The notes beneath the pieces are model-generated. The model did no database searches, was not told the DNA's origin, and saw nothing but the letters and a program-made list of their open reading frames with translations. From positions 1-64,000 of the forward strand of contig JAFGWE010000014.1 of assembly GCA_016937345.1 (NCBI GenBank): a stretch of 64,000 nucleotides of DNA, in the 5' to 3' direction. Below are positions 1 through 64,000 of the stretch, piece by piece. Origin of the DNA: Methanomicrobiaceae archaeon. Lineage in GTDB: Archaea; Halobacteriota; Methanomicrobia; Methanomicrobiales; Methanomicrobiaceae. Position 1 is the first letter of the stretch. Every line of letters starts with the position of its first letter. A program made the translations under genes and the position numbers.

Positions 1-220
1 AATGTACCTGAAGATGTCTTGAAAAATGGGACTGACTGATTTTAGAGTTAATTTTATATGCAAAAAGGCTGGTTGGACAAACTCTAATAGAAGTTTTTGA
101 CCATTCAGAATTTGTCATTTTTGTGATATTCAGAAGAAAAATACTTTTTTTAACAGACTCCTCATTTATGGATCCGTAAAATTGCAAAAATATTTTTGCT
201 ATGTTCTCCATATTAAGCCC

Positions 221-724
221 ATGAATCTTGGACTTACAATTCTAAAGGGAAGAAGAAGCATTCGAAAATACAAAGAACAGAAGATAGAAGAGAATATCAT
301 AAACGACACTCTTGAATCCGCACGATATGCCCCGACCGCAAGAAATGCACAGGCATGGAAGATTGGCGTTATAAGAAACAAAGAAACACTTTTAAAGATC
401 TCAGAGCTTGCATCACACGGGAAATTTATAAAGGATGCAGATGCCTGTTTTGCGGTTTTTGCAGAGAAAGAGCACCAGTATTTTGTTGAAGACGGAAGTG
501 CATTAACAATGCAGATTATTCTTTCACTCTGGTCTTTTGGTGTAGGTTCATGCTGGGTTGCCGGACATGGCAAAGAGTATGCAGAAGAGGTTCAGAAAAT
601 TCTGAAAGTGCCTGAGAAATACACTCTTATATCGCTTATTCCGGCAGGATATCCTGCCGAAGTCACAATCCCAAAGAAGAAGGATTTAGAAGACATAGTA
701 TTCACAGAAGAATACAAAGAATAA
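221..724 (+). CDS. Nitroreductase family protein
   Basis: Probable FMN-dependent NAD(P)H oxidoreductase of the nitroreductase fold; substrate unknown. The N-terminus carries the family signature GRRSIRKY, followed by SARYAPTARNAQAW, typical of the FMN phosphate-binding region, and a C-terminal GYPAE segment. From the ATG at 221 it is 167 residues, normal for short nitroreductases. The frame is open 13 codons further upstream to a TTG at 182, but that extension is Phe/Tyr-rich and unlike the family, so the ATG is preferred. It stands alone on the plus strand, 68 bp before the hps fusion gene. The family is clear; the role is not. Confidence 0.85.
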   Translation: MNLGLTILKGRRSIRKYKEQKIEENIINDTLESARYAPTARNAQAWKIGVIRNKETLLKISELASHGKFIKDADACFAVFAEKEHQYFVEDGSALTMQIILSLWSFGVGSCWVAGHGKEYAEEVQKILKVPEKYTLISLIPAGYPAEVTIPKKKDLEDIVFTEEYKE

Positions 725-792
725 TTATTCTTCAATTTTTTCCATTATAAGAGAACCTTAATTGTATATCGCAAAGAATCAGAGATGTAATT

Positions 793-2079
793 ATGTCAGG
801 ACCAATCCTTCAGGTGGCACTCGACCTTACCGAATTGAAAAGGGCGGTGCAGATAGGAAAAGAAGCTGTTTCAGGCGGAGCTGACTGGATTGAAGCAGGG
901 ACTCCACTTATAAAAAGCGAGGGGATGAATGCAGTACGGACTCTTAAGGCGGAGTTTCCCGGACATTTTATCGTTGCGGACATGAAGATTGCCGATACCG
1001 GCGCACTTGAAGTTGAGATGGCGGCAAAGGCAGGCGCTGATGTTGTATGTGTTCTAGCAACTTCAGATGATTCGGTAATCGAAGAGGCTGTTCGTGCAGG
1101 ACGTCTCTACGGCGTTAAAATAATGGCAGATCTTTTGAATACAACTGATCCCTTAAAGCGTTCTGAAGAGCTTGAAAAAATGGGCGTTGACATCATTGCC
1201 GCACATATCGGAATAGATCAGCAGATGAAAGGAATGAATGCTGTTGATCTCTTAAAGGAGATCTCAGGCAGTTTCAATATTTTAATCGGCGCTGCGGGAG
1301 GACTTGATCATAAGACTGCAGCAGAGGCAGTAATGAACGGTGCTGATATCCTTCTTGTGGGAAGCAGCATTACAAAGGCTGCGGATGTAAAGGCGGCTGC
1401 AAGGAAAATCAGGGACGCAATAGATAATCCGGAATTAGAAAAAGAGGAGAAGAGAAGCAGGGATGATGAGATAAAGGATCTCTTCCTCTCGGTATCAGCG
1501 CCGAACATCACTGATGCAATGCACAGAAAAGGAGCCATGGCAGGTCTGATTTCTATATGCGGCGATGTAAAGATGGCAGGCCGTGCACTTACTGTCAACA
1601 CAGTTGCAGGGGACTGGGCAAAACCAGTTGAGGCGATTGACAAGGCAAACGAGGGGGATGTCATCGTAATTAACAACCAGCGGGCAACCCATATCTCACC
1701 ATGGGGTGAGCTTGCAACCCACAGCTGTTTAAATAAGGGGATAGCAGGCGTTGTCATCGACGGTGCAGTGCGTGACGTTGATGATATCAAAAGACTTGGG
1801 GTTCCTGTTTTTGCAACCGCAATCTGCCCTAATGCAGGTGAGCCAAAAGGATTTGGCGAGATTGGTGCAGAGATATCCTGCTGCGGCCAGCAGGTGCGGA
1901 CAGGCGACTGGATTGTCGGTGATGAATCCGGCGTTGTTGTTGTTCCAAAAGAGCGGGCTTACGAGATTGCCAGACGGGCCCTTGAGGTGAAAAAACATGA
2001 GATCAGGGTCCGTGAGGAGATCAAGGCAGGCAAAACTCTCTCAATAGTAATGGAATTAAAAAAATGGGAGAAGCAGTAA
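793..2079 (+). CDS. Bifunctional 3-hexulose-6-phosphate synthase / RraA-like protein
   Basis: Fusion of two domains. Residues 1 to about 210 form the orotidine-phosphate-decarboxylase-like (beta/alpha)8 barrel of 3-hexulose-6-phosphate synthase, with the metal/substrate motif VADMKIADTG near residue 60 and the phosphate-binding GAAGGLDHKT and DILLVGSSIT segments. Residues about 225-428 form an RraA / demethylmenaquinone-methyltransferase-like domain with the signature GVVIDGAVRDVDDIKR. Hps joins formaldehyde to ribulose 5-phosphate; in archaea it usually runs in reverse to supply ribulose 5-phosphate. The role of the RraA domain (RNase E inhibitor or aldolase-like in other lineages) is unknown here. 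It is monocistronic. A phosphoribulokinase gene at 34151 could consume its product. Confidence 0.92.
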   Translation: MSGPILQVALDLTELKRAVQIGKEAVSGGADWIEAGTPLIKSEGMNAVRTLKAEFPGHFIVADMKIADTGALEVEMAAKAGADVVCVLATSDDSVIEEAVRAGRLYGVKIMADLLNTTDPLKRSEELEKMGVDIIAAHIGIDQQMKGMNAVDLLKEISGSFNILIGAAGGLDHKTAAEAVMNGADILLVGSSITKAADVKAAARKIRDAIDNPELEKEEKRSRDDEIKDLFLSVSAPNITDAMHRKGAMAGLISICGDVKMAGRALTVNTVAGDWAKPVEAIDKANEGDVIVINNQRATHISPWGELATHSCLNKGIAGVVIDGAVRDVDDIKRLGVPVFATAICPNAGEPKGFGEIGAEISCCGQQVRTGDWIVGDESGVVVVPKERAYEIARRALEVKKHEIRVREEIKAGKTLSIVMELKKWEKQ

Positions 2080-2139
2080 TTTTCCCTCCCCGCATTTTTT
2101 TCACAAATTTTACAACCTTTCATAACCTAAATTTCCTCA

Positions 2140-2568
2140 ATGATACTCTCCAGAGAAATAATCCTTGACAGAATTAAAAGAAATGAAATTGTTTTAGACC
2201 CTTATAGTGAGGATTCGCAGCAGCCGGCATCATATGACCTGAGAGCAGGCGAGGACTATCTCTTAAAAAAAGGTGAGGTAACTCTTGTTCATTCGATGGA
2301 AAAAATTGAGCTTCCGGCTGATATCGCCGCAACTCTCATGTGCCGTTCATCATTTGGAAGACGCGGAATATTGATTGGCGGCGGATATGTTGATCCGGGA
2401 TTTAGGGGAAATCTCACCCTCTGCCTTGTAAACATGGGTCCAGAGGATTATCCCTTAAAGAAGGGAGAAAGATGCGTTCAGGTGATAATGCACGAGGTTT
2501 TGGGCGGTAAATCGCTTTACAACGGCAGATACCAGGACAGCGAAGGTGCAATTGAGGCGAGGAACTAA
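2140..2568 (+). CDS. dCTP deaminase / dUTPase family protein, short
   Basis: Member of the trimeric dUTPase/dCTP deaminase superfamily, which acts on pyrimidine deoxynucleotides to keep dUTP low and supply dUMP. Visible motifs are QPASYDLR (29-35), the phosphate-binding RSSFGRRG (69-76) and a DPGFRG turn (85-90) with Asp85. At 142 residues it is shorter than classical dCTP deaminases (about 190). The Glu that serves as general base in dCTP deaminases falls at Cys95 in the segment LTLCLVN, so deamination is doubtful and dUTP hydrolysis more likely. Family assignment is strong; activity is inferred. It lies 60 bp after the hps fusion on the same strand. Confidence 0.85.
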   Translation: MILSREIILDRIKRNEIVLDPYSEDSQQPASYDLRAGEDYLLKKGEVTLVHSMEKIELPADIAATLMCRSSFGRRGILIGGGYVDPGFRGNLTLCLVNMGPEDYPLKKGERCVQVIMHEVLGGKSLYNGRYQDSEGAIEARN

Positions 2569-2584
2569 AAACGTGTTTTATTGA

Positions 2585-3379
2585 TTATATCATTTTTTTT
2601 ACCTTTTCAATAAGCTCTTTTACTTCTCCTTCGTTTATATCAGAGGGATGATCACATTTGTCTCTAATACTGGCAAGATATTGAATTTTTTTCATTTCAG
2701 AACCGTCAATCTTTTTATTTTTATAAAGTTTTTGAACCAGAGGCTCAATTGTATCTTTTTTCTTATAATCTATCTGATATTTATCACAAAGTGCCCTCAA
2801 ATGTTGTTCAAGAGCTACACCAGCTAATGCTCCGGCAGCTCTAAAATGACTTTTCGCAAATAAATATTCTGACTCATCAATTTCTCTTTCCACAAAATCA
2901 GCAGAAATTATTTCACGAAGATTCATCTCTTTAATTTTTATGAGAAACGGAATTGAAGAGAGGATACTACGTTGAAGTTCAAATTTACCTACAAATTGTT
3001 TGGCAATTTCACTTTTATCGCTAGAATATGAAGAATGTCTAAATTGAAGATAATCCATAACTCCCTGATCACTACGGGATCTTTTATTTTCATAGCAATC
3101 AATAAATTCATCTACTTTTTCGAAATTGAATTCCTTTACAAAAAAAAGTCCAGCTGAATAAAATTTTTGATATTTACGAATTGCATCCCGCTGAATTATT
3201 TGTAACTCAGAGGACAAAGGCTCCCAATGATTTTTTGGAAATGGACTAGATACACGGGGCGGATCAGGTTTATAATTTAATTTGGCAGAATTTATCAAGT
3301 GTAATCCAGATTCTTCAATTTCACAAGCTAATTTTTCTAAATTATCAATTTCTCTGGATATAAGTGTTAAATCTGTCAT
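2585..3379 (-). CDS. HEPN-like domain hypothetical protein
   Basis: I do not recognise a named family over the whole 264 residues. The last 90 residues are helical and resemble HEPN/DUF4145-type domains: FRAAGALAGVALEQHLRALCDK (split here for length around residues 180-201) is typical of the first helices, and Arg239 to His244 form an R-x4-H motif in RDKCDHPSD, the RNase motif of active HEPN proteins. The N-terminal 150 residues are charged and unassigned. No antitoxin-like partner is adjacent; it converges with the dCTP-deaminase-like gene 16 bp away. RNA cleavage in defence or stress is possible but inferred. Confidence 0.6.
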   Translation of the reverse strand: MTDLTLISREIDNLEKLACEIEESGLHLINSAKLNYKPDPPRVSSPFPKNHWEPLSSELQIIQRDAIRKYQKFYSAGLFFVKEFNFEKVDEFIDCYENKRSRSDQGVMDYLQFRHSSYSSDKSEIAKQFVGKFELQRSILSSIPFLIKIKEMNLREIISADFVEREIDESEYLFAKSHFRAAGALAGVALEQHLRALCDKYQIDYKKKDTIEPLVQKLYKNKKIDGSEMKKIQYLASIRDKCDHPSDINEGEVKELIEKVKKMI

Positions 3380-3394
3380 AAATCGTCACGTCCC

Positions 3395-3660
3395 TCAATA
3401 ATATCCTGTTTTAAACTTCATCACAGAATATATTTCCTTTTCCCGACAATCCTTGCACATTCGCTTCGTAAAACGCCCTGACCAAGGGGACTTCCGCTTT
3501 ACAACACCGGCCTGAACGCCACCCCCGAATAGCCGCCTCAGCCTGAAAAAATTCAATGAAAAAACATCCAATGAACAAAAAGGAGGCTTGACCCTAACTT
3601 TTGTGACCTCTCATAAATCAGGTGGAAGGTTTAATGGGGGATGACCCCATCCCTCCTGCC
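3395..3660. other. GC-rich island in a gene-free stretch, possible decayed gene or repeat unit
   Basis: Between the HEPN-like gene and the nuclease-like gene there is about 320 bp without a convincing gene. Positions about 3440-3545 are clearly GC-richer than the surrounding AT-rich spacers. On the minus strand one frame stays open for about 72 codons ending at a TGA at 3395-3397. A TTG at 3556 would give 53 codons with basic residues and a CKDC pair, but there is no clear ribosome-binding site. Positions 3638-3653 form a GGGATG / CATCCC hairpin with a 4-base loop. A decayed foreign gene, a dispersed repeat or a structured RNA are all possible. Confidence 0.35.
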
Positions 3661-3700
3661 TTATATAAAAAAAATGGAATAAAAAACTTATTTTCTTAAA

Positions 3701-4849
3701 TTATTTCTTCATATCCAGGAATACTTCCCCGTAAGAGGCTGCAACCTTTGCACCCAGTGTCGGCTTTAAATCCTCAAGCCAGAGATAAAACCCTGTCATC
3801 TGCGGGGTCCTTTTGCTCTCAACCTTAAGTTCTCCTGACTTTTTCCTGACAATTTTAAGATATTCATTTTTATTTCGTGACCGGAGATAGATTACAGCCT
3901 CATATTCAGGTATGTCAATTGCAAGTACAACCTTTGAGAATTCCTTTTTCATATCATCATAAGTGTACTTCTTCCCTGACATAGTAAACGACCTGTTGTT
4001 CATAAGAGCCTTAACTCCGGATGGATACAAAACTCCAAAGAGAAGTTTTTTTGCAACCGGAGGAATTTCATCTGCAACCATCATCTCACTCCGGCCTTTA
4101 TTGGCCATCATGAGGCCCAGAACTTTGTCACGCTTTAAGTCATGCATTTTTTTGTATTCAAAGGGCCTTTTTACACAAACATCCTCTATTCCGATAAGTT
4201 TGGGATGATTGACAGGTTTTCTCGGCACTCCGCGTATGGAATTAATATTAAGAACCTTTTTCATCTCCTCACACGTCTGGGTTACAATCAGAGTGCTCTC
4301 GGTTTCACGCATAAGACGCCGCATAATTGACGACCTTGAAATGTCAACAGATGAAAACAGAACAAAAGGAACTATAGCCTGGCCATAGAGATATCCCAAA
4401 AGCTTCTTTTTGTACTTAACCTCGGCCTCCATATCCTTTAAGTCCGATGCTGAAGTTACAATCTCGGCAAAACAGATCCTGTCCATGTAATCGACAAAAA
4501 GTATGTCAAACTCGGCGATATCCTGGCCGTTTCCACGGACGTTTATGTCCCCCCTGTTGGAATAAAAAAGACCATTCTGACCCAGTCTTATATCAGGAGG
4601 CGGGAAAGGCGCATCGGCTCCTTTTCTTACAACATATTTTATCCGGTCTGTTCTTAACGCAAGATCCAGAAGCATCTCATAGATCAGCGATTCATACCAT
4701 CTGCCTTCCGCAGCCCTCATCTGGGAGAGATCATCTGAAAAAAGCTGATTCTTTTCAATCTTCTTCAGGTGCCGGATCGCCTTTCTTGCAACCGGTTTTT
4801 CAGGTCTTTTTTTTGAAAAATTGGCATTAAGCCATATTAAAAAATCCAT
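3701..4849 (-). CDS. Hypothetical protein with a nuclease-like central segment
   Basis: I do not recognise the family of this 382-residue protein. Residues about 45-190 have the order expected of a PD-(D/E)XK fold: helix RWYESLIYEMLL, then AEFDILFVD and, about 14 residues on, ICFAEIVTSAS followed by a Lys-rich helix. The third motif reads E-I-V instead of E-x-K, so the active site would be degenerate or shifted. The C-terminal half contains a basic stretch and a segment resembling a small beta domain, without a signature. A TATA-like TTATATATAA at 4866-4876 lies only about 20 bp before the ATG, suggesting a leaderless or very short-leader transcript. Function unknown. Confidence 0.6.
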   Translation of the reverse strand: MDFLIWLNANFSKKRPEKPVARKAIRHLKKIEKNQLFSDDLSQMRAAEGRWYESLIYEMLLDLALRTDRIKYVVRKGADAPFPPPDIRLGQNGLFYSNRGDINVRGNGQDIAEFDILFVDYMDRICFAEIVTSASDLKDMEAEVKYKKKLLGYLYGQAIVPFVLFSSVDISRSSIMRRLMRETESTLIVTQTCEEMKKVLNINSIRGVPRKPVNHPKLIGIEDVCVKRPFEYKKMHDLKRDKVLGLMMANKGRSEMMVADEIPPVAKKLLFGVLYPSGVKALMNNRSFTMSGKKYTYDDMKKEFSKVVLAIDIPEYEAVIYLRSRNKNEYLKIVRKKSGELKVESKRTPQMTGFYLWLEDLKPTLGAKVAASYGEVFLDMKK

Positions 4850-5155
4850 CTGTTTGTCTAACCTTTATATATAAATCCTTATAATTCCGGACACATCCCG
4901 GATATTCGGACGCTTTATTTTAAAAAAACACAGATGTGCTTTTCCCAAATTAACGCATGAAAACAAATCTTTCATAGGCGTTTTTAATCCACATTGTGAA
5001 AAACAAAGACAGATCTATTTTTCAGGAGTTAGATTTATCCCCGCTTTTTAGAGAAATCCCTTATTTTGTTTGATTTGCCGGCTAAAAGCCCGGTGAAAAA
5101 CACAGAACAATTTTTTAGACGTTTCTGAAACAACCCGAAATTCCTTTTTTTTGGA
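4850..5155. other. Intergenic, no gene seen
   Basis: About 300 AT-rich bases between two minus-strand genes. The only usable signal is the TATA-like element near 4866-4876 serving the gene that starts at 4849. A T-run near 5146-5153 lies at the 3' side of the methyltransferase gene. No open frame, tRNA or conserved structure is evident. Confidence 0.5.
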
Positions 5156-6109
5156 TTACTCAAGAACCATTATCCTGCGTGTGAGGCTTTTATGAACCCT
5201 CTGTTCATGAAACTGGACAATATCGAAGTGTTCCTTTGCAGTTTCACGAATATCAACATGGGTCACGACAACAGCACGTTTTCCTTTCTTTAAAACGCGC
5301 CGCATTTCACTCAGTGAATTATTATAAAGCGCATTCATCGATTCCGCTTTTATACAGACCGACTGACCATAAGGAAGATCGGTTACTACCGAATCAACAG
5401 AACAGTCTGTTATAGGCAGTTTGGTTGAATCAACTTTTAATACCTCTGCACGCGGCAGGTTCTCAAGGCAGCCTTTCAGCATGAAAATATCCATATCGGC
5501 ACCTACAATCCGGCTGTTTAGAAGCATTCCTTCCAGAAGAATCCCCCCTGTACCGCAGAAAGGATCAAGCAGGGTTTCCCCGTCCCTTATCATTGCAAGG
5601 TTGACAAGTGTTCTTGCAAGAATAGGCATCATAACACCCGGGTGAAAATAGGCCCTTCTCATAGGATTTCGGTATTCAAAGCCGCCCCTGTCAATTCTGT
5701 ACAGCACTTCTCCAAAATAGCAGGTATCACCTGAAAATATCGCGCGGAATTCGGTTTTAGGATCAGTTAGGGAAACAGGCCCTTTTATGTGTGTTCCTAT
5801 ACATCTTTCAAGCTCAAGCTGTGATTCAGGTATCTTTGTATCACTTATCTTTTTTACACGACCTGCAAAGGGAACTTCTGATTCAATTGAAAGAGAATCC
5901 AAAAGATCAATAAAGGAGCTTATATCGGCACTGCATTCACCAAGATATCGCATAATACAGTGGGTCATTGCAAGCCTTTGTGTTGAAGAGGGCAGAGGGC
6001 ACTCTATAACTGCGACCTGCATTCCTTTTTTTATTGTATTTCCAACACATTCCAGTTCTGCGTACGGAAGTGTGGGATGTTCACCGGAAAGTTCCAGAAT
6101 TAATTTCAT
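5156..6109 (-). CDS. tRNA (guanine(10)-N2)-dimethyltransferase (TrmG10/Trm11-like)
   Basis: SAM-dependent N2-methylation of guanosine 10 in tRNA. The N-terminal 150 residues are THUMP-like with the associated linker. The Rossmann methyltransferase follows with motif I LLDPFCGTGGILLEG (about 188-202), an acidic loop VGADMD, and motif IV TDLPYG, the (D/N)PPY-type catalytic motif of N-methyltransferases in its D-L-P-Y variant. The 317-residue length fits archaeal TrmG10. It is a single gene, with the minus-strand chaperone operon beginning to its right. Confidence 0.88.
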   Translation of the reverse strand: MKLILELSGEHPTLPYAELECVGNTIKKGMQVAVIECPLPSSTQRLAMTHCIMRYLGECSADISSFIDLLDSLSIESEVPFAGRVKKISDTKIPESQLELERCIGTHIKGPVSLTDPKTEFRAIFSGDTCYFGEVLYRIDRGGFEYRNPMRRAYFHPGVMMPILARTLVNLAMIRDGETLLDPFCGTGGILLEGMLLNSRIVGADMDIFMLKGCLENLPRAEVLKVDSTKLPITDCSVDSVVTDLPYGQSVCIKAESMNALYNNSLSEMRRVLKKGKRAVVVTHVDIRETAKEHFDIVQFHEQRVHKSLTRRIMVLE

Positions 6110-6254
6110 ATCAGGCTTATTAATTTGACAATTATAGAACTAAAATTAATAGCATAAAAAAACCGTTCTTTTAAAAGTACAGAAATCACCAGACATAAAA
6201 TTATATATAAAACGCCTGAAAAATGAGATCTAAAAATAAAAGGGATTCTTTATT

Positions 6255-7409
6255 TTATTTAATGGAGTCTTTCATCTTGCCAACAACGTCCTGAAAGAAT
6301 CCACCCTTTTTACCGCCCTTTGCCTTTTTTTCGGATTCAATTTCAATTATTCTGGCATAGAGCTCTTTTTCCTCATCTGTAAGATTCTTTGGAATTTCTA
6401 TCTTTACCCTGACAAGAAGATCTCCCGGCCGTCCTCTTCTTTTCACACCTTCGCCAGGTATTTTAAGCGCTGTCCCGTGCTGGACACCCGCAGGGATCTT
6501 TAGCTCAACCTCACGGCCGTCTATTGTTTCAATATCGACTTTAAAACCCACCGCTGCACTTGCGGCAGATACCACAACATTCGTCTCAAGATTGTCACCA
6601 ATACGCCTGAAGTGCTCATCAGGGATTACCTCAACCTCAATGAACAGATCACCGTTGGGTGCGCCGGGATCTCCGGCCTCGCCATAGCCTTCCATTCTAA
6701 GGCGCATACCTGTATCAATTCCCGCAGGAATGTTTACAGTAATATTTCTCTTGACCCGTGAATGTCCGGTGCCGCTGCAGGTATTACAGCGTTCTTCAGG
6801 TATTTTTCCCCTTCCCTGACACTGGGAACAGGTCACCATACTGACAAAGTTTCCAAAAGGCGTCCGGTTCTCACGCCTTTCCTGTCCGCTTCCGCCACAA
6901 CGCGGACATATACGGGTCTTTTTGGTTTTGCTCCCCGTACCGTCACAGTCAGGACAGGGTTCGGTATGCATTATATCGACATCACGGCTTGTTCCAAGGG
7001 CGGCATCCTTAAGTGTTATCTGAATTCTCATCAGGAGATCAGCACCTGCCTGCGGACCACGCGGGCCCCTCCTTGAACCGCCCGCACCGCCGAAGAAAGC
7101 ATCGAAGATATCCCCGAACCCGCCAAAGTCTGAATTGAAACCTGCACCTCCGAATCCGCCGCCCGTGTACTGGCCTTTGGAGGCGTTGGTGAAGGTTTCA
7201 TGACCCATCTGGTCATACTGGGCCTTTTTCTGCTTATCGGAAAGAACGCTGTAGGCCTCGTTTATCTCCTTAAACTTCTCCTCAGCGCCTTCTTCCTTGC
7301 TTATATCGGGATGATATTTCTTGGTCAGGGTACGGTAAGCCTTTTTTATCTCCTGTTCAGTAGCATTTTTTGATACATTCAGGATGTCATAGTAGTTTCT
7401 CGCACCCAT
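6255..7409 (-). CDS. dnaJ: Chaperone protein DnaJ
   Basis: Hsp40 co-chaperone that stimulates DnaK ATPase and delivers clients. The J-domain (1-70) has the HPD motif in KYHPDIS. A Gly/Phe-rich linker (about 75-120) follows, then four CxxCxGxG zinc repeats (CPDCDGTG, CPRCGGSG, CSQCQGRG, CNTCSGTG; about 150-218) and the two C-terminal beta domains. It is a full-length type I DnaJ of 384 residues. It is last in grpE-dnaK-dnaJ, 16 bp after dnaK. DnaK systems in archaea are generally regarded as acquired from bacteria. Confidence 0.98.
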   Translation of the reverse strand: MGARNYYDILNVSKNATEQEIKKAYRTLTKKYHPDISKEEGAEEKFKEINEAYSVLSDKQKKAQYDQMGHETFTNASKGQYTGGGFGGAGFNSDFGGFGDIFDAFFGGAGGSRRGPRGPQAGADLLMRIQITLKDAALGTSRDVDIMHTEPCPDCDGTGSKTKKTRICPRCGGSGQERRENRTPFGNFVSMVTCSQCQGRGKIPEERCNTCSGTGHSRVKRNITVNIPAGIDTGMRLRMEGYGEAGDPGAPNGDLFIEVEVIPDEHFRRIGDNLETNVVVSAASAAVGFKVDIETIDGREVELKIPAGVQHGTALKIPGEGVKRRGRPGDLLVRVKIEIPKNLTDEEKELYARIIEIESEKKAKGGKKGGFFQDVVGKMKDSIK

Positions 7410-7425
7410 TTTAACGCCTGCTCAT

Positions 7426-9279
7426 TCACTCATCTTTTTTGTCGTCCTTTACTTCATAATCGGCGTCAACAACATTGTCATCATCAGGGGCTTCTTTTGC
7501 TCCTTCACCGCCTTCTGCCTTGGAGGCCTCTGCCTCTGCAGCTGCCTTCTGGTACATTTTAGTTGATGCTGCAAAGACTATTTCGGTAAGTTCGTCAACA
7601 TCCTTTTTGATTGCCTCAAGATCAGTTCCTTCAACTGATGTCTTGATCTTCTCAACGCCGGACTCTATCTTTTCTACATCTTCGGCATCAAGTTTGTCCT
7701 TACTCTCTTTAAGAAGCTTTTCGGCAGCGAATATAGTATTATCAGCGCTGTTTCTGATCTCAATCTCCTCACGCTTCTTCTTGTCCTCTTCCTCAAAGTC
7801 CTTTGATTTCTTGATCATCTCTTCAATATCCTTTTCAGAGAGTCTCTTATCGCCGGAGATTGTTATGGCCTGACTGTTTCCTGTGCCAAGGTCTTTTGCA
7901 GAGACATTTATGATACCGTTTGCATCGATATCAAAAGTTACCTCAATCTGCGGTATTCCGCGTGGTGCAGGCGGAATGCCAGTAAGCTGGAACTTTCCAA
8001 GTGTAAAGTTGTCTGCAGCAAGGGCACGCTCACCCTGGACTACATGAATCTCGACACTGGTCTGGTTGTCTGCTGCAGTTGTAAAGATCTGACTCTTCTT
8101 TGTCGGGATTGTAGTGTTTCTCTCGATTAACTTTGTTGCAATGCCGCCCATAGTCTCGATTGAGAGCGTAAGAGGAGTTACATCCAGAAGAACGATATCC
8201 TTTGCTTCTCCTGTTAAAACACCGCCCTGTATTGCAGCCCCGACTGCGACACATTCATCCGGATTAATCCCCTTGTCCGGCTCTTTTCCTAATAGAGCAC
8301 GAATTCTCTCCTGAACAAGAGGGACACGTGTGGAACCGCCAACTAAAAGGACGTGATCGATCTCCTTATTTGTAAGACCTGCATCATCCAGAGCCTGTTT
8401 GACAGGAGCAATTGTCTTGTCCACAAGCGGAGTAATAAGCTGCTCAAACTTTGCACGTGTCAGGTCCATATCCAGAAACTTCGGGCCGGATGAATCTGTT
8501 GTGATATATGGCAGGTTGATATTTGTCTTCTGAACAGTTGAAAGCTCTTTTTTGGCATTTTCTGATGCATCGCGGATACGCTGCATTGCCATCTTGTCCT
8601 TTGAAAGGTCAATTCCTTCCTGTTTTTTGAACTCATCAACAATATAGTCGGTAACAAGCTTATCAAAGTCGTCACCGCCAAGGTGGTTGTCTCCTGCGGT
8701 TGACTGCACCTCAAAGACTCCGTCTCCCAGAGTCATGATTGATACATCAAATGTTCCTCCGCCAAGGTCGTATACGAGGATGGTCTTGTCCTCCTCCTTG
8801 TCGATTCCATATGCAAGAGCACTTGCAGTAGGTTCGTTTATGATACGAAGAACATCCAGACCTGCTATTTTTCCAGCATCCTTTGTTGCATTTCTCTGTG
8901 CATCGTTAAAGTATGCAGGAACAGTAATTACTGCCTTTTTAATCTCTTCTCCAAGGTAGCTTTCTGCATCAACCTTCAGTTTCTGAAGAATCATTGCGGA
9001 AATTTCCTGCGGAGTGTACTCCTTATCATCAACTTTTACCTTTCTGTCAGTGCCCATATCCCTTTTAATGGAAATTATTGTACGATCAGGGTTTGTGACT
9101 GCCTGGCGCTTTGCAACGTTTCCGATAAGACGCTCTCCTTCCTTTGAGAATGCGACAACCGACGGAGTTGTACGTCCTCCCTCAGCATTTGGGATAACGA
9201 CAGGTTTTCCGCCTTCCATTATGGACATACATGAGTTTGTTGTACCAAGATCAATTCCTAAGATTTTGTTAGAAGCCAT
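7426..9279 (-). CDS. dnaK: Molecular chaperone DnaK (Hsp70)
   Basis: ATP-dependent chaperone for nascent and stress-unfolded cytoplasmic proteins. The N-terminus [11 protein letters not shown], the phosphate-2 segment [13 protein letters not shown] and the adenosine motif [11 protein letters not shown] mark the actin-like ATPase domain (1-365). The substrate-binding beta domain follows (about 385-500), then a helical lid ending in an acidic, Lys/Asp-rich tail. Its 617 residues are normal for bacterial-type DnaK. It sits 4 bp downstream of grpE and 16 bp upstream of dnaJ in one transcription unit. Confidence 0.99.
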
Positions 9280-9283
9280 TTTA

Positions 9284-9847
9284 TTATTCCTCTTTTTTTC
9301 CTTTGGATACCGCTACTTTTGCACACCTGATTATTTTGTCTTTCATGAGATAGCCGCGTGACACTTCATCAATGACAGTTCCTTCTTCATTATCAGAGGG
9401 AACATAGGCTATCGCTTCGTGCAGATTCGGATCAAATTGTTCTTTTAGCGATTCAATAGGAGATATGGAATGATGAGTGAGAATTTTAATGAGAATTTTG
9501 TGAATTTGTTCTACGCCCTCACGAAGGGAAGACTCATCTGAGTTTAAGGCACGTTCGATATTGTCAACAACCTCAAGAATCTCCAGTGCAAGATTCTCGA
9601 CAGCACGTTCTGCACGCTCTGCGGAATCTTTTGCACTTCTTTTCCTGAAATTATCGAAATCGGCTGCAAGACGAAGATACTTCTCATTAAGAGCAGCAAT
9701 TTCAGCCAAAAGTTCATCTTCACGTGTAACTGCTTTCTCTTCGGATGATTCCACACAGGAATCAGAAGGTTTTTTGTCTGCCCCCGCAGAAGATGTTTCA
9801 GTCATCTCCTCAGCAGGCATTTTTTTCTCAGCATTCTCTTCATTCAT
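9284..9847 (-). CDS. grpE: Nucleotide exchange factor GrpE
   Basis: Releases ADP from DnaK. The first 55 residues are acidic and low-complexity. They are followed by a long coiled coil with the family segment [17 protein letters not shown] (about 76-92) and a C-terminal beta head containing FDPNLHEAI and [17 protein letters not shown]. It has 187 residues. A GGAG box lies 8 bp before the ATG. It is the first gene of the chaperone operon, with a strong TATA-like promoter about 65 bp upstream. Confidence 0.97.
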
Positions 9848-9907
9848 TCCTCAATTCTCCAATAAACTGCTGTAATAACTAGTAATACCATACTATGTGG
9901 TCTGGAG

Positions 9908-9928
9908 TTCTATATATATCTTTTTGTC
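9908..9928 (-). promoter_or_regulatory. Probable grpE-dnaK-dnaJ promoter
   Basis: On the minus strand an A-rich BRE-like stretch (9921-9926) is followed by TATATATA (9911-9919), a canonical archaeal TATA box. It would place the transcript start near 9890, giving a leader of about 45 bases before grpE. A second weaker TATA-like run lies near 9943-9951. No bacterial CIRCE element (TTAGCACTC-N9-GAGTGCTAA) is present. Confidence 0.55.
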
Positions 9929-10387
9929 AATCTGTTTGCACTTCTATATAAATATTACCTACATCCGAGACAAAATTAATTTTTTTATAAGGGGATTAGG
10001 CGACAATATTCAAAAATAAGACAAAAACAGCCAGATTATATAAAAATATAATTTTTTGTTCATTTGCACAATCACGCATAAGCATAAAAAATACAGATAC
10101 TATTTCATAAAAATTCAGGACTGCACAATCAAAGAAGATGACATTTTTGCCCTTTTTAATAGCGCGGGATATCTGTACAAAGCTGCAGGTCAATCCCCCG
10201 GGTTTTCAGCCTTTTTCTAACAGACCACGTTTTTTTTAAAAAACATAACTGGCAATATCCTGAGCATTAAAAATAAAAAACAACCGTCTCCCTCATTTAA
10301 AAAACTGATGACATAAACACACATATCCCCATAAAGAATTTATCAGCGCCATTAGTTTATTCTGATTTTAGCACCAACAATACTGCA
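9929..10387. other. Divergent intergenic region between grpE and purH
   Basis: AT-rich spacer separating the minus-strand chaperone operon from plus-strand purH. Apart from the grpE promoter signals I see no convincing gene. A 65-codon minus-strand frame around 9996-10193 is Phe/Ile-rich and lacks a ribosome-binding site. No tRNA or long inverted repeat was found. Confidence 0.5.
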
Positions 10388-11875
10388 ATGAAACATGCAC
10401 TTCTATCGGTCTGGGATAAGACCGGCATCGTTGAACTTGCAGAGTGTCTCTCAAAAAACAACTATAAAATCCTGAGTTCCGGAGGCACTGCAAAGACTCT
10501 TCGTGAGGCAGGACTCAAGATTACCGAAGTATCAGAACATACAGGCGCACCCGAAATGATGGACGGACGCGTTAAAACTCTTCACCCGAAGATTCACGGC
10601 GGACTTCTGGGAAGAAGAGGTATTGACGATCAGGTAATGCGGGATAACAAAATCTCCGGAATAGACATACTTGTCGTAAACCTCTATCCGTTCGAGGAGA
10701 TGTCAGGCAAAAACCTGCCATTAAATGAACTCATAGAATTTGTCGATATAGGAGGGCCTGCAATGATTAGGGCGGCTGCCAAGAATTTCAAGGATGTTGC
10801 TGTCGTAATCGACCCGGCAGACTATGATATGCTTAAAAAATCAGTTGAAGAAGACAACATGACAGAAAAAGAAAGACTTTATCTTGCAAAAAAGGTCTTT
10901 GCACGCACTTCTTCATATGATGCAGCCATATCAAACTACCTCTTTGGTCTTGAATCGGAAACCCCCGAGATTTATACAGTACAGTTCAAAAACGGAAGGT
11001 CACTCCGCTATGGAGAGAATCCTCACCAGAAGGCAGCTGTTTATGGAGAGACAGGTATTGCAGGGCAGGTTCCGCTTCAGGGAAAGGCAATGTCCTATAA
11101 CAACTATCTGGATGTTGATGCGGCAGTAGGTCTTTTAAGGGAGTTTGATGAGACCGCAGCAGTTATTGTAAAGCACAACAACCCTTGCGGTGTATCACTT
11201 GGAGACAGCCTTCTTGAGGCATACACAAAGGCACGCGATGTTGATCCTGTCTCTGCGTACGGCGGAATTGTTGCACTCAACCGTGAGGTGGGAGCAGATG
11301 TTGCAAAAGAACTTGCATCAACATTTATTGAAGTGGTAATCGCCCCCTCATACACAGAAGAAGCGCTCTCTTTAATGAAGGTAAAAGAGAACATGCGTGT
11401 TCTGATTCTTCCAAAAGAAAATGAAACAGTATCTCTTCGCACAATAGACGGCGGAGCGCTTGTTCAGATTACTCCAAAAGACGTTACGGAAAACTGGGAG
11501 GTTGTATCTGAACGCGAACCGACAAAAGAGGAGATTGAAGGTATGAAACTTGCAATGAAGATCTGCAAACATACGAAAAGCAATGCAATAATTTTTGCAA
11601 AAGGAAAGTCAGCCCTTGCAATCGGCGCAGGCCAGATGAACAGGGTAAACTCAACCCAGATTGCAGTTATGAAGGCAAACTCCCCGCTTAAAGGATCTGT
11701 TGTTGCATCCGATGCCTTCCTTCCGTTTGCAGACACACTTGAGGTTGCAGCCCAAGCAGGTGCAACAGCACTTCTGCAGCCGGGCGGCTCTATCAGGGAT
11801 CAGGAAGTAATAGATGCTGCAAACAGGCTTAATGTCGCAATGGTCTTCACAGGTGTGAGATACTTCAGACATTAA
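10388..11875 (+). CDS. purH: Bifunctional AICAR formyltransferase / IMP cyclohydrolase
   Basis: Last two steps of de novo IMP synthesis. The N-terminal MGS-like cyclohydrolase domain (1-145) has SGGTAKTLREAG, TEVSEHTGAPEMMDGRVKTLHPKIHGG (in pieces around 45-72) and the INLYPF-like NLYPFEE. The transformylase domain (about 150-495) has SLRYGENPHQKAAVYG, the catalytic Lys-His in IVKHNNPCGV, and RTIDGGALVQ. It is full length for bacterial PurH (about 500). Many archaea use PurP and PurO instead, so a complete PurH suggests the bacterial-type route. It is a single gene on the plus strand. Confidence 0.97.
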   Translation: MKHALLSVWDKTGIVELAECLSKNNYKILSSGGTAKTLREAGLKITEVSEHTGAPEMMDGRVKTLHPKIHGGLLGRRGIDDQVMRDNKISGIDILVVNLYPFEEMSGKNLPLNELIEFVDIGGPAMIRAAAKNFKDVAVVIDPADYDMLKKSVEEDNMTEKERLYLAKKVFARTSSYDAAISNYLFGLESETPEIYTVQFKNGRSLRYGENPHQKAAVYGETGIAGQVPLQGKAMSYNNYLDVDAAVGLLREFDETAAVIVKHNNPCGVSLGDSLLEAYTKARDVDPVSAYGGIVALNREVGADVAKELASTFIEVVIAPSYTEEALSLMKVKENMRVLILPKENETVSLRTIDGGALVQITPKDVTENWEVVSEREPTKEEIEGMKLAMKICKHTKSNAIIFAKGKSALAIGAGQMNRVNSTQIAVMKANSPLKGSVVASDAFLPFADTLEVAAQAGATALLQPGGSIRDQEVIDAANRLNVAMVFTGVRYFRH

Positions 11876-11943
11876 ACTTTTTTTCACAGATTGCTGCTTA
11901 AAAATTGCAGATATTCATTAGTTGATAAAAATCGATCGTGTTA

Positions 11944-11970
11944 TATGTTAGCATGCTACACATTAACATG
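11944..11970. repeat. Short inverted repeat upstream of the symporter pair
   Basis: The arms ATGTTA (11946-11951) and TAACAT (11964-11969) face each other around a GCATGC-containing centre. They lie just upstream of the small membrane ORF and overlap the place where transcription would start from the TATA-like TTATATG near 11941-11947. The position fits an operator for a repressor, but the arms are only 6 bp. Confidence 0.3.
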
Positions 11971-11975
11971 ATAAT

Positions 11976-12083
11976 ATGTTTGGTCTGCCGACGATTACAG
12001 TCCTTAGCGTAGCGGCAGGGACTGGAATAATAATTCTTGCCCTTCTATTGTGGGGCTTAACATTCAAAGAGGTGAAAAGTTGA
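11976..12083 (+). CDS. Symporter small accessory protein (35 aa)
   Basis: A 35-residue protein with one predicted transmembrane helix (about residues 6-27: Val/Ala/Ile/Leu-rich with GTG and LLLWG) and a basic C-terminus, TFKEVKS. Its TGA stop (12081-12083) overlaps the TTG start of the symporter gene (12080-12082), and the symporter's ribosome-binding site AGAGGTGA (12068-12075) lies inside this frame, a layout for translational coupling. Small single-span proteins encoded directly before sodium:solute symporters are known in methanogens as accessory subunits. The assignment rests on size, topology and position rather than a conserved motif. Confidence 0.6.
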   Translation: MFGLPTITVLSVAAGTGIIILALLLWGLTFKEVKS

Positions 12084-13600
12084 ACTTTGATCCTTTTACA
12101 CTGATAGTTCTTATTGTCTACGCACTTGGCCTTATCCTCATTGGAAACTGGGCATCGAAAAAGATACATAACACCGAGGATTATATCCTTGCCGGAAGAT
12201 CACTTGGATTCTGGGTTTTTACCATTCTTATGGTCGCATCAGTATGCAGCGGAATGACACTTGTAGGTGTTTCCGGATTTGGCTTTGCATCGGGATGGCC
12301 GGGAATCTGGGAGCAGCTGGCAGTTCCTCTTGCAGCATCATTTGCGATAATAGTATTCGGTGTAAAACTGCATTATATAGGCAAAAAAGCAGGCTATATG
12401 ACTGTTGAAGACTATTTTGCAGAGAGGTTTGAGAGTCCGAGAGCTATTCGCGGAATAACAGCCCTTTCCGGAATTATTGTCTCACTGATTTATCTTGTAG
12501 GGCAGTATACTGCAATCAGTATTGTTCTTGTCTGGCTTTTTGAAATAGATCACAGAGTCGCACTCATTATTGCAGCGATCATAATTACGCTTTATACAGT
12601 TATCGGCGGTCTTTACGCTGTTTCATGGACGACACTGATACAGGGGGCCATTTTAATATTAGGTGTCTTTATTATGGCACCCCTTGTAATTTTCGCAGCA
12701 GGCGGACTAGAACACATAAACAATGTTCTTGCCGGAATTGACCCAAACATGGTTCAGCCTTTTTATCCGACAGCTTATGCCCCATATGCCTACTGCACTC
12801 CCGAATTTTTATTCTCCTTTGTTGTTATGCTGACAATAGGCCTTGCATGCGCACCGCACGTTGTAAACAATGTTTTAGCAGCAAAAGAGGCGAAGTTCTT
12901 CAAGTGGGCACCGCTCGTTGCATTTCTGATATACCTTATTGTAATGTTCCTCGTCAAGTTTGCAGGATTTGCAGTCAGGGCTCTTGTTGAGGAGGGCAAA
13001 CTTGTTCTTCCGTCAACTGTTAATGCACAGGATTTTGCTTTTATGTATGGTGTTGAATATGCCGTCCCAAACCTGCTGATATGGGCATTTTTTGCAGTAA
13101 TTGTTCTTGCGGCAGTAATGTCAACAACAGACAGACTTATGCTTACAATCGGAACAATGTTCTCATGGGATGTCTACAAAAACCTGATAAACCCCAATGC
13201 AACAGACAGGCAGGTACTCCGTTTAAGTCAGGTAAGCGTCGTTGTTGTAGCCATTGTCTCAATTCTTCTTGCACTGAACCCGCCGGCGATGCTTGCATTC
13301 CTGATATGGATGGGAATAGGCGTCATGCTCTCGACATTTGCAGTTCCTTTCATCGCAGGACTTTACTGGAGACGTGCAACCACACAGGGCGCAATTGCAG
13401 CAGTTTTAACAGGACTCATCGCATCAGGAGCATTTGGCTATTACCACCAGTATATTGCCAAGTTTCCGATGCACTTTTCGATATACTCTCTTGCATGCGC
13501 AATCATAGCAATGATTGTTGTAAGCCTTCTGACGCCGAAAAACTCAGAAGAAGTGCTTGATAAAACCTTAACCGGCTTTTACATACAGCCAAAAGAATAA
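12080..13600 (+). CDS. Sodium:solute symporter family protein
   Basis: Secondary transporter of the SSS family (LeuT-like fold), in the cytoplasmic membrane; substrate unknown (pantothenate/proline-like members have this layout). About 13 hydrophobic segments start from FTLIVLIVYALGLILIG. Family features include NTEDYILAGRSLGFW after helix 1, a GxY-V-G-L motif VIGGLYAVSWTT, and STTDRLMLTIGTMFSWDVYK. The frame is open to a GTG at 12050. The TTG at 12080 is preferred because AGAGGTGA sits 4 bp before it and because it overlaps the stop of the preceding small gene. From there it is 506 residues. Confidence 0.88.
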   Translation: MNFDPFTLIVLIVYALGLILIGNWASKKIHNTEDYILAGRSLGFWVFTILMVASVCSGMTLVGVSGFGFASGWPGIWEQLAVPLAASFAIIVFGVKLHYIGKKAGYMTVEDYFAERFESPRAIRGITALSGIIVSLIYLVGQYTAISIVLVWLFEIDHRVALIIAAIIITLYTVIGGLYAVSWTTLIQGAILILGVFIMAPLVIFAAGGLEHINNVLAGIDPNMVQPFYPTAYAPYAYCTPEFLFSFVVMLTIGLACAPHVVNNVLAAKEAKFFKWAPLVAFLIYLIVMFLVKFAGFAVRALVEEGKLVLPSTVNAQDFAFMYGVEYAVPNLLIWAFFAVIVLAAVMSTTDRLMLTIGTMFSWDVYKNLINPNATDRQVLRLSQVSVVVVAIVSILLALNPPAMLAFLIWMGIGVMLSTFAVPFIAGLYWRRATTQGAIAAVLTGLIASGAFGYYHQYIAKFPMHFSIYSLACAIIAMIVVSLLTPKNSEEVLDKTLTGFYIQPKE

Positions 13601-13632
13601 ATCTTTTTTTAATTTTTGTTAATTTGCCTGAT
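13601..13632 (+). terminator. T-rich terminator after the symporter
   Basis: Runs of T (13604-13612 and 13615-13620) directly after the symporter stop codon fit the oligo-T termination signals used by archaeal RNA polymerase. No stable hairpin is visible. Confidence 0.4.
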
Positions 13633-13723
13633 TTTTCACATATAATAAACCCGGCAAATATCTTTCACACCGCAGGGCTCTTTTTTATATACAATGCTCA
13701 TCTGAAACCATTAATGCCGGCAA

Positions 13724-14812
13724 ATGACATTGGATATAAAACAAAGGATAATACTCCATATCGACATGGACAGTTTCTTTGCATCTGTTGAAGTAAGAGA
13801 AGATGAAATGCTAAGAAATCTTCCTGTAATAATAGGAGCCGACCCTAAAGGCGGGATAGGAAGAGGAGTTGTAAGCACATGCTCTTATGAGGCGCGAAAA
13901 TATGGCATTCACTCCGCAATGCCGGTACAAATCGCATACAGACTATGCCCCGGTGCTGTATTTCTACCTGTCAATATGCCTCTTTACAAAGAGGTTTCAA
14001 AAAGCGTAATGAATATCATAAAAAAATATTCAGATAAATTTGAACAGGTCAGTATCGATGAAGGATACCTTGATCTGACACATCTCAGCAGTTTTGAAGC
14101 AGCAGAACAGGTTGCAAAAGAGATTAAAAAAGATATTTTTGATAGTGAGAAGATAACATGCTCAATTGGACTTGCACCCTCAAAAGTGGTATCAAAAATT
14201 GCATCTGATTTTAAAAAGCCCGACGGTCTCACTGTCGTCCGCCCCGGAAACATAAGCTCCTTTCTAAATCCGATGCCTGTTGGAAAAATACCGGGAGTAG
14301 GGAAGAGAACACAGGACATACTAAAAACAGCAGGAATAATAACTGTAAAAGATCTTCTTGAATATGATATCCAGGGTTTAATCTCCCTTATCGGAAGACA
14401 TGCCGCTGATTTGAAAATATATGCATCAGGAACTGACAAAAGGGAAGTTTTACAAAGAGGTTTTCAAAAATCAATAGGACGGGAGAGGACATACCAGACC
14501 GATACTCGGGACAGGGAAGCAATAATTGCGACTGTTGAGAAAATCTGTGATGAAATAAAAGAGAAAATAGCATCAAAAAAAATCCATTTCAAAACCATTA
14601 CCGTAAAAATAAGATATGCCGGCTTTATTACACATACTAAATCCGTTACACTCAGGCATTATACAGAGGATACTGAAAAATTGTTCAGTCTGGCAATAAA
14701 ACTGATAAACGAATATCCTGAGGATAAAACTCCGGTCAGGCTTGTGGGGGTATCAGTATCAAATTTTGAGTCCTCAAAAACCATCCAGAAAAAAATTTTT
14801 GATTTTACATGA
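13724..14812 (+). CDS. dinB: DNA polymerase IV (Y-family translesion polymerase)
   Basis: Error-prone polymerase that bypasses damaged template bases. The catalytic carboxylates are visible in HIDMDSFFASVE (about 12-23) and SIDEGYLDL (about 107-115). YEARKYGIHSAMP is the fingers steric-gate region. The helix-hairpin-helix of the thumb is in PGVGKRTQDILKTAGI (about 190-205), and the little-finger domain follows. 362 residues is normal. There is no C-terminal PCNA-box of obvious type; the end is KIFDF, which could serve as a weak PIP motif. It is a single gene. Confidence 0.95.
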   Translation: MTLDIKQRIILHIDMDSFFASVEVREDEMLRNLPVIIGADPKGGIGRGVVSTCSYEARKYGIHSAMPVQIAYRLCPGAVFLPVNMPLYKEVSKSVMNIIKKYSDKFEQVSIDEGYLDLTHLSSFEAAEQVAKEIKKDIFDSEKITCSIGLAPSKVVSKIASDFKKPDGLTVVRPGNISSFLNPMPVGKIPGVGKRTQDILKTAGIITVKDLLEYDIQGLISLIGRHAADLKIYASGTDKREVLQRGFQKSIGRERTYQTDTRDREAIIATVEKICDEIKEKIASKKIHFKTITVKIRYAGFITHTKSVTLRHYTEDTEKLFSLAIKLINEYPEDKTPVRLVGVSVSNFESSKTIQKKIFDFT

Positions 14813-14913
14813 AAGTTACTTCGTAATTTACATGAAACGATGCATAAAATATAATTTCATGAACGTTTTCAGGTTAAGTTAAAATAAAAATTCCAATAAT
14901 AATGATTAAAAAA

Positions 14914-16536
14914 TTAGCGGTTGTTTTTCCGTGCAGGTTCAAATGAAACCTCATTACCACGGATTGTTGCATTATTCATAACCCTGTGAACTTCTTCTGC
15001 ATATTTCTCGGGAACCTCAACAAATGAGAAGTCATTAAAGATGCTGATTGCGCCGATAAGGCTTCCCTGTATCTTTGCCTCTCCTGCAATTGCTCCGACA
15101 ATATCTCCCGGGCGAATACCCTTTGCCTTGCCGATATTAATGAAGAAACGAACCATTCCCGGCTCCCCGCCGGTGTTTGTGAAGTCTACAGAGGATTCAG
15201 ACGAACGTGAAGAGCCTGATGTTCCGGAGGATGCTTCCCTGTCATCTCCTTCCATATGAAGCTTCATTAAAGCTGCAGATACGTCGGTTAATGTGTAATC
15301 CTCATCCATGAGCCTCTCGATTGCAGAGATGTATGCCGTAAGATCGCTTTCTGTCATGACAGTTCTGATTTTGTCAAGGAATCTTTCTATACGGCAGTTC
15401 TCGACATCCTTTGTGCTTGGCGGAGATACACGTTTGATCTTGACACCTGCAAACCTCTGGATCATCCTTAACTTTTCAGTCTCTCTCGGACCGACGAAGG
15501 TATATGCCATTCCGGTCTTTCCTGCACGCCCGGTACGTCCTATTCTGTGAATATAGTATTCAACATCCTGAGGGACGTCATAGTTGTACACGGTATCAAT
15601 ATCATCAACATCAATTCCACGTGCAGCAACATCGGTTGCAATGAGAATGTCAATTGAGCCGCCTCTGAATTTATTCATAACGCGATCTCTGATCATCTGT
15701 TTCATATCACCATGAAGACCTTCTGCAAAATAGCCCCTGGAGCGGAGTGAAGAGGAGAGCTCATCAACCTTTCTCTTGGTATTGCAGAATATCATCGAAA
15801 GTCCGGGTCCGTTTAAATCAATCAAACGGCATAAAATTTCGAGTTTGTCCTTTTCACGTGCTTCGATATATGACTGTTCGATTAACGGAACAGTAAGTTC
15901 GGCATGATTTAATTTAAGGAATTCCGGATTGTTCTGGAACTGCTTTGATATCTTAAGGATAGGCTTGGGCATTGTTGCCGAGAAGAGAATTGTCTGGCGT
16001 TGCTTTGGTGCATAGGATAAAATCTCTTCAAGATCCTCCTTAAAGCCCATATCAAGCATCTGATCAGCCTCATCAAGGACAATTGTATCAACAGAAGAAA
16101 GGGAAAGAGTTCCTCTTTTAAGGTGATCCATAACCCTTCCGGGTGTTCCGACAACGATCTGCACACCGCGGTTTAAAACCGAGATCTGCCTTTCAATCGG
16201 CTGACCGCCATAAATTGGTAAAACCCTTATTTCTTCACGGTACTTGAGGAATCTGTTGAATTCCTCTGCTATCTGAATAGTAAGTTCTCTTGTAGGTGAA
16301 AGCACAATTGTCTGAACCTTCAGTTTTTCGGCATTTATCTTCTCGATAACAGGTATTGCAAAAGCTGCAGTCTTTCCAGTACCTGTCTGGGCCTGACCAG
16401 TAACATCCTTGCCCAGCATTATCAGTGGGATTGCAATCTGCTGTATTGGAGTGGGCTCTTCAAAACCCATATCTTCTATTGCTTTAAGTACTTCCTCGGA
16501 AATATTGAGTTCACTAAATTTCAAAAAAGAATTCAT
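14914..16536 (-). CDS. deaD: DEAD-box ATP-dependent RNA helicase DeaD
   Basis: Unwinds RNA duplexes during ribosome assembly and cold adaptation. Motifs in order are Q motif PTPIQQIAIP, Walker A AQTGTGKT, PTRELTIQ, GTPGRVMDHL, DEAD in VLDEADQML, SAT in LFSATMP, DVAARGIDV and HRIGRTGRAG. A helical linker (about 395-450) and Ser-rich stretch lead to a C-terminal DbpA/CsdA-type RNA-binding domain with VRFFINIGKAKGI and GDIVGAIAGEA. The ATG at 16536 is chosen because the upstream extension to 16602 is unlike the family. It gives 540 residues. A long leader is likely (separate entry). Confidence 0.95.
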   Translation of the reverse strand: MNSFLKFSELNISEEVLKAIEDMGFEEPTPIQQIAIPLIMLGKDVTGQAQTGTGKTAAFAIPVIEKINAEKLKVQTIVLSPTRELTIQIAEEFNRFLKYREEIRVLPIYGGQPIERQISVLNRGVQIVVGTPGRVMDHLKRGTLSLSSVDTIVLDEADQMLDMGFKEDLEEILSYAPKQRQTILFSATMPKPILKISKQFQNNPEFLKLNHAELTVPLIEQSYIEAREKDKLEILCRLIDLNGPGLSMIFCNTKRKVDELSSSLRSRGYFAEGLHGDMKQMIRDRVMNKFRGGSIDILIATDVAARGIDVDDIDTVYNYDVPQDVEYYIHRIGRTGRAGKTGMAYTFVGPRETEKLRMIQRFAGVKIKRVSPPSTKDVENCRIERFLDKIRTVMTESDLTAYISAIERLMDEDYTLTDVSAALMKLHMEGDDREASSGTSGSSRSSESSVDFTNTGGEPGMVRFFINIGKAKGIRPGDIVGAIAGEAKIQGSLIGAISIFNDFSFVEVPEKYAEEVHRVMNNATIRGNEVSFEPARKNNR

Positions 16537-16630
16537 TCTGATTATTATATAGCGTTCAAGGTATTTTAGGTTTGGGTAAATACAAAAAACAGCAATAATC
16601 ACGCCCTAATCCATTAAAGTTTGAATAAAC

Positions 16631-16680
16631 GGAGCTTTTTAGCTCCAACCAAATAAAGAGAAAATGTCTATATATCCTAA
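16631..16680 (-). promoter_or_regulatory. deaD promoter and 5'-leader hairpin
   Basis: On the minus strand, GGATATATAGAC has its TATATA at 16669-16674, which would set transcription near 16647. This leaves a leader of about 110 bases before the deaD ATG. Immediately at that predicted start lies a perfect hairpin GGAGCT-AAAA-AGCTCC (16631-16646), so the mRNA would begin with a stable stem-loop. The same hairpin could instead help terminate pcm, whose coding region ends at 16824. Confidence 0.4.
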
Positions 16681-16823
16681 AGCAGAGCACAGTTTTTTCA
16701 AAAATAAAAACCCAGAATCCATTAATCTATAAACAAACCAATTTTAGAGCCAGGTTATTAAATATAAAAAAAATTCTAATTTCAAAAATTTAAAAAAATC
16801 ATATGCGCACCCTAAATGCGCAA

Positions 16824-17492
16824 TTAAAGAGTCCATCCTTTCTCACCAATAAGAGGTACAAACCTGACACCCCCGTGATATGTCACAACCGGATTTTTAT
16901 TTACAAGCTTTACTTTTACCAGCATCTGGGAGAACTGGTCACCAACAGGAACAACCAGCCTTCCTCCTTCTTTTAGTATTTTTATCAGATATTCAGGCAT
17001 AACAGGAGATGCCGCAGTAACTATCACAGCATCAAACAGACCACATTCTGTGGGTATATGTGTACCATCACCAAAATAGACCCTCACATTACTGATTCCG
17101 GCTTTTTTGAGATTCTCTTCTGAAAAACGGACAAGTTCCTCTACTCTTTCAAATGATATGACTTCAGAAGCAATTTGTGCAGCCACTGCCGCTTGGTATC
17201 CCGAGCCCGTTCCAATTTCAAGAACGCGATCACCGGATGAAAGCTCTAAAAGACAGGTCATCAGTCCAACAATGTACGGTTGTGATATTGTTGCGCCATT
17301 GCCAATAGGAAGCGGCCGGTCTTCATAGGCATATCGCCTCTCACCAGACGGCACAAATATATGCCTTGGCACATTCAACATGGCATCAAGAACCGCTTTG
17401 TCATTTATCCCACGGGATTCGATCTGTTCTTTTACCATCCGAATCCGCTTCCCGTAGTATTCAGGAGTATCATAATCCAAGGAGCCGGGCAT
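16824..17492 (-). CDS. pcm: Protein-L-isoaspartate O-methyltransferase
   Basis: Repairs age-damaged isoaspartyl residues by SAM-dependent methylation. The 222 residues contain VPRHIFVP, the substrate-side GNGATISQPYIVGLMT and motif I VLEIGTGSGYQAAVAA (about 95-110), followed by DGTHIP and EGGRLVVPVG. Length and motif order are typical. It lies about 90 bp downstream of enolase on the same strand. Confidence 0.96.
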   Translation of the reverse strand: MPGSLDYDTPEYYGKRIRMVKEQIESRGINDKAVLDAMLNVPRHIFVPSGERRYAYEDRPLPIGNGATISQPYIVGLMTCLLELSSGDRVLEIGTGSGYQAAVAAQIASEVISFERVEELVRFSEENLKKAGISNVRVYFGDGTHIPTECGLFDAVIVTAASPVMPEYLIKILKEGGRLVVPVGDQFSQMLVKVKLVNKNPVVTYHGGVRFVPLIGEKGWTL

Positions 17493-17583
17493 AATAAATG
17501 AACAGATGACGCCCGGAATATATTAAATATTCCCAGAATTCAGGGTTAAAATAACAAAAATAGTAATTTTAGAGAGGGGTTAA

Positions 17584-18900
<1,317 letters not shown>

Positions 18901-19030
18901 TTAATAAATATTCGCAAGTAAGAGGAAAAAGCCTTGCGACACAAAACCCGCATAAGCATTGCGGTTTGGAATGTGATAGTAAGAATATTTGACAACAGAC
19001 TTTTTGTAAATCATAAATCCAATTAATATT

Positions 19031-20353
19031 GTGAAAACTGCAATACTTGGCGCAGGGCTTACCGGAATAACACTTGCCCGCATGCTAAATGAAAAAGGAG
19101 AAGACATAACCGTTCTTGAAAAAGAAAAAGTGACAGGAGGCCTTTGCCGCTCGAAAACAGGTGAAGGGTTTACATTTGATATCGGCGGGTCGCACATCAT
19201 ATTCAGCCGCGACACAGAAGTAAACGACTTCATGTGCGATGTGTTAGGAGATAACAAGAACAAAAGAAACCGCAATACAAAAATATTTTTCAAGGGTGCT
19301 TATGTCAAATATCCGTTTGAAAACGGTTTATATCAGCTACCCCCGGAAGACCGCTTCTTCTGCATAAACGAGTTTGTCAAAAATTTAATCGCGCTTGAAA
19401 AGGGCGAGCTAAAAGATCCTGAAAATTTCAAGGAGTGGATCTACCATACGTTCGGAAAAGGTATTGCAGAATCCTACATGGTTCCGTACAATGAAAAAAT
19501 CTGGAACTATCCAACAGAAAAGATGTCGCATCACTGGGTTGACGGAAGAATTCCAAGACCCCCTGTTGAAGACATAATTAAATCCGCCATAGGGATTGAA
19601 ACAGAAGGATATACCCACCAGTCAGTATTTACATACCCGGTTACAGGCGGAATCGAGGCGCTTGTCCATGCGATAGCTGAGCCTGTAAAAGACAAAATAA
19701 GAACCGGTTTTGAGATAAAATCAATAAAGAAAACTCAGGACGGGTTCATAATCAGCAATGGATCAGAAGAAGTTGCATGCGAGTCCTGCATCTCTACGAT
19801 ACCGGTACAGGCTCTCATCCGATGTCTGGATGACGTCCCTGATAAAGTGAAAAATGCTGTCTCAGCCCTTAAATTCAACTCGATCGCATGTGTTGGCATA
19901 GGAGTCAAAGGGAAGATGAACGATATCTCATGGCTGTATATACCCCAGAAAGAACTGGGAAGATTCAACCGCATCTCATTCCCGTCGAACTACTCGACCG
20001 AAGTTGCACCCAAAGGCTGTTCATCAGTCCTTGCAGAGGTAACATTCAACGATGGTGACGAGGTCTCGAAGATGACAGACGGGGAGATCGCTGAACATTG
20101 CATTGACGGACTATGTCAGATGGGTATCATCCCGTCGAAGGATATGATCGTTTACACCACTGTTGAGCGGTTCGAATACGCATATGTTGTCTATGATATC
20201 GATTATCTCAAAAACATAAAGACTGTCACCGATTATTTCTCGACATCAGGTATCGACCTCGTCGGAAGATTCTCCGAGTTTGAGTACATCAACATGGACG
20301 GCTGCATACGCCATGTAATAGATTATGTAAAAAATAAATACACGGCAGAATAA
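19031..20353 (+). CDS. FAD-dependent protoporphyrinogen oxidase / UDP-galactopyranose mutase-like protein
   Basis: Flavin amine-oxidase-type protein starting at a GTG. The dinucleotide-binding motif ILGAGLTGITLA (4-15) is followed by VLEKEKVTGGLCRS and the FDIGGSH segment typical of amine-oxidase and UDP-galactopyranose-mutase-like proteins. The middle contains PYNEKIWNYP, seen in sugar-linked members. It has 440 residues and no membrane segments. It is 66 bp upstream of an MFS transporter, with a glycosyltransferase next, so a role in surface glycan or lipid chemistry is plausible but unproven. Confidence 0.75.
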   Translation: MKTAILGAGLTGITLARMLNEKGEDITVLEKEKVTGGLCRSKTGEGFTFDIGGSHIIFSRDTEVNDFMCDVLGDNKNKRNRNTKIFFKGAYVKYPFENGLYQLPPEDRFFCINEFVKNLIALEKGELKDPENFKEWIYHTFGKGIAESYMVPYNEKIWNYPTEKMSHHWVDGRIPRPPVEDIIKSAIGIETEGYTHQSVFTYPVTGGIEALVHAIAEPVKDKIRTGFEIKSIKKTQDGFIISNGSEEVACESCISTIPVQALIRCLDDVPDKVKNAVSALKFNSIACVGIGVKGKMNDISWLYIPQKELGRFNRISFPSNYSTEVAPKGCSSVLAEVTFNDGDEVSKMTDGEIAEHCIDGLCQMGIIPSKDMIVYTTVERFEYAYVVYDIDYLKNIKTVTDYFSTSGIDLVGRFSEFEYINMDGCIRHVIDYVKNKYTAE

Positions 20354-20418
20354 TCATCAATACCTTTTTTTCCGGAAAAATTCAAAGAATTACTGCGCAA
20401 CCTATTTCACCCTGAAAA

Positions 20419-21840
20419 ATGCTATTTTCTATAATGAACAGCAATAAAACAACTCCTGCATTCCTGATACTTCTTGTTGTCGGAATAGGGGCATTTATGG
20501 ACGGCCTTGACGGGGCTATTGTAAATGTCTCACTTCCGCAGATAGCATCAGGATTCAATGCGGAATTAGGACTTGCTTCTCTTGTTGTGACTGTATATCT
20601 TGTCGCATTAAGTGCCTTCATGATAATATTTGCAAAATCGTCTGCATTTATCGGGATTAAGAAAATATATACAGGCGGGCTTTTATTATTTACAATATCC
20701 TCGGTTTTCTGCGCAGCATCATGGAATATCGAGACTCTAATTGCATTCAGGGCATTACAGGGGCTTGGTGCCGCAATGATTGCACCGTCTGCAATAGCAA
20801 CAGTTGCAATTCATATCAAAGAGTCAGAAAGAGCAAAATCCCTGGGAATTATTGCAGCAGCATCCGCACTTGCATTTGCAATAGGGCCTGTTGCCGGAGG
20901 CTTTATTACAGAGTTTTTAAGCTGGCACTGGATTTTTTTAATAAACATACCAATAGGAATTGCAGGGATAATTCTTGCAAAATATATTCTCCCGGAAGAT
21001 ACCCCTAAACCATTTAGAAAAGCAGAATTTGATTATGCAGGTTCAATTCTGTTTATCATTGCAATGACATTTTTCATTCTGCCTCTCGGATTTCTGGGGG
21101 GGAAAGCAGATGGCATCTTAAATCCGGCATACCTCCTCATAATATCAGCAGTCTTCTTTATCCTGTTTATATCAGCAGAAAAAAAAGCAAAAGATCCGGT
21201 TATTGACCTTGTTCTGTTTTTTGATAAGAACTTCACATATTCGACCATCTCATATTCAGTTGCCATGCTTTCATATGGTGGTCTGATTCTCATGCTTCCG
21301 TTTTATTTTGAGTATATTATGGGCATGAGCCCGGGAAAATCAGGTCTGTTTCTGCTGATACCTTCGGTTTTAATCACCATTTTAAGTCCTATCGGAGGCC
21401 ATATCGCAGACAAAAACGGGGCACGGCTCATATGTTTTGTCTCATCAGCAGTCTTTCTGGTGTCGTTTATAGTAATTCTTGCAACATTCGGCTTAATTGA
21501 AATATTCTGGGCTGTTCTGGCTCTTATTATAATGGGCATCGGACTTGGGCCGTTTATGAGTGCAGGTTCAAGCAGGATAATTGAACACTCCGATGCAGAC
21601 AAAAAGGAGATGGCATCCGGAATCATGAGCACATCGATTTATTTTGGAACAGCTCTTGGAACGGCTCTTTTTACAGCCATATTTGGATTTTTTTCAGGCG
21701 GCGCAGGTTTAAAAGAGGGAACAGGAATAACAGTTGCGGCATTTATGACAGGTTTTAACTCTGCCATCACAGCAGGAATTCTTTTTTGCCTGATAATAGT
21801 CATAACTGCATATCTCGCCAGAGATAAACTTAAAACCTGA
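20419..21840 (+). CDS. MFS transporter, DHA2-type (14 helices)
   Basis: Proton-driven efflux permease of the major facilitator superfamily. About 14 hydrophobic segments over 473 residues fit the DHA2/EmrB group. Motif D1-like FMDGLDGAIVNVSLPQIA follows helix 1, and motif C GPVAGGFITEFLSWHWIF lies in helices 5-6. The start may be the ATG at 20434 (MNSNKT), since the first five residues add nothing. Substrate unknown. It is co-directional with the flanking flavoprotein and glycosyltransferase genes. Confidence 0.88.
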   Translation: MLFSIMNSNKTTPAFLILLVVGIGAFMDGLDGAIVNVSLPQIASGFNAELGLASLVVTVYLVALSAFMIIFAKSSAFIGIKKIYTGGLLLFTISSVFCAASWNIETLIAFRALQGLGAAMIAPSAIATVAIHIKESERAKSLGIIAAASALAFAIGPVAGGFITEFLSWHWIFLINIPIGIAGIILAKYILPEDTPKPFRKAEFDYAGSILFIIAMTFFILPLGFLGGKADGILNPAYLLIISAVFFILFISAEKKAKDPVIDLVLFFDKNFTYSTISYSVAMLSYGGLILMLPFYFEYIMGMSPGKSGLFLLIPSVLITILSPIGGHIADKNGARLICFVSSAVFLVSFIVILATFGLIEIFWAVLALIIMGIGLGPFMSAGSSRIIEHSDADKKEMASGIMSTSIYFGTALGTALFTAIFGFFSGGAGLKEGTGITVAAFMTGFNSAITAGILFCLIIVITAYLARDKLKT

Positions 21841-21862
21841 AAAAATCTTCTTTTATCGATGA

Positions 21863-22624
21863 ATGGATTACCAATATATTATTGCAGATAAAATGCCAAC
21901 TGATAAAGAACAAATGGCGCCAAAAATTTCAGTTGTAATCCCGACATTCAACGAAGAGGAAAATATAACACCGTGTTTAAACTCGCTCTGTAATCAGACC
22001 ATCCCGAGAGATGAATATGAGTTAATTGTTGTAGACGGCAACTCAAAGGATAAAACACGCGAATACGCTGAAAAACTCGCAGACACTGTAATAATTCAGA
22101 CAAGCAAAAAGGTGGGCGGTGCAAGAAACGACGGGGCTGCACTTGCAAAGGCAAAGATTCTTGCAACAACCGATGCGGACTGCATAATTCCTCCAGACTG
22201 GCTTGAGTTAACACTTAAGGCTTTTGAGAAGGACGATAAAATTGTTCAGTTATATGGGACTGTATATCCTCTTGAGCCGGGACTTAAGTTCAGGTTTTAT
22301 CTTGCACTTGCAAATACCTTCTCAAGAATCGGCTATTACACCCATACATTATACTATACTCTCGGATGCAACACGGCATTTAAAAAAGAGGCATATGACG
22401 CGATAAAGGGATACAAGTGCATCGATGCCGGAGATGACCTTGAAATTGCACAGAGGATGAGAAAGCTTGGAAAGGTAAAACTCGATACAAAAGTCAGAGT
22501 TCAGTTTTCAATGCGCAGATACGTTCAGTTCGGAACACTGAGATCACTTTATGTCTGGCTCTATATTGTAATAAAAGGCGGGGAGTCGGAGAAATACACA
22601 TATGCCGGCCGCGAATACAAATAA
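21863..22624 (+). CDS. Glycosyltransferase family 2
   Basis: Transfers a sugar from a nucleotide donor; GT-A fold. SVVIPTFNEEENITPCL is the nucleotide-binding start of the domain, VDGNSKD and GGARNDGA follow, and TTDADC carries the D-x-D metal site. The acceptor-side segment GDDLEIAQRMRK resembles the ED motif of GT2 enzymes. The N-terminal 20 residues before the domain may include a wrong start; ATGs at 21893 and 21914 are alternatives. It has no C-terminal membrane anchor. It starts 22 bp after the MFS gene. Confidence 0.87.
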   Translation: MDYQYIIADKMPTDKEQMAPKISVVIPTFNEEENITPCLNSLCNQTIPRDEYELIVVDGNSKDKTREYAEKLADTVIIQTSKKVGGARNDGAALAKAKILATTDADCIIPPDWLELTLKAFEKDDKIVQLYGTVYPLEPGLKFRFYLALANTFSRIGYYTHTLYYTLGCNTAFKKEAYDAIKGYKCIDAGDDLEIAQRMRKLGKVKLDTKVRVQFSMRRYVQFGTLRSLYVWLYIVIKGGESEKYTYAGREYK

Positions 22625-22659
22625 AAAAAATGACAGTTCTCTAAAAATATATAATTTTT

Positions 22660-23115
22660 TTAAATATTTTTGATTTTCCTGGCTGAAAGGACAAGATCCT
22701 TTATCTCTTCAGGCAGTTGTTCATCCTGCCACTTTCTTTCTATATCCACCGGTTCGCCTGCGAATTTAACAGCTTTTAAGGCATACCACGCTGCCCCGGG
22801 AGAATGATCAGCCATATGGGCAGTTGCAACAGCCTGTCCGACTGAGCGGGCTACAGCAACTGAAACGGGATCTTTTAGTTCTCTTGCCAGAGCATGTGCT
22901 GCAACTGATGCCTTCATCGCATCACCGGCCTTTGCTTTCCCCTCTGTCCACCTCCGGCCGGTACAAAGTGCTTTTTTAAGCTGTTCACCTGTTGTTTTTT
23001 CGGAGAGATACAGAACATTTTCCGCACAGTCACATGCCCATATCATCAGCTGAAAATGCTGTTCTTTTTTAAGAGGGCCGCCCCTGTGTTCTGCAACAAA
23101 TCGTCTATCCCGCAT
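22660..23115 (-). CDS. Imm5-like putative immunity protein
   Basis: Matches the all-helical family annotated as putative immunity protein (Imm5-like): the N-terminal MRDRRFVAEHRGGPL and EQHFQLMIWACDCAENVL, the middle GDAMKASVAAHALARE and the C-terminal HSPGAAWYALKAV are all characteristic. The ATG at 23115 gives 151 residues beginning at the family start; the open frame extends to 23220 but that would overlap the divergent promoter region. No toxin gene lies next to it. Many members of this family occur as orphans, so a toxin-neutralising role is only a family-level guess. Confidence 0.75.
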   Translation of the reverse strand: MRDRRFVAEHRGGPLKKEQHFQLMIWACDCAENVLYLSEKTTGEQLKKALCTGRRWTEGKAKAGDAMKASVAAHALARELKDPVSVAVARSVGQAVATAHMADHSPGAAWYALKAVKFAGEPVDIERKWQDEQLPEEIKDLVLSARKIKNI

Positions 23116-23228
23116 TTTAGAAGATCTCTTTGATATTTCATATATCCAGACCATAGGGTATAAAAATACCACACCGGGTTTAAGCCAACCAAATGATTTA
23201 TCTGTAATACCGGACCACATAAAAACCG

Positions 23229-23783
23229 ATGTCTGACGAAGCTGACGGTGTCATGATAGTTGCCAGATTAATGGCGGTTTCTGCACGTACTGCCCCAAAA
23301 TCAAAAGGCAGTGACGTCATATCAGTCAGGATAGCATCAGGTAAAGAGTTAAACTCGCTTGCTGAGTCCATGAGGGCATTCGGAGAGGAAAACAGCCTCG
23401 GATTTTTCATACGCGATGCAAAATGCGTGGAAAAAAGCTCATGCTGTGTCATAATAGGCGCAGCAGGTGACGGAAGTCTGGGACTTGACTGCGGCGGATG
23501 CGGTTTTTACACATGTAAGGACATGCTTCTTGCACAGAATAAAAACAAAGGGAAAAATCCCGCTTTTAAAGGACCGAACTGTATTTTAAGACAGGCAGAT
23601 CTTGGAATTGCAGTAGGTTCTGCGGCAAAGACCGCGTCAATGCATAATGTTGACAACAGAATTATGTTTTCGGCAGGCGTTGGAGCACTGAAACTCGGTT
23701 GGCTCGGAAAATGCACAGTAGCATATGCAATCCCGCTGTCGGCCTCAGGTAAGAGCATTTTCTTTGACAGAAAGGTTTCATGA
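23229..23783 (+). CDS. DUF2148 ferredoxin-like protein
   Basis: DUF2148 family, a methanogen and anaerobe protein thought to bind an iron-sulfur cluster. The Cys-rich centre reads LDCGGCGFYTC (about 98-108), with a further Cys in GPNCILRQADLGIAVGSA and HNVDNRIMFSAG later. 184 residues. It diverges from the Imm5-like gene and precedes the GHMP kinase gene by 91 bp on the same strand. The reaction is unknown. Confidence 0.85.
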   Translation: MSDEADGVMIVARLMAVSARTAPKSKGSDVISVRIASGKELNSLAESMRAFGEENSLGFFIRDAKCVEKSSCCVIIGAAGDGSLGLDCGGCGFYTCKDMLLAQNKNKGKNPAFKGPNCILRQADLGIAVGSAAKTASMHNVDNRIMFSAGVGALKLGWLGKCTVAYAIPLSASGKSIFFDRKVS

Positions 23784-23874
23784 AACAATTACTTCAGAAA
23801 CATTCTGATGAGAACGGAGTTTGGCCGTTTCATAGAAATTAGAATTACCGCTCTATTCTAAACTTGGAGAATTT

Positions 23875-24954
23875 ATGTCTAAAATAATGATCCGTGGCGG
23901 AGACCTGGATCTTGTTGAGTACGAATTCTCACCGTTCAGTGTTGGTGAGAACATCAGAACTCTTGGTATTGACAAAAAAAATTTTGACTTAAAACCCAAA
24001 GCAAAAGAAATTGAAGTCAAAGTTCCGGCAAGAATACATCTGACAGTTCTTGATATGAACCGTTTTTCACCGGAAAGACCCGGCGGAGGCGGAATCGGTT
24101 TTGCTATTCAGATTTATACAACAGCTGTTGTTGAATGTACTGCAAAAGAGACCAAGATTGATTTTTCAAGAGAACCAATAATCAGGCATTTCACAGAGGT
24201 TTTCAAAAAAGCAACCGGTTATGCAGGCGGGTTTAAAATCTGTGTGAGAGACCACGAGAAAAAGCATGTAGGTCTTGGTTCAACAGGTTCTGTAATGCTT
24301 GCAGTGGGCCATGCCATGAACAGAGCTCTTGGAAGCCCTCTCTCAAACGAAGAGATCCGCCTCCTTATCGGGTATAATTACGTTGAAGAAACTATAGACG
24401 AGCGTATCATCGGCGGATTTGAAACAGGAGTCGGGCCTGCCGCCGCAACATACGGCGGGATGGCTGTTATGGGTGATGAACTGACACTTGTCCATCGCAG
24501 TGAATTTGCAGAAGGAAAGGATATATACATCATAATCCCTCCGACTGAGGCAAAAGCCGCAGGCGATGACGAATTCAGACTCCTTATGAACAGGGCAAGA
24601 ACCCTTGATTACAGGGACAGGGAATTAAAGGCATACATGGTCTTAATGGACCTAATTCCGGCACTGCACAAAAATGACCTGAAAAAGACAGGCGATATAA
24701 TCTGGGAGATGGATTTTCGCGGGTCAAAACGTGCAGAAGTTGAGCACAACTCCTTTGAGATATATCACTATATGAGCAGACTAAGAGAATCAGGCCTTGA
24801 GTTTGTCGGTATGAGCTCTGTCGGCCCTTCTATTGCAGTTATTACCGGAAAAGAGAGAAAAGATGCCCTAAAAATCATAAAAGACGCAGGTCTTGAGATT
24901 GCACTGGAGACAAAAGTGGACAATACAGGCATCAGATTTACAAATAATTCATAA
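23875..24954 (+). CDS. GHMP kinase superfamily, beta-RFAP-synthase-like protein
   Basis: Resembles beta-ribofuranosylaminobenzene 5'-phosphate synthase, which couples PRPP and 4-aminobenzoate in methanopterin synthesis. Shared features are VPARIHLTVLDMN (about 50-62), GGGGIGFAI, the GHMP phosphate loop GLGSTGSVMLAVG (about 138-150) and a GGFETGVGPAAATYGG segment. 359 residues, somewhat longer than typical because of a 45-residue N-terminal extension. GGAG precedes the ATG by 6 bp. It could be the synthase itself or a paralogue of unknown substrate. A hairpin plus T-run follows it. Confidence 0.75.
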   Translation: MSKIMIRGGDLDLVEYEFSPFSVGENIRTLGIDKKNFDLKPKAKEIEVKVPARIHLTVLDMNRFSPERPGGGGIGFAIQIYTTAVVECTAKETKIDFSREPIIRHFTEVFKKATGYAGGFKICVRDHEKKHVGLGSTGSVMLAVGHAMNRALGSPLSNEEIRLLIGYNYVEETIDERIIGGFETGVGPAAATYGGMAVMGDELTLVHRSEFAEGKDIYIIIPPTEAKAAGDDEFRLLMNRARTLDYRDRELKAYMVLMDLIPALHKNDLKKTGDIIWEMDFRGSKRAEVEHNSFEIYHYMSRLRESGLEFVGMSSVGPSIAVITGKERKDALKIIKDAGLEIALETKVDNTGIRFTNNS

Positions 24955-24960
24955 AAAACC

Positions 24961-25018
24961 TTTAGATCTCAAATAAAAATGAGATTTATAATCCAGATCT
25001 AAAAAATTCTTTTTTTTA
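24961..25018 (+). terminator. Hairpin and T-run after the GHMP kinase gene
   Basis: TTTAGATCT (24961-24969) pairs with AGATCTAAA (24995-25003), with an inner CTCA/TGAG pair, followed by CTTTTTTTT ending near 25017. It begins 6 bp after the stop codon and has the form of a transcription terminator. Confidence 0.5.
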
Positions 25019-25139
25019 AAGATAAATTGTTGGGATATTTCCATACCAGATAAATTAAACAAAAAAGAGAACGCCCATCCATCCCTGAGGGGATATGTCA
25101 TAATTCAGAAAAAGAGAGAATAGATGAAATTCAAAGTTA

Positions 25140-25170
25140 TTGGGAAATTCTAACCACTTTAGAATTCCCA
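25140..25170 (-). terminator. Hairpin after glmS
   Basis: On the minus strand TGGGAATTCTAAA pairs with TTAGAATTTCCCA with one bulged base, about 10 bp past the glmS stop. It probably marks the end of the UDP-GlcNAc operon; there is no strong T-run behind it. Confidence 0.4.
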
Positions 25171-25180
25171 TAATATAAAT

Positions 25181-26920
25181 TCAGATTACTGTCACACTTT
25201 TTGCAAGATTTCTCGGCTTGTCAATATCCCTTCCCAGAAGGACAGCCGTTTTGTATGCAAGCATCTGAAGAATAACAGAGGCATTTATTATCTCTGAGAT
25301 CTCAGAGGATTTGGGAAGCGGAATATAGAAGTCGCAGATCTCTTCCAGATCAATATCTCCGGCCGAACCAATTCCGATTACAGGTGCTCCTCTTGCCTTT
25401 ACCTCCTTAATGTTTGACATCATCACAGGATATGAATCATCTTTTATGCATAGTGCAATTACAGGTGTTTCCTCGCAGAGAAGGGAGAAAGGCCCGTGCT
25501 TCAACTCTCCGGCAGCGTAGCCTTCGGCATGTATGTACGTAATCTCCTTCATTTTTAGAGCACCTTCAAGGGATACCGGATAAAAAATACCTCTTCCAAT
25601 AAAAAAAAGGCTTGCTGCATCCCTGCAGATCAAAGCTGCAGGTTCTGCATCATACAAAAGAGCTTCTTCAATAACCGGATGCATCCCTGAAATCTCGACT
25701 TCTATATCATCATTGCACAGGCAGGAGACTATCTTTAAGAGAACAGCCAACTGGGCTGTAAAGGACTTCGTTGCCGCAACGCTTATTTCTGGACCTGCCC
25801 GGGTATAAAGCACGTGATCTGCACTTCTTGTAACAGAACTTCCCAGAACATTTGTTATTGCAAATGTTATACAGTTCTCATTTTTTGCAGACCTTAAAGC
25901 CGCAAGCGTATCAGCAGTCTCACCGGACTGTGTTACTGCAAACATTACAGAGTTTTTGCAGGGGTTAAAATTCATATATTCTGATGCAATCTCAACTCTG
26001 ACAGGAATTTTGCAGTATTTTTCCATCATATAGCGAAACATCATCCCGGCGTGATACGAAGTTCCACATGCAACAACAGTAATTTGGGACGCTTTTTTTA
26101 AGTCAGCGACAGCTTTCTCAGGGATTTCTATATTAAAACTGTTGAAAAAAACGTCAGGCTGTTCAAATATCTCCTTTTGCATAAAGTGATCAAACCCGCC
26201 TTTTTTTGCGGATTCAAAATCCCACTCAACAAGCTCAGATTTTCTTTCTACAGGTTCTTTATTGTTATATATAGTTACTTTGGAGTCTCTTATATCAGCA
26301 ACATCCCCGTCTTCCAGAAAAATAATTTTTCTGGTGTACTCAAGAACAGGTGTCATATCAGAGGAAGCAAACATCTCCGCGTCACCTTCACCAATTACAA
26401 GCGGACTGGATTTTCTTGCGGCAATAACTCTTTTTTCACTGCTGCAGATCACAAGAAGAGCATATGATCCTTTCAGATGCAAAACAGCGGAAAAAACAGC
26501 CTGGAGGATGTCTCCATTGTAATACTTCTCAATCAGATGTGCAACCACCTCACTGTCTGTGTCTGATAAAAAGGTATGACCTTCAGCTGTCAGAGAACGT
26601 TTGATCTCGGAGTAATTTTCAATAATACCATTGTGTACAATTGCGATATCACCGTTGCAGGATGTATGAGGATGTGCATTGACATCATTTGGAACACCAT
26701 GTGTTGCCCATCTGGTATGTCCGATACCCATACAGCCCTTAAGCAGGAGCGGGTCTACACATGACTCAGATATCCTCCCCTGTTTTTTTATTATATTTAT
26801 CCGGCCATCTGCTGTTGCAACACCAAATGAGTCATACCCACGATATTCAAGCCTCTTTAACCCCTCAACAACAAGCGGGACAGCATTGCGTCTTCCTATA
26901 TATCCAACAATTCCACACAT
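25181..26920 (-). CDS. glmS: Glutamine--fructose-6-phosphate aminotransferase (isomerizing)
   Basis: Makes glucosamine 6-phosphate, the entry to UDP-GlcNAc. The catalytic Cys2 is in MCGIVGYIGRR (class II glutaminase), with GHTRWATHG and NGIIENY further on. Two SIS domains (about 255-390 and 430-560) have VACGTSYHAG and SQSGETADT, and the C-terminus ends in PRNLAKSVTV. 579 residues, slightly short of the usual 600. It is last in glmM - nucleotidyltransferase - nucleotidyltransferase - glmS, 8 bp after its neighbour. Confidence 0.97.
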   Translation of the reverse strand: MCGIVGYIGRRNAVPLVVEGLKRLEYRGYDSFGVATADGRINIIKKQGRISESCVDPLLLKGCMGIGHTRWATHGVPNDVNAHPHTSCNGDIAIVHNGIIENYSEIKRSLTAEGHTFLSDTDSEVVAHLIEKYYNGDILQAVFSAVLHLKGSYALLVICSSEKRVIAARKSSPLVIGEGDAEMFASSDMTPVLEYTRKIIFLEDGDVADIRDSKVTIYNNKEPVERKSELVEWDFESAKKGGFDHFMQKEIFEQPDVFFNSFNIEIPEKAVADLKKASQITVVACGTSYHAGMMFRYMMEKYCKIPVRVEIASEYMNFNPCKNSVMFAVTQSGETADTLAALRSAKNENCITFAITNVLGSSVTRSADHVLYTRAGPEISVAATKSFTAQLAVLLKIVSCLCNDDIEVEISGMHPVIEEALLYDAEPAALICRDAASLFFIGRGIFYPVSLEGALKMKEITYIHAEGYAAGELKHGPFSLLCEETPVIALCIKDDSYPVMMSNIKEVKARGAPVIGIGSAGDIDLEEICDFYIPLPKSSEISEIINASVILQMLAYKTAVLLGRDIDKPRNLAKSVTVI

Positions 26921-26928
26921 TGTATCAC

Positions 26929-28080
26929 TTATCTGACAACGGTATTATCCGGCAGATTGCCCTCTATTACTCTGCCTTTTTCTATTGATGACATATTTCC
27001 AATCATACAGTGCTTAAAAACTGTAAACGGTGCAGATGTCACACCTGCCCCGATTATTGCCCCAAATGTCCCCCATATTACACCTTTTTCTGATTCATGA
27101 AGATATCTTCCGGTTACAGTAGAATTATTATCAGATATTACAGAGCCTTCACCAATAACCGAGTCTGTTATCCGGGAGTGGGAACCTATTGATACATCAT
27201 CCATCAGAATGGAGTTTTCAACATATGAAAAAGGCTCAATTTTCACTCTAGAGCCTATTGATGTATGAGGCATTATGCATGTGTGAGGACCGATATTGCA
27301 GTCCTCGCCGATTACACAGGGGCCGTTTATAACTGCAAAAGGACTTATAACACTTCCACTCCCCACCGAAACCCTGCCTGATATTACAGTATTTTTGCTG
27401 ATTACACCAGAAAGAGAGGATTTAAGTGTTTTCAGAGTCATTTTGTTCATCATAAGAAGATCCCAGGGGTATATTGCATCATGCCATCCTGATGCAGGTA
27501 TTGCCTTAAGTTTCAACCCCTGTTTTACCATCAGATCAATTATCTCAGGAATCTGACAGGAGGCAGGATAATTAAAAAAATCCCTGGATAGAGAAAATAT
27601 ACCTGTACTGACACTCATATCTCCTGAAATATCTGGTTTTTCTACAATTCCGGTTACAAAACCATTTTTAATTTCGACAACCCCGTAATTTGAAGGATAT
27701 GGGTGCTCTGCAACAAGCATTGCATTTCTTTCGTTTTTTATCCTTGATACTGATTCAGAGTCGATATAGTTGTCTCCGGCAAGAAGAAGAAAGTCCCCCG
27801 TTATCAGGCTTTCTGCAGATCTTAGTGCATCTGCGGCCCCAAGCTGTTTTTTCTGAACGACAACTTTTATATCAACATCAAGTCCGTTAAGATACCTTAT
27901 GAGCTGTTCACGCCTGTATCCGGCAACGACAATTATATCACGAATTCCGTTTTTTAAAAGCGACTCTATCGCATAATCAATGACAGGCCGGTTTGCAACC
28001 GGAATCATAACCTTTGGCTGGCCACGTGTGAGAGGCCTTAACCTGTGCCCCTCACCGCCTGCAAGAATTACAGCCTGCAT
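26929..28080 (-). CDS. Sugar-phosphate nucleotidyltransferase with left-handed beta-helix (GlmU-like, paralogue 1)
   Basis: The N-terminal nucleotidyltransferase domain has QAVILAGGEGHRLRPLT and KVMIPVANRP, and the C-terminal half is a left-handed beta-helix of I-G-x-x-x hexapeptides. It likely works in UDP-GlcNAc formation as uridyltransferase and/or acetyltransferase. The ATG at 28080 has AAGGTGAG about 8 bp before it; an alternative GTG at 28092 overlaps the upstream stop as GTGA. The nucleotide-binding loop reads GEGHRLRP rather than the GEGKRMRP of the paralogue, which changes the Lys often linked to catalysis and may mean specialisation. Confidence 0.85.
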   Translation of the reverse strand: MQAVILAGGEGHRLRPLTRGQPKVMIPVANRPVIDYAIESLLKNGIRDIIVVAGYRREQLIRYLNGLDVDIKVVVQKKQLGAADALRSAESLITGDFLLLAGDNYIDSESVSRIKNERNAMLVAEHPYPSNYGVVEIKNGFVTGIVEKPDISGDMSVSTGIFSLSRDFFNYPASCQIPEIIDLMVKQGLKLKAIPASGWHDAIYPWDLLMMNKMTLKTLKSSLSGVISKNTVISGRVSVGSGSVISPFAVINGPCVIGEDCNIGPHTCIMPHTSIGSRVKIEPFSYVENSILMDDVSIGSHSRITDSVIGEGSVISDNNSTVTGRYLHESEKGVIWGTFGAIIGAGVTSAPFTVFKHCMIGNMSSIEKGRVIEGNLPDNTVVR

Positions 28081-28088
28081 TCTAATAC

Positions 28089-29297
28089 TCACCTTCCAAT
28101 CTTTGAATCATCATTGATTTTCCCTTCCAGATATGAACCGGGTGCTGAAATCACGCGGCTTCCGATGATTGTTCCTGCATTTACAGAACAGTTTATTCCA
28201 AGCTGTACATTGTCACCCACAACCGCACCGAATTTGCGTCTTTTTGTATCTGTTCCCCAGGCTTTTACATTCTTTCTGTCATGCCGGAGATTTGCAATCT
28301 TTGTTCCGGCACCGAAATTGCAGCCTGCGCCTATCACACTGTCGCCTGCATAGTTGAAATGCGGAATATTTGTATTACTGAATACTACTGAATTTTTAAT
28401 CTCAGTAGAATGGCCAATATGACAGTTATTGCCAATTGCCGTGTAAGGCCGTATATATGCATGCGGACCGACAACACAGTCCTCACCTACAATACAGGGA
28501 CCTTCTATGTATGTACCGGACTTTATGACACTCCCCTTTCCCAGAATAAGAGGACCTTTAATAAAAACCCCGTCTTCAACAGTTCCGGAGATTTCATCAG
28601 TCAAATTCTGCATCAGTGACTCATTTGCATCAAGAATATTCCAGGGTTCACCAATATCACACCATGAAGAAAGAAGACAGGATGAAAGTATGCCTTTTGT
28701 TATGTAATCTGCGAGCGCATCAGTAAGCTCATATTCTCCCCTCTCAGAGAGAGAAAGACCTTTGAGAATCTCAAATATTTCCAGGTCAAATAGGTATATT
28801 CCGGCATTAATAATGTTTCCGGGAGGGGTTTTGGACTTTTCAAAAAGAGCCGTTACTTTTGTCCCGGCAGATGTGACAACACCAAAGTCTTCCGGATGAC
28901 TGCTTTCATATGTTCCCATGCAGGGAGCATTTTTTGAACATATTCTATTGATATCCTCCTTTTTTAATATCATGTCTCCGTTTAATAAGAGGAATCTCTC
29001 ATTTACAAGGCCTTCTGCTGCCAAAAGTGCATCGGCTGTACCCATCTGGCGTCTTTGCGTCGTATATTTTATCCTTATTCCAAATTTAGAGCCGTCACCA
29101 AAATAAGCCCTTATGTCCTGCTCCTGATAGCCCACAACAAAAACAAAGTCTGAAATCCCGGCATCACGGACTGCAAGAACAAGATGTTCAAGCATGGGTC
29201 TGTTTGCCACGGGTATCATAACCTTGGGCCTTGATGTGGTAAGAGGCCTCATCCTCTTTCCTTCCCCTGCAGCAAGAATTATGCATTCCATCTTCAA
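28089..29297 (-). CDS. Bifunctional sugar-1-phosphate nucleotidyltransferase/acetyltransferase (GlmU-like, paralogue 2)
   Basis: Probable glucosamine-1-phosphate acetyltransferase and GlcNAc-1-phosphate uridyltransferase. The N-terminal domain begins MECIILAAGEGKRMRPLTTSRPKVMIPVANRP-like (GEGKRMRP loop, about 11-18). The C-terminal left-handed beta-helix includes NYAGDSVIGAGCNFGAGT and a loop DTKRRKFGAVVGDNVQLGIN matching GlmU acetyltransferase active sites. 402 residues. It follows glmM by 7 bp and overlaps or abuts paralogue 1. Tandem duplication is evident from shared N-terminal motifs. Confidence 0.9.
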   Translation of the reverse strand: MKMECIILAAGEGKRMRPLTTSRPKVMIPVANRPMLEHLVLAVRDAGISDFVFVVGYQEQDIRAYFGDGSKFGIRIKYTTQRRQMGTADALLAAEGLVNERFLLLNGDMILKKEDINRICSKNAPCMGTYESSHPEDFGVVTSAGTKVTALFEKSKTPPGNIINAGIYLFDLEIFEILKGLSLSERGEYELTDALADYITKGILSSCLLSSWCDIGEPWNILDANESLMQNLTDEISGTVEDGVFIKGPLILGKGSVIKSGTYIEGPCIVGEDCVVGPHAYIRPYTAIGNNCHIGHSTEIKNSVVFSNTNIPHFNYAGDSVIGAGCNFGAGTKIANLRHDRKNVKAWGTDTKRRKFGAVVGDNVQLGINCSVNAGTIIGSRVISAPGSYLEGKINDDSKIGR

Positions 29298-29304
29298 AAG
29301 ACCT

Positions 29305-30570
29305 CTATTTTGATTGTTTATATCTTTTCCCTGCAGATGAGAGAAGATCCAATCCCCTCTCCTCCATTTTTTTTGCAGTCTCTTCTGTCTTCCCTTCGGC
29401 TGTTATTCTTACTTTTGGCTCTGTACCACTTGCCCTGATAAGACACCAGCCGTCTTCGTCTGTAATTCTTATTCCATCAGTAGGATTTTCTGCACCGAGT
29501 ATTGTTATAATTTCACGTCCGTTTTTGCACATATATGAACTTCTTAATATTGGATAGTCAGGCATCTCATCTATAAGAGCCGATACTTTATTTTCGGCTG
29601 CAATACTGCAGAATAAAGCTCCTGCATATATGCCGTCAGGACATAACGAATGTTTTGGAAATATCCAGCTTCCGGAGGGTTCTCCGCCAAAATCACCCCA
29701 ACGGAGCAGTTCTTCGGATACAAAAGAATCCCCTACAGGAGTTCTACGGACATCGGCAATCTCCTCAATTGCCATAGAAGCATCAGATGTCGTTACAACT
29801 TTTTTTGCACCCACATATTCTGAAAAAAGCATAAGCAGGTGATCTCCTCCGATATAACGGCCTTTCTCGTCAAAGGCCATAAAGCGGTCCGCATCTCCGT
29901 CGTGGATAACAGCACCGGCAGAACCTGTTTTAAGAATCATATTCCGGATATAGGAGAGATTTTTTTCAAGCGGCTCTGAAGGTCTTGGAAACCTTCCGCT
30001 TACATTGCAGTTGATGCAGTCTGTTCTGACACCTGCGGATTTTAAAAGCTCAGGGGTTATCATACTCCCTGCACCTCCGCCGCAGTCGACAACCATCCTT
30101 ATTTCACGGTTAATTGAGATTGAATCTAAAATTGCATTTTTGTGAGGCCCTATTATATCTTCGGTTATTATCCGGCCCTGATGCTGCCAGCCGGCATCAC
30201 ATCTTTCGTGCAATAATTTTTCAATATCAGTCTGCTGATTTTTAGTAAAGGCAGAACCATCGGGATTTATCAGTTTCAATCCATTATACTCTTCCGGATT
30301 GTGGGAGGCAGTAACACAGCATCCGGCATCCCTTTTTTTTGCTGCAAATGCAACTGTAGGTGTCGGGGCAATCCCGCCGTCGGTTACCTCGGCACCTGAA
30401 TAAAGGGCACCTGCCATAAAGGCATTCTGAAGTATTCTTCCGGTGGTTCTTGCATCCCTTCCCGTTACAATCCTTTTGCTGCGCTTTGCAACAGCACAGC
30501 CGATATTTTCCGATATTTCAAGAAGATCCCTTTTGAATACACGTCTGATTCCCGATGAACCAAAAAGCAT
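29305..30570 (-). CDS. glmM: Phosphoglucosamine mutase
   Basis: Converts glucosamine 6-phosphate to glucosamine 1-phosphate. The phosphoserine loop is in TASHNPEEYNGLK (about 90-102), the metal loop is DGDADR (about 228-233), the sugar-binding loop is GGEPSGSW, and the phosphate-binding C-terminus is IRASGTEPKVRIT. The ATG at 30570 (MLFGSSGIRR) is preferred over the frame extension to 30624. It gives 421 residues. It is first in the four-gene UDP-GlcNAc operon. Confidence 0.92.
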   Translation of the reverse strand: MLFGSSGIRRVFKRDLLEISENIGCAVAKRSKRIVTGRDARTTGRILQNAFMAGALYSGAEVTDGGIAPTPTVAFAAKKRDAGCCVTASHNPEEYNGLKLINPDGSAFTKNQQTDIEKLLHERCDAGWQHQGRIITEDIIGPHKNAILDSISINREIRMVVDCGGGAGSMITPELLKSAGVRTDCINCNVSGRFPRPSEPLEKNLSYIRNMILKTGSAGAVIHDGDADRFMAFDEKGRYIGGDHLLMLFSEYVGAKKVVTTSDASMAIEEIADVRRTPVGDSFVSEELLRWGDFGGEPSGSWIFPKHSLCPDGIYAGALFCSIAAENKVSALIDEMPDYPILRSSYMCKNGREIITILGAENPTDGIRITDEDGWCLIRASGTEPKVRITAEGKTEETAKKMEERGLDLLSSAGKRYKQSK

Positions 30571-30713
30571 ATTATTTCTTTTCTGTTTAATAGAAGATAT
30601 AAATTGGTAAAAAACAGCTCTCAAAGCTTAAGAAACAGTCTGTAAGAATAATTTTCCTTAACAGAAAATGTATTTTATGGAGATAAAAATAAAGGAGATT
30701 ATATAAATAAGGG

Positions 30714-31322
30714 TCATTTTCTCCCGTAAGGACACCAGTGCTCAAGATTTTCCATAATGCATATTCCTGCTGTTGTAGGACCTGTGAAAATGAGTCTTTT
30801 TCTGCCCCTGTTTTCCTCGGTTATTGCAAGTTTCTCCTCATCAAAAAGACCGTCACCTGAAACAATAATTATATCCGCTAAATCCACTGAATCCACAACA
30901 TTATCTTTAATTTTATCATAAAGCCCGGGAAGAGTTCCGTTTAGATAAACTTTTTTCCCCTTAATTTCCTCTTTTAATTCATTCAGACAGTTTTCATGAG
31001 AGCTTTTTTCACATGCCCTTGCAATCCTTGTAAAACACATAAAGTATGAAAGTGCATTTACTATTGCACAAGCTGCAGATCTCTGAACAGGTGAATATAA
31101 GGGACTCCCGTACATAAACGAGATCTTTGTAACAGCTTCAAGAGGGTATGAGGTGACAATCTCGCATATCTTTCCGCCATATAAAGCCTGTATGCATTCA
31201 CCTTTTACATAAGGGCAAATTTCAGGCTCTGACATTTTTTTCAGAGAAACTGTTCCATCGTCACATCCGCTTCCAAAGACCCTGTCTTCAAGCTTTTTTA
31301 CTGCATCTGATACAATACTCAA
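30714..31322 (-). CDS. Unrecognised Cys-containing protein, faintly DUF364-like
   Basis: A 202-residue protein I cannot place firmly. It starts at TTG with AGGTGA 6 bp upstream. The pattern YGSPLYSPVQRSAACAIVNAL followed by a Rossmann-like half (VDSVDLADIIIVSGDGL, LIFTGPTTAGICIMEN) faintly resembles the DUF4213/DUF364 heavy-metal-chelation family. Nine cysteines are scattered, including CPYVKGEC and a C-terminal CPYG. It is 15 bp downstream of the cyclase gene in the suf operon, which hints at metal or sulfur chemistry. Confidence 0.6.
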   Translation of the reverse strand: MSIVSDAVKKLEDRVFGSGCDDGTVSLKKMSEPEICPYVKGECIQALYGGKICEIVTSYPLEAVTKISFMYGSPLYSPVQRSAACAIVNALSYFMCFTRIARACEKSSHENCLNELKEEIKGKKVYLNGTLPGLYDKIKDNVVDSVDLADIIIVSGDGLFDEEKLAITEENRGRKRLIFTGPTTAGICIMENLEHWCPYGRK

Positions 31323-31337
31323 TTTTTTTCACCTGTT

Positions 31338-31940
31338 TTATAGATCTGAGAGGATCACCCTTGCAGGCGAACCGTCCAGGCCTTTTAGCCTCAGAGGAAG
31401 GGCATATAATTTATAAAGCCCTTCAGAGATCACCGAGAGATCCAAAAGCTCAATAATTACAATATTATTTTCAAGAAGAATTTTGTGTACACTTCCGTCA
31501 CCTGAAAATGACTCAACAGAAGGAGAGTCGATTCCCAGAAGAAATACACCCTGACTTTTTAAGTAGTCTGCCGCCTCTGCAGTAATATGAGGATAATCCT
31601 CTTCAAATTTTTTTTCCCCGGAGAATATTGTCTTTAAAAGAATCCTTTTTGACCCAAGAATTTTCCCCTTAAGATCATACCTTCCTATCGAACCCTCAAC
31701 TGATGTGAGATCCAAAACCCTGACAGCGCCGGTTAAAACCTCAGGAGGAATCTTATCAACTGTCATTGCTGATTTCAGATAATGTGACGGGGCATCGATA
31801 TGAGTTCCGCTGTGAGTTGAAAATTTCACCTCTGATACCCTGCACCCCTGACAATCAAGAGTTTTTATCTCAATCTCAGGATCACCCGGATAAATAATTG
31901 TATTCACTGAAAGTTCACGGGTGATATCGTAAAAAGGCAT
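31338..31940 (-). CDS. Cyclase family metal-dependent hydrolase (kynurenine-formamidase-like)
   Basis: Cyclase-superfamily hydrolase. The signature HSGTHIDAPSHYL (about 43-55) supplies the metal ligands of the HxGTHxDxPxH motif, and IYPGDPEIE near the N-terminus and LLGIDSPSVE are family features. 200 residues. Substrate unknown; relatives hydrolyse formylkynurenine or isatin, but no tryptophan catabolism is nearby. It lies 25 bp after sufB and 15 bp before the Cys-containing gene, so it is probably cotranscribed with the suf genes. Confidence 0.88.
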   Translation of the reverse strand: MPFYDITRELSVNTIIYPGDPEIEIKTLDCQGCRVSEVKFSTHSGTHIDAPSHYLKSAMTVDKIPPEVLTGAVRVLDLTSVEGSIGRYDLKGKILGSKRILLKTIFSGEKKFEEDYPHITAEAADYLKSQGVFLLGIDSPSVESFSGDGSVHKILLENNIVIIELLDLSVISEGLYKLYALPLRLKGLDGSPARVILSDL

Positions 31941-31965
31941 GTAATAAAAAGAAGAGTTTTATTCT

Positions 31966-33081
31966 TTAAAAACCTGACTCTGCGGCGTCTATTGCCATAT
32001 CAATCTTCTTTTGGAGAGACTCGGGAAGACCTTTAATCTTAACATCCAGAAAACCGCGGATAATTGTTGCAGTTGCCTCTTCCTCATCAAGACCTCTTGC
32101 CATCAGATACTCTATTTCATCACGTGCAATCTTTCCGACAGCAGCCTCATGGGAGAGTTCAGTGTTTGTGAGGCGTCCTTCAATCTCAGGAACGGCATGT
32201 ATTGTCCCGTCCTTTAGGATAAGCCCTTTGCATTCTATATGGCCTTTTGTATCCGCAGCAGCACCAATTATATGTGAGCGGGAAACTGCCTTACCACCGG
32301 TTGTAATAAGACGGGATATGAGCTCGGCGCTTGTACCTTCGGCATTTAGGATTGCACGCTGACCCATATCAAGTTCAGATCCTTTCTGTGCCACAACAAC
32401 TGAGTTAAACCTTGCAACCGCGTTTTTTCCAATGAGGTCTGCAACAGGATACATCTGAACGTAGCCAACCGGATTCATGCTGACATAGTTTGAGAGGAAT
32501 GTTCCGTCCTCTTCGACAACCGCCGCACTCCTTGGGAGGACTCTTATGTTCTCCCCCCAGGTGTGAATCATAGTATTGCTTACAAGTGCACCTTTTCCGA
32601 CATATATCTCGGTTATACCATAGTGAGTGCCCTTCTCACGTCCAATACTGCTTGTGCAGCCCGTTATTAGATGAAGTTCTGCACCTTCCTCTGCAATTAT
32701 TATATTATGAACAGTCTGGATCTCAGCGTTCTGCATAAAAAGACAGGACTGAAGCGGGAATATATTTTTGCTGCCTTTTCTTGCTATGACAACAAATCCA
32801 CGCGGCCCTTCTTTTTCTTCTCTTTCCGAAACAAACCTTGTGTATTCGTCTTTATCACGTTTTACAAGATTCCAGATTTTTTCCTTAAGCCAGTCATATT
32901 TTCCTAAGGCAATGTCTAAAGGAAGCATCTCGATCCCTTCAATCTTCGATGCAGAGTGATGAATATGCTGATCAGTCTGAATGAAACTTCCCGACCGGTT
33001 CTCCTCATCAAGCTCAATGCCTGTCATTTCAAGGCGCTCCCTATCCTCAGCTGAGATTGAGGTTATCAGTTCCTCTGACAT
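31966..33081 (-). CDS. sufB: SufB/SufD family Fe-S scaffold protein
   Basis: Scaffold of the SUF iron-sulfur assembly machine. The beta-helix core (about 110-330) is recognisable from HNIIIAEEGAELHLITGC, VYVGKGALVSNTMIHTWG-like and RSHIIGAAADTKGHIECKG segments, and the C-terminus has ELSHEAAVGKIARDEIEYLMARG (in pieces), the conserved SufBD end with H-E-A-A-V-G. The ATG at 33081 has GGGAG 8 bp upstream; a GTG at 33090 is the alternative. It overlaps the end of sufC by 16 bp. 371 residues. Confidence 0.94.
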   Translation of the reverse strand: MSEELITSISAEDRERLEMTGIELDEENRSGSFIQTDQHIHHSASKIEGIEMLPLDIALGKYDWLKEKIWNLVKRDKDEYTRFVSEREEKEGPRGFVVIARKGSKNIFPLQSCLFMQNAEIQTVHNIIIAEEGAELHLITGCTSSIGREKGTHYGITEIYVGKGALVSNTMIHTWGENIRVLPRSAAVVEEDGTFLSNYVSMNPVGYVQMYPVADLIGKNAVARFNSVVVAQKGSELDMGQRAILNAEGTSAELISRLITTGGKAVSRSHIIGAAADTKGHIECKGLILKDGTIHAVPEIEGRLTNTELSHEAAVGKIARDEIEYLMARGLDEEEATATIIRGFLDVKIKGLPESLQKKIDMAIDAAESGF

Positions 33082-33797
33082 CTTATGCACTCCCTGTATC
33101 CTTTTTCCTGGATTAATTTTAAAATTTCACGAGGATTGCCATGGCATTTTATCTCGCCATCGCAGAGCATGTGCCCGGCGTCCGCCTCAATATAATCAAG
33201 AATGTATCCGGTGTGTGTAATAATAAGCCCGGATTTCTGGCGATTTACGATATGGCGGTCTTTATCAACAAGTTTTGCTATGGACCTTCCAATCAGGGAG
33301 ATGTTTTCAAGATCAACTCCGCTTTCCGGTTCGTCAAGCATGACAAAATCAGGATGCTGCATCATCAGCTGTAAAACCTCACTTCTTTTGATCTCACCGC
33401 CGGAAAAACCTGAATTCACATCCCTTTCAAGAAAGTCTCCCATATTCATCTGGGATGCAAAATTTCCAATATTTTCAGGCCCGCTTCCTGATACAGCTGT
33501 CAGAAGTTTTCCGAGTTTGAGACCGGCTATTGTCGGCGGGCGCTGAAACATCATCCCCATACCGTACCTTGCTCTTTCATAGAGAGGTATTTCTGTCACA
33601 TCACGGCCTTTGAAAAAAATTCTGCCCTCAGTTATATTATAACCGGAAAAACCCATTATTGAGCGGAGAAGAGTGGTCTTTCCCGAACCGTTTGGGCCCA
33701 TAAGTACATGTGTCTCACCTTCTCCAATGTGAAGGTTGACATTATGAAGGACTTCCTTTCCCTCCACATCAACATGCAGATCTTCAACTTTTAGCAT
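33066..33797 (-). CDS. sufC: Fe-S cluster assembly ATPase SufC
   Basis: ABC-type ATPase that powers the SufB scaffold. Walker A is GPNGSGKTT (about 35-43), the ABC signature is GFSGGEIKRSE, Walker B is FVMLDEPESGVD, and the H-loop is IITHTG. 243 residues. It is first gene of sufC-sufB-cyclase-unknown. It overlaps sufB by 16 bp, and a TATA-like TATATAG lies near 33811-33818. Confidence 0.96.
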   Translation of the reverse strand: MLKVEDLHVDVEGKEVLHNVNLHIGEGETHVLMGPNGSGKTTLLRSIMGFSGYNITEGRIFFKGRDVTEIPLYERARYGMGMMFQRPPTIAGLKLGKLLTAVSGSGPENIGNFASQMNMGDFLERDVNSGFSGGEIKRSEVLQLMMQHPDFVMLDEPESGVDLENISLIGRSIAKLVDKDRHIVNRQKSGLIITHTGYILDYIEADAGHMLCDGEIKCHGNPREILKLIQEKGYRECIRCQRN

Positions 33798-33959
33798 AAT
33801 ATTTACATCCTATATAGTTGCTGAGTGTTCTAAAGTTTAGATCATATTGGGTAATAGTGGTGTCGGATAATGTCAGGATAATTTTTTATTATAACTTTAA
33901 AAATACACTTTCACACCACACGGAATAGTCCGATATATAGGTCTGCCTTATTTCAGAAT

Positions 33960-34115
33960 ATGTCAGATACATTCAGAAGCCTTGCAGAAAGAGCTGCGCA
34001 TGAGAAACAGATTGTCAGAAAGAGCCAGTTTTCAAAGAAGATCTGCTGCGCAATCACAGCAGAGAAGAACCTTAATGAAAAAAATAAAAGACAGGAATGT
34101 ATGATTATCTGTTAA
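33960..34115 (+). CDS. Possible small basic protein (51 aa)
   Basis: A 51-codon frame with an ATG at 33960 and TAA at 34113. It is Lys/Arg-rich with a helical start (SDTFRSLAERAAHEKQIV) and a CC pair. A TATA-like GATATATAGG lies about 25-30 bp upstream (33931-33940), fitting a leaderless transcript, and its codons resemble those of nearby genes. It sits in the gap between sufC (minus) and phosphoribulokinase (minus). No family recognised. Confidence 0.35.
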   Translation: MSDTFRSLAERAAHEKQIVRKSQFSKKICCAITAEKNLNEKNKRQECMIIC

Positions 34116-34150
34116 AGAAAACTTAAAAATAAGATTTTTAAAAAGGGAGA

Positions 34151-35134
34151 TCAGCACGAATTCAGACTTTCTCTTTCAGATTCAACAGAGATTCTTTTAT
34201 TAATAATTCTCCATGACAGAAGAAGCTGAACCATATCAGAAGCATTTACATAGCTTTTTTCTGAGAAAAGAGATAGCGGAGAGATTTTTATCTGATCACT
34301 TATGCCCTTTTCCAGAGAGCGGACGACATCATACTGAAACTCACCGTCCAGAAAAAGAGAGCCAAGATTTCTGCCATATTTTTTTGTCTGCCTAAATCCA
34401 AAGCAGAAATTTCTGTCTGCCATCGAATTTATGGCAAAAATGTTGAATTTAAGACTGATATTTTTGACTGTTCTGTCAAGTTTTTCCTGATATAAAGTGA
34501 CATTATAAACATTTCTTGCATTCTGGATCTTTTTGCCGTAAAATGAGTTTGAAATTTCTATTACCGCATTTGCAAAAGACGCCTGCGGTTCGACATATTT
34601 AGTATAATCTGTACTTCGTGCATTTAACTCGGCCAGAACATCCTCTTTACTGTATCCTCTTTCAATTACATCCCGCCTTATCTTCCAGTCATACTTAACT
34701 TTCAGGTCAGGGTTGACAAATAAAGTAAAGTCAATCAGCTCACGAAGTCTTGGGGTTGAAAAAGTGTGAAGACCTTCAAGTATGATTATTTTGGACGGAG
34801 AAAATTTAACCGGAGGATCACTCTCTCCGGTCTTGTGATTATAAACAGGTTTTTTTATGCAGTTTCCACTTTTCAAAAGTGCAAGGTGCTCTTCAAGAAG
34901 TCTGATATCGTTTGCTTCCGGAGAGAGAGGAGTAATATTTTCTTTTTTTCTTTCTTTCCTGCCAAGAGTATGATAATCGTCAAGTGTTATAGTTGAGACA
35001 AGCTCCTCTCCGAATATCTTTCTTATAGATCCTGTAAACGTAGTCTTTCCCGAACCCGAATCACCTGCAACACCGATTAAAAAAATACACGGTGAATCCG
35101 AGATAACATCCCTGAAATTTCTGTTATTTCTCAT
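34151..35134 (-). CDS. prk: Phosphoribulokinase, class II type
   Basis: Phosphorylates ribulose 5-phosphate to ribulose 1,5-bisphosphate. The P-loop is GVAGDSGSGKTT (about 21-32), the class II motif LDDYHTLGRKERKKE follows, then KPVYNHKTGESDPP, ILEGLHTFSTPRLR and the WKIRRDVIERGYS Arg-rich segment. 327 residues. Archaeal PRK with RuBisCO has been shown in Methanospirillum hungatei in the reductive hexulose-phosphate pathway, so that is the likely role here; the Hps fusion at 793 would serve the same pathway. RuBisCO is not in this window. Confidence 0.92.
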   Translation of the reverse strand: MRNNRNFRDVISDSPCIFLIGVAGDSGSGKTTFTGSIRKIFGEELVSTITLDDYHTLGRKERKKENITPLSPEANDIRLLEEHLALLKSGNCIKKPVYNHKTGESDPPVKFSPSKIIILEGLHTFSTPRLRELIDFTLFVNPDLKVKYDWKIRRDVIERGYSKEDVLAELNARSTDYTKYVEPQASFANAVIEISNSFYGKKIQNARNVYNVTLYQEKLDRTVKNISLKFNIFAINSMADRNFCFGFRQTKKYGRNLGSLFLDGEFQYDVVRSLEKGISDQIKISPLSLFSEKSYVNASDMVQLLLSWRIINKRISVESERESLNSC

Positions 35135-35352
35135 AGATTATCCTCAGGTAGTGATTTATTGCCGGCTGTAAAGCTTTAACTTATGCCATCTTTTTTCTGA
35201 CAAACATATATACAATCAGACAACACATCACCCGATAGGCACATTTGCATCCCACATTTATATCTCTGTGATAACAAAAAAACTGCAGGATTTGTTTTTT
35301 TCAAAATTTCAGAGATATAATTACCATTAGAGCAGAAAGGGAGGTGGATCTT

Positions 35353-35928
35353 GTGAATAAAAAAAGTTATATGCAGAGAGAAAATGATGAAATAAACATT
35401 TTTTTGGAACCTGAAAATTCAGAGATAATAACTACAATACTCGAACTTATCAGAAATGAACCACGCGGACTGACAATCACAGACATAGCTCTGCATCTGA
35501 AAATTAACAGAAACACTGTAAGAAAATACACAATGATGCTCACTGCCGGCGGATACATAGAAGAACGAACATGTGGACATACAAAAGTTTTTAACATCTC
35601 AAACAGGATGCCGCTGACATCAATTCTTGACTATCTGATGGAAGGCATCCTGATATTAGATGAGAAAAAAGAGATTTTATACTCAAATTATTTTTTAAAC
35701 AACAATCTGAATTTTGAAACAAAAGACCTGATCAAATTTTTAAAGCAGAGTCAGGTAAAAGATGCCATAGATAAAACTGCAATAACCGGATTTGCTGAAA
35801 AATATATTGAGACTGATAACAGCCACAAGGAAACAAAAAAACTGAGAGTGCGTTTTAGATCTGCAAATAGTTTTTCCGGAAAAAAGATGACAATAATTTA
35901 CATTGCGGGAGACGAAAAACAAGAATAA
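35353..35928 (+). CDS. Winged-helix transcriptional regulator with a C-terminal PAS-like domain
   Basis: DNA-binding regulator. The N-terminal winged helix (about 18-80) contains ILELIRNEPRGLTITDIALHL and KINRNTVRKYTMMLTAGGYI, typical of archaeal wHTH proteins. The second half begins LDYLMEGILILDEKKEILYSN, a PAS-type start, so it may sense a ligand or redox state. The GTG at 35353 has GGAGGTG 6 bp upstream; the frame is open to 35344. 191 residues. A PAS histidine kinase follows 209 bp downstream on the same strand. Confidence 0.75.
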   Translation: MNKKSYMQRENDEINIFLEPENSEIITTILELIRNEPRGLTITDIALHLKINRNTVRKYTMMLTAGGYIEERTCGHTKVFNISNRMPLTSILDYLMEGILILDEKKEILYSNYFLNNNLNFETKDLIKFLKQSQVKDAIDKTAITGFAEKYIETDNSHKETKKLRVRFRSANSFSGKKMTIIYIAGDEKQE

Positions 35929-36137
35929 AAAAAGATTGCATATTAGAGCAGAAAAAAGAACATTCCTGCAGTAAAATTAATTATTAAATCCCAGATTAAT
36001 TTATTTAAGAATTCATAAAAAAAATTTATCAGTTGAGTTTTTTATTGCAGACTCAGACAATTTTTTTTACTATCAATGTTGACATATATGGGATTACCAC
36101 AAATGTCTTTTGATAATTTTTACAGATCCGGTGCCGA

Positions 36138-37862
36138 ATGAATCAGGGATATCTGCCTAGTGATGAAAAAATAACCAAATACTATCCGCATATAATTGCC
36201 GCAACTTCATTAGTATCCCTGGGATTTACAGTATTCTGCATTCTAAACAATATCAACATCCTATATCCTCACCTTTATTATATTCCTATTACAATTACCG
36301 CCATATGTTACCCAAAAAAAGGGGTGGCCTTTGCAATTCTTCTTGCAATACTATATCTGTTTATAACATTTTTACTGACAAATGCCAATCCACTGATAAT
36401 ATCCGAAAATCTGATGAGAACAGTTGTTTTCGTAGGCATTGCAGCAGTAGTATCAACAATATCACAATCTCTTCGTGAAGACAGCCTGAAATATCAGAGG
36501 CTTTTTGACAATTCAGGTGCTGCAACCGCAGTAATTTACAAATCAAAAAAGATTATTCACTGCAATGACGAATTTGAAAATATTACAGGATTCAGTCTTA
36601 AGGAGCTCAAGAGAAAAGACTGGACGGAATTAATTGAAAAAGAGGATTTATTGAAGATTCTTCAATATGCAAATCAAAAAAGTCTTCAGGAGCAAAACGC
36701 AATTAAAAATATTGAGATCAGGATAATCAAAAAGAACGGGAGCATGTGCTATAGTATCGCTTCAGTACACAACATAAAAGAGCAAAAAATAACACTGTTT
36801 TCAGTAATTGACATTACAGAAAAGAAAAATGCAGAAAAAATTCTTCGGATAAATGAGGAAAGGTATAAAAAACTTTTTCAGCAATCAACAGATGCCATAT
36901 TTATCCATTCATTCGAGGGAAAAATCTATGATGCAAACAATCAGGCCGTCAAACTAACCGGGTATACACTTGATGAACTCAGGCAGATTCCAGCAAAATC
37001 ACTTCATCCTGATTCAGAACAGGAATTATTTGATAAAAATTACGAAAATCTGAAGAGAGCAGGGCATTGTGAGTTTGAAAGCAGGTATAAAAAATCAGAC
37101 TCCTCAATAATAGATGTGGACATAAGATCTGTTATTGTCGACATTAAAACCAATGTTGTCCAGTCGATTGTAAGAGATATCACTCTCAGGAAGAAAAACG
37201 AAGATGCACTCATGATAGCTTCAAAGAAGCTCAGCATATTATCTTCAATTACAAGACACGACATCTTAAACCAGATAATGGTTGCGCTCGCAAACATGGA
37301 ATTCGCACTTGAGGATTCTCATGAAAAAGAGGTTATGGAATTTATTGATAAGGCAAAGACATCTGTCTCAACTATTCAAAAGCAGATAGAATTCAGCAAG
37401 GATTACCAGAATATGGGCGGAAAACCGCCAAGATGGCAGAATATAGATAACCTTATTGACAGATGCCTGAAAAATCTGAATATACCCGAGTCTGTAATTG
37501 TCATAAAGGAGGAGATTTCAGGAGTAGAAGTTTATGCAGACCCAATGCTTGAAAAGGTATTCTGTAACCTTATAGGAAATTCCATGATGCATGGAGGAGA
37601 TGTTAGTGAAATAAAAATCGCAGTATGCAAAAGAGAAGAGTTTTACCTGGTAACATACAGCGATAACGGCAAAGGAGTCCCGGATGAAAAAAAAGAGCTC
37701 ATATTCAGGGCAGGTTATGGAAGCAATCAGGGATACGGGCTGTATCTTGTAAAAGAGATTCTTTCCATAACAGGAATTAAAATTGCAGAAACAGGAATTC
37801 CCGGCCGGGGTGCAGAATTTGAACTTCTTGTTCCAAAAAATGATCTCAGAATCGCATTGTGA
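36138..37862 (+). CDS. Membrane PAS-domain sensor histidine kinase
   Basis: Sensor kinase. The N-terminal 100 residues hold about four hydrophobic segments. Two PAS domains follow (about 120-235 and 240-355; FDNSGAATAVIY and FQQSTDAIFIHS starts). The phosphoacceptor motif is SSITRHDILNQ (His near residue 375), in the style of methanogen kinases. The ATPase domain has an N box CNLIGNSMMHG and G boxes DNGKGVPDEKKELIF and GYGLYLVKEIL. 574 residues. No response-regulator gene is directly adjacent; the upstream wHTH-PAS protein lacks a receiver domain. Confidence 0.92.
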   Translation: MNQGYLPSDEKITKYYPHIIAATSLVSLGFTVFCILNNINILYPHLYYIPITITAICYPKKGVAFAILLAILYLFITFLLTNANPLIISENLMRTVVFVGIAAVVSTISQSLREDSLKYQRLFDNSGAATAVIYKSKKIIHCNDEFENITGFSLKELKRKDWTELIEKEDLLKILQYANQKSLQEQNAIKNIEIRIIKKNGSMCYSIASVHNIKEQKITLFSVIDITEKKNAEKILRINEERYKKLFQQSTDAIFIHSFEGKIYDANNQAVKLTGYTLDELRQIPAKSLHPDSEQELFDKNYENLKRAGHCEFESRYKKSDSSIIDVDIRSVIVDIKTNVVQSIVRDITLRKKNEDALMIASKKLSILSSITRHDILNQIMVALANMEFALEDSHEKEVMEFIDKAKTSVSTIQKQIEFSKDYQNMGGKPPRWQNIDNLIDRCLKNLNIPESVIVIKEEISGVEVYADPMLEKVFCNLIGNSMMHGGDVSEIKIAVCKREEFYLVTYSDNGKGVPDEKKELIFRAGYGSNQGYGLYLVKEILSITGIKIAETGIPGRGAEFELLVPKNDLRIAL

Positions 37863-37955
37863 GAGCAAAATATAAATTTTTGAAAGTAATTTCAGGAATT
37901 GTCTGTCTTTTCAAAACAAACATTAGATTATACTTAAATTACATACGATTCTTCT

Positions 37956-38372
37956 ATGGAAGAGCTTCCAGAGTACCAGATATGCCCCAGGTGCGGCAAA
38001 AGAAGTACTCCTTATATGGAGAGATGCTGGAGTTGCGGGGAAAATTTTTATCCTAACCCTAATGCAGGACACTGCGACAAACCTGAAGATGATGTTTTGG
38101 AAAAGAAAAACGAGCAGAAATTTGTACCCGAGATGATATCTCCCTGCACTCTTGAGAAGATGAATTTCACAGACAGGATGTTTGCATACAGTCTTCTTTT
38201 CAGGGGCGAAATGATAATTGAATTTTGCGACTGCGAAATATGTAAAGAGGCATTTAAAGATACAATTGCATTTTTCAGAGAACTAAAACCTGATGATGAG
38301 GAAATAATGAAAGAAGCAGATGATACTGAGATAAAAGGTATGATTCTGGACATTTCGGAATTCGGCTTTTAA
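37956..38372 (+). CDS. Zinc-ribbon hypothetical protein
   Basis: 138 residues with an N-terminal zinc ribbon: CPRCGKRSTPYMERCWSCG gives two CxxC knuckles about 12 residues apart (residues 10-28). A second Cys group CDCEIC lies near residue 93, and the C-terminus is acidic. It is 93 bp after the histidine kinase on the same strand. Such ribbon proteins often bind nucleic acid or act as adaptors; no specific function is visible. Confidence 0.65.
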   Translation: MEELPEYQICPRCGKRSTPYMERCWSCGENFYPNPNAGHCDKPEDDVLEKKNEQKFVPEMISPCTLEKMNFTDRMFAYSLLFRGEMIIEFCDCEICKEAFKDTIAFFRELKPDDEEIMKEADDTEIKGMILDISEFGF

Positions 38373-38424
38373 ATTAAATTTTTAAAAAGACATCATTAAA
38401 TCCAGTATTTAAAAAAAACTATTT

Positions 38425-40206
38425 TTAACAGAATAAAATATAGACCATAAACACGGATATCATAAGAAATATTACAGTCATTCCTAAACCCGCCTTTGCA
38501 AAGTCTGCATTTTTATATCCGCCGGGGGTTTTTATAAGTGCATTTACCTGATGTGTCGGAAGAATAAAAGAATTAGAGGCACATATACCCGCAAGAAGGG
38601 CCAGAGGTCTTGGATCGTTGCCAAACGCTTCTGCAATTGAGATAAAAACGGGAACAAGAACAACAGTTGCCGCTATGTTTGACATTGACAAAGTAAATAT
38701 TGTCATAATTATTCCTGCCACAAGAAGCATAAGCAGCAGATTACCGGACCATGCACCAATGAGATTTTCTGAGATGAATTCAGCTGCACCGGTTTTTGAC
38801 ATGGCAAAACCAAGCGGCATAATTCCTCCGATTAGAACAATTACACGTCATTCAACAGCACGATATGCCTCGTCAAGCGAAATAACTCCGGATAAAATCA
38901 TGAAAAAAGCTCCAATCAGAAATGACAGGGCAATTGAAAGTCCTGTAAATGTCAGAATTAGAGATACTGCAAAGCATGCTGCCGCAGTTTTCACCTTAGA
39001 CTCCCTGTAGGTTTCTCCCTCAATATGAGTTGTAACCAGAAAATCAGGATCCTGTGACAGAGTACGTATTCTGCTCCACCTCCCGTGTATGACCATAGTA
39101 TCTCCGGCATTGAGAGGTTTTTGTGAAAATTCAATATGCTCCTCTTCAGGACCGCTTAAAAGAATAAGTGGCTCAAGATTGTACTTCTTCCTAAAATTCA
39201 ACTCCTGGATATTTTTATTGACCACACTGCTTTTCGGCCTTATTATAACCTCTGCAAAACCCACAATATCATTACTCATGGACTCTGAGAGTTTGTCATC
39301 CTTGATAAAAGGAAGGCCATATTTATCTGAAAAACGTTCTGCATCCTCTCTTCTGCCAAGCAATGCCAGAACCTGACTATCGACAAATCGTGTATTAATC
39401 CATGGAGCATACAGGATTTCGCTCCCTTCAGAGAGTGCGATTAAATGGAGACTGAAATCACTCATAAGTCTGGCATCGCCGCGTGTCATTCCTATAAGAC
39501 TGCTTGTTCCGACAACCCTCAGATAATAGATTGTTGATGTAAGATGCCAGGAGTCGATCATCTTCTTCTGCTCCGGAGGATATTCATCCCTCTCTTTTGG
39601 AAGAAGGCAGTCTCCAAGAAAGAAGAAATATAAAACGCCTGAGATTACAAGAAAAACACCGGCAGGAGTTACATCAAAAAGATCAAACGGGCGGTAGCCG
39701 CTCCTGATAAGAAAATCATTGACGATAATCAGGGTTGTTGAACCAACCATAGTCACCGTTCCTCCGGTTATTGCAGCATAACCTATAGGTAGAAGCAGTT
39801 TTTTGGAAGGTATGTCAGCAACCTTTGAAATCCGCATAAGTGCCGGGAGAAAAAGCGCAGCAGCCCCTACATTCTGCATAAATGCAGATATTAAGCCCTC
39901 AAAAAGAGAGACAATCGCAACAATTCTTTTCTCTTCATGTCCTGCAATACCCATTATTATACGGCTTATTTTTACCATAATTCCGGTTCGTGTAATTCCA
40001 TAGGAGAGTATCATTACAGAGACTGTTGCAATCACAGCTTCGCTTGAAAATCCGGAAAAAGCTTCCAGAGGAGTTATAAGTCCTGTTACTGCAAGTGTAA
40101 TTAAAATAATTATTGCTATAGCATCGGTTCTTATCTTATCAGTTGCAAAAAGACCAATTGCTGCCAGAAGAACTGCAACAGTCAGGATAATCTGGACATC
40201 CGTATT
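38425..40206 (-). pseudogene. SLC13 family permease, disrupted by in-frame TGA and lacking a start codon
   Basis: Reading the minus strand through, the frame encodes about 593 residues of a divalent-anion:Na+ symporter-like permease: helices, a central pair of TrkA-C/RCK_C domains (for example VINTRF-like segments around DSQVLALLGRREDAERF and NIQELNFRKKYNLEPL), and the C-terminal transporter half. Two lesions are seen. Codon 453 is TGA (38848-38850), in RAVE-stop-RVIVLIGGIMPLG, where family members have Trp (TGG). Also, no ATG, GTG or TTG occurs in frame where the ribosome-binding site AAGGTG predicts the start (40204-40206 reads AAT). The two halves remain otherwise intact, so the damage is recent, or one lesion is a sequencing error. 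Confidence 0.75.
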
Positions 40207-40242
40207 TTACACACACCTTAATTTTTTTAATTTTTTAACTTC

Positions 40243-42300
40243 TCAGGATTTTTTTATCAGATAGAGATCATCAGGCAGTTTTATCTCAAATTTTGCCCCT
40301 TTTCCAAAAGTTCCGGTCTCAGTTAGATCGATTCCGTTTACGGACAGAATTTCACGGGCGATATACAACCCCGTTCCTTTATTGAGTCCAAAACCCCTGT
40401 TAAATATAAGATCTTTTTTATCCGGAGAAATCCCGGGGCCGTTATCTTCAATTGTAATTATCCCAGAACCGTCAGACTCCTCAAAACCAATTCTGATTTT
40501 GACAGCCCCTTCAGAGTGCCGGACCGAGTTTTCAATTATATTATATAATACACTGTAAAACATAGGATCTGCAAGAACTCTAAGTGAAAACAAAGCCTCA
40601 TCATATTCATAAGAAGCCCGGTTAATCTCATCAGAAGCACGCATGATCAAATCACTGACACTCTGCCATACAGGTTCATTCAGGCCCATATTCATATAAC
40701 TGGCAACAAAATCCATGTGATTATTAATGACTTCTGCTGAGTCGGATATGGTTTTGAGATTTTTATATTCTGCAGGACCAAGAACATTCAGACCCTTAAG
40801 AATCTCCACATTTCCGGAGATTAGCATGAGCTGATTTGAGATGTCATGTCTGGTAATCCCAAAAAGCATCTTTAATTTTTTTCGTGCAATTTTAAGACTT
40901 TTCCCGGCAGCGACAAGATCAGTTATGTCAATGTGTATTCCGGAGATCCTCTGCGGATTGTTATCAATGTCGCGTTCAGAAACCCTCCCTGTGCTTGCAA
41001 TCCATTTCCAACTGCCATTTTTGCATCTCATCCGAAATTCGGAGTTATACCTGTCGGTTTTTCCAAGTGCATAATCATCAATACTTTCTAAAACGCGTGG
41101 AAGGTCAGCCGGATGAACATGCTTTCTCCAGAAATCAGGCACATTATCAACTTCTGCGCATGTATATCCTATCATATCAGCCCATATTTTGTTTACAGTC
41201 TGTCTTTTTGTGTTAATGTCGGAGTCCCATATTCCAAGTTCCGCGCCCTCAATCGCAAGAGAAAGGGACTCCTCACTATCCTTTAATTTTCTTTCGTTCT
41301 CTTCTAACCTCAAAAGCTGATTCTGCATAACCTCATCTGCAGCTTTTAACTGTTCAAAAGCTGCAGCAAGCTGTTCATTTGCAGCCCGAAGCTCCTCTTC
41401 AGTCCTCCTTCTCTCTGCAATAGTCCACATTGAGTTGATAAAAAGTTTAAGCTGCCTTCTGTCAGCTGCATCATAAGGTCTTTTTTTGTTAGCAACTACC
41501 AGAATTATAGCAGCCCTGTTATCCTCATACAAAGAGACAGCCATATAGCGGCTCGCCAGATGTTTTTTATCCACAGAAAAGCCATCACCGTGGCCTTTAT
41601 CAGAATTGTCATTAACAGTAAGTGATGATTTCAGGGATCCTTTTTTAAGCAGAATGAAAAAATTATCTTCGCCGAAAACATCAGCCAGAATCATATTATC
41701 ATATTTAGTCAGGACGGGATTCTCAGAGCTTATGATACAGGACGGATTTTCATCCCCGTCTGTGATAACAGCATATCCAAATTCACTCCCTGTAAATCTT
41801 ACAGATTCTTTTATTGTATTATGTATTATCTCAATAAATGAGAGATTTTTATTGGAAACAATTTTTAACGAGGCATCAATGCGGATATTATCATATAACC
41901 GTTCATCATCGGTTTTTTTCTTCTCAACAGCCTTTTTAATCTTATGAATAAGTTCTGCAAACTGCGGTTTGGGAGACCCGCCTTTCTGGACATAATAATC
42001 CGCACCTGACTCAATTGCTTCAATAACAACATCCTCTCTCCCTTTCCCTGTAAATATGATAAACGGTATATTGTTTTTCCTGCCTCTTAATTCTTTTAAA
42101 AATTCGATTCCGTTTTTGCCAGGCATCTCATAATCAGAGACAACTGCCTCATATGTCCCGTTTTTTTCATCCTCAAGTATATTTAGTGCTTCATCGGCAC
42201 TCAGGGAGATGTCCACCTCAAAATCACCAGCCTTCTCCAGGAAAAGTTTTCCGACATCCAGAAGGGATGGTTCATCATCGACAAGAAGCAGCTTTATCAT
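40243..42300 (-). CDS. Hybrid histidine kinase: receiver-GAF-like-PAS-kinase
   Basis: Soluble sensor kinase with an N-terminal receiver domain (1-120: LLLVDDEPSLLD, phospho-Asp near 55 in VVSDYEMPGKNG, Lys in FTGKGRED). A GAF-like region (about 150-300) and a long coiled coil rich in Glu/Gln/Ala (about 300-345) lead to a PAS domain (about 345-470). The phosphoacceptor motif is FGITRHDISNQ, and the ATPase domain has IIENSVRHSEG, DNGPGISPDKKDLIF and GTGLYIAREIL. 685 residues. No membrane segments. No DNA-binding output domain or partner regulator is adjacent. Confidence 0.92.
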   Translation of the reverse strand: MIKLLLVDDEPSLLDVGKLFLEKAGDFEVDISLSADEALNILEDEKNGTYEAVVSDYEMPGKNGIEFLKELRGRKNNIPFIIFTGKGREDVVIEAIESGADYYVQKGGSPKPQFAELIHKIKKAVEKKKTDDERLYDNIRIDASLKIVSNKNLSFIEIIHNTIKESVRFTGSEFGYAVITDGDENPSCIISSENPVLTKYDNMILADVFGEDNFFILLKKGSLKSSLTVNDNSDKGHGDGFSVDKKHLASRYMAVSLYEDNRAAIILVVANKKRPYDAADRRQLKLFINSMWTIAERRRTEEELRAANEQLAAAFEQLKAADEVMQNQLLRLEENERKLKDSEESLSLAIEGAELGIWDSDINTKRQTVNKIWADMIGYTCAEVDNVPDFWRKHVHPADLPRVLESIDDYALGKTDRYNSEFRMRCKNGSWKWIASTGRVSERDIDNNPQRISGIHIDITDLVAAGKSLKIARKKLKMLFGITRHDISNQLMLISGNVEILKGLNVLGPAEYKNLKTISDSAEVINNHMDFVASYMNMGLNEPVWQSVSDLIMRASDEINRASYEYDEALFSLRVLADPMFYSVLYNIIENSVRHSEGAVKIRIGFEESDGSGIITIEDNGPGISPDKKDLIFNRGFGLNKGTGLYIAREILSVNGIDLTETGTFGKGAKFEIKLPDDLYLIKKS

Positions 42301-42396
42301 TCCTTAAAAATGCACCTGAAGAAAAGATTTATTAGAGATTTTATAAATCTTTGCTTACAATCCATTCAAATGAAAAAAAGAATAATAGATTCTTAA

Positions 42397-43143
42397 TCAG
42401 TCACCATCGCCAACAATCCAGATATACAGAAATGCAGCAAGAGCAGCACCAATTACAGGCCCTAAAACATAAATCCAATAAACAGAAAGCACATTTGGCC
42501 CTCCGAGCAGAAGATCAGCAGCCATCGGACCAAAAGAACGTGCAGGATTTAGAGATGCACCCGATACATTTCCGATTGTTGTGATAATTCCCGCAACAGT
42601 AAGACCAATTATGGCTCCTGAAATCGCAGGGGTAGTCTTTTCATCGGCTACAACCGCCATTATTACAGACATCAGAACAAATGTTCCGATAATTTCGGCA
42701 AGAAGCGCTGAATATACGCTTATACCATAGAAAGGAGCGGTTGCACCAAGACCACCGATTAAAACCGCATTCTTGCTTGCCGATAACGCAAACAAAATGC
42801 TTCCAAGAAATGCACCCATGAGCTGTGCAATTATGTACACAACCGCATCCTTTGCCGGAAACTTCTTGGTTGCCCATAGTGCAACAGTTACAGCCGGGTT
42901 TATATGTGCACCAGAAATACTCCCAAAAGCATAAATTACAGCCATTATTGCTATCCCAAAGGCAAGGCCTATTGCAAGCCAGTCCCCCAGCCCGCCAAGA
43001 ACGCCTATCCCAATGTTAAAGGGAGTAGGAGAATCCTCTCCGCTTGCAATCATAAGGGTTATTGCAGCAGCACCTGCTCCAAAATATACAAGGAGCATTG
43101 TCCCGATAGCTTCGGCAGTAAACCTTTTACCCATCGATGCCAC
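42397..43143 (-). CDS. aqpM: MIP family aquaporin / glyceroporin
   Basis: Membrane channel for water or small neutral solutes, six helices in 248 residues. Both half-helix NPA motifs are present: GAHINPAVT (about 80-88) and GASLNPARSFGP (about 195-206). The GTG at 43143 has AAGGGG about 9 bp upstream; an ATG at 43134 is possible. It is the last gene of DUF2193-DUF2180-aqpM, starting 5 bp after DUF2180, so all three are probably cotranscribed. Archaeal AqpM passes water and to a lesser degree glycerol; what it passes here is unknown. Confidence 0.92.
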   Translation of the reverse strand: MASMGKRFTAEAIGTMLLVYFGAGAAAITLMIASGEDSPTPFNIGIGVLGGLGDWLAIGLAFGIAIMAVIYAFGSISGAHINPAVTVALWATKKFPAKDAVVYIIAQLMGAFLGSILFALSASKNAVLIGGLGATAPFYGISVYSALLAEIIGTFVLMSVIMAVVADEKTTPAISGAIIGLTVAGIITTIGNVSGASLNPARSFGPMAADLLLGGPNVLSVYWIYVLGPVIGAALAAFLYIWIVGDGD

Positions 43144-43148
43144 TTTAA

Positions 43149-43358
43149 TCAGCCCCTTTTAACTGATGCAGCGCATTCAGGACAGAGAATTCTTGGAAGT
43201 GTCTTAGACACCTTTTTGGCAGGGAACGGATAGCCTCCTTCCCATATATCCTGTTCCTCCCTGACTGCGTGGTTCATACAGAGACCCATACCACATACGA
43301 TGCAGATTGCAACAGCATCCGTATCTTTTCCCTGTTGGGCACAGATATAACATTTCAA
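43149..43358 (-). CDS. DUF2180 family small Cys-rich protein
   Basis: A 69-residue protein of a family found in methanogens. It has three CxxC-type pairs: CYIC at the start, CIVCGMGLC (residues about 20-28) and CPEC near the C-terminus, with a conserved His in MNHAVREE, which suggests a treble-clef or ribbon zinc site. It starts at TTG with AGGGGGT 6 bp upstream. It sits between DUF2193 and aqpM in the same operon. Function unknown; zinc or iron binding is inferred from the Cys spacing. Confidence 0.85.
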   Translation of the reverse strand: MKCYICAQQGKDTDAVAICIVCGMGLCMNHAVREEQDIWEGGYPFPAKKVSKTLPRILCPECAASVKRG

Positions 43359-43394
43359 TTTAAAAACCCCCTAAAAAATATAAGAGCAGTCTTT

Positions 43395-44891
43395 TCAGAC
43401 AGCTTCTCTGTACTGGCAGTACTCGTGGCGGAAGTCTGCAAGTGATGCTGACGCACAGTTCTTGCATGCACGAACAGGTGCTGCTGCAGTCTTTTTGTCA
43501 AGCGCAATAACATTTGTCATCATTGTGGCAGTTACCGGTTCGGATGTTAAAAGACACGGGTAGTCTGCAAGGCTCATCATCGCTGCAAATCTTACTGTGA
43601 TTGCACATGCAGGATAGACATAGCGCTGCGGATTCTGGATGACGTCATGCTTCTCAATCGGTGTAAGATCAATCGGAAGTCCGCTGACATTTGCCTTTAA
43701 TGCATTGCCTGAACCGTTTTTAACCTTTCTTGCCCGGTCCATAATACTCCATCCGCGATACACCATGTCCATGAAGTCACAGTTGTGAAGTTCTGCAGCA
43801 GCCCCTCTTGTCGGATAGAGCTGTACAAAGTTGTGATATCTTCTTGTAAGCAGTTCAACAACCGACGGGCCGTTGAATCCGTCCAGTTCAAGAAGATATT
43901 CCGCGGCAGCGGCGGTTGAACCGGTAGCAACTGCAAGAACCTGATATACGCTCTTGAACTTTGACACATTCTGGCGCAGTGTGTTCTCCATTACATCAGT
44001 AACAGCCTCAATTATTCCCATTACCATATCATCCTTGCACATATTGTATGTGGACTGGGCAATATGATGCGCAATATCCCCTACACAATATGCAGGAATT
44101 GTTACGATATTTGCAGAATGGACACCGTCATTGATTGCAGCCTTTACACAAGGCTCCATCTTCTTTCTGTATTCGGCCATGTATTTTCTGACATCAAAAG
44201 AGCTGTGGTTAACTGAGTCCATAAGTTCTGCCTGTGCTGCCACAGGGTGTTCGTAGATGTGTTTTAACTCTTTTATCTCGCCGTCAACTGAATTTTTAAG
44301 AGTTTCTCCCTTCTCAACTGCGTGTGCAAAAACGTCACCGACACCATATGAGGTGTTCATACCCCAGGATTTGGCGGCAAGAATTGTTTTCTTATGATCT
44401 GCAGGTATGTCAGTTTTTGTGAGAATCTGATTGACAACATTGCTTGTGCTGCCAGGAATCATTGCAAAATCAACAACACACGTAGGACCATAGAAGCCGG
44501 CATATCTGCGGGCAGATTCAAGTCCTATAAGAGCTTCTGATTTTCCAATCTGCTCAATAAATTTATCGACGCTCTTTTTGAAAGCAGGATCCTCATCATA
44601 GAGGATTTCAAGAATAACAGGTGTCTGATAATGCTCGACAAACGGGTCATCTTCCGGTCTTACAAAATCTGTAAGAGAAGTAAGTGTGTCAAAATGGGCA
44701 TTTACCGATTTTACATGAAGATCAAATACAGACTGTGACTGACCTTCGCCTGCCTTCATCTTGTTGACCGCATCAACGTACGGTTTTCCGTCCTTTACTT
44801 TAAAAGTAGTTCCTCTCTTCTTCTGGAGGATGGAGACGTCAGCACGCTGGGCCCCCATTGCTTCGTCTATCATTTTCTGGTAAATTGTCAT
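43395..44891 (-). CDS. DUF2193 family protein
   Basis: A 498-residue cytoplasmic protein of a large, uncharacterised family restricted mainly to methanogens and anaerobes. It is helix-rich, with no membrane segments, and begins TIYQKMIDEAMGAQRADVS. The C-terminus has a Cys cluster (CKNCASASLADFRHEYCQY, about residues 476-494) that could bind metal or an Fe-S cluster; another Cys-containing stretch is YAGFYGPTCVVDF. AGGGGGT precedes the ATG by about 9 bp, and a TATA-like TTTAAATAT lies near 44936-44945, giving a leader of roughly 20-25 bases. First gene of the DUF2193-DUF2180-aquaporin unit. Confidence 0.88.
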   Translation of the reverse strand: MTIYQKMIDEAMGAQRADVSILQKKRGTTFKVKDGKPYVDAVNKMKAGEGQSQSVFDLHVKSVNAHFDTLTSLTDFVRPEDDPFVEHYQTPVILEILYDEDPAFKKSVDKFIEQIGKSEALIGLESARRYAGFYGPTCVVDFAMIPGSTSNVVNQILTKTDIPADHKKTILAAKSWGMNTSYGVGDVFAHAVEKGETLKNSVDGEIKELKHIYEHPVAAQAELMDSVNHSSFDVRKYMAEYRKKMEPCVKAAINDGVHSANIVTIPAYCVGDIAHHIAQSTYNMCKDDMVMGIIEAVTDVMENTLRQNVSKFKSVYQVLAVATGSTAAAAEYLLELDGFNGPSVVELLTRRYHNFVQLYPTRGAAAELHNCDFMDMVYRGWSIMDRARKVKNGSGNALKANVSGLPIDLTPIEKHDVIQNPQRYVYPACAITVRFAAMMSLADYPCLLTSEPVTATMMTNVIALDKKTAAAPVRACKNCASASLADFRHEYCQYREAV

Positions 44892-44949
44892 AGGTTATAC
44901 CCCCTATGGATGGGTGGATGATATATTCTTAAGATATTTAAAGCTAATC

Positions 44950-45531
44950 CAACTGCCAATATATCATAGCTTTTTTTAAAAATTAAAACAATATTAAGAG
45001 TTATTTTCCCAGCAATCATCCTGAATGCAGTGAATCTATGCATATCAATAAGCACCGGCATTACAGCACAGGCAGGGATTTTAATTTTGGATAGTGCCGG
45101 CTCATTCATAATTAAAAATTTATTAAAAAAAAAAATCACAAAAAAAATTAAAAGACCACCGGCTTTGGATTAAATCTGTCACTGGTGAGGTGACAGATTT
45201 TTTGTAATTTCTGTTTTACAATTGAAATAACTGTATGATATTTTATCAGACAGTTCCTGAAACAAACGTCTCATGTGCTTTTTGTCAAATTCACCCCTTA
45301 AAAAGTCAGGATATCTGACATCAGGTCAAAAAGACAGAATTTCTCTGCCAATAATACATTTTTTGAAATATGTTATAAGGATTCTTAATAATTTAAAAAA
45401 AATATTGAATAATTATTATGTGCATTGATTCCTGCAGAAAATTTCTTTTACAATCTTAAAATGAAAAAATATCCACATCAAAATACAGAATTCTTCTTTT
45501 AGAGAGTGATTTTTGCAATCTTGTATCCGGA
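44950..45531. other. Intergenic region with several small palindromes
   Basis: About 580 AT-rich bases between the DUF2193 promoter and the DUF1848 gene. No convincing gene. Besides the strong inverted repeat listed separately, GTCAG-GATAT-CTGAC (45305-45319) is a near-palindrome, and CTTTTTG / CAAAAAG repeats flank it. These could be operators or terminator stems for the minus-strand genes on either side. Confidence 0.4.
45172..45205. repeat. Perfect 11-bp inverted repeat
   Basis: AAATCTGTCAC (45172-45182) and GTGACAGATTT (45190-45200) are perfect complements around a 7-base loop, and T-rich sequence follows on the plus strand. It lies about 280 bp before DUF2193 and 330 bp after DUF1848 on the minus strand. 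It could be a terminator of the DUF1848 transcript or a regulator-binding site for the DUF2193 operon. Confidence 0.5.
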
Positions 45532-46551
45532 TTACCCCTGTCTGAATATAAGTGATTCGCTCTCGGGATTTTTCAGAATATGTCTGTAAAATTCCTTTGC
45601 CATGACAGTATTTCGGGTTGCATAACAGTATAAACACTCATGGATGCAGGTGTTATACTGTCCTATATCAGTTGAAGGGATACAGCCGCAGAAAGGTCTC
45701 TGGTTTTTATCTTTTGAACTGTTCTTCGCAAGATATTCCAAAAACCCCGGATTATTATAAGATATTCGCCTTACAAGCTCAGGGTCAATACATCTCCCCC
45801 TAAAAATTCCGTATTTTGAAAGGTCAGTAACCTCACCACATGTAAAAAGTGAGAGATTCCACCTTTGGTTTAAATGAGAAAGTTTATCTGAAAATTCAGT
45901 CATCTCATCACAATTAAACTCACGGACATCTGAATTTCCGGTTTTCTGAAGATTGCGGCTGACAGATCTATACATATCAAAGAAACTGAATACAAGCCTT
46001 TCTGTATAATCCGATATCTCACAGCCGATATTTTCAGTACGCTCAATAAGTGTTTCAGGAGATATTCTGTCTGATAAGATAAGCGGATCAAATCTCCATA
46101 TTATCTTCTCTTTTCCAATAATTTCAGACAGCTGTTTAAAAGTATCAATTCTCTCAGAAAGCGGCGGGACGTTTTTTTCATATCCCTCACGCTCATAGTC
46201 GTTTAATGTAAACTGAAAGTAGTAATCTATTCCCATTTCATCAAGATAATTCAGATATGGAATCATCGGTTTCGGGTTTTTCGTCCAGAACACAATAAAT
46301 TTTGTATTTTCAAAATTTATTCTGTACGGCTTTTGGTTATATGGATTTAATTTTATCAGGTAACCTTTTTTAAGACGATTTATGAACCACTCTGAATAAA
46401 ACGCAGGAATATCGGTTGCACGGCTTGCTGAGACGATTACGGGTTTTAGTTCACTGAAAGGCTCCTTCCCAAAATCAGAATTCATAAATTGATATGAATA
46501 ATTGCCCTGCCTGACTAAAATGTTTTTATCCATATTTTTTTTATATAGCAT
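45532..46551 (-). CDS. DUF1848 family protein (radical-SAM-like Cys motif)
   Basis: DUF1848 proteins are uncharacterised and suspected to bind an Fe-S cluster. Family features are VSASRATDIPAFY (about 40-52), FVVFWTKNP-like FIVFWTKNPKPM and WRFDPLIL. The C-terminal CIPSTDIGQYNTCIHECLYC contains a C-x3-C-x2-C pattern like that of radical SAM enzymes but at the C-terminal end. 339 residues from 46551; an ATG at 46533 (MDKNIL) is a good alternative. Single gene, role unknown. Confidence 0.85.
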   Translation of the reverse strand: MLYKKNMDKNILVRQGNYSYQFMNSDFGKEPFSELKPVIVSASRATDIPAFYSEWFINRLKKGYLIKLNPYNQKPYRINFENTKFIVFWTKNPKPMIPYLNYLDEMGIDYYFQFTLNDYEREGYEKNVPPLSERIDTFKQLSEIIGKEKIIWRFDPLILSDRISPETLIERTENIGCEISDYTERLVFSFFDMYRSVSRNLQKTGNSDVREFNCDEMTEFSDKLSHLNQRWNLSLFTCGEVTDLSKYGIFRGRCIDPELVRRISYNNPGFLEYLAKNSSKDKNQRPFCGCIPSTDIGQYNTCIHECLYCYATRNTVMAKEFYRHILKNPESESLIFRQG

Positions 46552-46652
46552 ATGGGGAATTTACAGGTAAAAAAAAGTGAAGAATTATTTCCCCTCCTTT
46601 TAGAAGAAATTCAAACAGTCAATGATGTCTAAATAAGAAATTATTAAAAAAG

Positions 46653-48284
46653 TTAATCTTTATCGCACCCGCAGTCCTCACAGCCGCATGAGCATTCCGT
46701 CTGCTCAATCTCCCATCTGACGGCTGTAAACACAGGTCCGCGAACATCTATTTTTTTATTATTATCTGTTATATATCTCATCGCCCACGGTTCAACCTTC
46801 AGATTGATCTCGGACGGCACCTTAATCATCTTAAAATCCACGCATCCGTTCTCGCCGTAGAAGACAGCCTCTTCTATCTTTGCGGCGGCAAGATTTGCAA
46901 CAGCTTCAATGAACGAAATCTGTGCATTGACCCCCTTATCACGCTGCTTTTTATAGCTGGATGTATCAGGAAGTCCCAGAACTTTTCCTTCGGCCACAAA
47001 TACATCATTTAATGCAGCAGGGCCTAAAAGCTTTGAGTTTTCCTCATCCTCATATATATAAACCTTAACCCGGCACCCGAAATCAAAGTCGATATCACAT
47101 GCCAGAAATTCGCACGGACTTGGTGCATCAGCATTTTCACGTGCGGTTTTTGCAACCGCTTCTGCAATCTCTGCACCTTTTTGGGTTTTGGGGGACTCTT
47201 TTAGGGATACTGCACGGGCAATTTCAAGATCGGTATAATTATTTGGGAAGAACTGGGGATGTGTCATTGCCCTTACATCATCAGACTGGTACTCAATCAT
47301 TGCAAGACGCTCTACACCAAGACCCAGGTTCATAACCGGAACTTCAACACCATAAGCTGCAAGAGAGTGCGGCGAATACATCCCGAATGTTGCAACCTCA
47401 ACCCAGCCGTGAACAGGGTGTTTTGCATAAACCTCAGTCTGTGTATCAGGAACGTAATATTTAGACCTCTTCTCATCCGGCCGGAACTCAAAGTCGGTAA
47501 AGCCAAACGCTGATAGAAGACCTGCGGCAACAGCCTTGCCATCCTCAACGCTTACATCCTCGCCTGCGATGATGCATGATGCCGAATGATATGTCATAAG
47601 GCGTGTAGGGCCTTCCTCCTGTTCGCGGCGGAAACAGCGGTCGATTGAAAACTGCCTTATCGGAAGGGGCACTTTATCCCAGATCTCACCAAGGGTTAAA
47701 AACCAGCCTGATGTCATATGTGATCGAAGTGTAACTCTTGAAGATTCAGGGGACAGCTCACGGAACTCAGGGAATACTTCATCCATAATTCTTACAACAA
47801 GTCCGTCATCTGTTTTGAGAACCGATGCAAGCTCGTGTGTTAATTCATCACCGTCAATCTCGGATTTTTTATAGGCATGAAGTGTTTTTCTGAGGTTTTC
47901 CTCAGTCTCTGCATCAGGCGTTTTACCAATAATTGCGGAAATACTGTCCAGCTGCTTTTTTCCTATGCCAACATTAGGACGCGGAAGACCACCAAGATAA
48001 AAAACCCTGTCTAAAACTGCGGATGCCTCAGGGCCGAACTGTTTGTAGACCTCGGACTCGTCTATAAAAAGCGGAACACGGGCTTCGTCAAAGCCCATCA
48101 TCAGATATGCCTCACGAAGCCTCTGAATTGTCTCTGCCACAGGGTGTTTTTTCGCCGCCCTTATGATATTTCTCGGGTATTTCTTCGATAACGGAATTAC
48201 ATCCGAAATCTTTGCACCCTCATGCCAGGCCGCATCAAAATCCAGTTTGGCCATTTCCTTAAATTTATCTGCATCAAATCTCAT
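46653..48284 (-). CDS. sepS: O-phosphoserine--tRNA(Cys) ligase
   Basis: Class II aminoacyl-tRNA synthetase that loads O-phosphoserine on tRNA-Cys; SepCysS then converts it to Cys-tRNA. The start [20 protein letters not shown] is characteristic. Motif 2 is in [16 protein letters not shown] (about 220-235) and motif 3 in [11 protein letters not shown] (about 320-330). The ATG at 48284 lies 2 bp after the twy1 stop and matches family starts; the frame extends to 48305. 543 residues. Odd: the last 14 residues carry five cysteines ([14 protein letters not shown]). Last gene of the translation cluster. Confidence 0.94.
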
Positions 48285-48286
48285 AT

Positions 48287-49186
48287 TTACAGCCTTCCCA
48301 TGCACACAACCCTTGACACAGGGTTTTCATCTATTATATCATAATCACAGTATTTTGAGATTTCCAAAGCGAAATCACGTACGTACTCATGCTCAGGCAT
48401 ATTCTCCTGTAAAAGTCTCTGCCTGCTGTGCCCGACAAACATATAGCCCTTAACCTCAATGAAGTCTGCGAAGGAGTCCTGATACATCTTTGCATACTCC
48501 TCTGCGCCGAAATCGTTGTATCCTGCAACAACAGTCGTCCTGATAGCAGAACGTCTGTCTTTTAAAAGCAGCAGGCTTTTTTGAATCTCGTCCCAGAAAT
48601 CATTTTCAGGCCGGCATATCTTAAGATATGTCTTCCTGTCAGGCGCATCCAAGGAAATATATGTCTGATATGGATGACACCGTGCAATCATATCAGGCCG
48701 GGTTCCGTTTGAGACTAAAAATGTGGTATGCCCCTTTTCATTTAAGAGATCAATCAGCTCCGGCAGACGTGAATATAATGTCGGCTCACCTGAGAGTGAT
48801 ATTGCAATCATATCAGGAGAAAGCGCCTCTTTCCATAACTCTTCTGTTGCAGTGCTCGAATCTAAAATCCAGTTGTATCCTGCAAGAGACTTCTTCTGAA
48901 GTGCATGCATCCTTTTTAGAATAATCTCGGGCGGGCACTCCTCATCTTCTTCCACCTCATATTCCATAGAGCGCCAGCAGAAAAGGCATCTCTGATTGCA
49001 TTTAAGAGTAGGCGTCATCTGCACGCAGCGGTGACTTGAAATTCCGTAAAACTGGTGTTTATAGCACATATCACCGCCCAAAAGTGCACGTTTATTCCAC
49101 ATGCAGGGTTTTAGGGCGGCAGATGACTTTTTGGAGAAAAACTGATATCCCTGTTTTTCAAGGGATTTACATGCTTCGGACTGCAT
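48287..49186 (-). CDS. twy1: 4-demethylwyosine synthase (TYW1/Taw1)
   Basis: Radical SAM enzyme that builds the tricyclic wyosine base at position 37 of tRNA-Phe from N1-methylguanosine and pyruvate. The SAM cluster motif is CNQRCLFCW (C-x3-C-x2-C, about 62-70), preceded by [21 protein letters not shown] with the extra cysteines of the second cluster. [17 protein letters not shown] is the SAM-binding segment. 299 residues. It overlaps the end of argS by 20 bp and is followed 2 bp later by sepS. Confidence 0.94.
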
Positions 49187-50831
49187 CGATTCCCAGTGTT
49201 TTAAGCACTTCAGACAAGGTGTTCTGCGCTGCTTTTACAATTGTAAGCCTTGAATCCCTCAAATCACCTTCTGCTTTTAAAACAGGATTATAGCGGTAGA
49301 ATGTGTTGAAAAGATCAGCAAGTTCTCGTGCATATATCGCAAGAATATGCGGACGCAGGTCTCTTGAAATTTCATCAATAATTTTCGGGAATAGTGCAAT
49401 TTTTTTCACAAGCGCAATCTCATGCTCACTTTCTGCTTCAAACCTTTCCTCAAATTCACCTGATTTTTCAAGAATGGAACAGGCACGGGCATTTGCATAC
49501 TGAACATATGGCGCACTCTGCTTCTCAAAGTCAAGTGCCTCCTTCCAGTTGAAAACGGTTGATTTCTCCTGGGAAACACGGATTATATCATAGCGGATTG
49601 CACCTGCTGCAACCGATTCTGCAATGGCTTTTTTATCCTCTTCAGATATGTCAGGCCTTCTTGTATCAACTTCCTCATATGCACGTTTTGTAACCTCTTC
49701 TATTAAGTCATCGGCTGATATGAACTTGCCTGCACGTGTGCTCATTGAGCCTTCCGGAAGTGAAACAAACTCAAAGAATACAATCTCAGGTGCTTTGTCG
49801 CCAAGAAGTTTCATTGTTGCCTGAAGCTGTGTTCCAATAAGCTTGTGATCTGCTCCTAAAACGTCAATTATCCTGTCATAATTGTCGCTCTTCCATTCAT
49901 GGTATGCAAGATCACGTGCTGCATAGACAGATGTTCCGTCAGAACGCCTTAGGACGTAATCCTTCTCAAAGCCGAATTCAGTCAGATCAAGAGCAAGTGT
50001 TTCATCATGTTTTGCCTGGGGAATTGATGAAAGTCTGTTTAAGACATGGTGCATCAGTCTGCTTTTTACAAAATCACTCTCAAAAATAAAGCGGTTGTGA
50101 GGGGCATTAAGTTTCTTTAAGGTGTCCTTCATACCGTCAAGACAGAGAATTACCGCATCACGAAACTTTTTGACCATCTCAGGATCGCCCTGTTCAATCA
50201 GAGCCATCCTTCTGTCAATCTCCTCTTTTATTGACGGATCTGCCTCAATGCTTCTGTTTGCCGCAACATACACATTGGCGACATAACGGTCTCCTTTCTC
50301 GCCCTCTTTTCTTTTTATATCGAGATTGTCAAAACCCCAGGAGACGATTGCAATCTGGCGCCCCATATCATTTACATAATACTGAACATCTGTGCTGTAA
50401 CCTGCTTTTTTGTAAACTCTTGCAAGAGTATCACCGATAACAGAATTCCGGATGTGTCCCACATGAAGAGGGCCATTTGGATTTGCGCTGGTATGCTCAA
50501 TACATACACGGATATTTTTTTCAGAAAGCTGACCAAACCCGGGCTTTAAGGATTCTCTCAAAACATCTGAGATATAATTTTTCCCAAAGATAAAATTGAT
50601 ATAGGGGCCTTTTGTTGAAACTGAAATATCTGCTTCAAAAAGCTCTTTTTCAAGCTCTGCTGTAATATCAGCAGCAATCTTTACAGGATTTTCTTTTCTT
50701 TTTTTTGCAAGCGAAAAGGCGACAGTGGATGCAAGATCGGCATGTTCGCCGCCATCGCCCAGTAATACATCATCTTCGCCCGATACTTTCTTTATTGCAT
50801 CCTCAACAGTTTTATACGCCTTAAAAAACAT
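49167..50831 (-). CDS. argS: Arginine--tRNA ligase
   Basis: Class I synthetase that charges tRNA-Arg. The N-terminal additional domain (1-95) is followed by the HIGH motif in PNGPLHVGHIRNSV (about 113-126) and a KMSKS-equivalent in EGSMSTRAGKF. The C-terminal DALR anticodon-binding domain ends in [13 protein letters not shown]. 554 residues, normal for archaeal ArgRS. It is 26 bp after aRF1 and overlaps twy1 by 20 bp, which suggests translational coupling. Confidence 0.96.
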   Translation of the reverse strand: MFFKAYKTVEDAIKKVSGEDDVLLGDGGEHADLASTVAFSLAKKRKENPVKIAADITAELEKELFEADISVSTKGPYINFIFGKNYISDVLRESLKPGFGQLSEKNIRVCIEHTSANPNGPLHVGHIRNSVIGDTLARVYKKAGYSTDVQYYVNDMGRQIAIVSWGFDNLDIKRKEGEKGDRYVANVYVAANRSIEADPSIKEEIDRRMALIEQGDPEMVKKFRDAVILCLDGMKDTLKKLNAPHNRFIFESDFVKSRLMHHVLNRLSSIPQAKHDETLALDLTEFGFEKDYVLRRSDGTSVYAARDLAYHEWKSDNYDRIIDVLGADHKLIGTQLQATMKLLGDKAPEIVFFEFVSLPEGSMSTRAGKFISADDLIEEVTKRAYEEVDTRRPDISEEDKKAIAESVAAGAIRYDIIRVSQEKSTVFNWKEALDFEKQSAPYVQYANARACSILEKSGEFEERFEAESEHEIALVKKIALFPKIIDEISRDLRPHILAIYARELADLFNTFYRYNPVLKAEGDLRDSRLTIVKAAQNTLSEVLKTLGIDAVRSM

Positions 50832-50857
50832 GACTTTAATTCACACCTGATTTCCTG

Positions 50858-52129
50858 TTAGTAGCCTGTCCTGTATCTGAGAATTGCCGCAACACCGCCA
50901 AAAGCGTTGTAGAGCATCGCACCTTCCTCAAAGTCATCGGATATTATCATAACTTTCGTATTGCCCGAGTCGGCAAGTTCGGCAAGTTCGTCAATAATAT
51001 CAGTCTCTTCTTCAATGAAAACCGGAGCAGAGCATTTAGGACATATACCTATCTCAATATCGGAGAGTTTCTTTCCCGGTGCGACCTTTATTGTCTCTTC
51101 ACGTCTATAATCACAGTTCTGGCATTTTATGCTGATTCTGGACTTTCTTAAAACAGCAGAAAGGAGTAAGACATCAACAGCTCCGATCTCCAGGTTCTTT
51201 CTGACACTTTCCTCACCATATGAAGACAGACCATCGTCTTTTACAAGTTCTTTGAAGAAACGGTCCATTACAACCTTTTCTTTCATTACCTCCACACCAC
51301 GGAGTGCTTCGGATGCATTGTCCACAAGCTCTGCAAGACCGCTTTCGTTTGTATATGAAACGTCAAAAAGCCCTATAATACGCTTCTGGAGTTCATGGTG
51401 GAGAAACTCCCCCTCAAAAAATTCATCCTTTGTCGGTGTGGGTCCGCCTATTAAAACTCCCTTGAACCTCTCAAAAAATTCAGGCTCTGCCAGGAATATA
51501 TCATTTGCTCTGTCAGCCACTTTTTTATAGAATTCATTTATTGCAATAAGGCGCAGTCTCTGAAAACGCATTGCAGACTGACCACCTTTTCTCTGCTTTC
51601 CGGGAACTGTTGAGGTTACACCGGACATAGGCTCAATTCTGTTTCCACGTAAAAATCCAATATATGCCTCTCTTCTGTCTATTACGATGAGACCGTAGAC
51701 CTCCTTTTCCACAAGCATCTGCTGTAAGGGTTCAAGCTCAAAATTGGAGGAGCACCTGTACATATAAAGGTTGACAGGATCAGGAGGCTCAATTATAGTG
51801 CAGTCCATATCAGTTCTGTCACCGCCGAGCTTAACCGCACCACAGAAGATAGCCATTCCATTTTCAGGGGGATTTTTATAATATTTCAGTCTTGACAGAA
51901 TAGATGAGATGGCACTCTGAACATTTGTCTTGGTCTGTTTGCTTTTAATGTTTGCACACTGTCCGAATTCATCCCGAAGCTGCGCTGTTACATCGTATAT
52001 CTGTTTGTCCGGGGGGATATAAATTGAAATAAGTTCTGTGCCGCTCCCCTCTTTTTCGCCGAGTTTTTCAAGAGTCTTTTTAAACTCATACCTCTTTCTC
52101 GCGCTGTCAAGCTCCACTTCTTCTGCCAT
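50858..52129 (-). CDS. prf1: Peptide chain release factor aRF1
   Basis: Recognises all three stop codons and triggers peptide release. The NIKS stop-codon motif (NIKSKQTKTN, about 61-70) and the catalytic GGQ loop (KGGQSAMRFQRLR, about 183-195) are present. The C-terminal domain contains a zinc-ribbon-like pair CQNC and CPKC. 423 residues, typical for archaeal aRF1. It is 58 bp after the lipoprotein hydrolase gene and 26 bp before argS. Confidence 0.97.
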   Translation of the reverse strand: MAEEVELDSARKRYEFKKTLEKLGEKEGSGTELISIYIPPDKQIYDVTAQLRDEFGQCANIKSKQTKTNVQSAISSILSRLKYYKNPPENGMAIFCGAVKLGGDRTDMDCTIIEPPDPVNLYMYRCSSNFELEPLQQMLVEKEVYGLIVIDRREAYIGFLRGNRIEPMSGVTSTVPGKQRKGGQSAMRFQRLRLIAINEFYKKVADRANDIFLAEPEFFERFKGVLIGGPTPTKDEFFEGEFLHHELQKRIIGLFDVSYTNESGLAELVDNASEALRGVEVMKEKVVMDRFFKELVKDDGLSSYGEESVRKNLEIGAVDVLLLSAVLRKSRISIKCQNCDYRREETIKVAPGKKLSDIEIGICPKCSAPVFIEEETDIIDELAELADSGNTKVMIISDDFEEGAMLYNAFGGVAAILRYRTGY

Positions 52130-52187
52130 ATTGTCCGCTCACCAGTATATATTTTAGAAACTTTACTATGATTCAACCTGTATGGCA

Positions 52188-53081
52188 TTAAGCCTTAGTC
52201 TTCTGCCAGTCCAGATTTTTTATGTATTCATCCACTTCGCTGTTGATCCCGTGAGTCCCGTTGAACGCTACAAAATCCTTTGGCTCTGAGGCCTTGTTGA
52301 AGAGCAAAAGTCCGTAATCAAATTCTACAATATCATCATCAGGAGCATGAAATATCACGGTTTTTGCAGGCGAAATTCCTGCGATATATGTATAAGGATT
52401 GATGCTCCTGAAAAAGAGATCAGCATTCTCACCGTTTTTGCCTTCCTCATACTCATATCCTGATGTTGATACACCAAAATATCCTGCAAATTCAGAATCA
52501 ATTCCGGCGGCTACCGCAGCGTATCTCCCGCCATTGGACGAACCCATAATATAAACAGGGAAATCATCCCCATAGATCTCCTTAAGATAATCCTTTGCGG
52601 CAATAAGATCAAAAATTATTGAATAATACTGTGGAGTTTTACCTGCTGATGCCGTCTTAAATTCATTCTGAAAATCAAGGGGAACACCGGATGTCTTTCC
52701 GCCGTTCCCGCGGATATCAACTGTCATGAATGCAATGCCGCAATCAGCATATTCCAAAACCCTGTCTTTGTGCGAATCAGCTGCAACTCCGGCACCGGGT
52801 GCAAAAACAATTCCAAGACGGGCATCTTTCGGGGATGCTAAAAGAGCATAAACATCTTTCAGACCGTCTTTCATCCATATTTCAGAAAGAATGATATCGC
52901 CGGCATTGGTCACATTCGAAAGGCTGTAAGAATATGAGATATCTCCGGGGACTAAAACACCTTCTTCAGTGATAGTGAATGTTGCCGTATCAGGAGATTT
53001 CCCGTTTATATCGGTGCATCCTGATACCAGAATACATATTGCTAAAAAGATGCAGGCAAGAGATAATTTCCAGATTCTCAT
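52188..53081 (-). CDS. Alpha/beta hydrolase lipoprotein
   Basis: Probably secreted and lipid-anchored: positive start MRIWK, hydrophobic core, then the lipobox LVSGC (Cys at about 22 from the ATG at 53081). The mature part is an alpha/beta hydrolase with the nucleophile elbow GSSNGG, an oxyanion strand GIVFAPGAG and a likely acid and His in DDDIVEFDY and GTHGINSE. The ATG at 53081 overlaps the stop of the NUDIX gene by one base (TGATG), which decides the start; the frame is open to 53117. 297 residues. Substrate unknown. Confidence 0.85.
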   Translation of the reverse strand: MRIWKLSLACIFLAICILVSGCTDINGKSPDTATFTITEEGVLVPGDISYSYSLSNVTNAGDIILSEIWMKDGLKDVYALLASPKDARLGIVFAPGAGVAADSHKDRVLEYADCGIAFMTVDIRGNGGKTSGVPLDFQNEFKTASAGKTPQYYSIIFDLIAAKDYLKEIYGDDFPVYIMGSSNGGRYAAVAAGIDSEFAGYFGVSTSGYEYEEGKNGENADLFFRSINPYTYIAGISPAKTVIFHAPDDDIVEFDYGLLLFNKASEPKDFVAFNGTHGINSEVDEYIKNLDWQKTKA

Positions 53082-53608
53082 CACTGATTCATCCCCATAC
53101 ATTTGAAAATAAGACAAATTGTCTTTGCATCCACAATTCTGCCGTCTTTTATCATCTCAAAAACTTCGGGTTTTTTCACCTTCACAACTTCTATTAACTC
53201 GTCATCGTCCTTTTTGTATTCATCTGAAGGCGTAAGTGAATATGCCTCAAACAAAAAGATTCTCTCGTTTGTAAAGCCGGGAGTTGTGTAGATATAGCCT
53301 TTTGAAACAAACTTCTCCGCCTTAAATCCGGTCTCTTCAATGAGTTCACGATGTGCTGTTTCCAAAGGCTCTTCACCTTCGTCCATTGTTCCTGCCGGAG
53401 CCTCATAGATGTACTCGTCAATTGAATACCTGTACTGCTTTATCAGATAGCAGTATTCAGCATCCATCGGAAGAATTGCAACCGCACCTCCGGGTTTAAC
53501 GACAATTCTTTCAAGTGTGATGCCGCCGGGGAGATCAACTTCCACACGCTCAACTTTCAGCCTTCCGCCACTGTATATATCATCTATCTTTTTCATATAC
53601 TGCCTCAA
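53081..53608 (-). CDS. NUDIX hydrolase, ADP-ribose-pyrophosphatase-like
   Basis: Hydrolyses nucleoside diphosphate derivatives. The NUDIX box GTMDEGEEPLETAHRELIEETGF (about 74-96, in pieces) fits GX5EX7REUXEEXGU, and the N-terminal GGAVAILPM and the YIYTTPGFTNERIFLF segment are typical of ADP-ribose pyrophosphatases. 175 residues; an ATG four codons inside (53596) is an alternative start. It couples by a one-base overlap to the hydrolase gene. Confidence 0.92.
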   Translation of the reverse strand: MRQYMKKIDDIYSGGRLKVERVEVDLPGGITLERIVVKPGGAVAILPMDAEYCYLIKQYRYSIDEYIYEAPAGTMDEGEEPLETAHRELIEETGFKAEKFVSKGYIYTTPGFTNERIFLFEAYSLTPSDEYKKDDDELIEVVKVKKPEVFEMIKDGRIVDAKTICLIFKCMGMNQ

Positions 53609-53628
53609 TGCATGTTTAAAATTATAAT

Positions 53629-54294
53629 TTATTCATATTCTATCGGGTCTTTTACTCCAATCTCTTCAAAAGCCTTTAACCTGTAATAGCATGAATCGCA
53701 CTTTCCGCATGCAGGATAATTGCTCTTATAGCAGGACCATGTATCCTCATAGGGGACATTAAGCCTCATGCCTGTCTTTAAAATTTCGGCCTTGTTCATA
53801 TTTACAAAAGGAGTCATAAGCCGGAGATCAGTGTCATCAGATGTGCCCAGATCAATAACTCTCTGAAACGCCTCGATAAATTCAGGGCGGCAGTCAGGGT
53901 AGCCTGCGTAATCAGACGCCTGAACTCCGATAAATATTGCATCTGCACCCCGGGTCTCGGCATAGCTTGTCGCAATCGAGAGAAGATTTGAGTTTCTGAA
54001 AGGGACGTAAGTATTAGGGATTGATGTACTCCCGTTGTCTTTATGATCAAAAACTTTCATTGAACTGTCGGTTAAGGAACTGCCGCCAAATTTTTTCAGA
54101 TGAGAAAGTGAGATCTCCATAAATTCAGATGCACCAAGTGAATTTGCAATTTTTTTTGCACATTCAAGCTCTTTATCCTCTGTAATCTGTCCATATCTCA
54201 TATGAAGGGCAAGAATCTCATATCCCATGTCCCTTGCCACATAGGCAAGAGTGGATGAGTCCATTCCGCCGGATATCAGGCATACTGCTTTCAT
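53629..54294 (-). CDS. queC: 7-cyano-7-deazaguanine synthase
   Basis: Makes preQ0, precursor of archaeosine in archaeal tRNA, from 7-carboxy-7-deazaguanine. The PP-loop [11 protein letters not shown] is at the N-terminus, and the zinc site is in [18 protein letters not shown] near the C-terminus (four cysteines). The ATG at 54294 has GGAG about 9 bp upstream and follows the queE stop by 1 bp; the frame extends to 54309. 221 residues. Third gene of queD-queE-queC. Confidence 0.95.
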
Positions 54295-54295
54295 T

Positions 54296-54904
54296 TTATT
54301 TAACTCCAATTATTTTATGAAGCTGCATCTGAAATTTAACAGGCAGTCTGTTTTCTATTACGTATTCAGCTATTTTTCCGTAATCCGAGCCCCATACAGG
54401 CGATATGAAAACAGGTGCCAGAAATTCCCTGTTCATTATTATATCAGCAGCATATTCGCAGTCGGTTAAATCCGCAACAACAAATTTTACAGTATCATCA
54501 AATCCAAGACATTCAAGAAGAGAGAGATCACTTTTCTCACCGGAGGAAGGGCATTTTATGTCCATACATACAGAGGCAAAATCCATGCAGGGTGCAGGAT
54601 TGATAGTACCGTTGGTCTCTATTTCTACCTTATAACACTCACGGGAGAGTATTTTTAAAAGAGGAATTAACTCATCCATAGATAAAAGAGGCTCGCCTCC
54701 CGTGATACACACATTTGCACAGCCTAATTTTTGGACCTCTTCAAAAACCCCGGAGACACTCATCTCAGTCCCGCCGGAATGCGATTCCGGCGTATCACAC
54801 CACCGGCAGTTTAGATTGCATCCGGAGAGGCGTACAAAAGTTGTTATGACCCCCTGGTTTTTGCCTTCACCCTGAAGGCTTATGAATATCTCGATTACTT
54901 TCAT
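54296..54904 (-). CDS. queE: 7-carboxy-7-deazaguanine synthase (radical SAM)
   Basis: Converts 6-carboxytetrahydropterin to 7-carboxy-7-deazaguanine with SAM and Mg. The start [19 protein letters not shown] and the cluster motif [10 protein letters not shown] (C-x3-C-x2-C) are diagnostic, followed by CITGGEPLL. The ATG at 54904 matches family starts; 66 further in-frame codons upstream overlap queD and are not used. 202 residues. It follows queD by 13 bp. Confidence 0.95.
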
Positions 54905-54917
54905 TAAAAACCTTAAT

Positions 54918-55322
54918 TTAGGGAGTCCATTCGGCATAGCAGGAGGTTGATTCCCATATCCTGCATTTTCCAACCCTTGCGGCAATTCCGGATTTGCTGC
55001 ATTCTTCTTCGACCTCTTTTGCGATTCTTTCGGCAAGAAGTTCACTTGTCGGATCGCCGTCTGTTGTAACAACATCCTGGAACTTTGACAGACATTCAAC
55101 AAGAGGGTCAGCCTTATTTAAAATAACCTCATGGTCATAGCGTGAAACTACATTTTTAATCAGATTGTAATCGACAAGAATCATGGATTCAGACGAGACA
55201 TCACCATCTATCCACAATTCCGCCCTCCACTGGTGGCCATGCAGGCGAAAGCACTTTCCTTCATAATGCAAAAGCCTGTGGCTTGCCTCAAAATACGCTT
55301 CTTTGTATATACGGACACTCAT
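54918..55322 (-). CDS. queD: 6-carboxytetrahydropterin synthase
   Basis: Second step from GTP towards preQ0. Zinc ligands lie in EASHRLLHYEGKCFRLHGHQW (His in ASH, then HGH; about 13-33) with the catalytic Cys in GKC. The C-terminus has WESTSCYAEW. The ATG at 55322 (MSVRIYKEAYF) is preferred over the extension to 55385. 134 residues. First gene of the queDEC group, which may be the head of a long unit running to sepS. Confidence 0.95.
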   Translation of the reverse strand: MSVRIYKEAYFEASHRLLHYEGKCFRLHGHQWRAELWIDGDVSSESMILVDYNLIKNVVSRYDHEVILNKADPLVECLSKFQDVVTTDGDPTSELLAERIAKEVEEECSKSGIAARVGKCRIWESTSCYAEWTP

Positions 55323-55632
55323 TTCAATCACAGAATTATAATTATTTATTTGACAGGGAAATTGCAAAACAATTTGCATCCCCAAACATGCGAAGTCTCT
55401 GACTTGATCACTGTTTGTGCTGTATGAAAGTAAATCTTTAGATGACCCTATTCACACAGTGACATGCCCTTACTGATATCTTTTATGAGTTGCAGGATAT
55501 AAGACCAAAGCCGGATTTCCGGCAGGGCGTTAAAAAAGACAAAAATCCAAAAAAAACCTGAATTTATAGTTTAATAAAATTCCAGTAGAAGATTTAAAAA
55601 ACATTTTTGGATACAGATCAATAACTGAGATT
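55323..55632. other. Intergenic upstream of queD
   Basis: About 300 bp between the small membrane protein gene and queD, both on the minus strand. It holds a perfect GCCGGA-TT-TCCGGC hairpin (55510-55523) and AT-rich stretches, but no gene, tRNA or convincing preQ0/preQ1 riboswitch pattern. Confidence 0.45.
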
Positions 55633-55974
55633 TCAGCTGATTTTGCCGCACACCACACTCTCAATATTATCCGTCTTTTCATCCATCATCTCAATATTTT
55701 CACGTATTGACTTAATTCCGTCTTTAATTGAATCAAGTTCTCCCATACAGTTATCAATTGCTTTAAGGTAGCCTTCAAGCCATTCCTTCATCCTTATTAT
55801 CATATAGCCGATTACGCAGAAGAATGCAACCTGCATAATAACAAATGAAACCGCGTATATTGTCTCTATAGAATATCCGGACATATTAACAAATAATACG
55901 GAAATCACAGACATTACTGCGGTCGATAATAACAGGGCCACAATAATTAATCTTGCTGTACTTGTTTCACCCAT
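55633..55974 (-). CDS. Small membrane protein with C-terminal coiled coil
   Basis: A 113-residue protein from the ATG at 55974 with two hydrophobic helices (about 7-30 and 40-62) and a charged helical tail (about 65-105) with heptad-like Ile/Met spacing in NCMGELDSIKDGIKSIRENI. The frame is open to 56019 but the upstream part does not resemble a start. Not recognised. Single gene on the minus strand. Confidence 0.5.
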   Translation of the reverse strand: MGETSTARLIIVALLLSTAVMSVISVLFVNMSGYSIETIYAVSFVIMQVAFFCVIGYMIIRMKEWLEGYLKAIDNCMGELDSIKDGIKSIRENIEMMDEKTDNIESVVCGKIS

Positions 55975-56019
55975 AATAATCACTCCGGTCTGAAAACCCA
56001 ATCTGTACAAATTATGCAA

Positions 56020-56555
56020 CCCGCCAGATAAGACACTAAAAAATCAAATTCATTATTTTTTGCTTATGCGCTCTCCGGATTATTTGTGTCTGACAGGTCT
56101 GAGACCGATAAATGATATTTAAACTGGTATAGATTATATTCTTTTGGCACAAAAAATGAGAACTTAATATTCTGCTTAAAAAAATCAAATTAAGGCCGTT
56201 ATTAACAAAAAAAATTAAAGAAGATCCAGAGGGTCAAAAAAGATTCATATGATAATTGCCTTAAAAACACAGAGTTTAGCACAACTCCAACGCGCATATA
56301 GATCTGGTTCAAGCTAATATCTTTAATACCATTCAGGTCGTAATTTTAGGGAGAAGTCTGATATAGATTGGCAGCGGCGGTGAGGACAGCGGGTCGGTAT
56401 CTACTCGTTTTCCGTGGAATATTGGTGAAATTGCCTCGCCTCTCCAAAAGTTTGATGGGATTACTCTGTAGCCATATCATATCAATTTCGCACGATAATC
56501 GTGCATCATTAAGAGGCAGTAATAATGGATATTTTCCATCAATTGAGGTGTTCAA
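56020..56555. other. Leader region of the rpsL operon with a GC-rich stretch
   Basis: Long gene-free region before rpsL. Up to about 56330 it is AT-rich. From about 56370 to 56465 it becomes clearly GC-richer, and GGTGAGG (about 56381-56387) can pair with CCTCGCC (about 56433-56439). GCACGAT-A-ATCGTGC (56490-56504) is a perfect 7-bp hairpin 50 bp before the start. These suggest a structured 5' leader or a small RNA. Open frames on both strands here have atypical composition and no ribosome-binding site. Confidence 0.35.
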
Positions 56556-56984
56556 TTGGGTAACGGTAAATTTGCAGCAAGAAAATGTAAGCGCGACTCT
56601 AAAAACAACAGATGGCGCGATGTAAACTATTCAAGGAAGGCACTTGGTCTTGACATTAAGTCAGATCCGCTTGAGGGCGCACCACAGGGCCGTGGAATTG
56701 TCCTTGAAAAGGTTGGTGTAGAAGCTAAGCAGCCGAACTCAGCTATCCGTAAGTGTGTTCGTGTTCAGCTTATCAAAAACGGCCGTCAGGTAACAGCATT
56801 CGCTGTCGGTGACGGTGCAATCAACTTCATCGATGAACACGATGAAGTGACTATCGAAGGTATCGGCGGACGTCTCGGCCGTTCAAAGGGAGATATTCCG
56901 GGTGTCCGTTACCAGGTTAAGGCTGTTAACAATGTATGTCTCCGTGAAATGGTGACAGGCAAGAAGGAGAAGCCACGCAGGTAA
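56556..56984 (+). CDS. rpsL: 30S ribosomal protein S12
   Basis: Decoding-centre ribosomal protein. Starts at TTG ([14 protein letters not shown]) with GAGGTG 5 bp upstream. The conserved loops [15 protein letters not shown] and [15 protein letters not shown] are present. 142 residues, the archaeal/eukaryotic length. First gene of rpsL-rpsG-fusA, the archaeal str arrangement; elongation factor 1-alpha and S10, often next, are not here. Confidence 0.97.
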
Positions 56985-56989
56985 TTTTT

Positions 56990-57613
56990 ATGAGCGCAGA
57001 AGAAGTTGCACAGGAAAACACAGAGGCTCCTGTTGTAGAGAAGAAAAGTAATCCTAATCTGCTCTTCAACAAGTGGGATCTCTCTGAAGTTAAGGTAAAC
57101 GACCCGGGCCTTGTACGCTATATCAGTGTTGATTCACTGATTGTTCCTCACTCGTGCGGAAGGAAACAGAAATCACAGTTTGCAAAATCTGAGATGCTCA
57201 TTGTTGAGCGTTTAATCAACAGACTTATGCAGACCCACCACAACACAGGCAAAAAAGAGCTTACAAGCCGTATTGTTGAGCAGGCATTTGATATCGTCTA
57301 TAAAAAGACAAACAGAAACCCTGTTGAGGTCTTAATTGACGCACTTGCAAATTCAGGCCCGCGTGAGGAGACTGTTCGTCTGAAGTACGGAGGTATAAAT
57401 GTACCAAAGTCAGTCGATACAGCCCCGCAGCGCCGTATTGACACAGCACTCTTCTTTATTGCACGCGGTGTCAAACAGGCAAGCCACAAGAAGAAAAAAT
57501 CAGCATCCGCATGCCTTGCAGACGAACTTATAGCCGCTGCCGCAGGGGACACACGCAGTTTTGCTGTTGCAAAGAAGGAAGAACGCGAGCGCGTAGCAAA
57601 ATCTGCCCGCTAA
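56990..57613 (+). CDS. rpsG: 30S ribosomal protein S7
   Basis: Assembly protein of the small-subunit head that binds 16S r[33 protein letters not shown] (in pieces, about 50-80) and ENVNP-like [18 protein letters not shown] are archaeal S7 features, and the C-terminus [13 protein letters not shown] is basic. 207 residues, with a 30-residue acidic N-terminal extension. It starts 5 bp after rpsL. Confidence 0.97.
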
Positions 57614-57638
57614 TCAATACTTTTTTTGGTGTTTCATT

Positions 57639-59834
57639 ATGACCAGACGAAAAAAGATGGTAGAAAGAGTTACAGAACTGATGGATCAGCCCCAGAAAAT
57701 CAGGAACATCGGTATTGTAGCTCACATCGATCACGGAAAAACAACACTCTCTGACAACCTTCTTGCAGGCGCAGGAATGATCAGTGAGGAGATAGCAGGT
57801 AAGGCCTGCTGGATGGACTCCGATGAGGAAGAACAGGCACGTGGTATCACAATAGATTCCTCAAACGTTTCAATGGTTCACGAGTACAAAGGCGAAGAGT
57901 ATTTAATCAACATGATTGATACTCCGGGCCACGTCGACTTTGGTGGCGACGTCACCCGTGCAATGCGTGCTGTTGACGGTGCTGTTGTTCTTGTGGACGC
58001 TGTTGAAGGAACAATGCCTCAGACAGAGACAGTTCTCCGTCAGGCATTAAAAGAAGGTGTCAGACCGGTTCTCTTCGTAAACAAGGTTGACCGTTTAATC
58101 AACGAACTTAAAGTTGATGAGATGGAGATGCAGATTCGCCTTGGAAAGGTAATTGACAAGGTCAACAAGCTCATTAAGGGAATGAATGAGGAAGCCTACA
58201 ACAAAGGCTGGAAACTTGATGCTGCAGAAGGAACAGTTGCATTCGGTTCAGCTTTATACAACTGGGCAATATCTGTTCCCTACATGAAATCAAGCGGAAT
58301 AACATTCAAAGACATCTATGAGAAGTGCACATCAAACGATATGAAGTGGCTTGGAAAGAACAGCCCTCTCTGTGATGTAGTCCTTGATATGGTTGTAAGA
58401 AACCTCCCTAACCCTCTGGATGCACAGAAGCGCCGTGTTCCAATCATCTGGCAGCACGGGGATAAGTCAACACCTGAAGGTCAGGCTATGATGACATGTG
58501 ATCCAAACGGACCTGCATGCTTAATGGTTACAGATATCTCATTTGATCCGCACGCAGGAGAGGTTGCAACAGGACGTCTCTTCTCAGGAACACTCAGACG
58601 CGGTACAGAGTGCTACGTTATGGGAACTGCAAAGAAGGTAAACCGCTTAACCCAGGTGGGTATCTTCATGGGTGCAGAGAGAATTGAGGTGGAGGCACTT
58701 CCATCAGGAAATATCGCCGCTGTCACAGGTCTTAAGGACGCAATCGTCGGTTCGACCGTTACCTCCCTTATGGAAATCACTCCGTTTGAATCCTTAAAGC
58801 ACTACTCCGAGCCTGTCATGACCGTTGCTGTTGAGGCAAAGAACATGAAGGATCTTCCAAAGCTTGTTACAGTTCTTCGTCAGGTCGCAAAGGAAGACCC
58901 GACAGTTCAGGTTACAATCAATGAAGAGACAGGAGAGCACTTAATCTCAGGTATGGGAGAACTGCACTTAGAGATTATCACAGGACGTATTGCACGTGAC
59001 AAGAAAGTGGAGATTGTTACATCACCGCCGATTGTCGTTTACCGTGAAACAATCTCGGGAACAGCAGGCCCTGTTGAAGGTAAGTCACCAAACCGCCACA
59101 ACAGATTCTACATCGAGCTTGAACCGCTTTCAGAAGACATTGTCCAGAAGATCAAAGACGGCGAGATCACAATGGATGTCCCGGCCCTTGAGCGCCGTGA
59201 TGCACTTGTTGCAGCAGGCTTTGACAAGGATGAGGCCAAAAACCTTACCGCTATTGAAGGCACAAACATGTTCTTCGACATGACAAAAGGTATCCAGTAT
59301 CTCAATGAGACAATGGAGCTTGTTCTTGACGGATGGCGTGAGGCTCTTGCAGGCGGCCCTCTTGCAGATGAACTTGTTCAGAATGTCAAGATAAAACTTG
59401 TTGATGTAAAGCTTCACGAAGATGCAATCCACCGCGGTCCTGCACAGGTTATACCTGCTGTAAGATCAGCTGTTAAGGCAGGTCTTTTAATGGCAGGAGA
59501 TACACTTCTTGAACCTATGCAGAACCTCCAGATCACAGTCCCGCAGGACCACATGGGCAGTGCAACCGGTATGATCCAGGGTCGCCGTGGTCAGGTATAC
59601 GATATGAAGTCCGAGGGTGACACAATGATCGTCGTCGGAAAGGCACCGGTTGCAGAACTCTTTGGTTTTGCAGGCGATGTACGCTCTGCAACAGAAGGCC
59701 GTGCAATGTGGTCAACTGAGTTTGCAGGCTTTGAGATGGTTCCGGCAGGAATGCTTAAAGAAATAGTAGGAAATATCAGAAAACGCAAAGGCTTAAAAGA
59801 ACAGATACCAGAGCCTGCGGATTATCTGGCATAA
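57639..59834 (+). CDS. fusA: Translation elongation factor EF-2
   Basis: GTPase that translocates tRNA and mRNA on the ribosome. G1 is [10 protein letters not shown] (about 28-37), the switch region [10 protein letters not shown]3 DTPGHVDF and G4 NKVDR. Domain IV near the C-terminus has [13 protein letters not shown], whose His is the site of diphthamide modification in archaea and eukaryotes. 731 residues. It is 25 bp after rpsG. Confidence 0.98.
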
Positions 59835-59897
59835 TATTTTTTTTAGTTTGATTTTTTACCGATGTCAGGTTTTCGAATCATTTTTAGTTATATCAAT

Positions 59898-60455
59898 TTA
59901 ATAAAGTTTGATTAATTCACGCTTTTTTAGTTCTAAAAAACATTTTGCACAGGTTGAAGCGTCTTCAAGTGCATTATGCGAATATTTAGGATATTTTCCA
60001 AATAAAAAATAGTACAGTTCCTGCAATTTCGGCCATTTATCTCCATAGGGCCCAGGTATTTTACAAAGATGTGCTGTGGATTTCATTGTACAAAAAGATT
60101 TTTTCCGAAGAAATGAAAAAAATAATCCAATATTTGAGACTTCATTCTCAATAATCCTTGAGTCATACTCAAAATTGTGTGATATAACTAAATCAGATAT
60201 TTGCAGGTCTTTACTGAATTCTAAAAAAACATGCTCAAAAGGATACCCTGCATCTTTTGCAGCCTGTGTTGTGATATTATGAATAGCAACAGATTCTTCA
60301 GGAATCTCAAATCCATCAGGAATTATAATATATTCTTTTTTTCTGCATTCTCCTAAATAAGTATCGTAAATTACCCATCCCATTTGGACAAGACGCGGAA
60401 TTTCTGAATTCTCAAAAATACCTGTTGTTTCGCAGTCAAAAAAAAGATATTTCAT
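59898..60455 (-). CDS. DnaQ-like DEDDh 3'-5' exonuclease
   Basis: RNase T/DnaQ-fold exonuclease. The first acidic pair is in FFDCETTG (about residues 5-12), the second motif in SHNFEYDSRIIENE (about 95-108) and the third in HNALEDASTCAK (about 163-174) with the general-base His, giving D-E-D-D-H. 185 residues from the ATG at 60455 (MKYLFFDCETTG). It is on the minus strand, downstream of the CRISPR array's distal end by 67 bp and in the direction of cas and array transcription. This suggests, but does not show, a link with spacer trimming. It could equally be an unrelated housekeeping exonuclease. Confidence 0.88.
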   Translation of the reverse strand: MKYLFFDCETTGIFENSEIPRLVQMGWVIYDTYLGECRKKEYIIIPDGFEIPEESVAIHNITTQAAKDAGYPFEHVFLEFSKDLQISDLVISHNFEYDSRIIENEVSNIGLFFSFLRKKSFCTMKSTAHLCKIPGPYGDKWPKLQELYYFLFGKYPKYSHNALEDASTCAKCFLELKKRELIKLY

Positions 60456-60522
60456 AGAGATAACATCCATAATGTTTTACTTTACTATCTCCCTAATCTT
60501 TTTTAGAGATTATTGCCAACAT

Positions 60523-60551
60523 AGTGTCAACCCTGTACACACAAGGAACTC
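60523..60551 (-). repeat. Degenerate terminal CRISPR repeat
   Basis: A 29-base copy in register with the array (61 bp before the next repeat) that differs at several positions from the consensus, mainly in the first eight bases on the plus strand and one base in the GGG stem. A mutated last repeat normally marks the oldest, leader-distal end, so the leader is at the other side near cas2. Confidence 0.8.
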
Positions 60552-61954
60552 TTCTCTTGCAATTTCGGCGCTTAATTCGGAAACGGTTCATCCCTGTACA
60601 CACAGGGAACTCCGACAGTGCATCAGTGCCGTATGAATTGTTGGCGGTTCATCCCTGTACACACAGGGAACTCCAATATTCAAACCAACAACAATAGACA
60701 GTTATCGGTTCATCCCTGTACACACAGGGAACTCAGATTTATAAATACAGATGGTTACACAATTGCCGGTTCATCCCTGTACACACAGGGAACTCTAGTA
60801 ATTGACCTTGAAGCTGGCCTTGGGGCTCGGTTCATCCCTGTACACACAGGGAACTCTACAACCATTTGAATAATTTGTTCTTCGGTTACGGTTCATCCCT
60901 GTACACACAGGGAACTCGCGAAACTTCAGCGCTGTGCTCGTGACGCTTTCGGTTCATCCCTGTACACACAGGGAACTCGTGATTCAAATATTGTTTTATT
61001 ACTGAGATTACGGTTCATCCCTGTACACACAGGGAACTCGGGTTCTTAATGTTGCATTATTCGGATTATTCCGGTTCATCCCTGTACACACAGGGAACTC
61101 TCAATGCCATGTTTTTACACCTTCCTTTCTGTCGGTTCATCCCTGTACACACAGGGAACTCTTCTCCCGGATTTCTTCAAGTTCTGCCGCTATCGGTTCA
61201 TCCCTGTACACACAGGGAACTCACAAAGAGCTACTCGCAGAACTCGCACGGAGGCGGTTCATCCCTGTACACACAGGGAACTCGCCTTTGATATTTGTGG
61301 AAGTCTTGGAATTTACGGTTCATCCCTGTACACACAGGGAACTCGCAATGAGGACAAACAAATATGTGAGCGCCTCCGGTTCATCCCTGTACACACAGGG
61401 AACTCCTTCTGAGCGTGAGATATCCACCTTTGTATCTCGGTTCATCCCTGTACACACAGGGAACTCACACTGACAAAACCGGTTTTAGAAGTTTCGGGCG
61501 GTTCATCCCTGTACACACAGGGAACTCGCTATCTGTAGAAAAGATAACGAATTATCAGTCGGTTCATCCCTGTACACACAGGGAACTCGTGGGGAGGAAA
61601 AAACCCTCTTCACAAAAACCCGGTTCATCCCTGTACACACAGGGAACTCTTTCAGTGAGTTGCGATTCTTTGGTTTCAATTCGGTTCATCCCTGTACACA
61701 CAGGGAACTCGTCACTCCTTCCCCCTGCAGTTCCCCGGTCATCGGTTCATCCCTGTACACACAGGGAACTCATACCTGTTGAAATTGGTAAATGTCGGGG
61801 GAACGGTTCATCCCTGTACACACAGGGAACTCGTGAAGGGCATCTTTGACTTTAAGTGCAAGTTCGGTTCATCCCTGTACACACAGGGAACTCATCATCC
61901 AAAAACGATCGGACACTATCAGATTCGGTTCATCCCTGTACACACAGGGAACTC
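60523..61954 (-). CRISPR. Type I-E CRISPR array, 24 repeats and 23 spacers
   Basis: Repeats of 29 bp (plus strand CGGTTCATCCCTGTACACACAGGGAACTC, here split as CGGTTCATCCCTG and TACACACAGGGAACTC) recur at exactly 61-bp steps from 60584 to 61926; 23 are identical as read and one terminal copy is degenerate. All spacers are therefore 32 bp and all look different. On the minus strand the repeat begins GAGTTCCC and ends GATGAACCG, matching the Escherichia coli type I-E style. CCCTGT and ACAGGG form a 6-bp stem with a GTGT loop, the Cas6e target. Transcription is expected leftwards, from the cas2 side. Confidence 0.98.
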
Positions 61955-61990
61955 TCATCTGCTTATATATTAGATAAAAATCCAATATAT
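61955..61990 (-). promoter_or_regulatory. Putative CRISPR leader (36 bp)
   Basis: Only 36 bp separate the cas2 stop from the first repeat. The minus strand reads an A/T-rich stretch with two TATA-like elements, ATATATTGG next to the cas2 stop (about 61980-61988) and TAATATATAA (61963-61972). The first would place a transcript start near the first repeat. Any further leader sequence must lie within the 3' part of cas2. Confidence 0.55.
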
Positions 61991-63182
<1,192 letters not shown>

Positions 63183-63190
63183 ATATCACC

Positions 63191-63886
63191 TCAGACTGAT
63201 CTTACAAGCATCAGACCGCAACCAAAACCTTTTGCAGGACCCACTCCTTTTCCAAGAGTTTCAATAAACTTTTCACTATCTTTCACCGTCAGAATTCCAG
63301 TAAAATCAATTGTGCTTAATGAAACCTTTCGGTTCTTTTTACCCTGCATAAAATTTACCTGATTATAGGCATCTGCTCTCACAAAACCATCCTCAATACT
63401 AAAACCAAGCCTTTCAGAACGGGACGATAGCCATCTGAAACCTTCCTGCTGAACAATCTCTGCAACCGGAGGGAGAGGCGATTTATCACCATATTCTTTA
63501 ATTATCCTCTGTTTCGCGTCCATCACAACATCATGCTTGTATCTTTTCTTCTCCTGTCCTTTTGTTGCAGGAATCGTTTTTGTAACAATAGGATTTGCAC
63601 GAAGCGAAAATCCAAGTTTTTTTCCCTCAGTAATAACAGGATTATAAGATTTTGTTTCTATATTCCAAAGACTGCCATTACAGTAGGGTTTTCTTTCAGA
63701 AACAATGAATATAACAGGTTTACTTTCTTTTAAATCAACCCTGTAAAGAAAATCTCTCTCCCGATATTCCGAATCAGAGAACATATCCCATAGCATTGAA
63801 TGAATCTGATAAGGTCCTGAAGCAATTTTTTGAAATTCAGGAGAAAATACAGAATGCATATTTACAGTAACCCTTGATAAAAACAT
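63191..63886 (-). CDS. cas6e: CRISPR RNA endonuclease Cas6e
   Basis: Cuts the precursor transcript at the base of each repeat hairpin and stays in the Cascade complex. The N-terminus MFLSRVTVN, then IHSMLWDMFSDSEYRERDFLYRVD, is characteristic of Cas6e/CasE, and the C-terminal glycine-rich loop GPAKGFGCGLMLVR closes the second RRM-like fold. 231 residues. Its ATG shares one base with the cas5e stop (TGATG), which fixes the start. Confidence 0.94.
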   Translation of the reverse strand: MFLSRVTVNMHSVFSPEFQKIASGPYQIHSMLWDMFSDSEYRERDFLYRVDLKESKPVIFIVSERKPYCNGSLWNIETKSYNPVITEGKKLGFSLRANPIVTKTIPATKGQEKKRYKHDVVMDAKQRIIKEYGDKSPLPPVAEIVQQEGFRWLSSRSERLGFSIEDGFVRADAYNQVNFMQGKKNRKVSLSTIDFTGILTVKDSEKFIETLGKGVGPAKGFGCGLMLVRSV

Positions 63887-64000
63887 CAGAAATTCCCCCC
63901 AATCAGATTAATCCAGCCAAAATATTCTTTCCTGTAAGAAAACTGCCACCTTTTCCTGCTGAGAATATTATCTCTCCTCATATGTTCTTCATCAGGTTTT
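63886..64000 (-). CDS. cas5e: Cas5e, C-terminal fragment cut by window edge
   Basis: The last 37 codons of a frame that stops at 63886-63888 and overlaps the cas6e start by one base. The residues MRRDNILSRKRWQFSYRKEY match the C-terminal pattern of type I-E Cas5 (RRD...S...W.F..R), and the position before cas6e is the canonical place. The rest, with cas7, cas11, cas8e and cas3 expected beyond, is outside the window. Confidence 0.75.
   Translation of the reverse strand, partial: KPDEEHMRRDNILSRKRWQFSYRKEYFGWINLIGGNF

What the first reader, a model, noticed from the sequence alone, without database searches (positions are those of the whole stretch)
59898..61990. DnaQ-like exonuclease placed at the end of a type I-E CRISPR locus
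A DEDDh exonuclease gene lies 67 bp beyond the leader-distal end of the array, on the same strand and in the direction of cas and array transcription. DnaQ-like exonucleases are known to trim prespacers in type I-E adaptation, and in some bacteria the DnaQ domain is fused to Cas2e. Here Cas2e is unfused, so a separate nuclease could fill that role. A cas-linked adaptation exonuclease placed behind the array would be unusual in archaea.
Basis: partly seen in the sequence, partly recalled or inferred. Interest (0 to 1): 0.7.

Follow-up and report, generated by a model that had tools for sequence, protein, structure and literature searches.

The report
CRISPR-linked exonuclease in methanogen archaea
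A small DNA-trimming enzyme gene next to a methanogen's CRISPR memory bank is no chance neighbour: it recurs at the edge of the same kind of CRISPR system across this order of archaea and is inherited and lost with it, so it probably helps cut new viral DNA memories to size.

Summary
Observation confirmed. ORF 59898-60470 (-) encodes an intact 190-aa DEDDh exonuclease beyond the leader-distal end of a 24-repeat type I-E array. The bystander reading was tested and fails. In 26 of 28 family fusA loci no copy adjoins fusA; the exceptions are the window genome and a congener with an 11-kb deletion that removed most of exo, the array and all cas genes together. Class-wide, 26 of 37 cas1e+ genomes carry the exo against 41 of 195 cas1e- genomes (p=1e-8). 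In 21 of the 29 decidable cas1e loci it touches the I-E locus, in two arrangements: at the leader-distal array end (12 there, plus array-edge contigs), or as first gene before cas3 (9). In seven loci of the Methanoculleus/Methanofollis clade its stop codon lies in or directly at the terminal repeat. Exo and Cas1 trees agree (Mantel 0.70), all linked copies keep DEDDH, and dN/dS is 0.16-0.26. Best explanation: a dedicated stand-alone 3'-5' trimmer of prespacers for Cas1e-Cas2e. Linkage is shown; the trimming role is inferred (about 0.6). Stand-alone DEDDh nucleases are a known CRISPR accessory class (PADLOC DEDDh, 92 bits). The archaeal family, its two placements and array-boundary anatomy were not described in the literature searched.

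The parts
59898..60470 (-). Stand-alone DEDDh 3'-5' exonuclease gene (190 aa; alternative start at 60455)
   Evidence: PF00929 E 1.5e-9; PADLOC DEDDh 92 bits, E 1.2e-26; D12 E14 D103 H165 D170 invariant in 15 linked copies and in all linked copies where covered; AF2 mean pLDDT 92.4, best PDB match the DnaQ domain of S. thermophilus DGCC 7710
60523..60551 (-). Degenerate leader-distal terminal repeat of the array, 52 bp from the exo start codon
60523..61954 (-). Type I-E CRISPR array, 24 repeats of 29 bp, 23 spacers of 32 bp, constant 61-bp period
61991..62296 (-). cas2e, unfused, 101 aa
   Evidence: TIGR01873 104.5 bits, cut-off 33.15
62298..63182 (-). cas1e
   Evidence: TIGR03638 363.6 bits, cut-off 215.6
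63191..63886 (-). cas6e
   Evidence: TIGR01907 147 bits, cut-off 45
63886..64000 (-). 3' end of cas5e; cas7, cse2, cse1, cas3 follow on the same contig beyond the window
   Evidence: ORFs and gene order in L004
57639..59834 (+). fusA (aEF-2), convergent neighbour, not part of the system
   Evidence: fusA has no exo neighbour in other family members except the deletion scar in G004

Best explanation
The gene is a dedicated, CRISPR-linked stand-alone DEDDh 3'-5' exonuclease of archaeal type I-E loci. Shown here: it is intact, its family is under purifying selection, and it is recurrently placed at the edge of type I-E loci in Methanomicrobiales (leader-distal array end, or first gene before cas3); it is co-inherited with Cas1e and was co-deleted with the locus in a congener. 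Inferred: it acts in trans on DNA held by the unfused Cas1e-Cas2e complex. Cas1-Cas2 would protect a core of the captured fragment while this exonuclease removes the 3' single-stranded extensions, the PAM end last, giving an integration-ready prespacer and hence a 32-bp spacer. This is the job done in cis by the Cas2-DEDDh fusion of the Megasphaera and Streptococcus thermophilus type I-E systems, and by Cas4 in systems that have it.
For: Linkage: contexts, in at least 24 Methanomicrobiales genomes. Co-occurrence: 26/37 cas1e+ against 41/195 cas1e- genomes, Fisher p=1.1e-8. Not a fusA neighbour; in G019 the exo+array+cas block lies at another site (87-nt identical contig ends join exo to array). 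Co-deletion scar in G004. Exo/Cas1 tree distances Spearman 0.70, p=2e-4. dN/dS 0.16-0.26 in nine pairs with usable dS. Catalytic residues kept in every linked copy where covered. Terminal array repeat in or directly at the exo stop codon in seven loci. Nearest solved fold is the DnaQ domain of S. thermophilus DGCC 7710 (E 1.4e-11); Cas2-DEDDh 8fy9 is found by profile at 2e-8. Precedent: PMC10284694 (Cas2/DEDDh trimmer-integrase; stand-alone DEDDh as ancillary components). Weak support: off-length spacer units are rarer in exo-linked loci (2.0%) than in loci without any exo (7.6%) or with the exo elsewhere (3.2%); linked against all others, locus permutation p=0.006.
Against: No biochemistry; DEDDh enzymes act on DNA or RNA in many pathways. 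At least eight cas1e+ genomes lack a linked exo (G051, G163, G082, G170, G085, G177, G201, G217), so it is not strictly required. Intact copies persist beside two- to four-repeat mini-arrays in genomes where no cas1e was found (G037, G057, G137; G079 is cut by its contig end). E. coli DnaQ/ExoT are not needed in vivo (PMC9699676). The nearest-fold margin is small and TREX, DinG and ExoI score nearly as well. The spacer-length signal rests on few independent lineages, and the base rate of 61-bp units is above 90% overall in every group.
Confidence: 0.6

Rival explanations
1. It is an interference accessory: it degrades the single strands that Cas3 leaves on a targeted invader, rather than trimming prespacers.
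For: In nine loci it is the first gene directly upstream of cas3, mostly 50-80 bp away (G010, G025, G071, G142, G173, G174, G183, G200; about 354 bp in G218), so it is probably made with Cas3.
Against: In at least 12 other loci it is at the opposite end of the module, beside the array, and in all but the window genome not co-oriented with cas3; known CRISPR DEDDh fusions are to Cas2, not Cas3 (PMC10284694).
Confidence: 0.15
2. It is a semi-independent passenger or defence gene that travels with I-E loci but does not act in CRISPR.
For: Intact copies persist beside mini-arrays without detected cas1e (G037, G057, G137). The family has many members not near CRISPR, including two in this genome close to a ThsB-like TIR gene.
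Against: Copies in other cas1e-less genomes are deleted, broken or truncated (G004, G024, G080, G083, G135). Exo and Cas1 phylogenies are concordant. Two unrelated placements both stay at the locus edge.
Confidence: 0.15
3. It trims RNA: 3' ends of pre-crRNA, or array transcripts near the terminal repeat.
For: DEDDh enzymes include RNases (RNase T); the gene is beside the array.
Against: In type I-E, Cas6e stays bound to the 3' hairpin and crRNA 3' trimming is not part of the canonical pathway (established knowledge); the closest solved folds are DNA exonuclease domains.
Confidence: 0.07
4. Bystander: a housekeeping gene of the fusA region into which the CRISPR locus happened to insert.
For: It is adjacent to fusA in the window.
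Against: Not next to fusA in 26 of 28 family genomes; the two exceptions are the window genome and the G004 deletion remnant. It follows the CRISPR locus to other sites.
Confidence: 0.02

Closest known systems
CRISPR ancillary stand-alone DEDDh nuclease (PADLOC-DB PDLC01247 'DEDDh'; described as ancillary components of every CRISPR type in PMC10284694, citing Makarova 2020)
   Same: HMM match 92 bits over nearly the whole model; not fused; linked to a CRISPR-Cas locus
   Different: Archaeal type I-E family with two fixed placements; terminal array repeat abuts the gene's stop codon in one clade
Cas2-DEDDh (DnaQ) fusion of type I-E: Megasphaera trimmer-integrase (PDB 8fy9) and S. thermophilus DGCC 7710 Cas2-DnaQ
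   Same: Same exonuclease superfamily and I-E adaptation setting; the S. thermophilus DGCC 7710 DnaQ domain is the top Foldseek match. That this crystal is the Cas2 domain is my own knowledge of the strain, not stated in the hit.
   Different: Separate polypeptide here; not closer to it by sequence than to PolC or Pol III epsilon
E. coli DnaQ and ExoT as host trimmers of Cas1-Cas2-bound DNA
   Same: 3'-5' DEDDh activity expected
   Different: Those are chromosomal housekeeping enzymes not linked to CRISPR and dispensable in vivo (PMC9699676)
Cas4
   Same: Presumed step: prespacer 3'-end/PAM processing
   Different: Unrelated fold; no cas4 in the I-E operon seen here

Membership tests
DEDDh 3'-5' exonuclease superfamily | Exo motifs with D, E, D, H, D | tested here: met
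   D12, E14, D103, H165, D170; invariant in the 15 linked sequences of A1
DEDDh 3'-5' exonuclease superfamily | RNase H-like exonuclease fold | tested here: met
   AF2 pLDDT 92.4, pTM 0.89; Foldseek to DnaQ/TREX/ExoI at about E 1e-8 or better
DEDDh 3'-5' exonuclease superfamily | 3'-5' exonuclease activity | not testable with these tools
   needs purified protein
CRISPR-associated stand-alone DEDDh (PADLOC DEDDh) | Match to the family model | tested here: met
   1.2e-26, 92.1 bits, model positions 1-138 of 139
CRISPR-associated stand-alone DEDDh (PADLOC DEDDh) | Conserved neighbourhood with cas genes or array | tested here: met
   21 of 29 decidable cas1e loci, 8 further loci undecidable from contig breaks; Fisher p=1e-8 for co-occurrence
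CRISPR-associated stand-alone DEDDh (PADLOC DEDDh) | Functional role in adaptation | not testable with these tools
   only indirect: spacer-length uniformity
Cas2-DEDDh fusion (trimmer-integrase) | Exonuclease fused to Cas2 | tested here: not met
   Cas2e is 101 aa and ends 36 bp before the array; exo is a separate gene
DNA polymerase III epsilon (DnaQ) | NCBIfam equivalog cut-off | tested here: not met
   best epsilon-subunit models give 32-41 bits against cut-offs of 186-245
Type I-E CRISPR-Cas (host locus) | cas3, cse1, cse2, cas7, cas5, cas6e, cas1e, cas2e and a 29-bp repeat with 32-bp spacers | tested here: met
   cas1e, cas2e, cas6e over cut-off; full operon order in L004 by ORFs and by homology to relatives' operons; period 61

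The most novel reading that the evidence does not exclude
The leader-distal position is itself functional. In one clade the oldest repeat of the array lies in or directly at the exo stop codon, so the exo gene is the founding edge of the array. Its convergent transcript would end in an antisense repeat hairpin, or run antisense into the oldest spacers, coupling exo expression to array transcription or to maintenance of the trailing end.
Probability: 0.1. Interest if true: 0.7.

Novelty: new member of a known kind. Interest (0 to 1): 0.52.

Why it matters
Which enzyme makes the 3' ends of prespacers in type I-E systems without Cas4 is unresolved in vivo: the E. coli candidates are dispensable (PMC9699676). 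Methanomicrobiales offer an order-wide set of I-E loci with and without a dedicated, linked, unfused exonuclease, including a named strain (Methanogenium marinum DSM 15558, L149). The trimming step could be tested there by gene deletion and reconstitution. The two placements and the deletion scar are also useful for the evolution of the fused trimmer-integrases.

Tried and rejected
Bystander of fusA: rejected. Pol III epsilon: rejected by NCBIfam cut-offs. Cas2-DEDDh fusion replacing the exo in exo-less loci: none seen; the Cas2 segment checked most closely (G051) has only about 37 bp before the array. Sequence search of PDB to place it among CRISPR nucleases: uninformative, PolC ranks first. 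Extension beyond the class: five homologues in one other family of the phylum, and others in archaea and bacteria, none near I-E genes or I-E arrays, so the I-E linkage was seen only in Methanomicrobiales. First repeat scan used a pattern one base short and was redone. Distances given count from the HMM end; true distances from the stop codon are. Makarova 2020 and Shmakov 2018 are not held, so I could not read what they list for archaeal I-E loci.

Full report
WHAT IS THERE. Window 59898-60470 (-) is a 190-codon ORF that matches PF00929 exonuclease at E 1.5e-9 and the PADLOC CRISPR-associated DEDDh model at 92 bits, E 1.2e-26. The catalytic set D12, E14, D103, H165, D170 is present. The array at 60523-61954 has 24 repeats at an exact 61-bp period, the leader-distal one degenerate. 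cas2e, cas1e and cas6e follow on the same strand and pass the NCBIfam type I-E cut-offs; cas5, cas7, cse2, cse1 and cas3 lie beyond the window end on the same contig. An AlphaFold2 model has mean pLDDT 92.4. Its best PDB match is the DnaQ domain of S. thermophilus DGCC 7710 (E 1.4e-11), but PolC, DinG, ExoI and TREX follow closely.

IS IT A BYSTANDER OF fusA? No. fusA was located in all 28 genomes of the family. An exo model run on the fusA loci hits only the window genome and G004. G004, a congener without cas1e, carries the last ~35 codons of the exo right after fusA, and then jumps directly into the 3' end of the CARF-HTH gene that lies beyond cas3 in the window genome. Alignment to the window contig puts the deletion at L004 3006-14353, about 11.3 kb. 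So most of the exo, the array and all cas genes were lost together. In G019, whose exo is 64% identical and Cas1 92%, the exo contig and the array contig share an identical 87-nt end, which puts the exo about 57 bp from the leader-distal repeat, at a site away from fusA and in the opposite orientation. The gene has flipped but kept its place at the array edge.

HOW REGULAR IS THE LINKAGE? Over 232 genomes of the class, cas1e is in 37 and the exo family (E<=1e-15) in 67; 26 of 37 cas1e+ genomes have it against 41 of 195 others (Fisher p=1.1e-8; the genomes are related, so this p-value overstates independence). Contexts show two arrangements. A: exo at the leader-distal end of the array, convergent with it, in G019, G020, G029, G044, G054, G064, G075, G084, G099, G100, G132, with array-edge contigs in G096, G120 and G136; the window genome is the codirectional version. 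B: exo as first gene immediately upstream of cas3, codirectional, in G010, G025, G071, G142, G173, G174, G183, G200, G218. Of the 37 cas1e loci, 21 have the exo at the locus edge, 8 do not (G051, G163, G082, G170, G085, G177, G201, G217; in G163 and G170 only about 320 bp beyond the array are visible), and 8 cannot be decided because contigs break there. G020 is a fragmented MAG with 4% contamination, so its Methanoculleus-like locus may be mis-binned.

ANATOMY OF THE ARRAY EDGE. In G020, G054, G064, G075, G079, G120 and G137 the terminal repeat begins at the exo stop codon, which in G054, G064 and G079 reads 'TGA|TCCCCAC..GTGGGGAA'; in G075 it is in exact 61-bp register with the rest of the array; in G044 a repeat-like palindrome lies inside the last codons. 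Since I-E arrays grow at the leader end, the distal repeat is the oldest, so in this clade the exo gene is the ancestral edge of the array. Intact exos in some genomes without detected cas1e stand beside two- to four-repeat mini-arrays (G037, G057, G137, and G079 at a contig end), while other exos in such genomes are broken, truncated or deleted (G004, G024, G080, G083, G135). The Methanoregula-type and Methanoplanus-type paralogues have no I-E repeat nearby.

CO-INHERITANCE AND SELECTION. Exo and Cas1 tree distances over 22 linked loci correlate (Spearman 0.70, permutation p=2e-4). The exo tree does not make the linked copies one clade (8 changes of label, at least 3 forced for the unlinked label), so the association was gained or lost several times. 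dN/dS is 0.16-0.26 in nine pairs (the window/G019 pair is saturated). All linked copies keep the catalytic residues where covered; one of the two paralogues in the window genome has lost three of them.

WHAT DOES IT DO? The most likely role is trimming of prespacer 3' ends on Cas1e-Cas2e. This rests on the fold and intact active site, the absence of a fused nuclease on Cas2e and of cas4 in the operon, the repeated linkage to I-E loci, and the precedent of the Cas2/DEDDh trimmer-integrase (PMC10284694). A weak quantitative hint is that repeat-spacer units that differ from 61 bp are rarer in exo-linked loci (32/1566) than in loci with no exo (13/172) or an exo elsewhere (8/250); locus-level permutation of linked against all others p=0.006, with few independent lineages. 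The arrangement beside cas3 keeps an interference role open. Persistence without detected cas1e in a few genomes keeps a CRISPR-independent role open. In E. coli the housekeeping DnaQ and ExoT trim in vitro but are dispensable in vivo (PMC9699676).

NOVELTY. Stand-alone DEDDh exonucleases are already described as ancillary components of all CRISPR types (PMC10284694, citing Makarova 2020) and have a PADLOC model, so this is a member of a known kind. What I did not find described in the literature searched is the Methanomicrobiales I-E family, its two placements, the array-edge overlap with the stop codon, and the co-deletion scar. Key classification papers were not readable here, so a prior mention in their supplements cannot be excluded. 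Genus names for the unnamed G genomes are inferred from the named records of the same contigs and from genome size; they are not given by the tool.

Noticed in passing
L084 9112-9430 (G004), against L004 3006-14353: Clean deletion scar joining the exo C-terminus to the end of a CARF-HTH gene: an 11.3-kb loss of a whole type I-E locus between congeners.
   Followed up: yes
L115, L117, L121, L120, L110, L214, L215 at the exo stop codon: The terminal CRISPR repeat begins in or directly at the exo stop codon; further degenerate repeats with changed but still pairing stems (e.g. CCCCGAAAGATCGGGG, CCCTGAATTATCAGGG) follow about 55 bp downstream.
   Followed up: partly
L005 8267-8851 and 9661-10263 (own genome, contig C21): Tandem diverged paralogues of the exo, one with lost catalytic residues (D12G, D103N, H165G), near a ThsB-like TIR gene (10552-11094).
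   Followed up: partly
C35 beyond the window (L004 13804-14589): HFX_2341/DUF6293 CARF-winged-helix gene divergent from cas3; also at the cas3 end in G019; similar CARF-HTH-like genes near cas3 in G051, G163 and G082. Possibly a regulator of the I-E locus.
   Followed up: partly
Nearly every Methanomicrobiales genome has a second, divergent Cas1 hit of about 115-157 bits (own: G000:C3:128322-129185), probably the known solo-Cas1 group.
   Followed up: no
window 61955-61990: Only 36 bp separate cas2e from the array here (about 26-50 bp in G019, G201, G051) against 130-200 bp in Methanoculleus; the array may be co-transcribed with cas genes, and in the window genome with the exo as well.
   Followed up: no
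L116 and L122 (G037, G057): Two-repeat mini-arrays downstream of an intact exo, in the orientation opposite to the usual one, in genomes without cas1e.
   Followed up: partly
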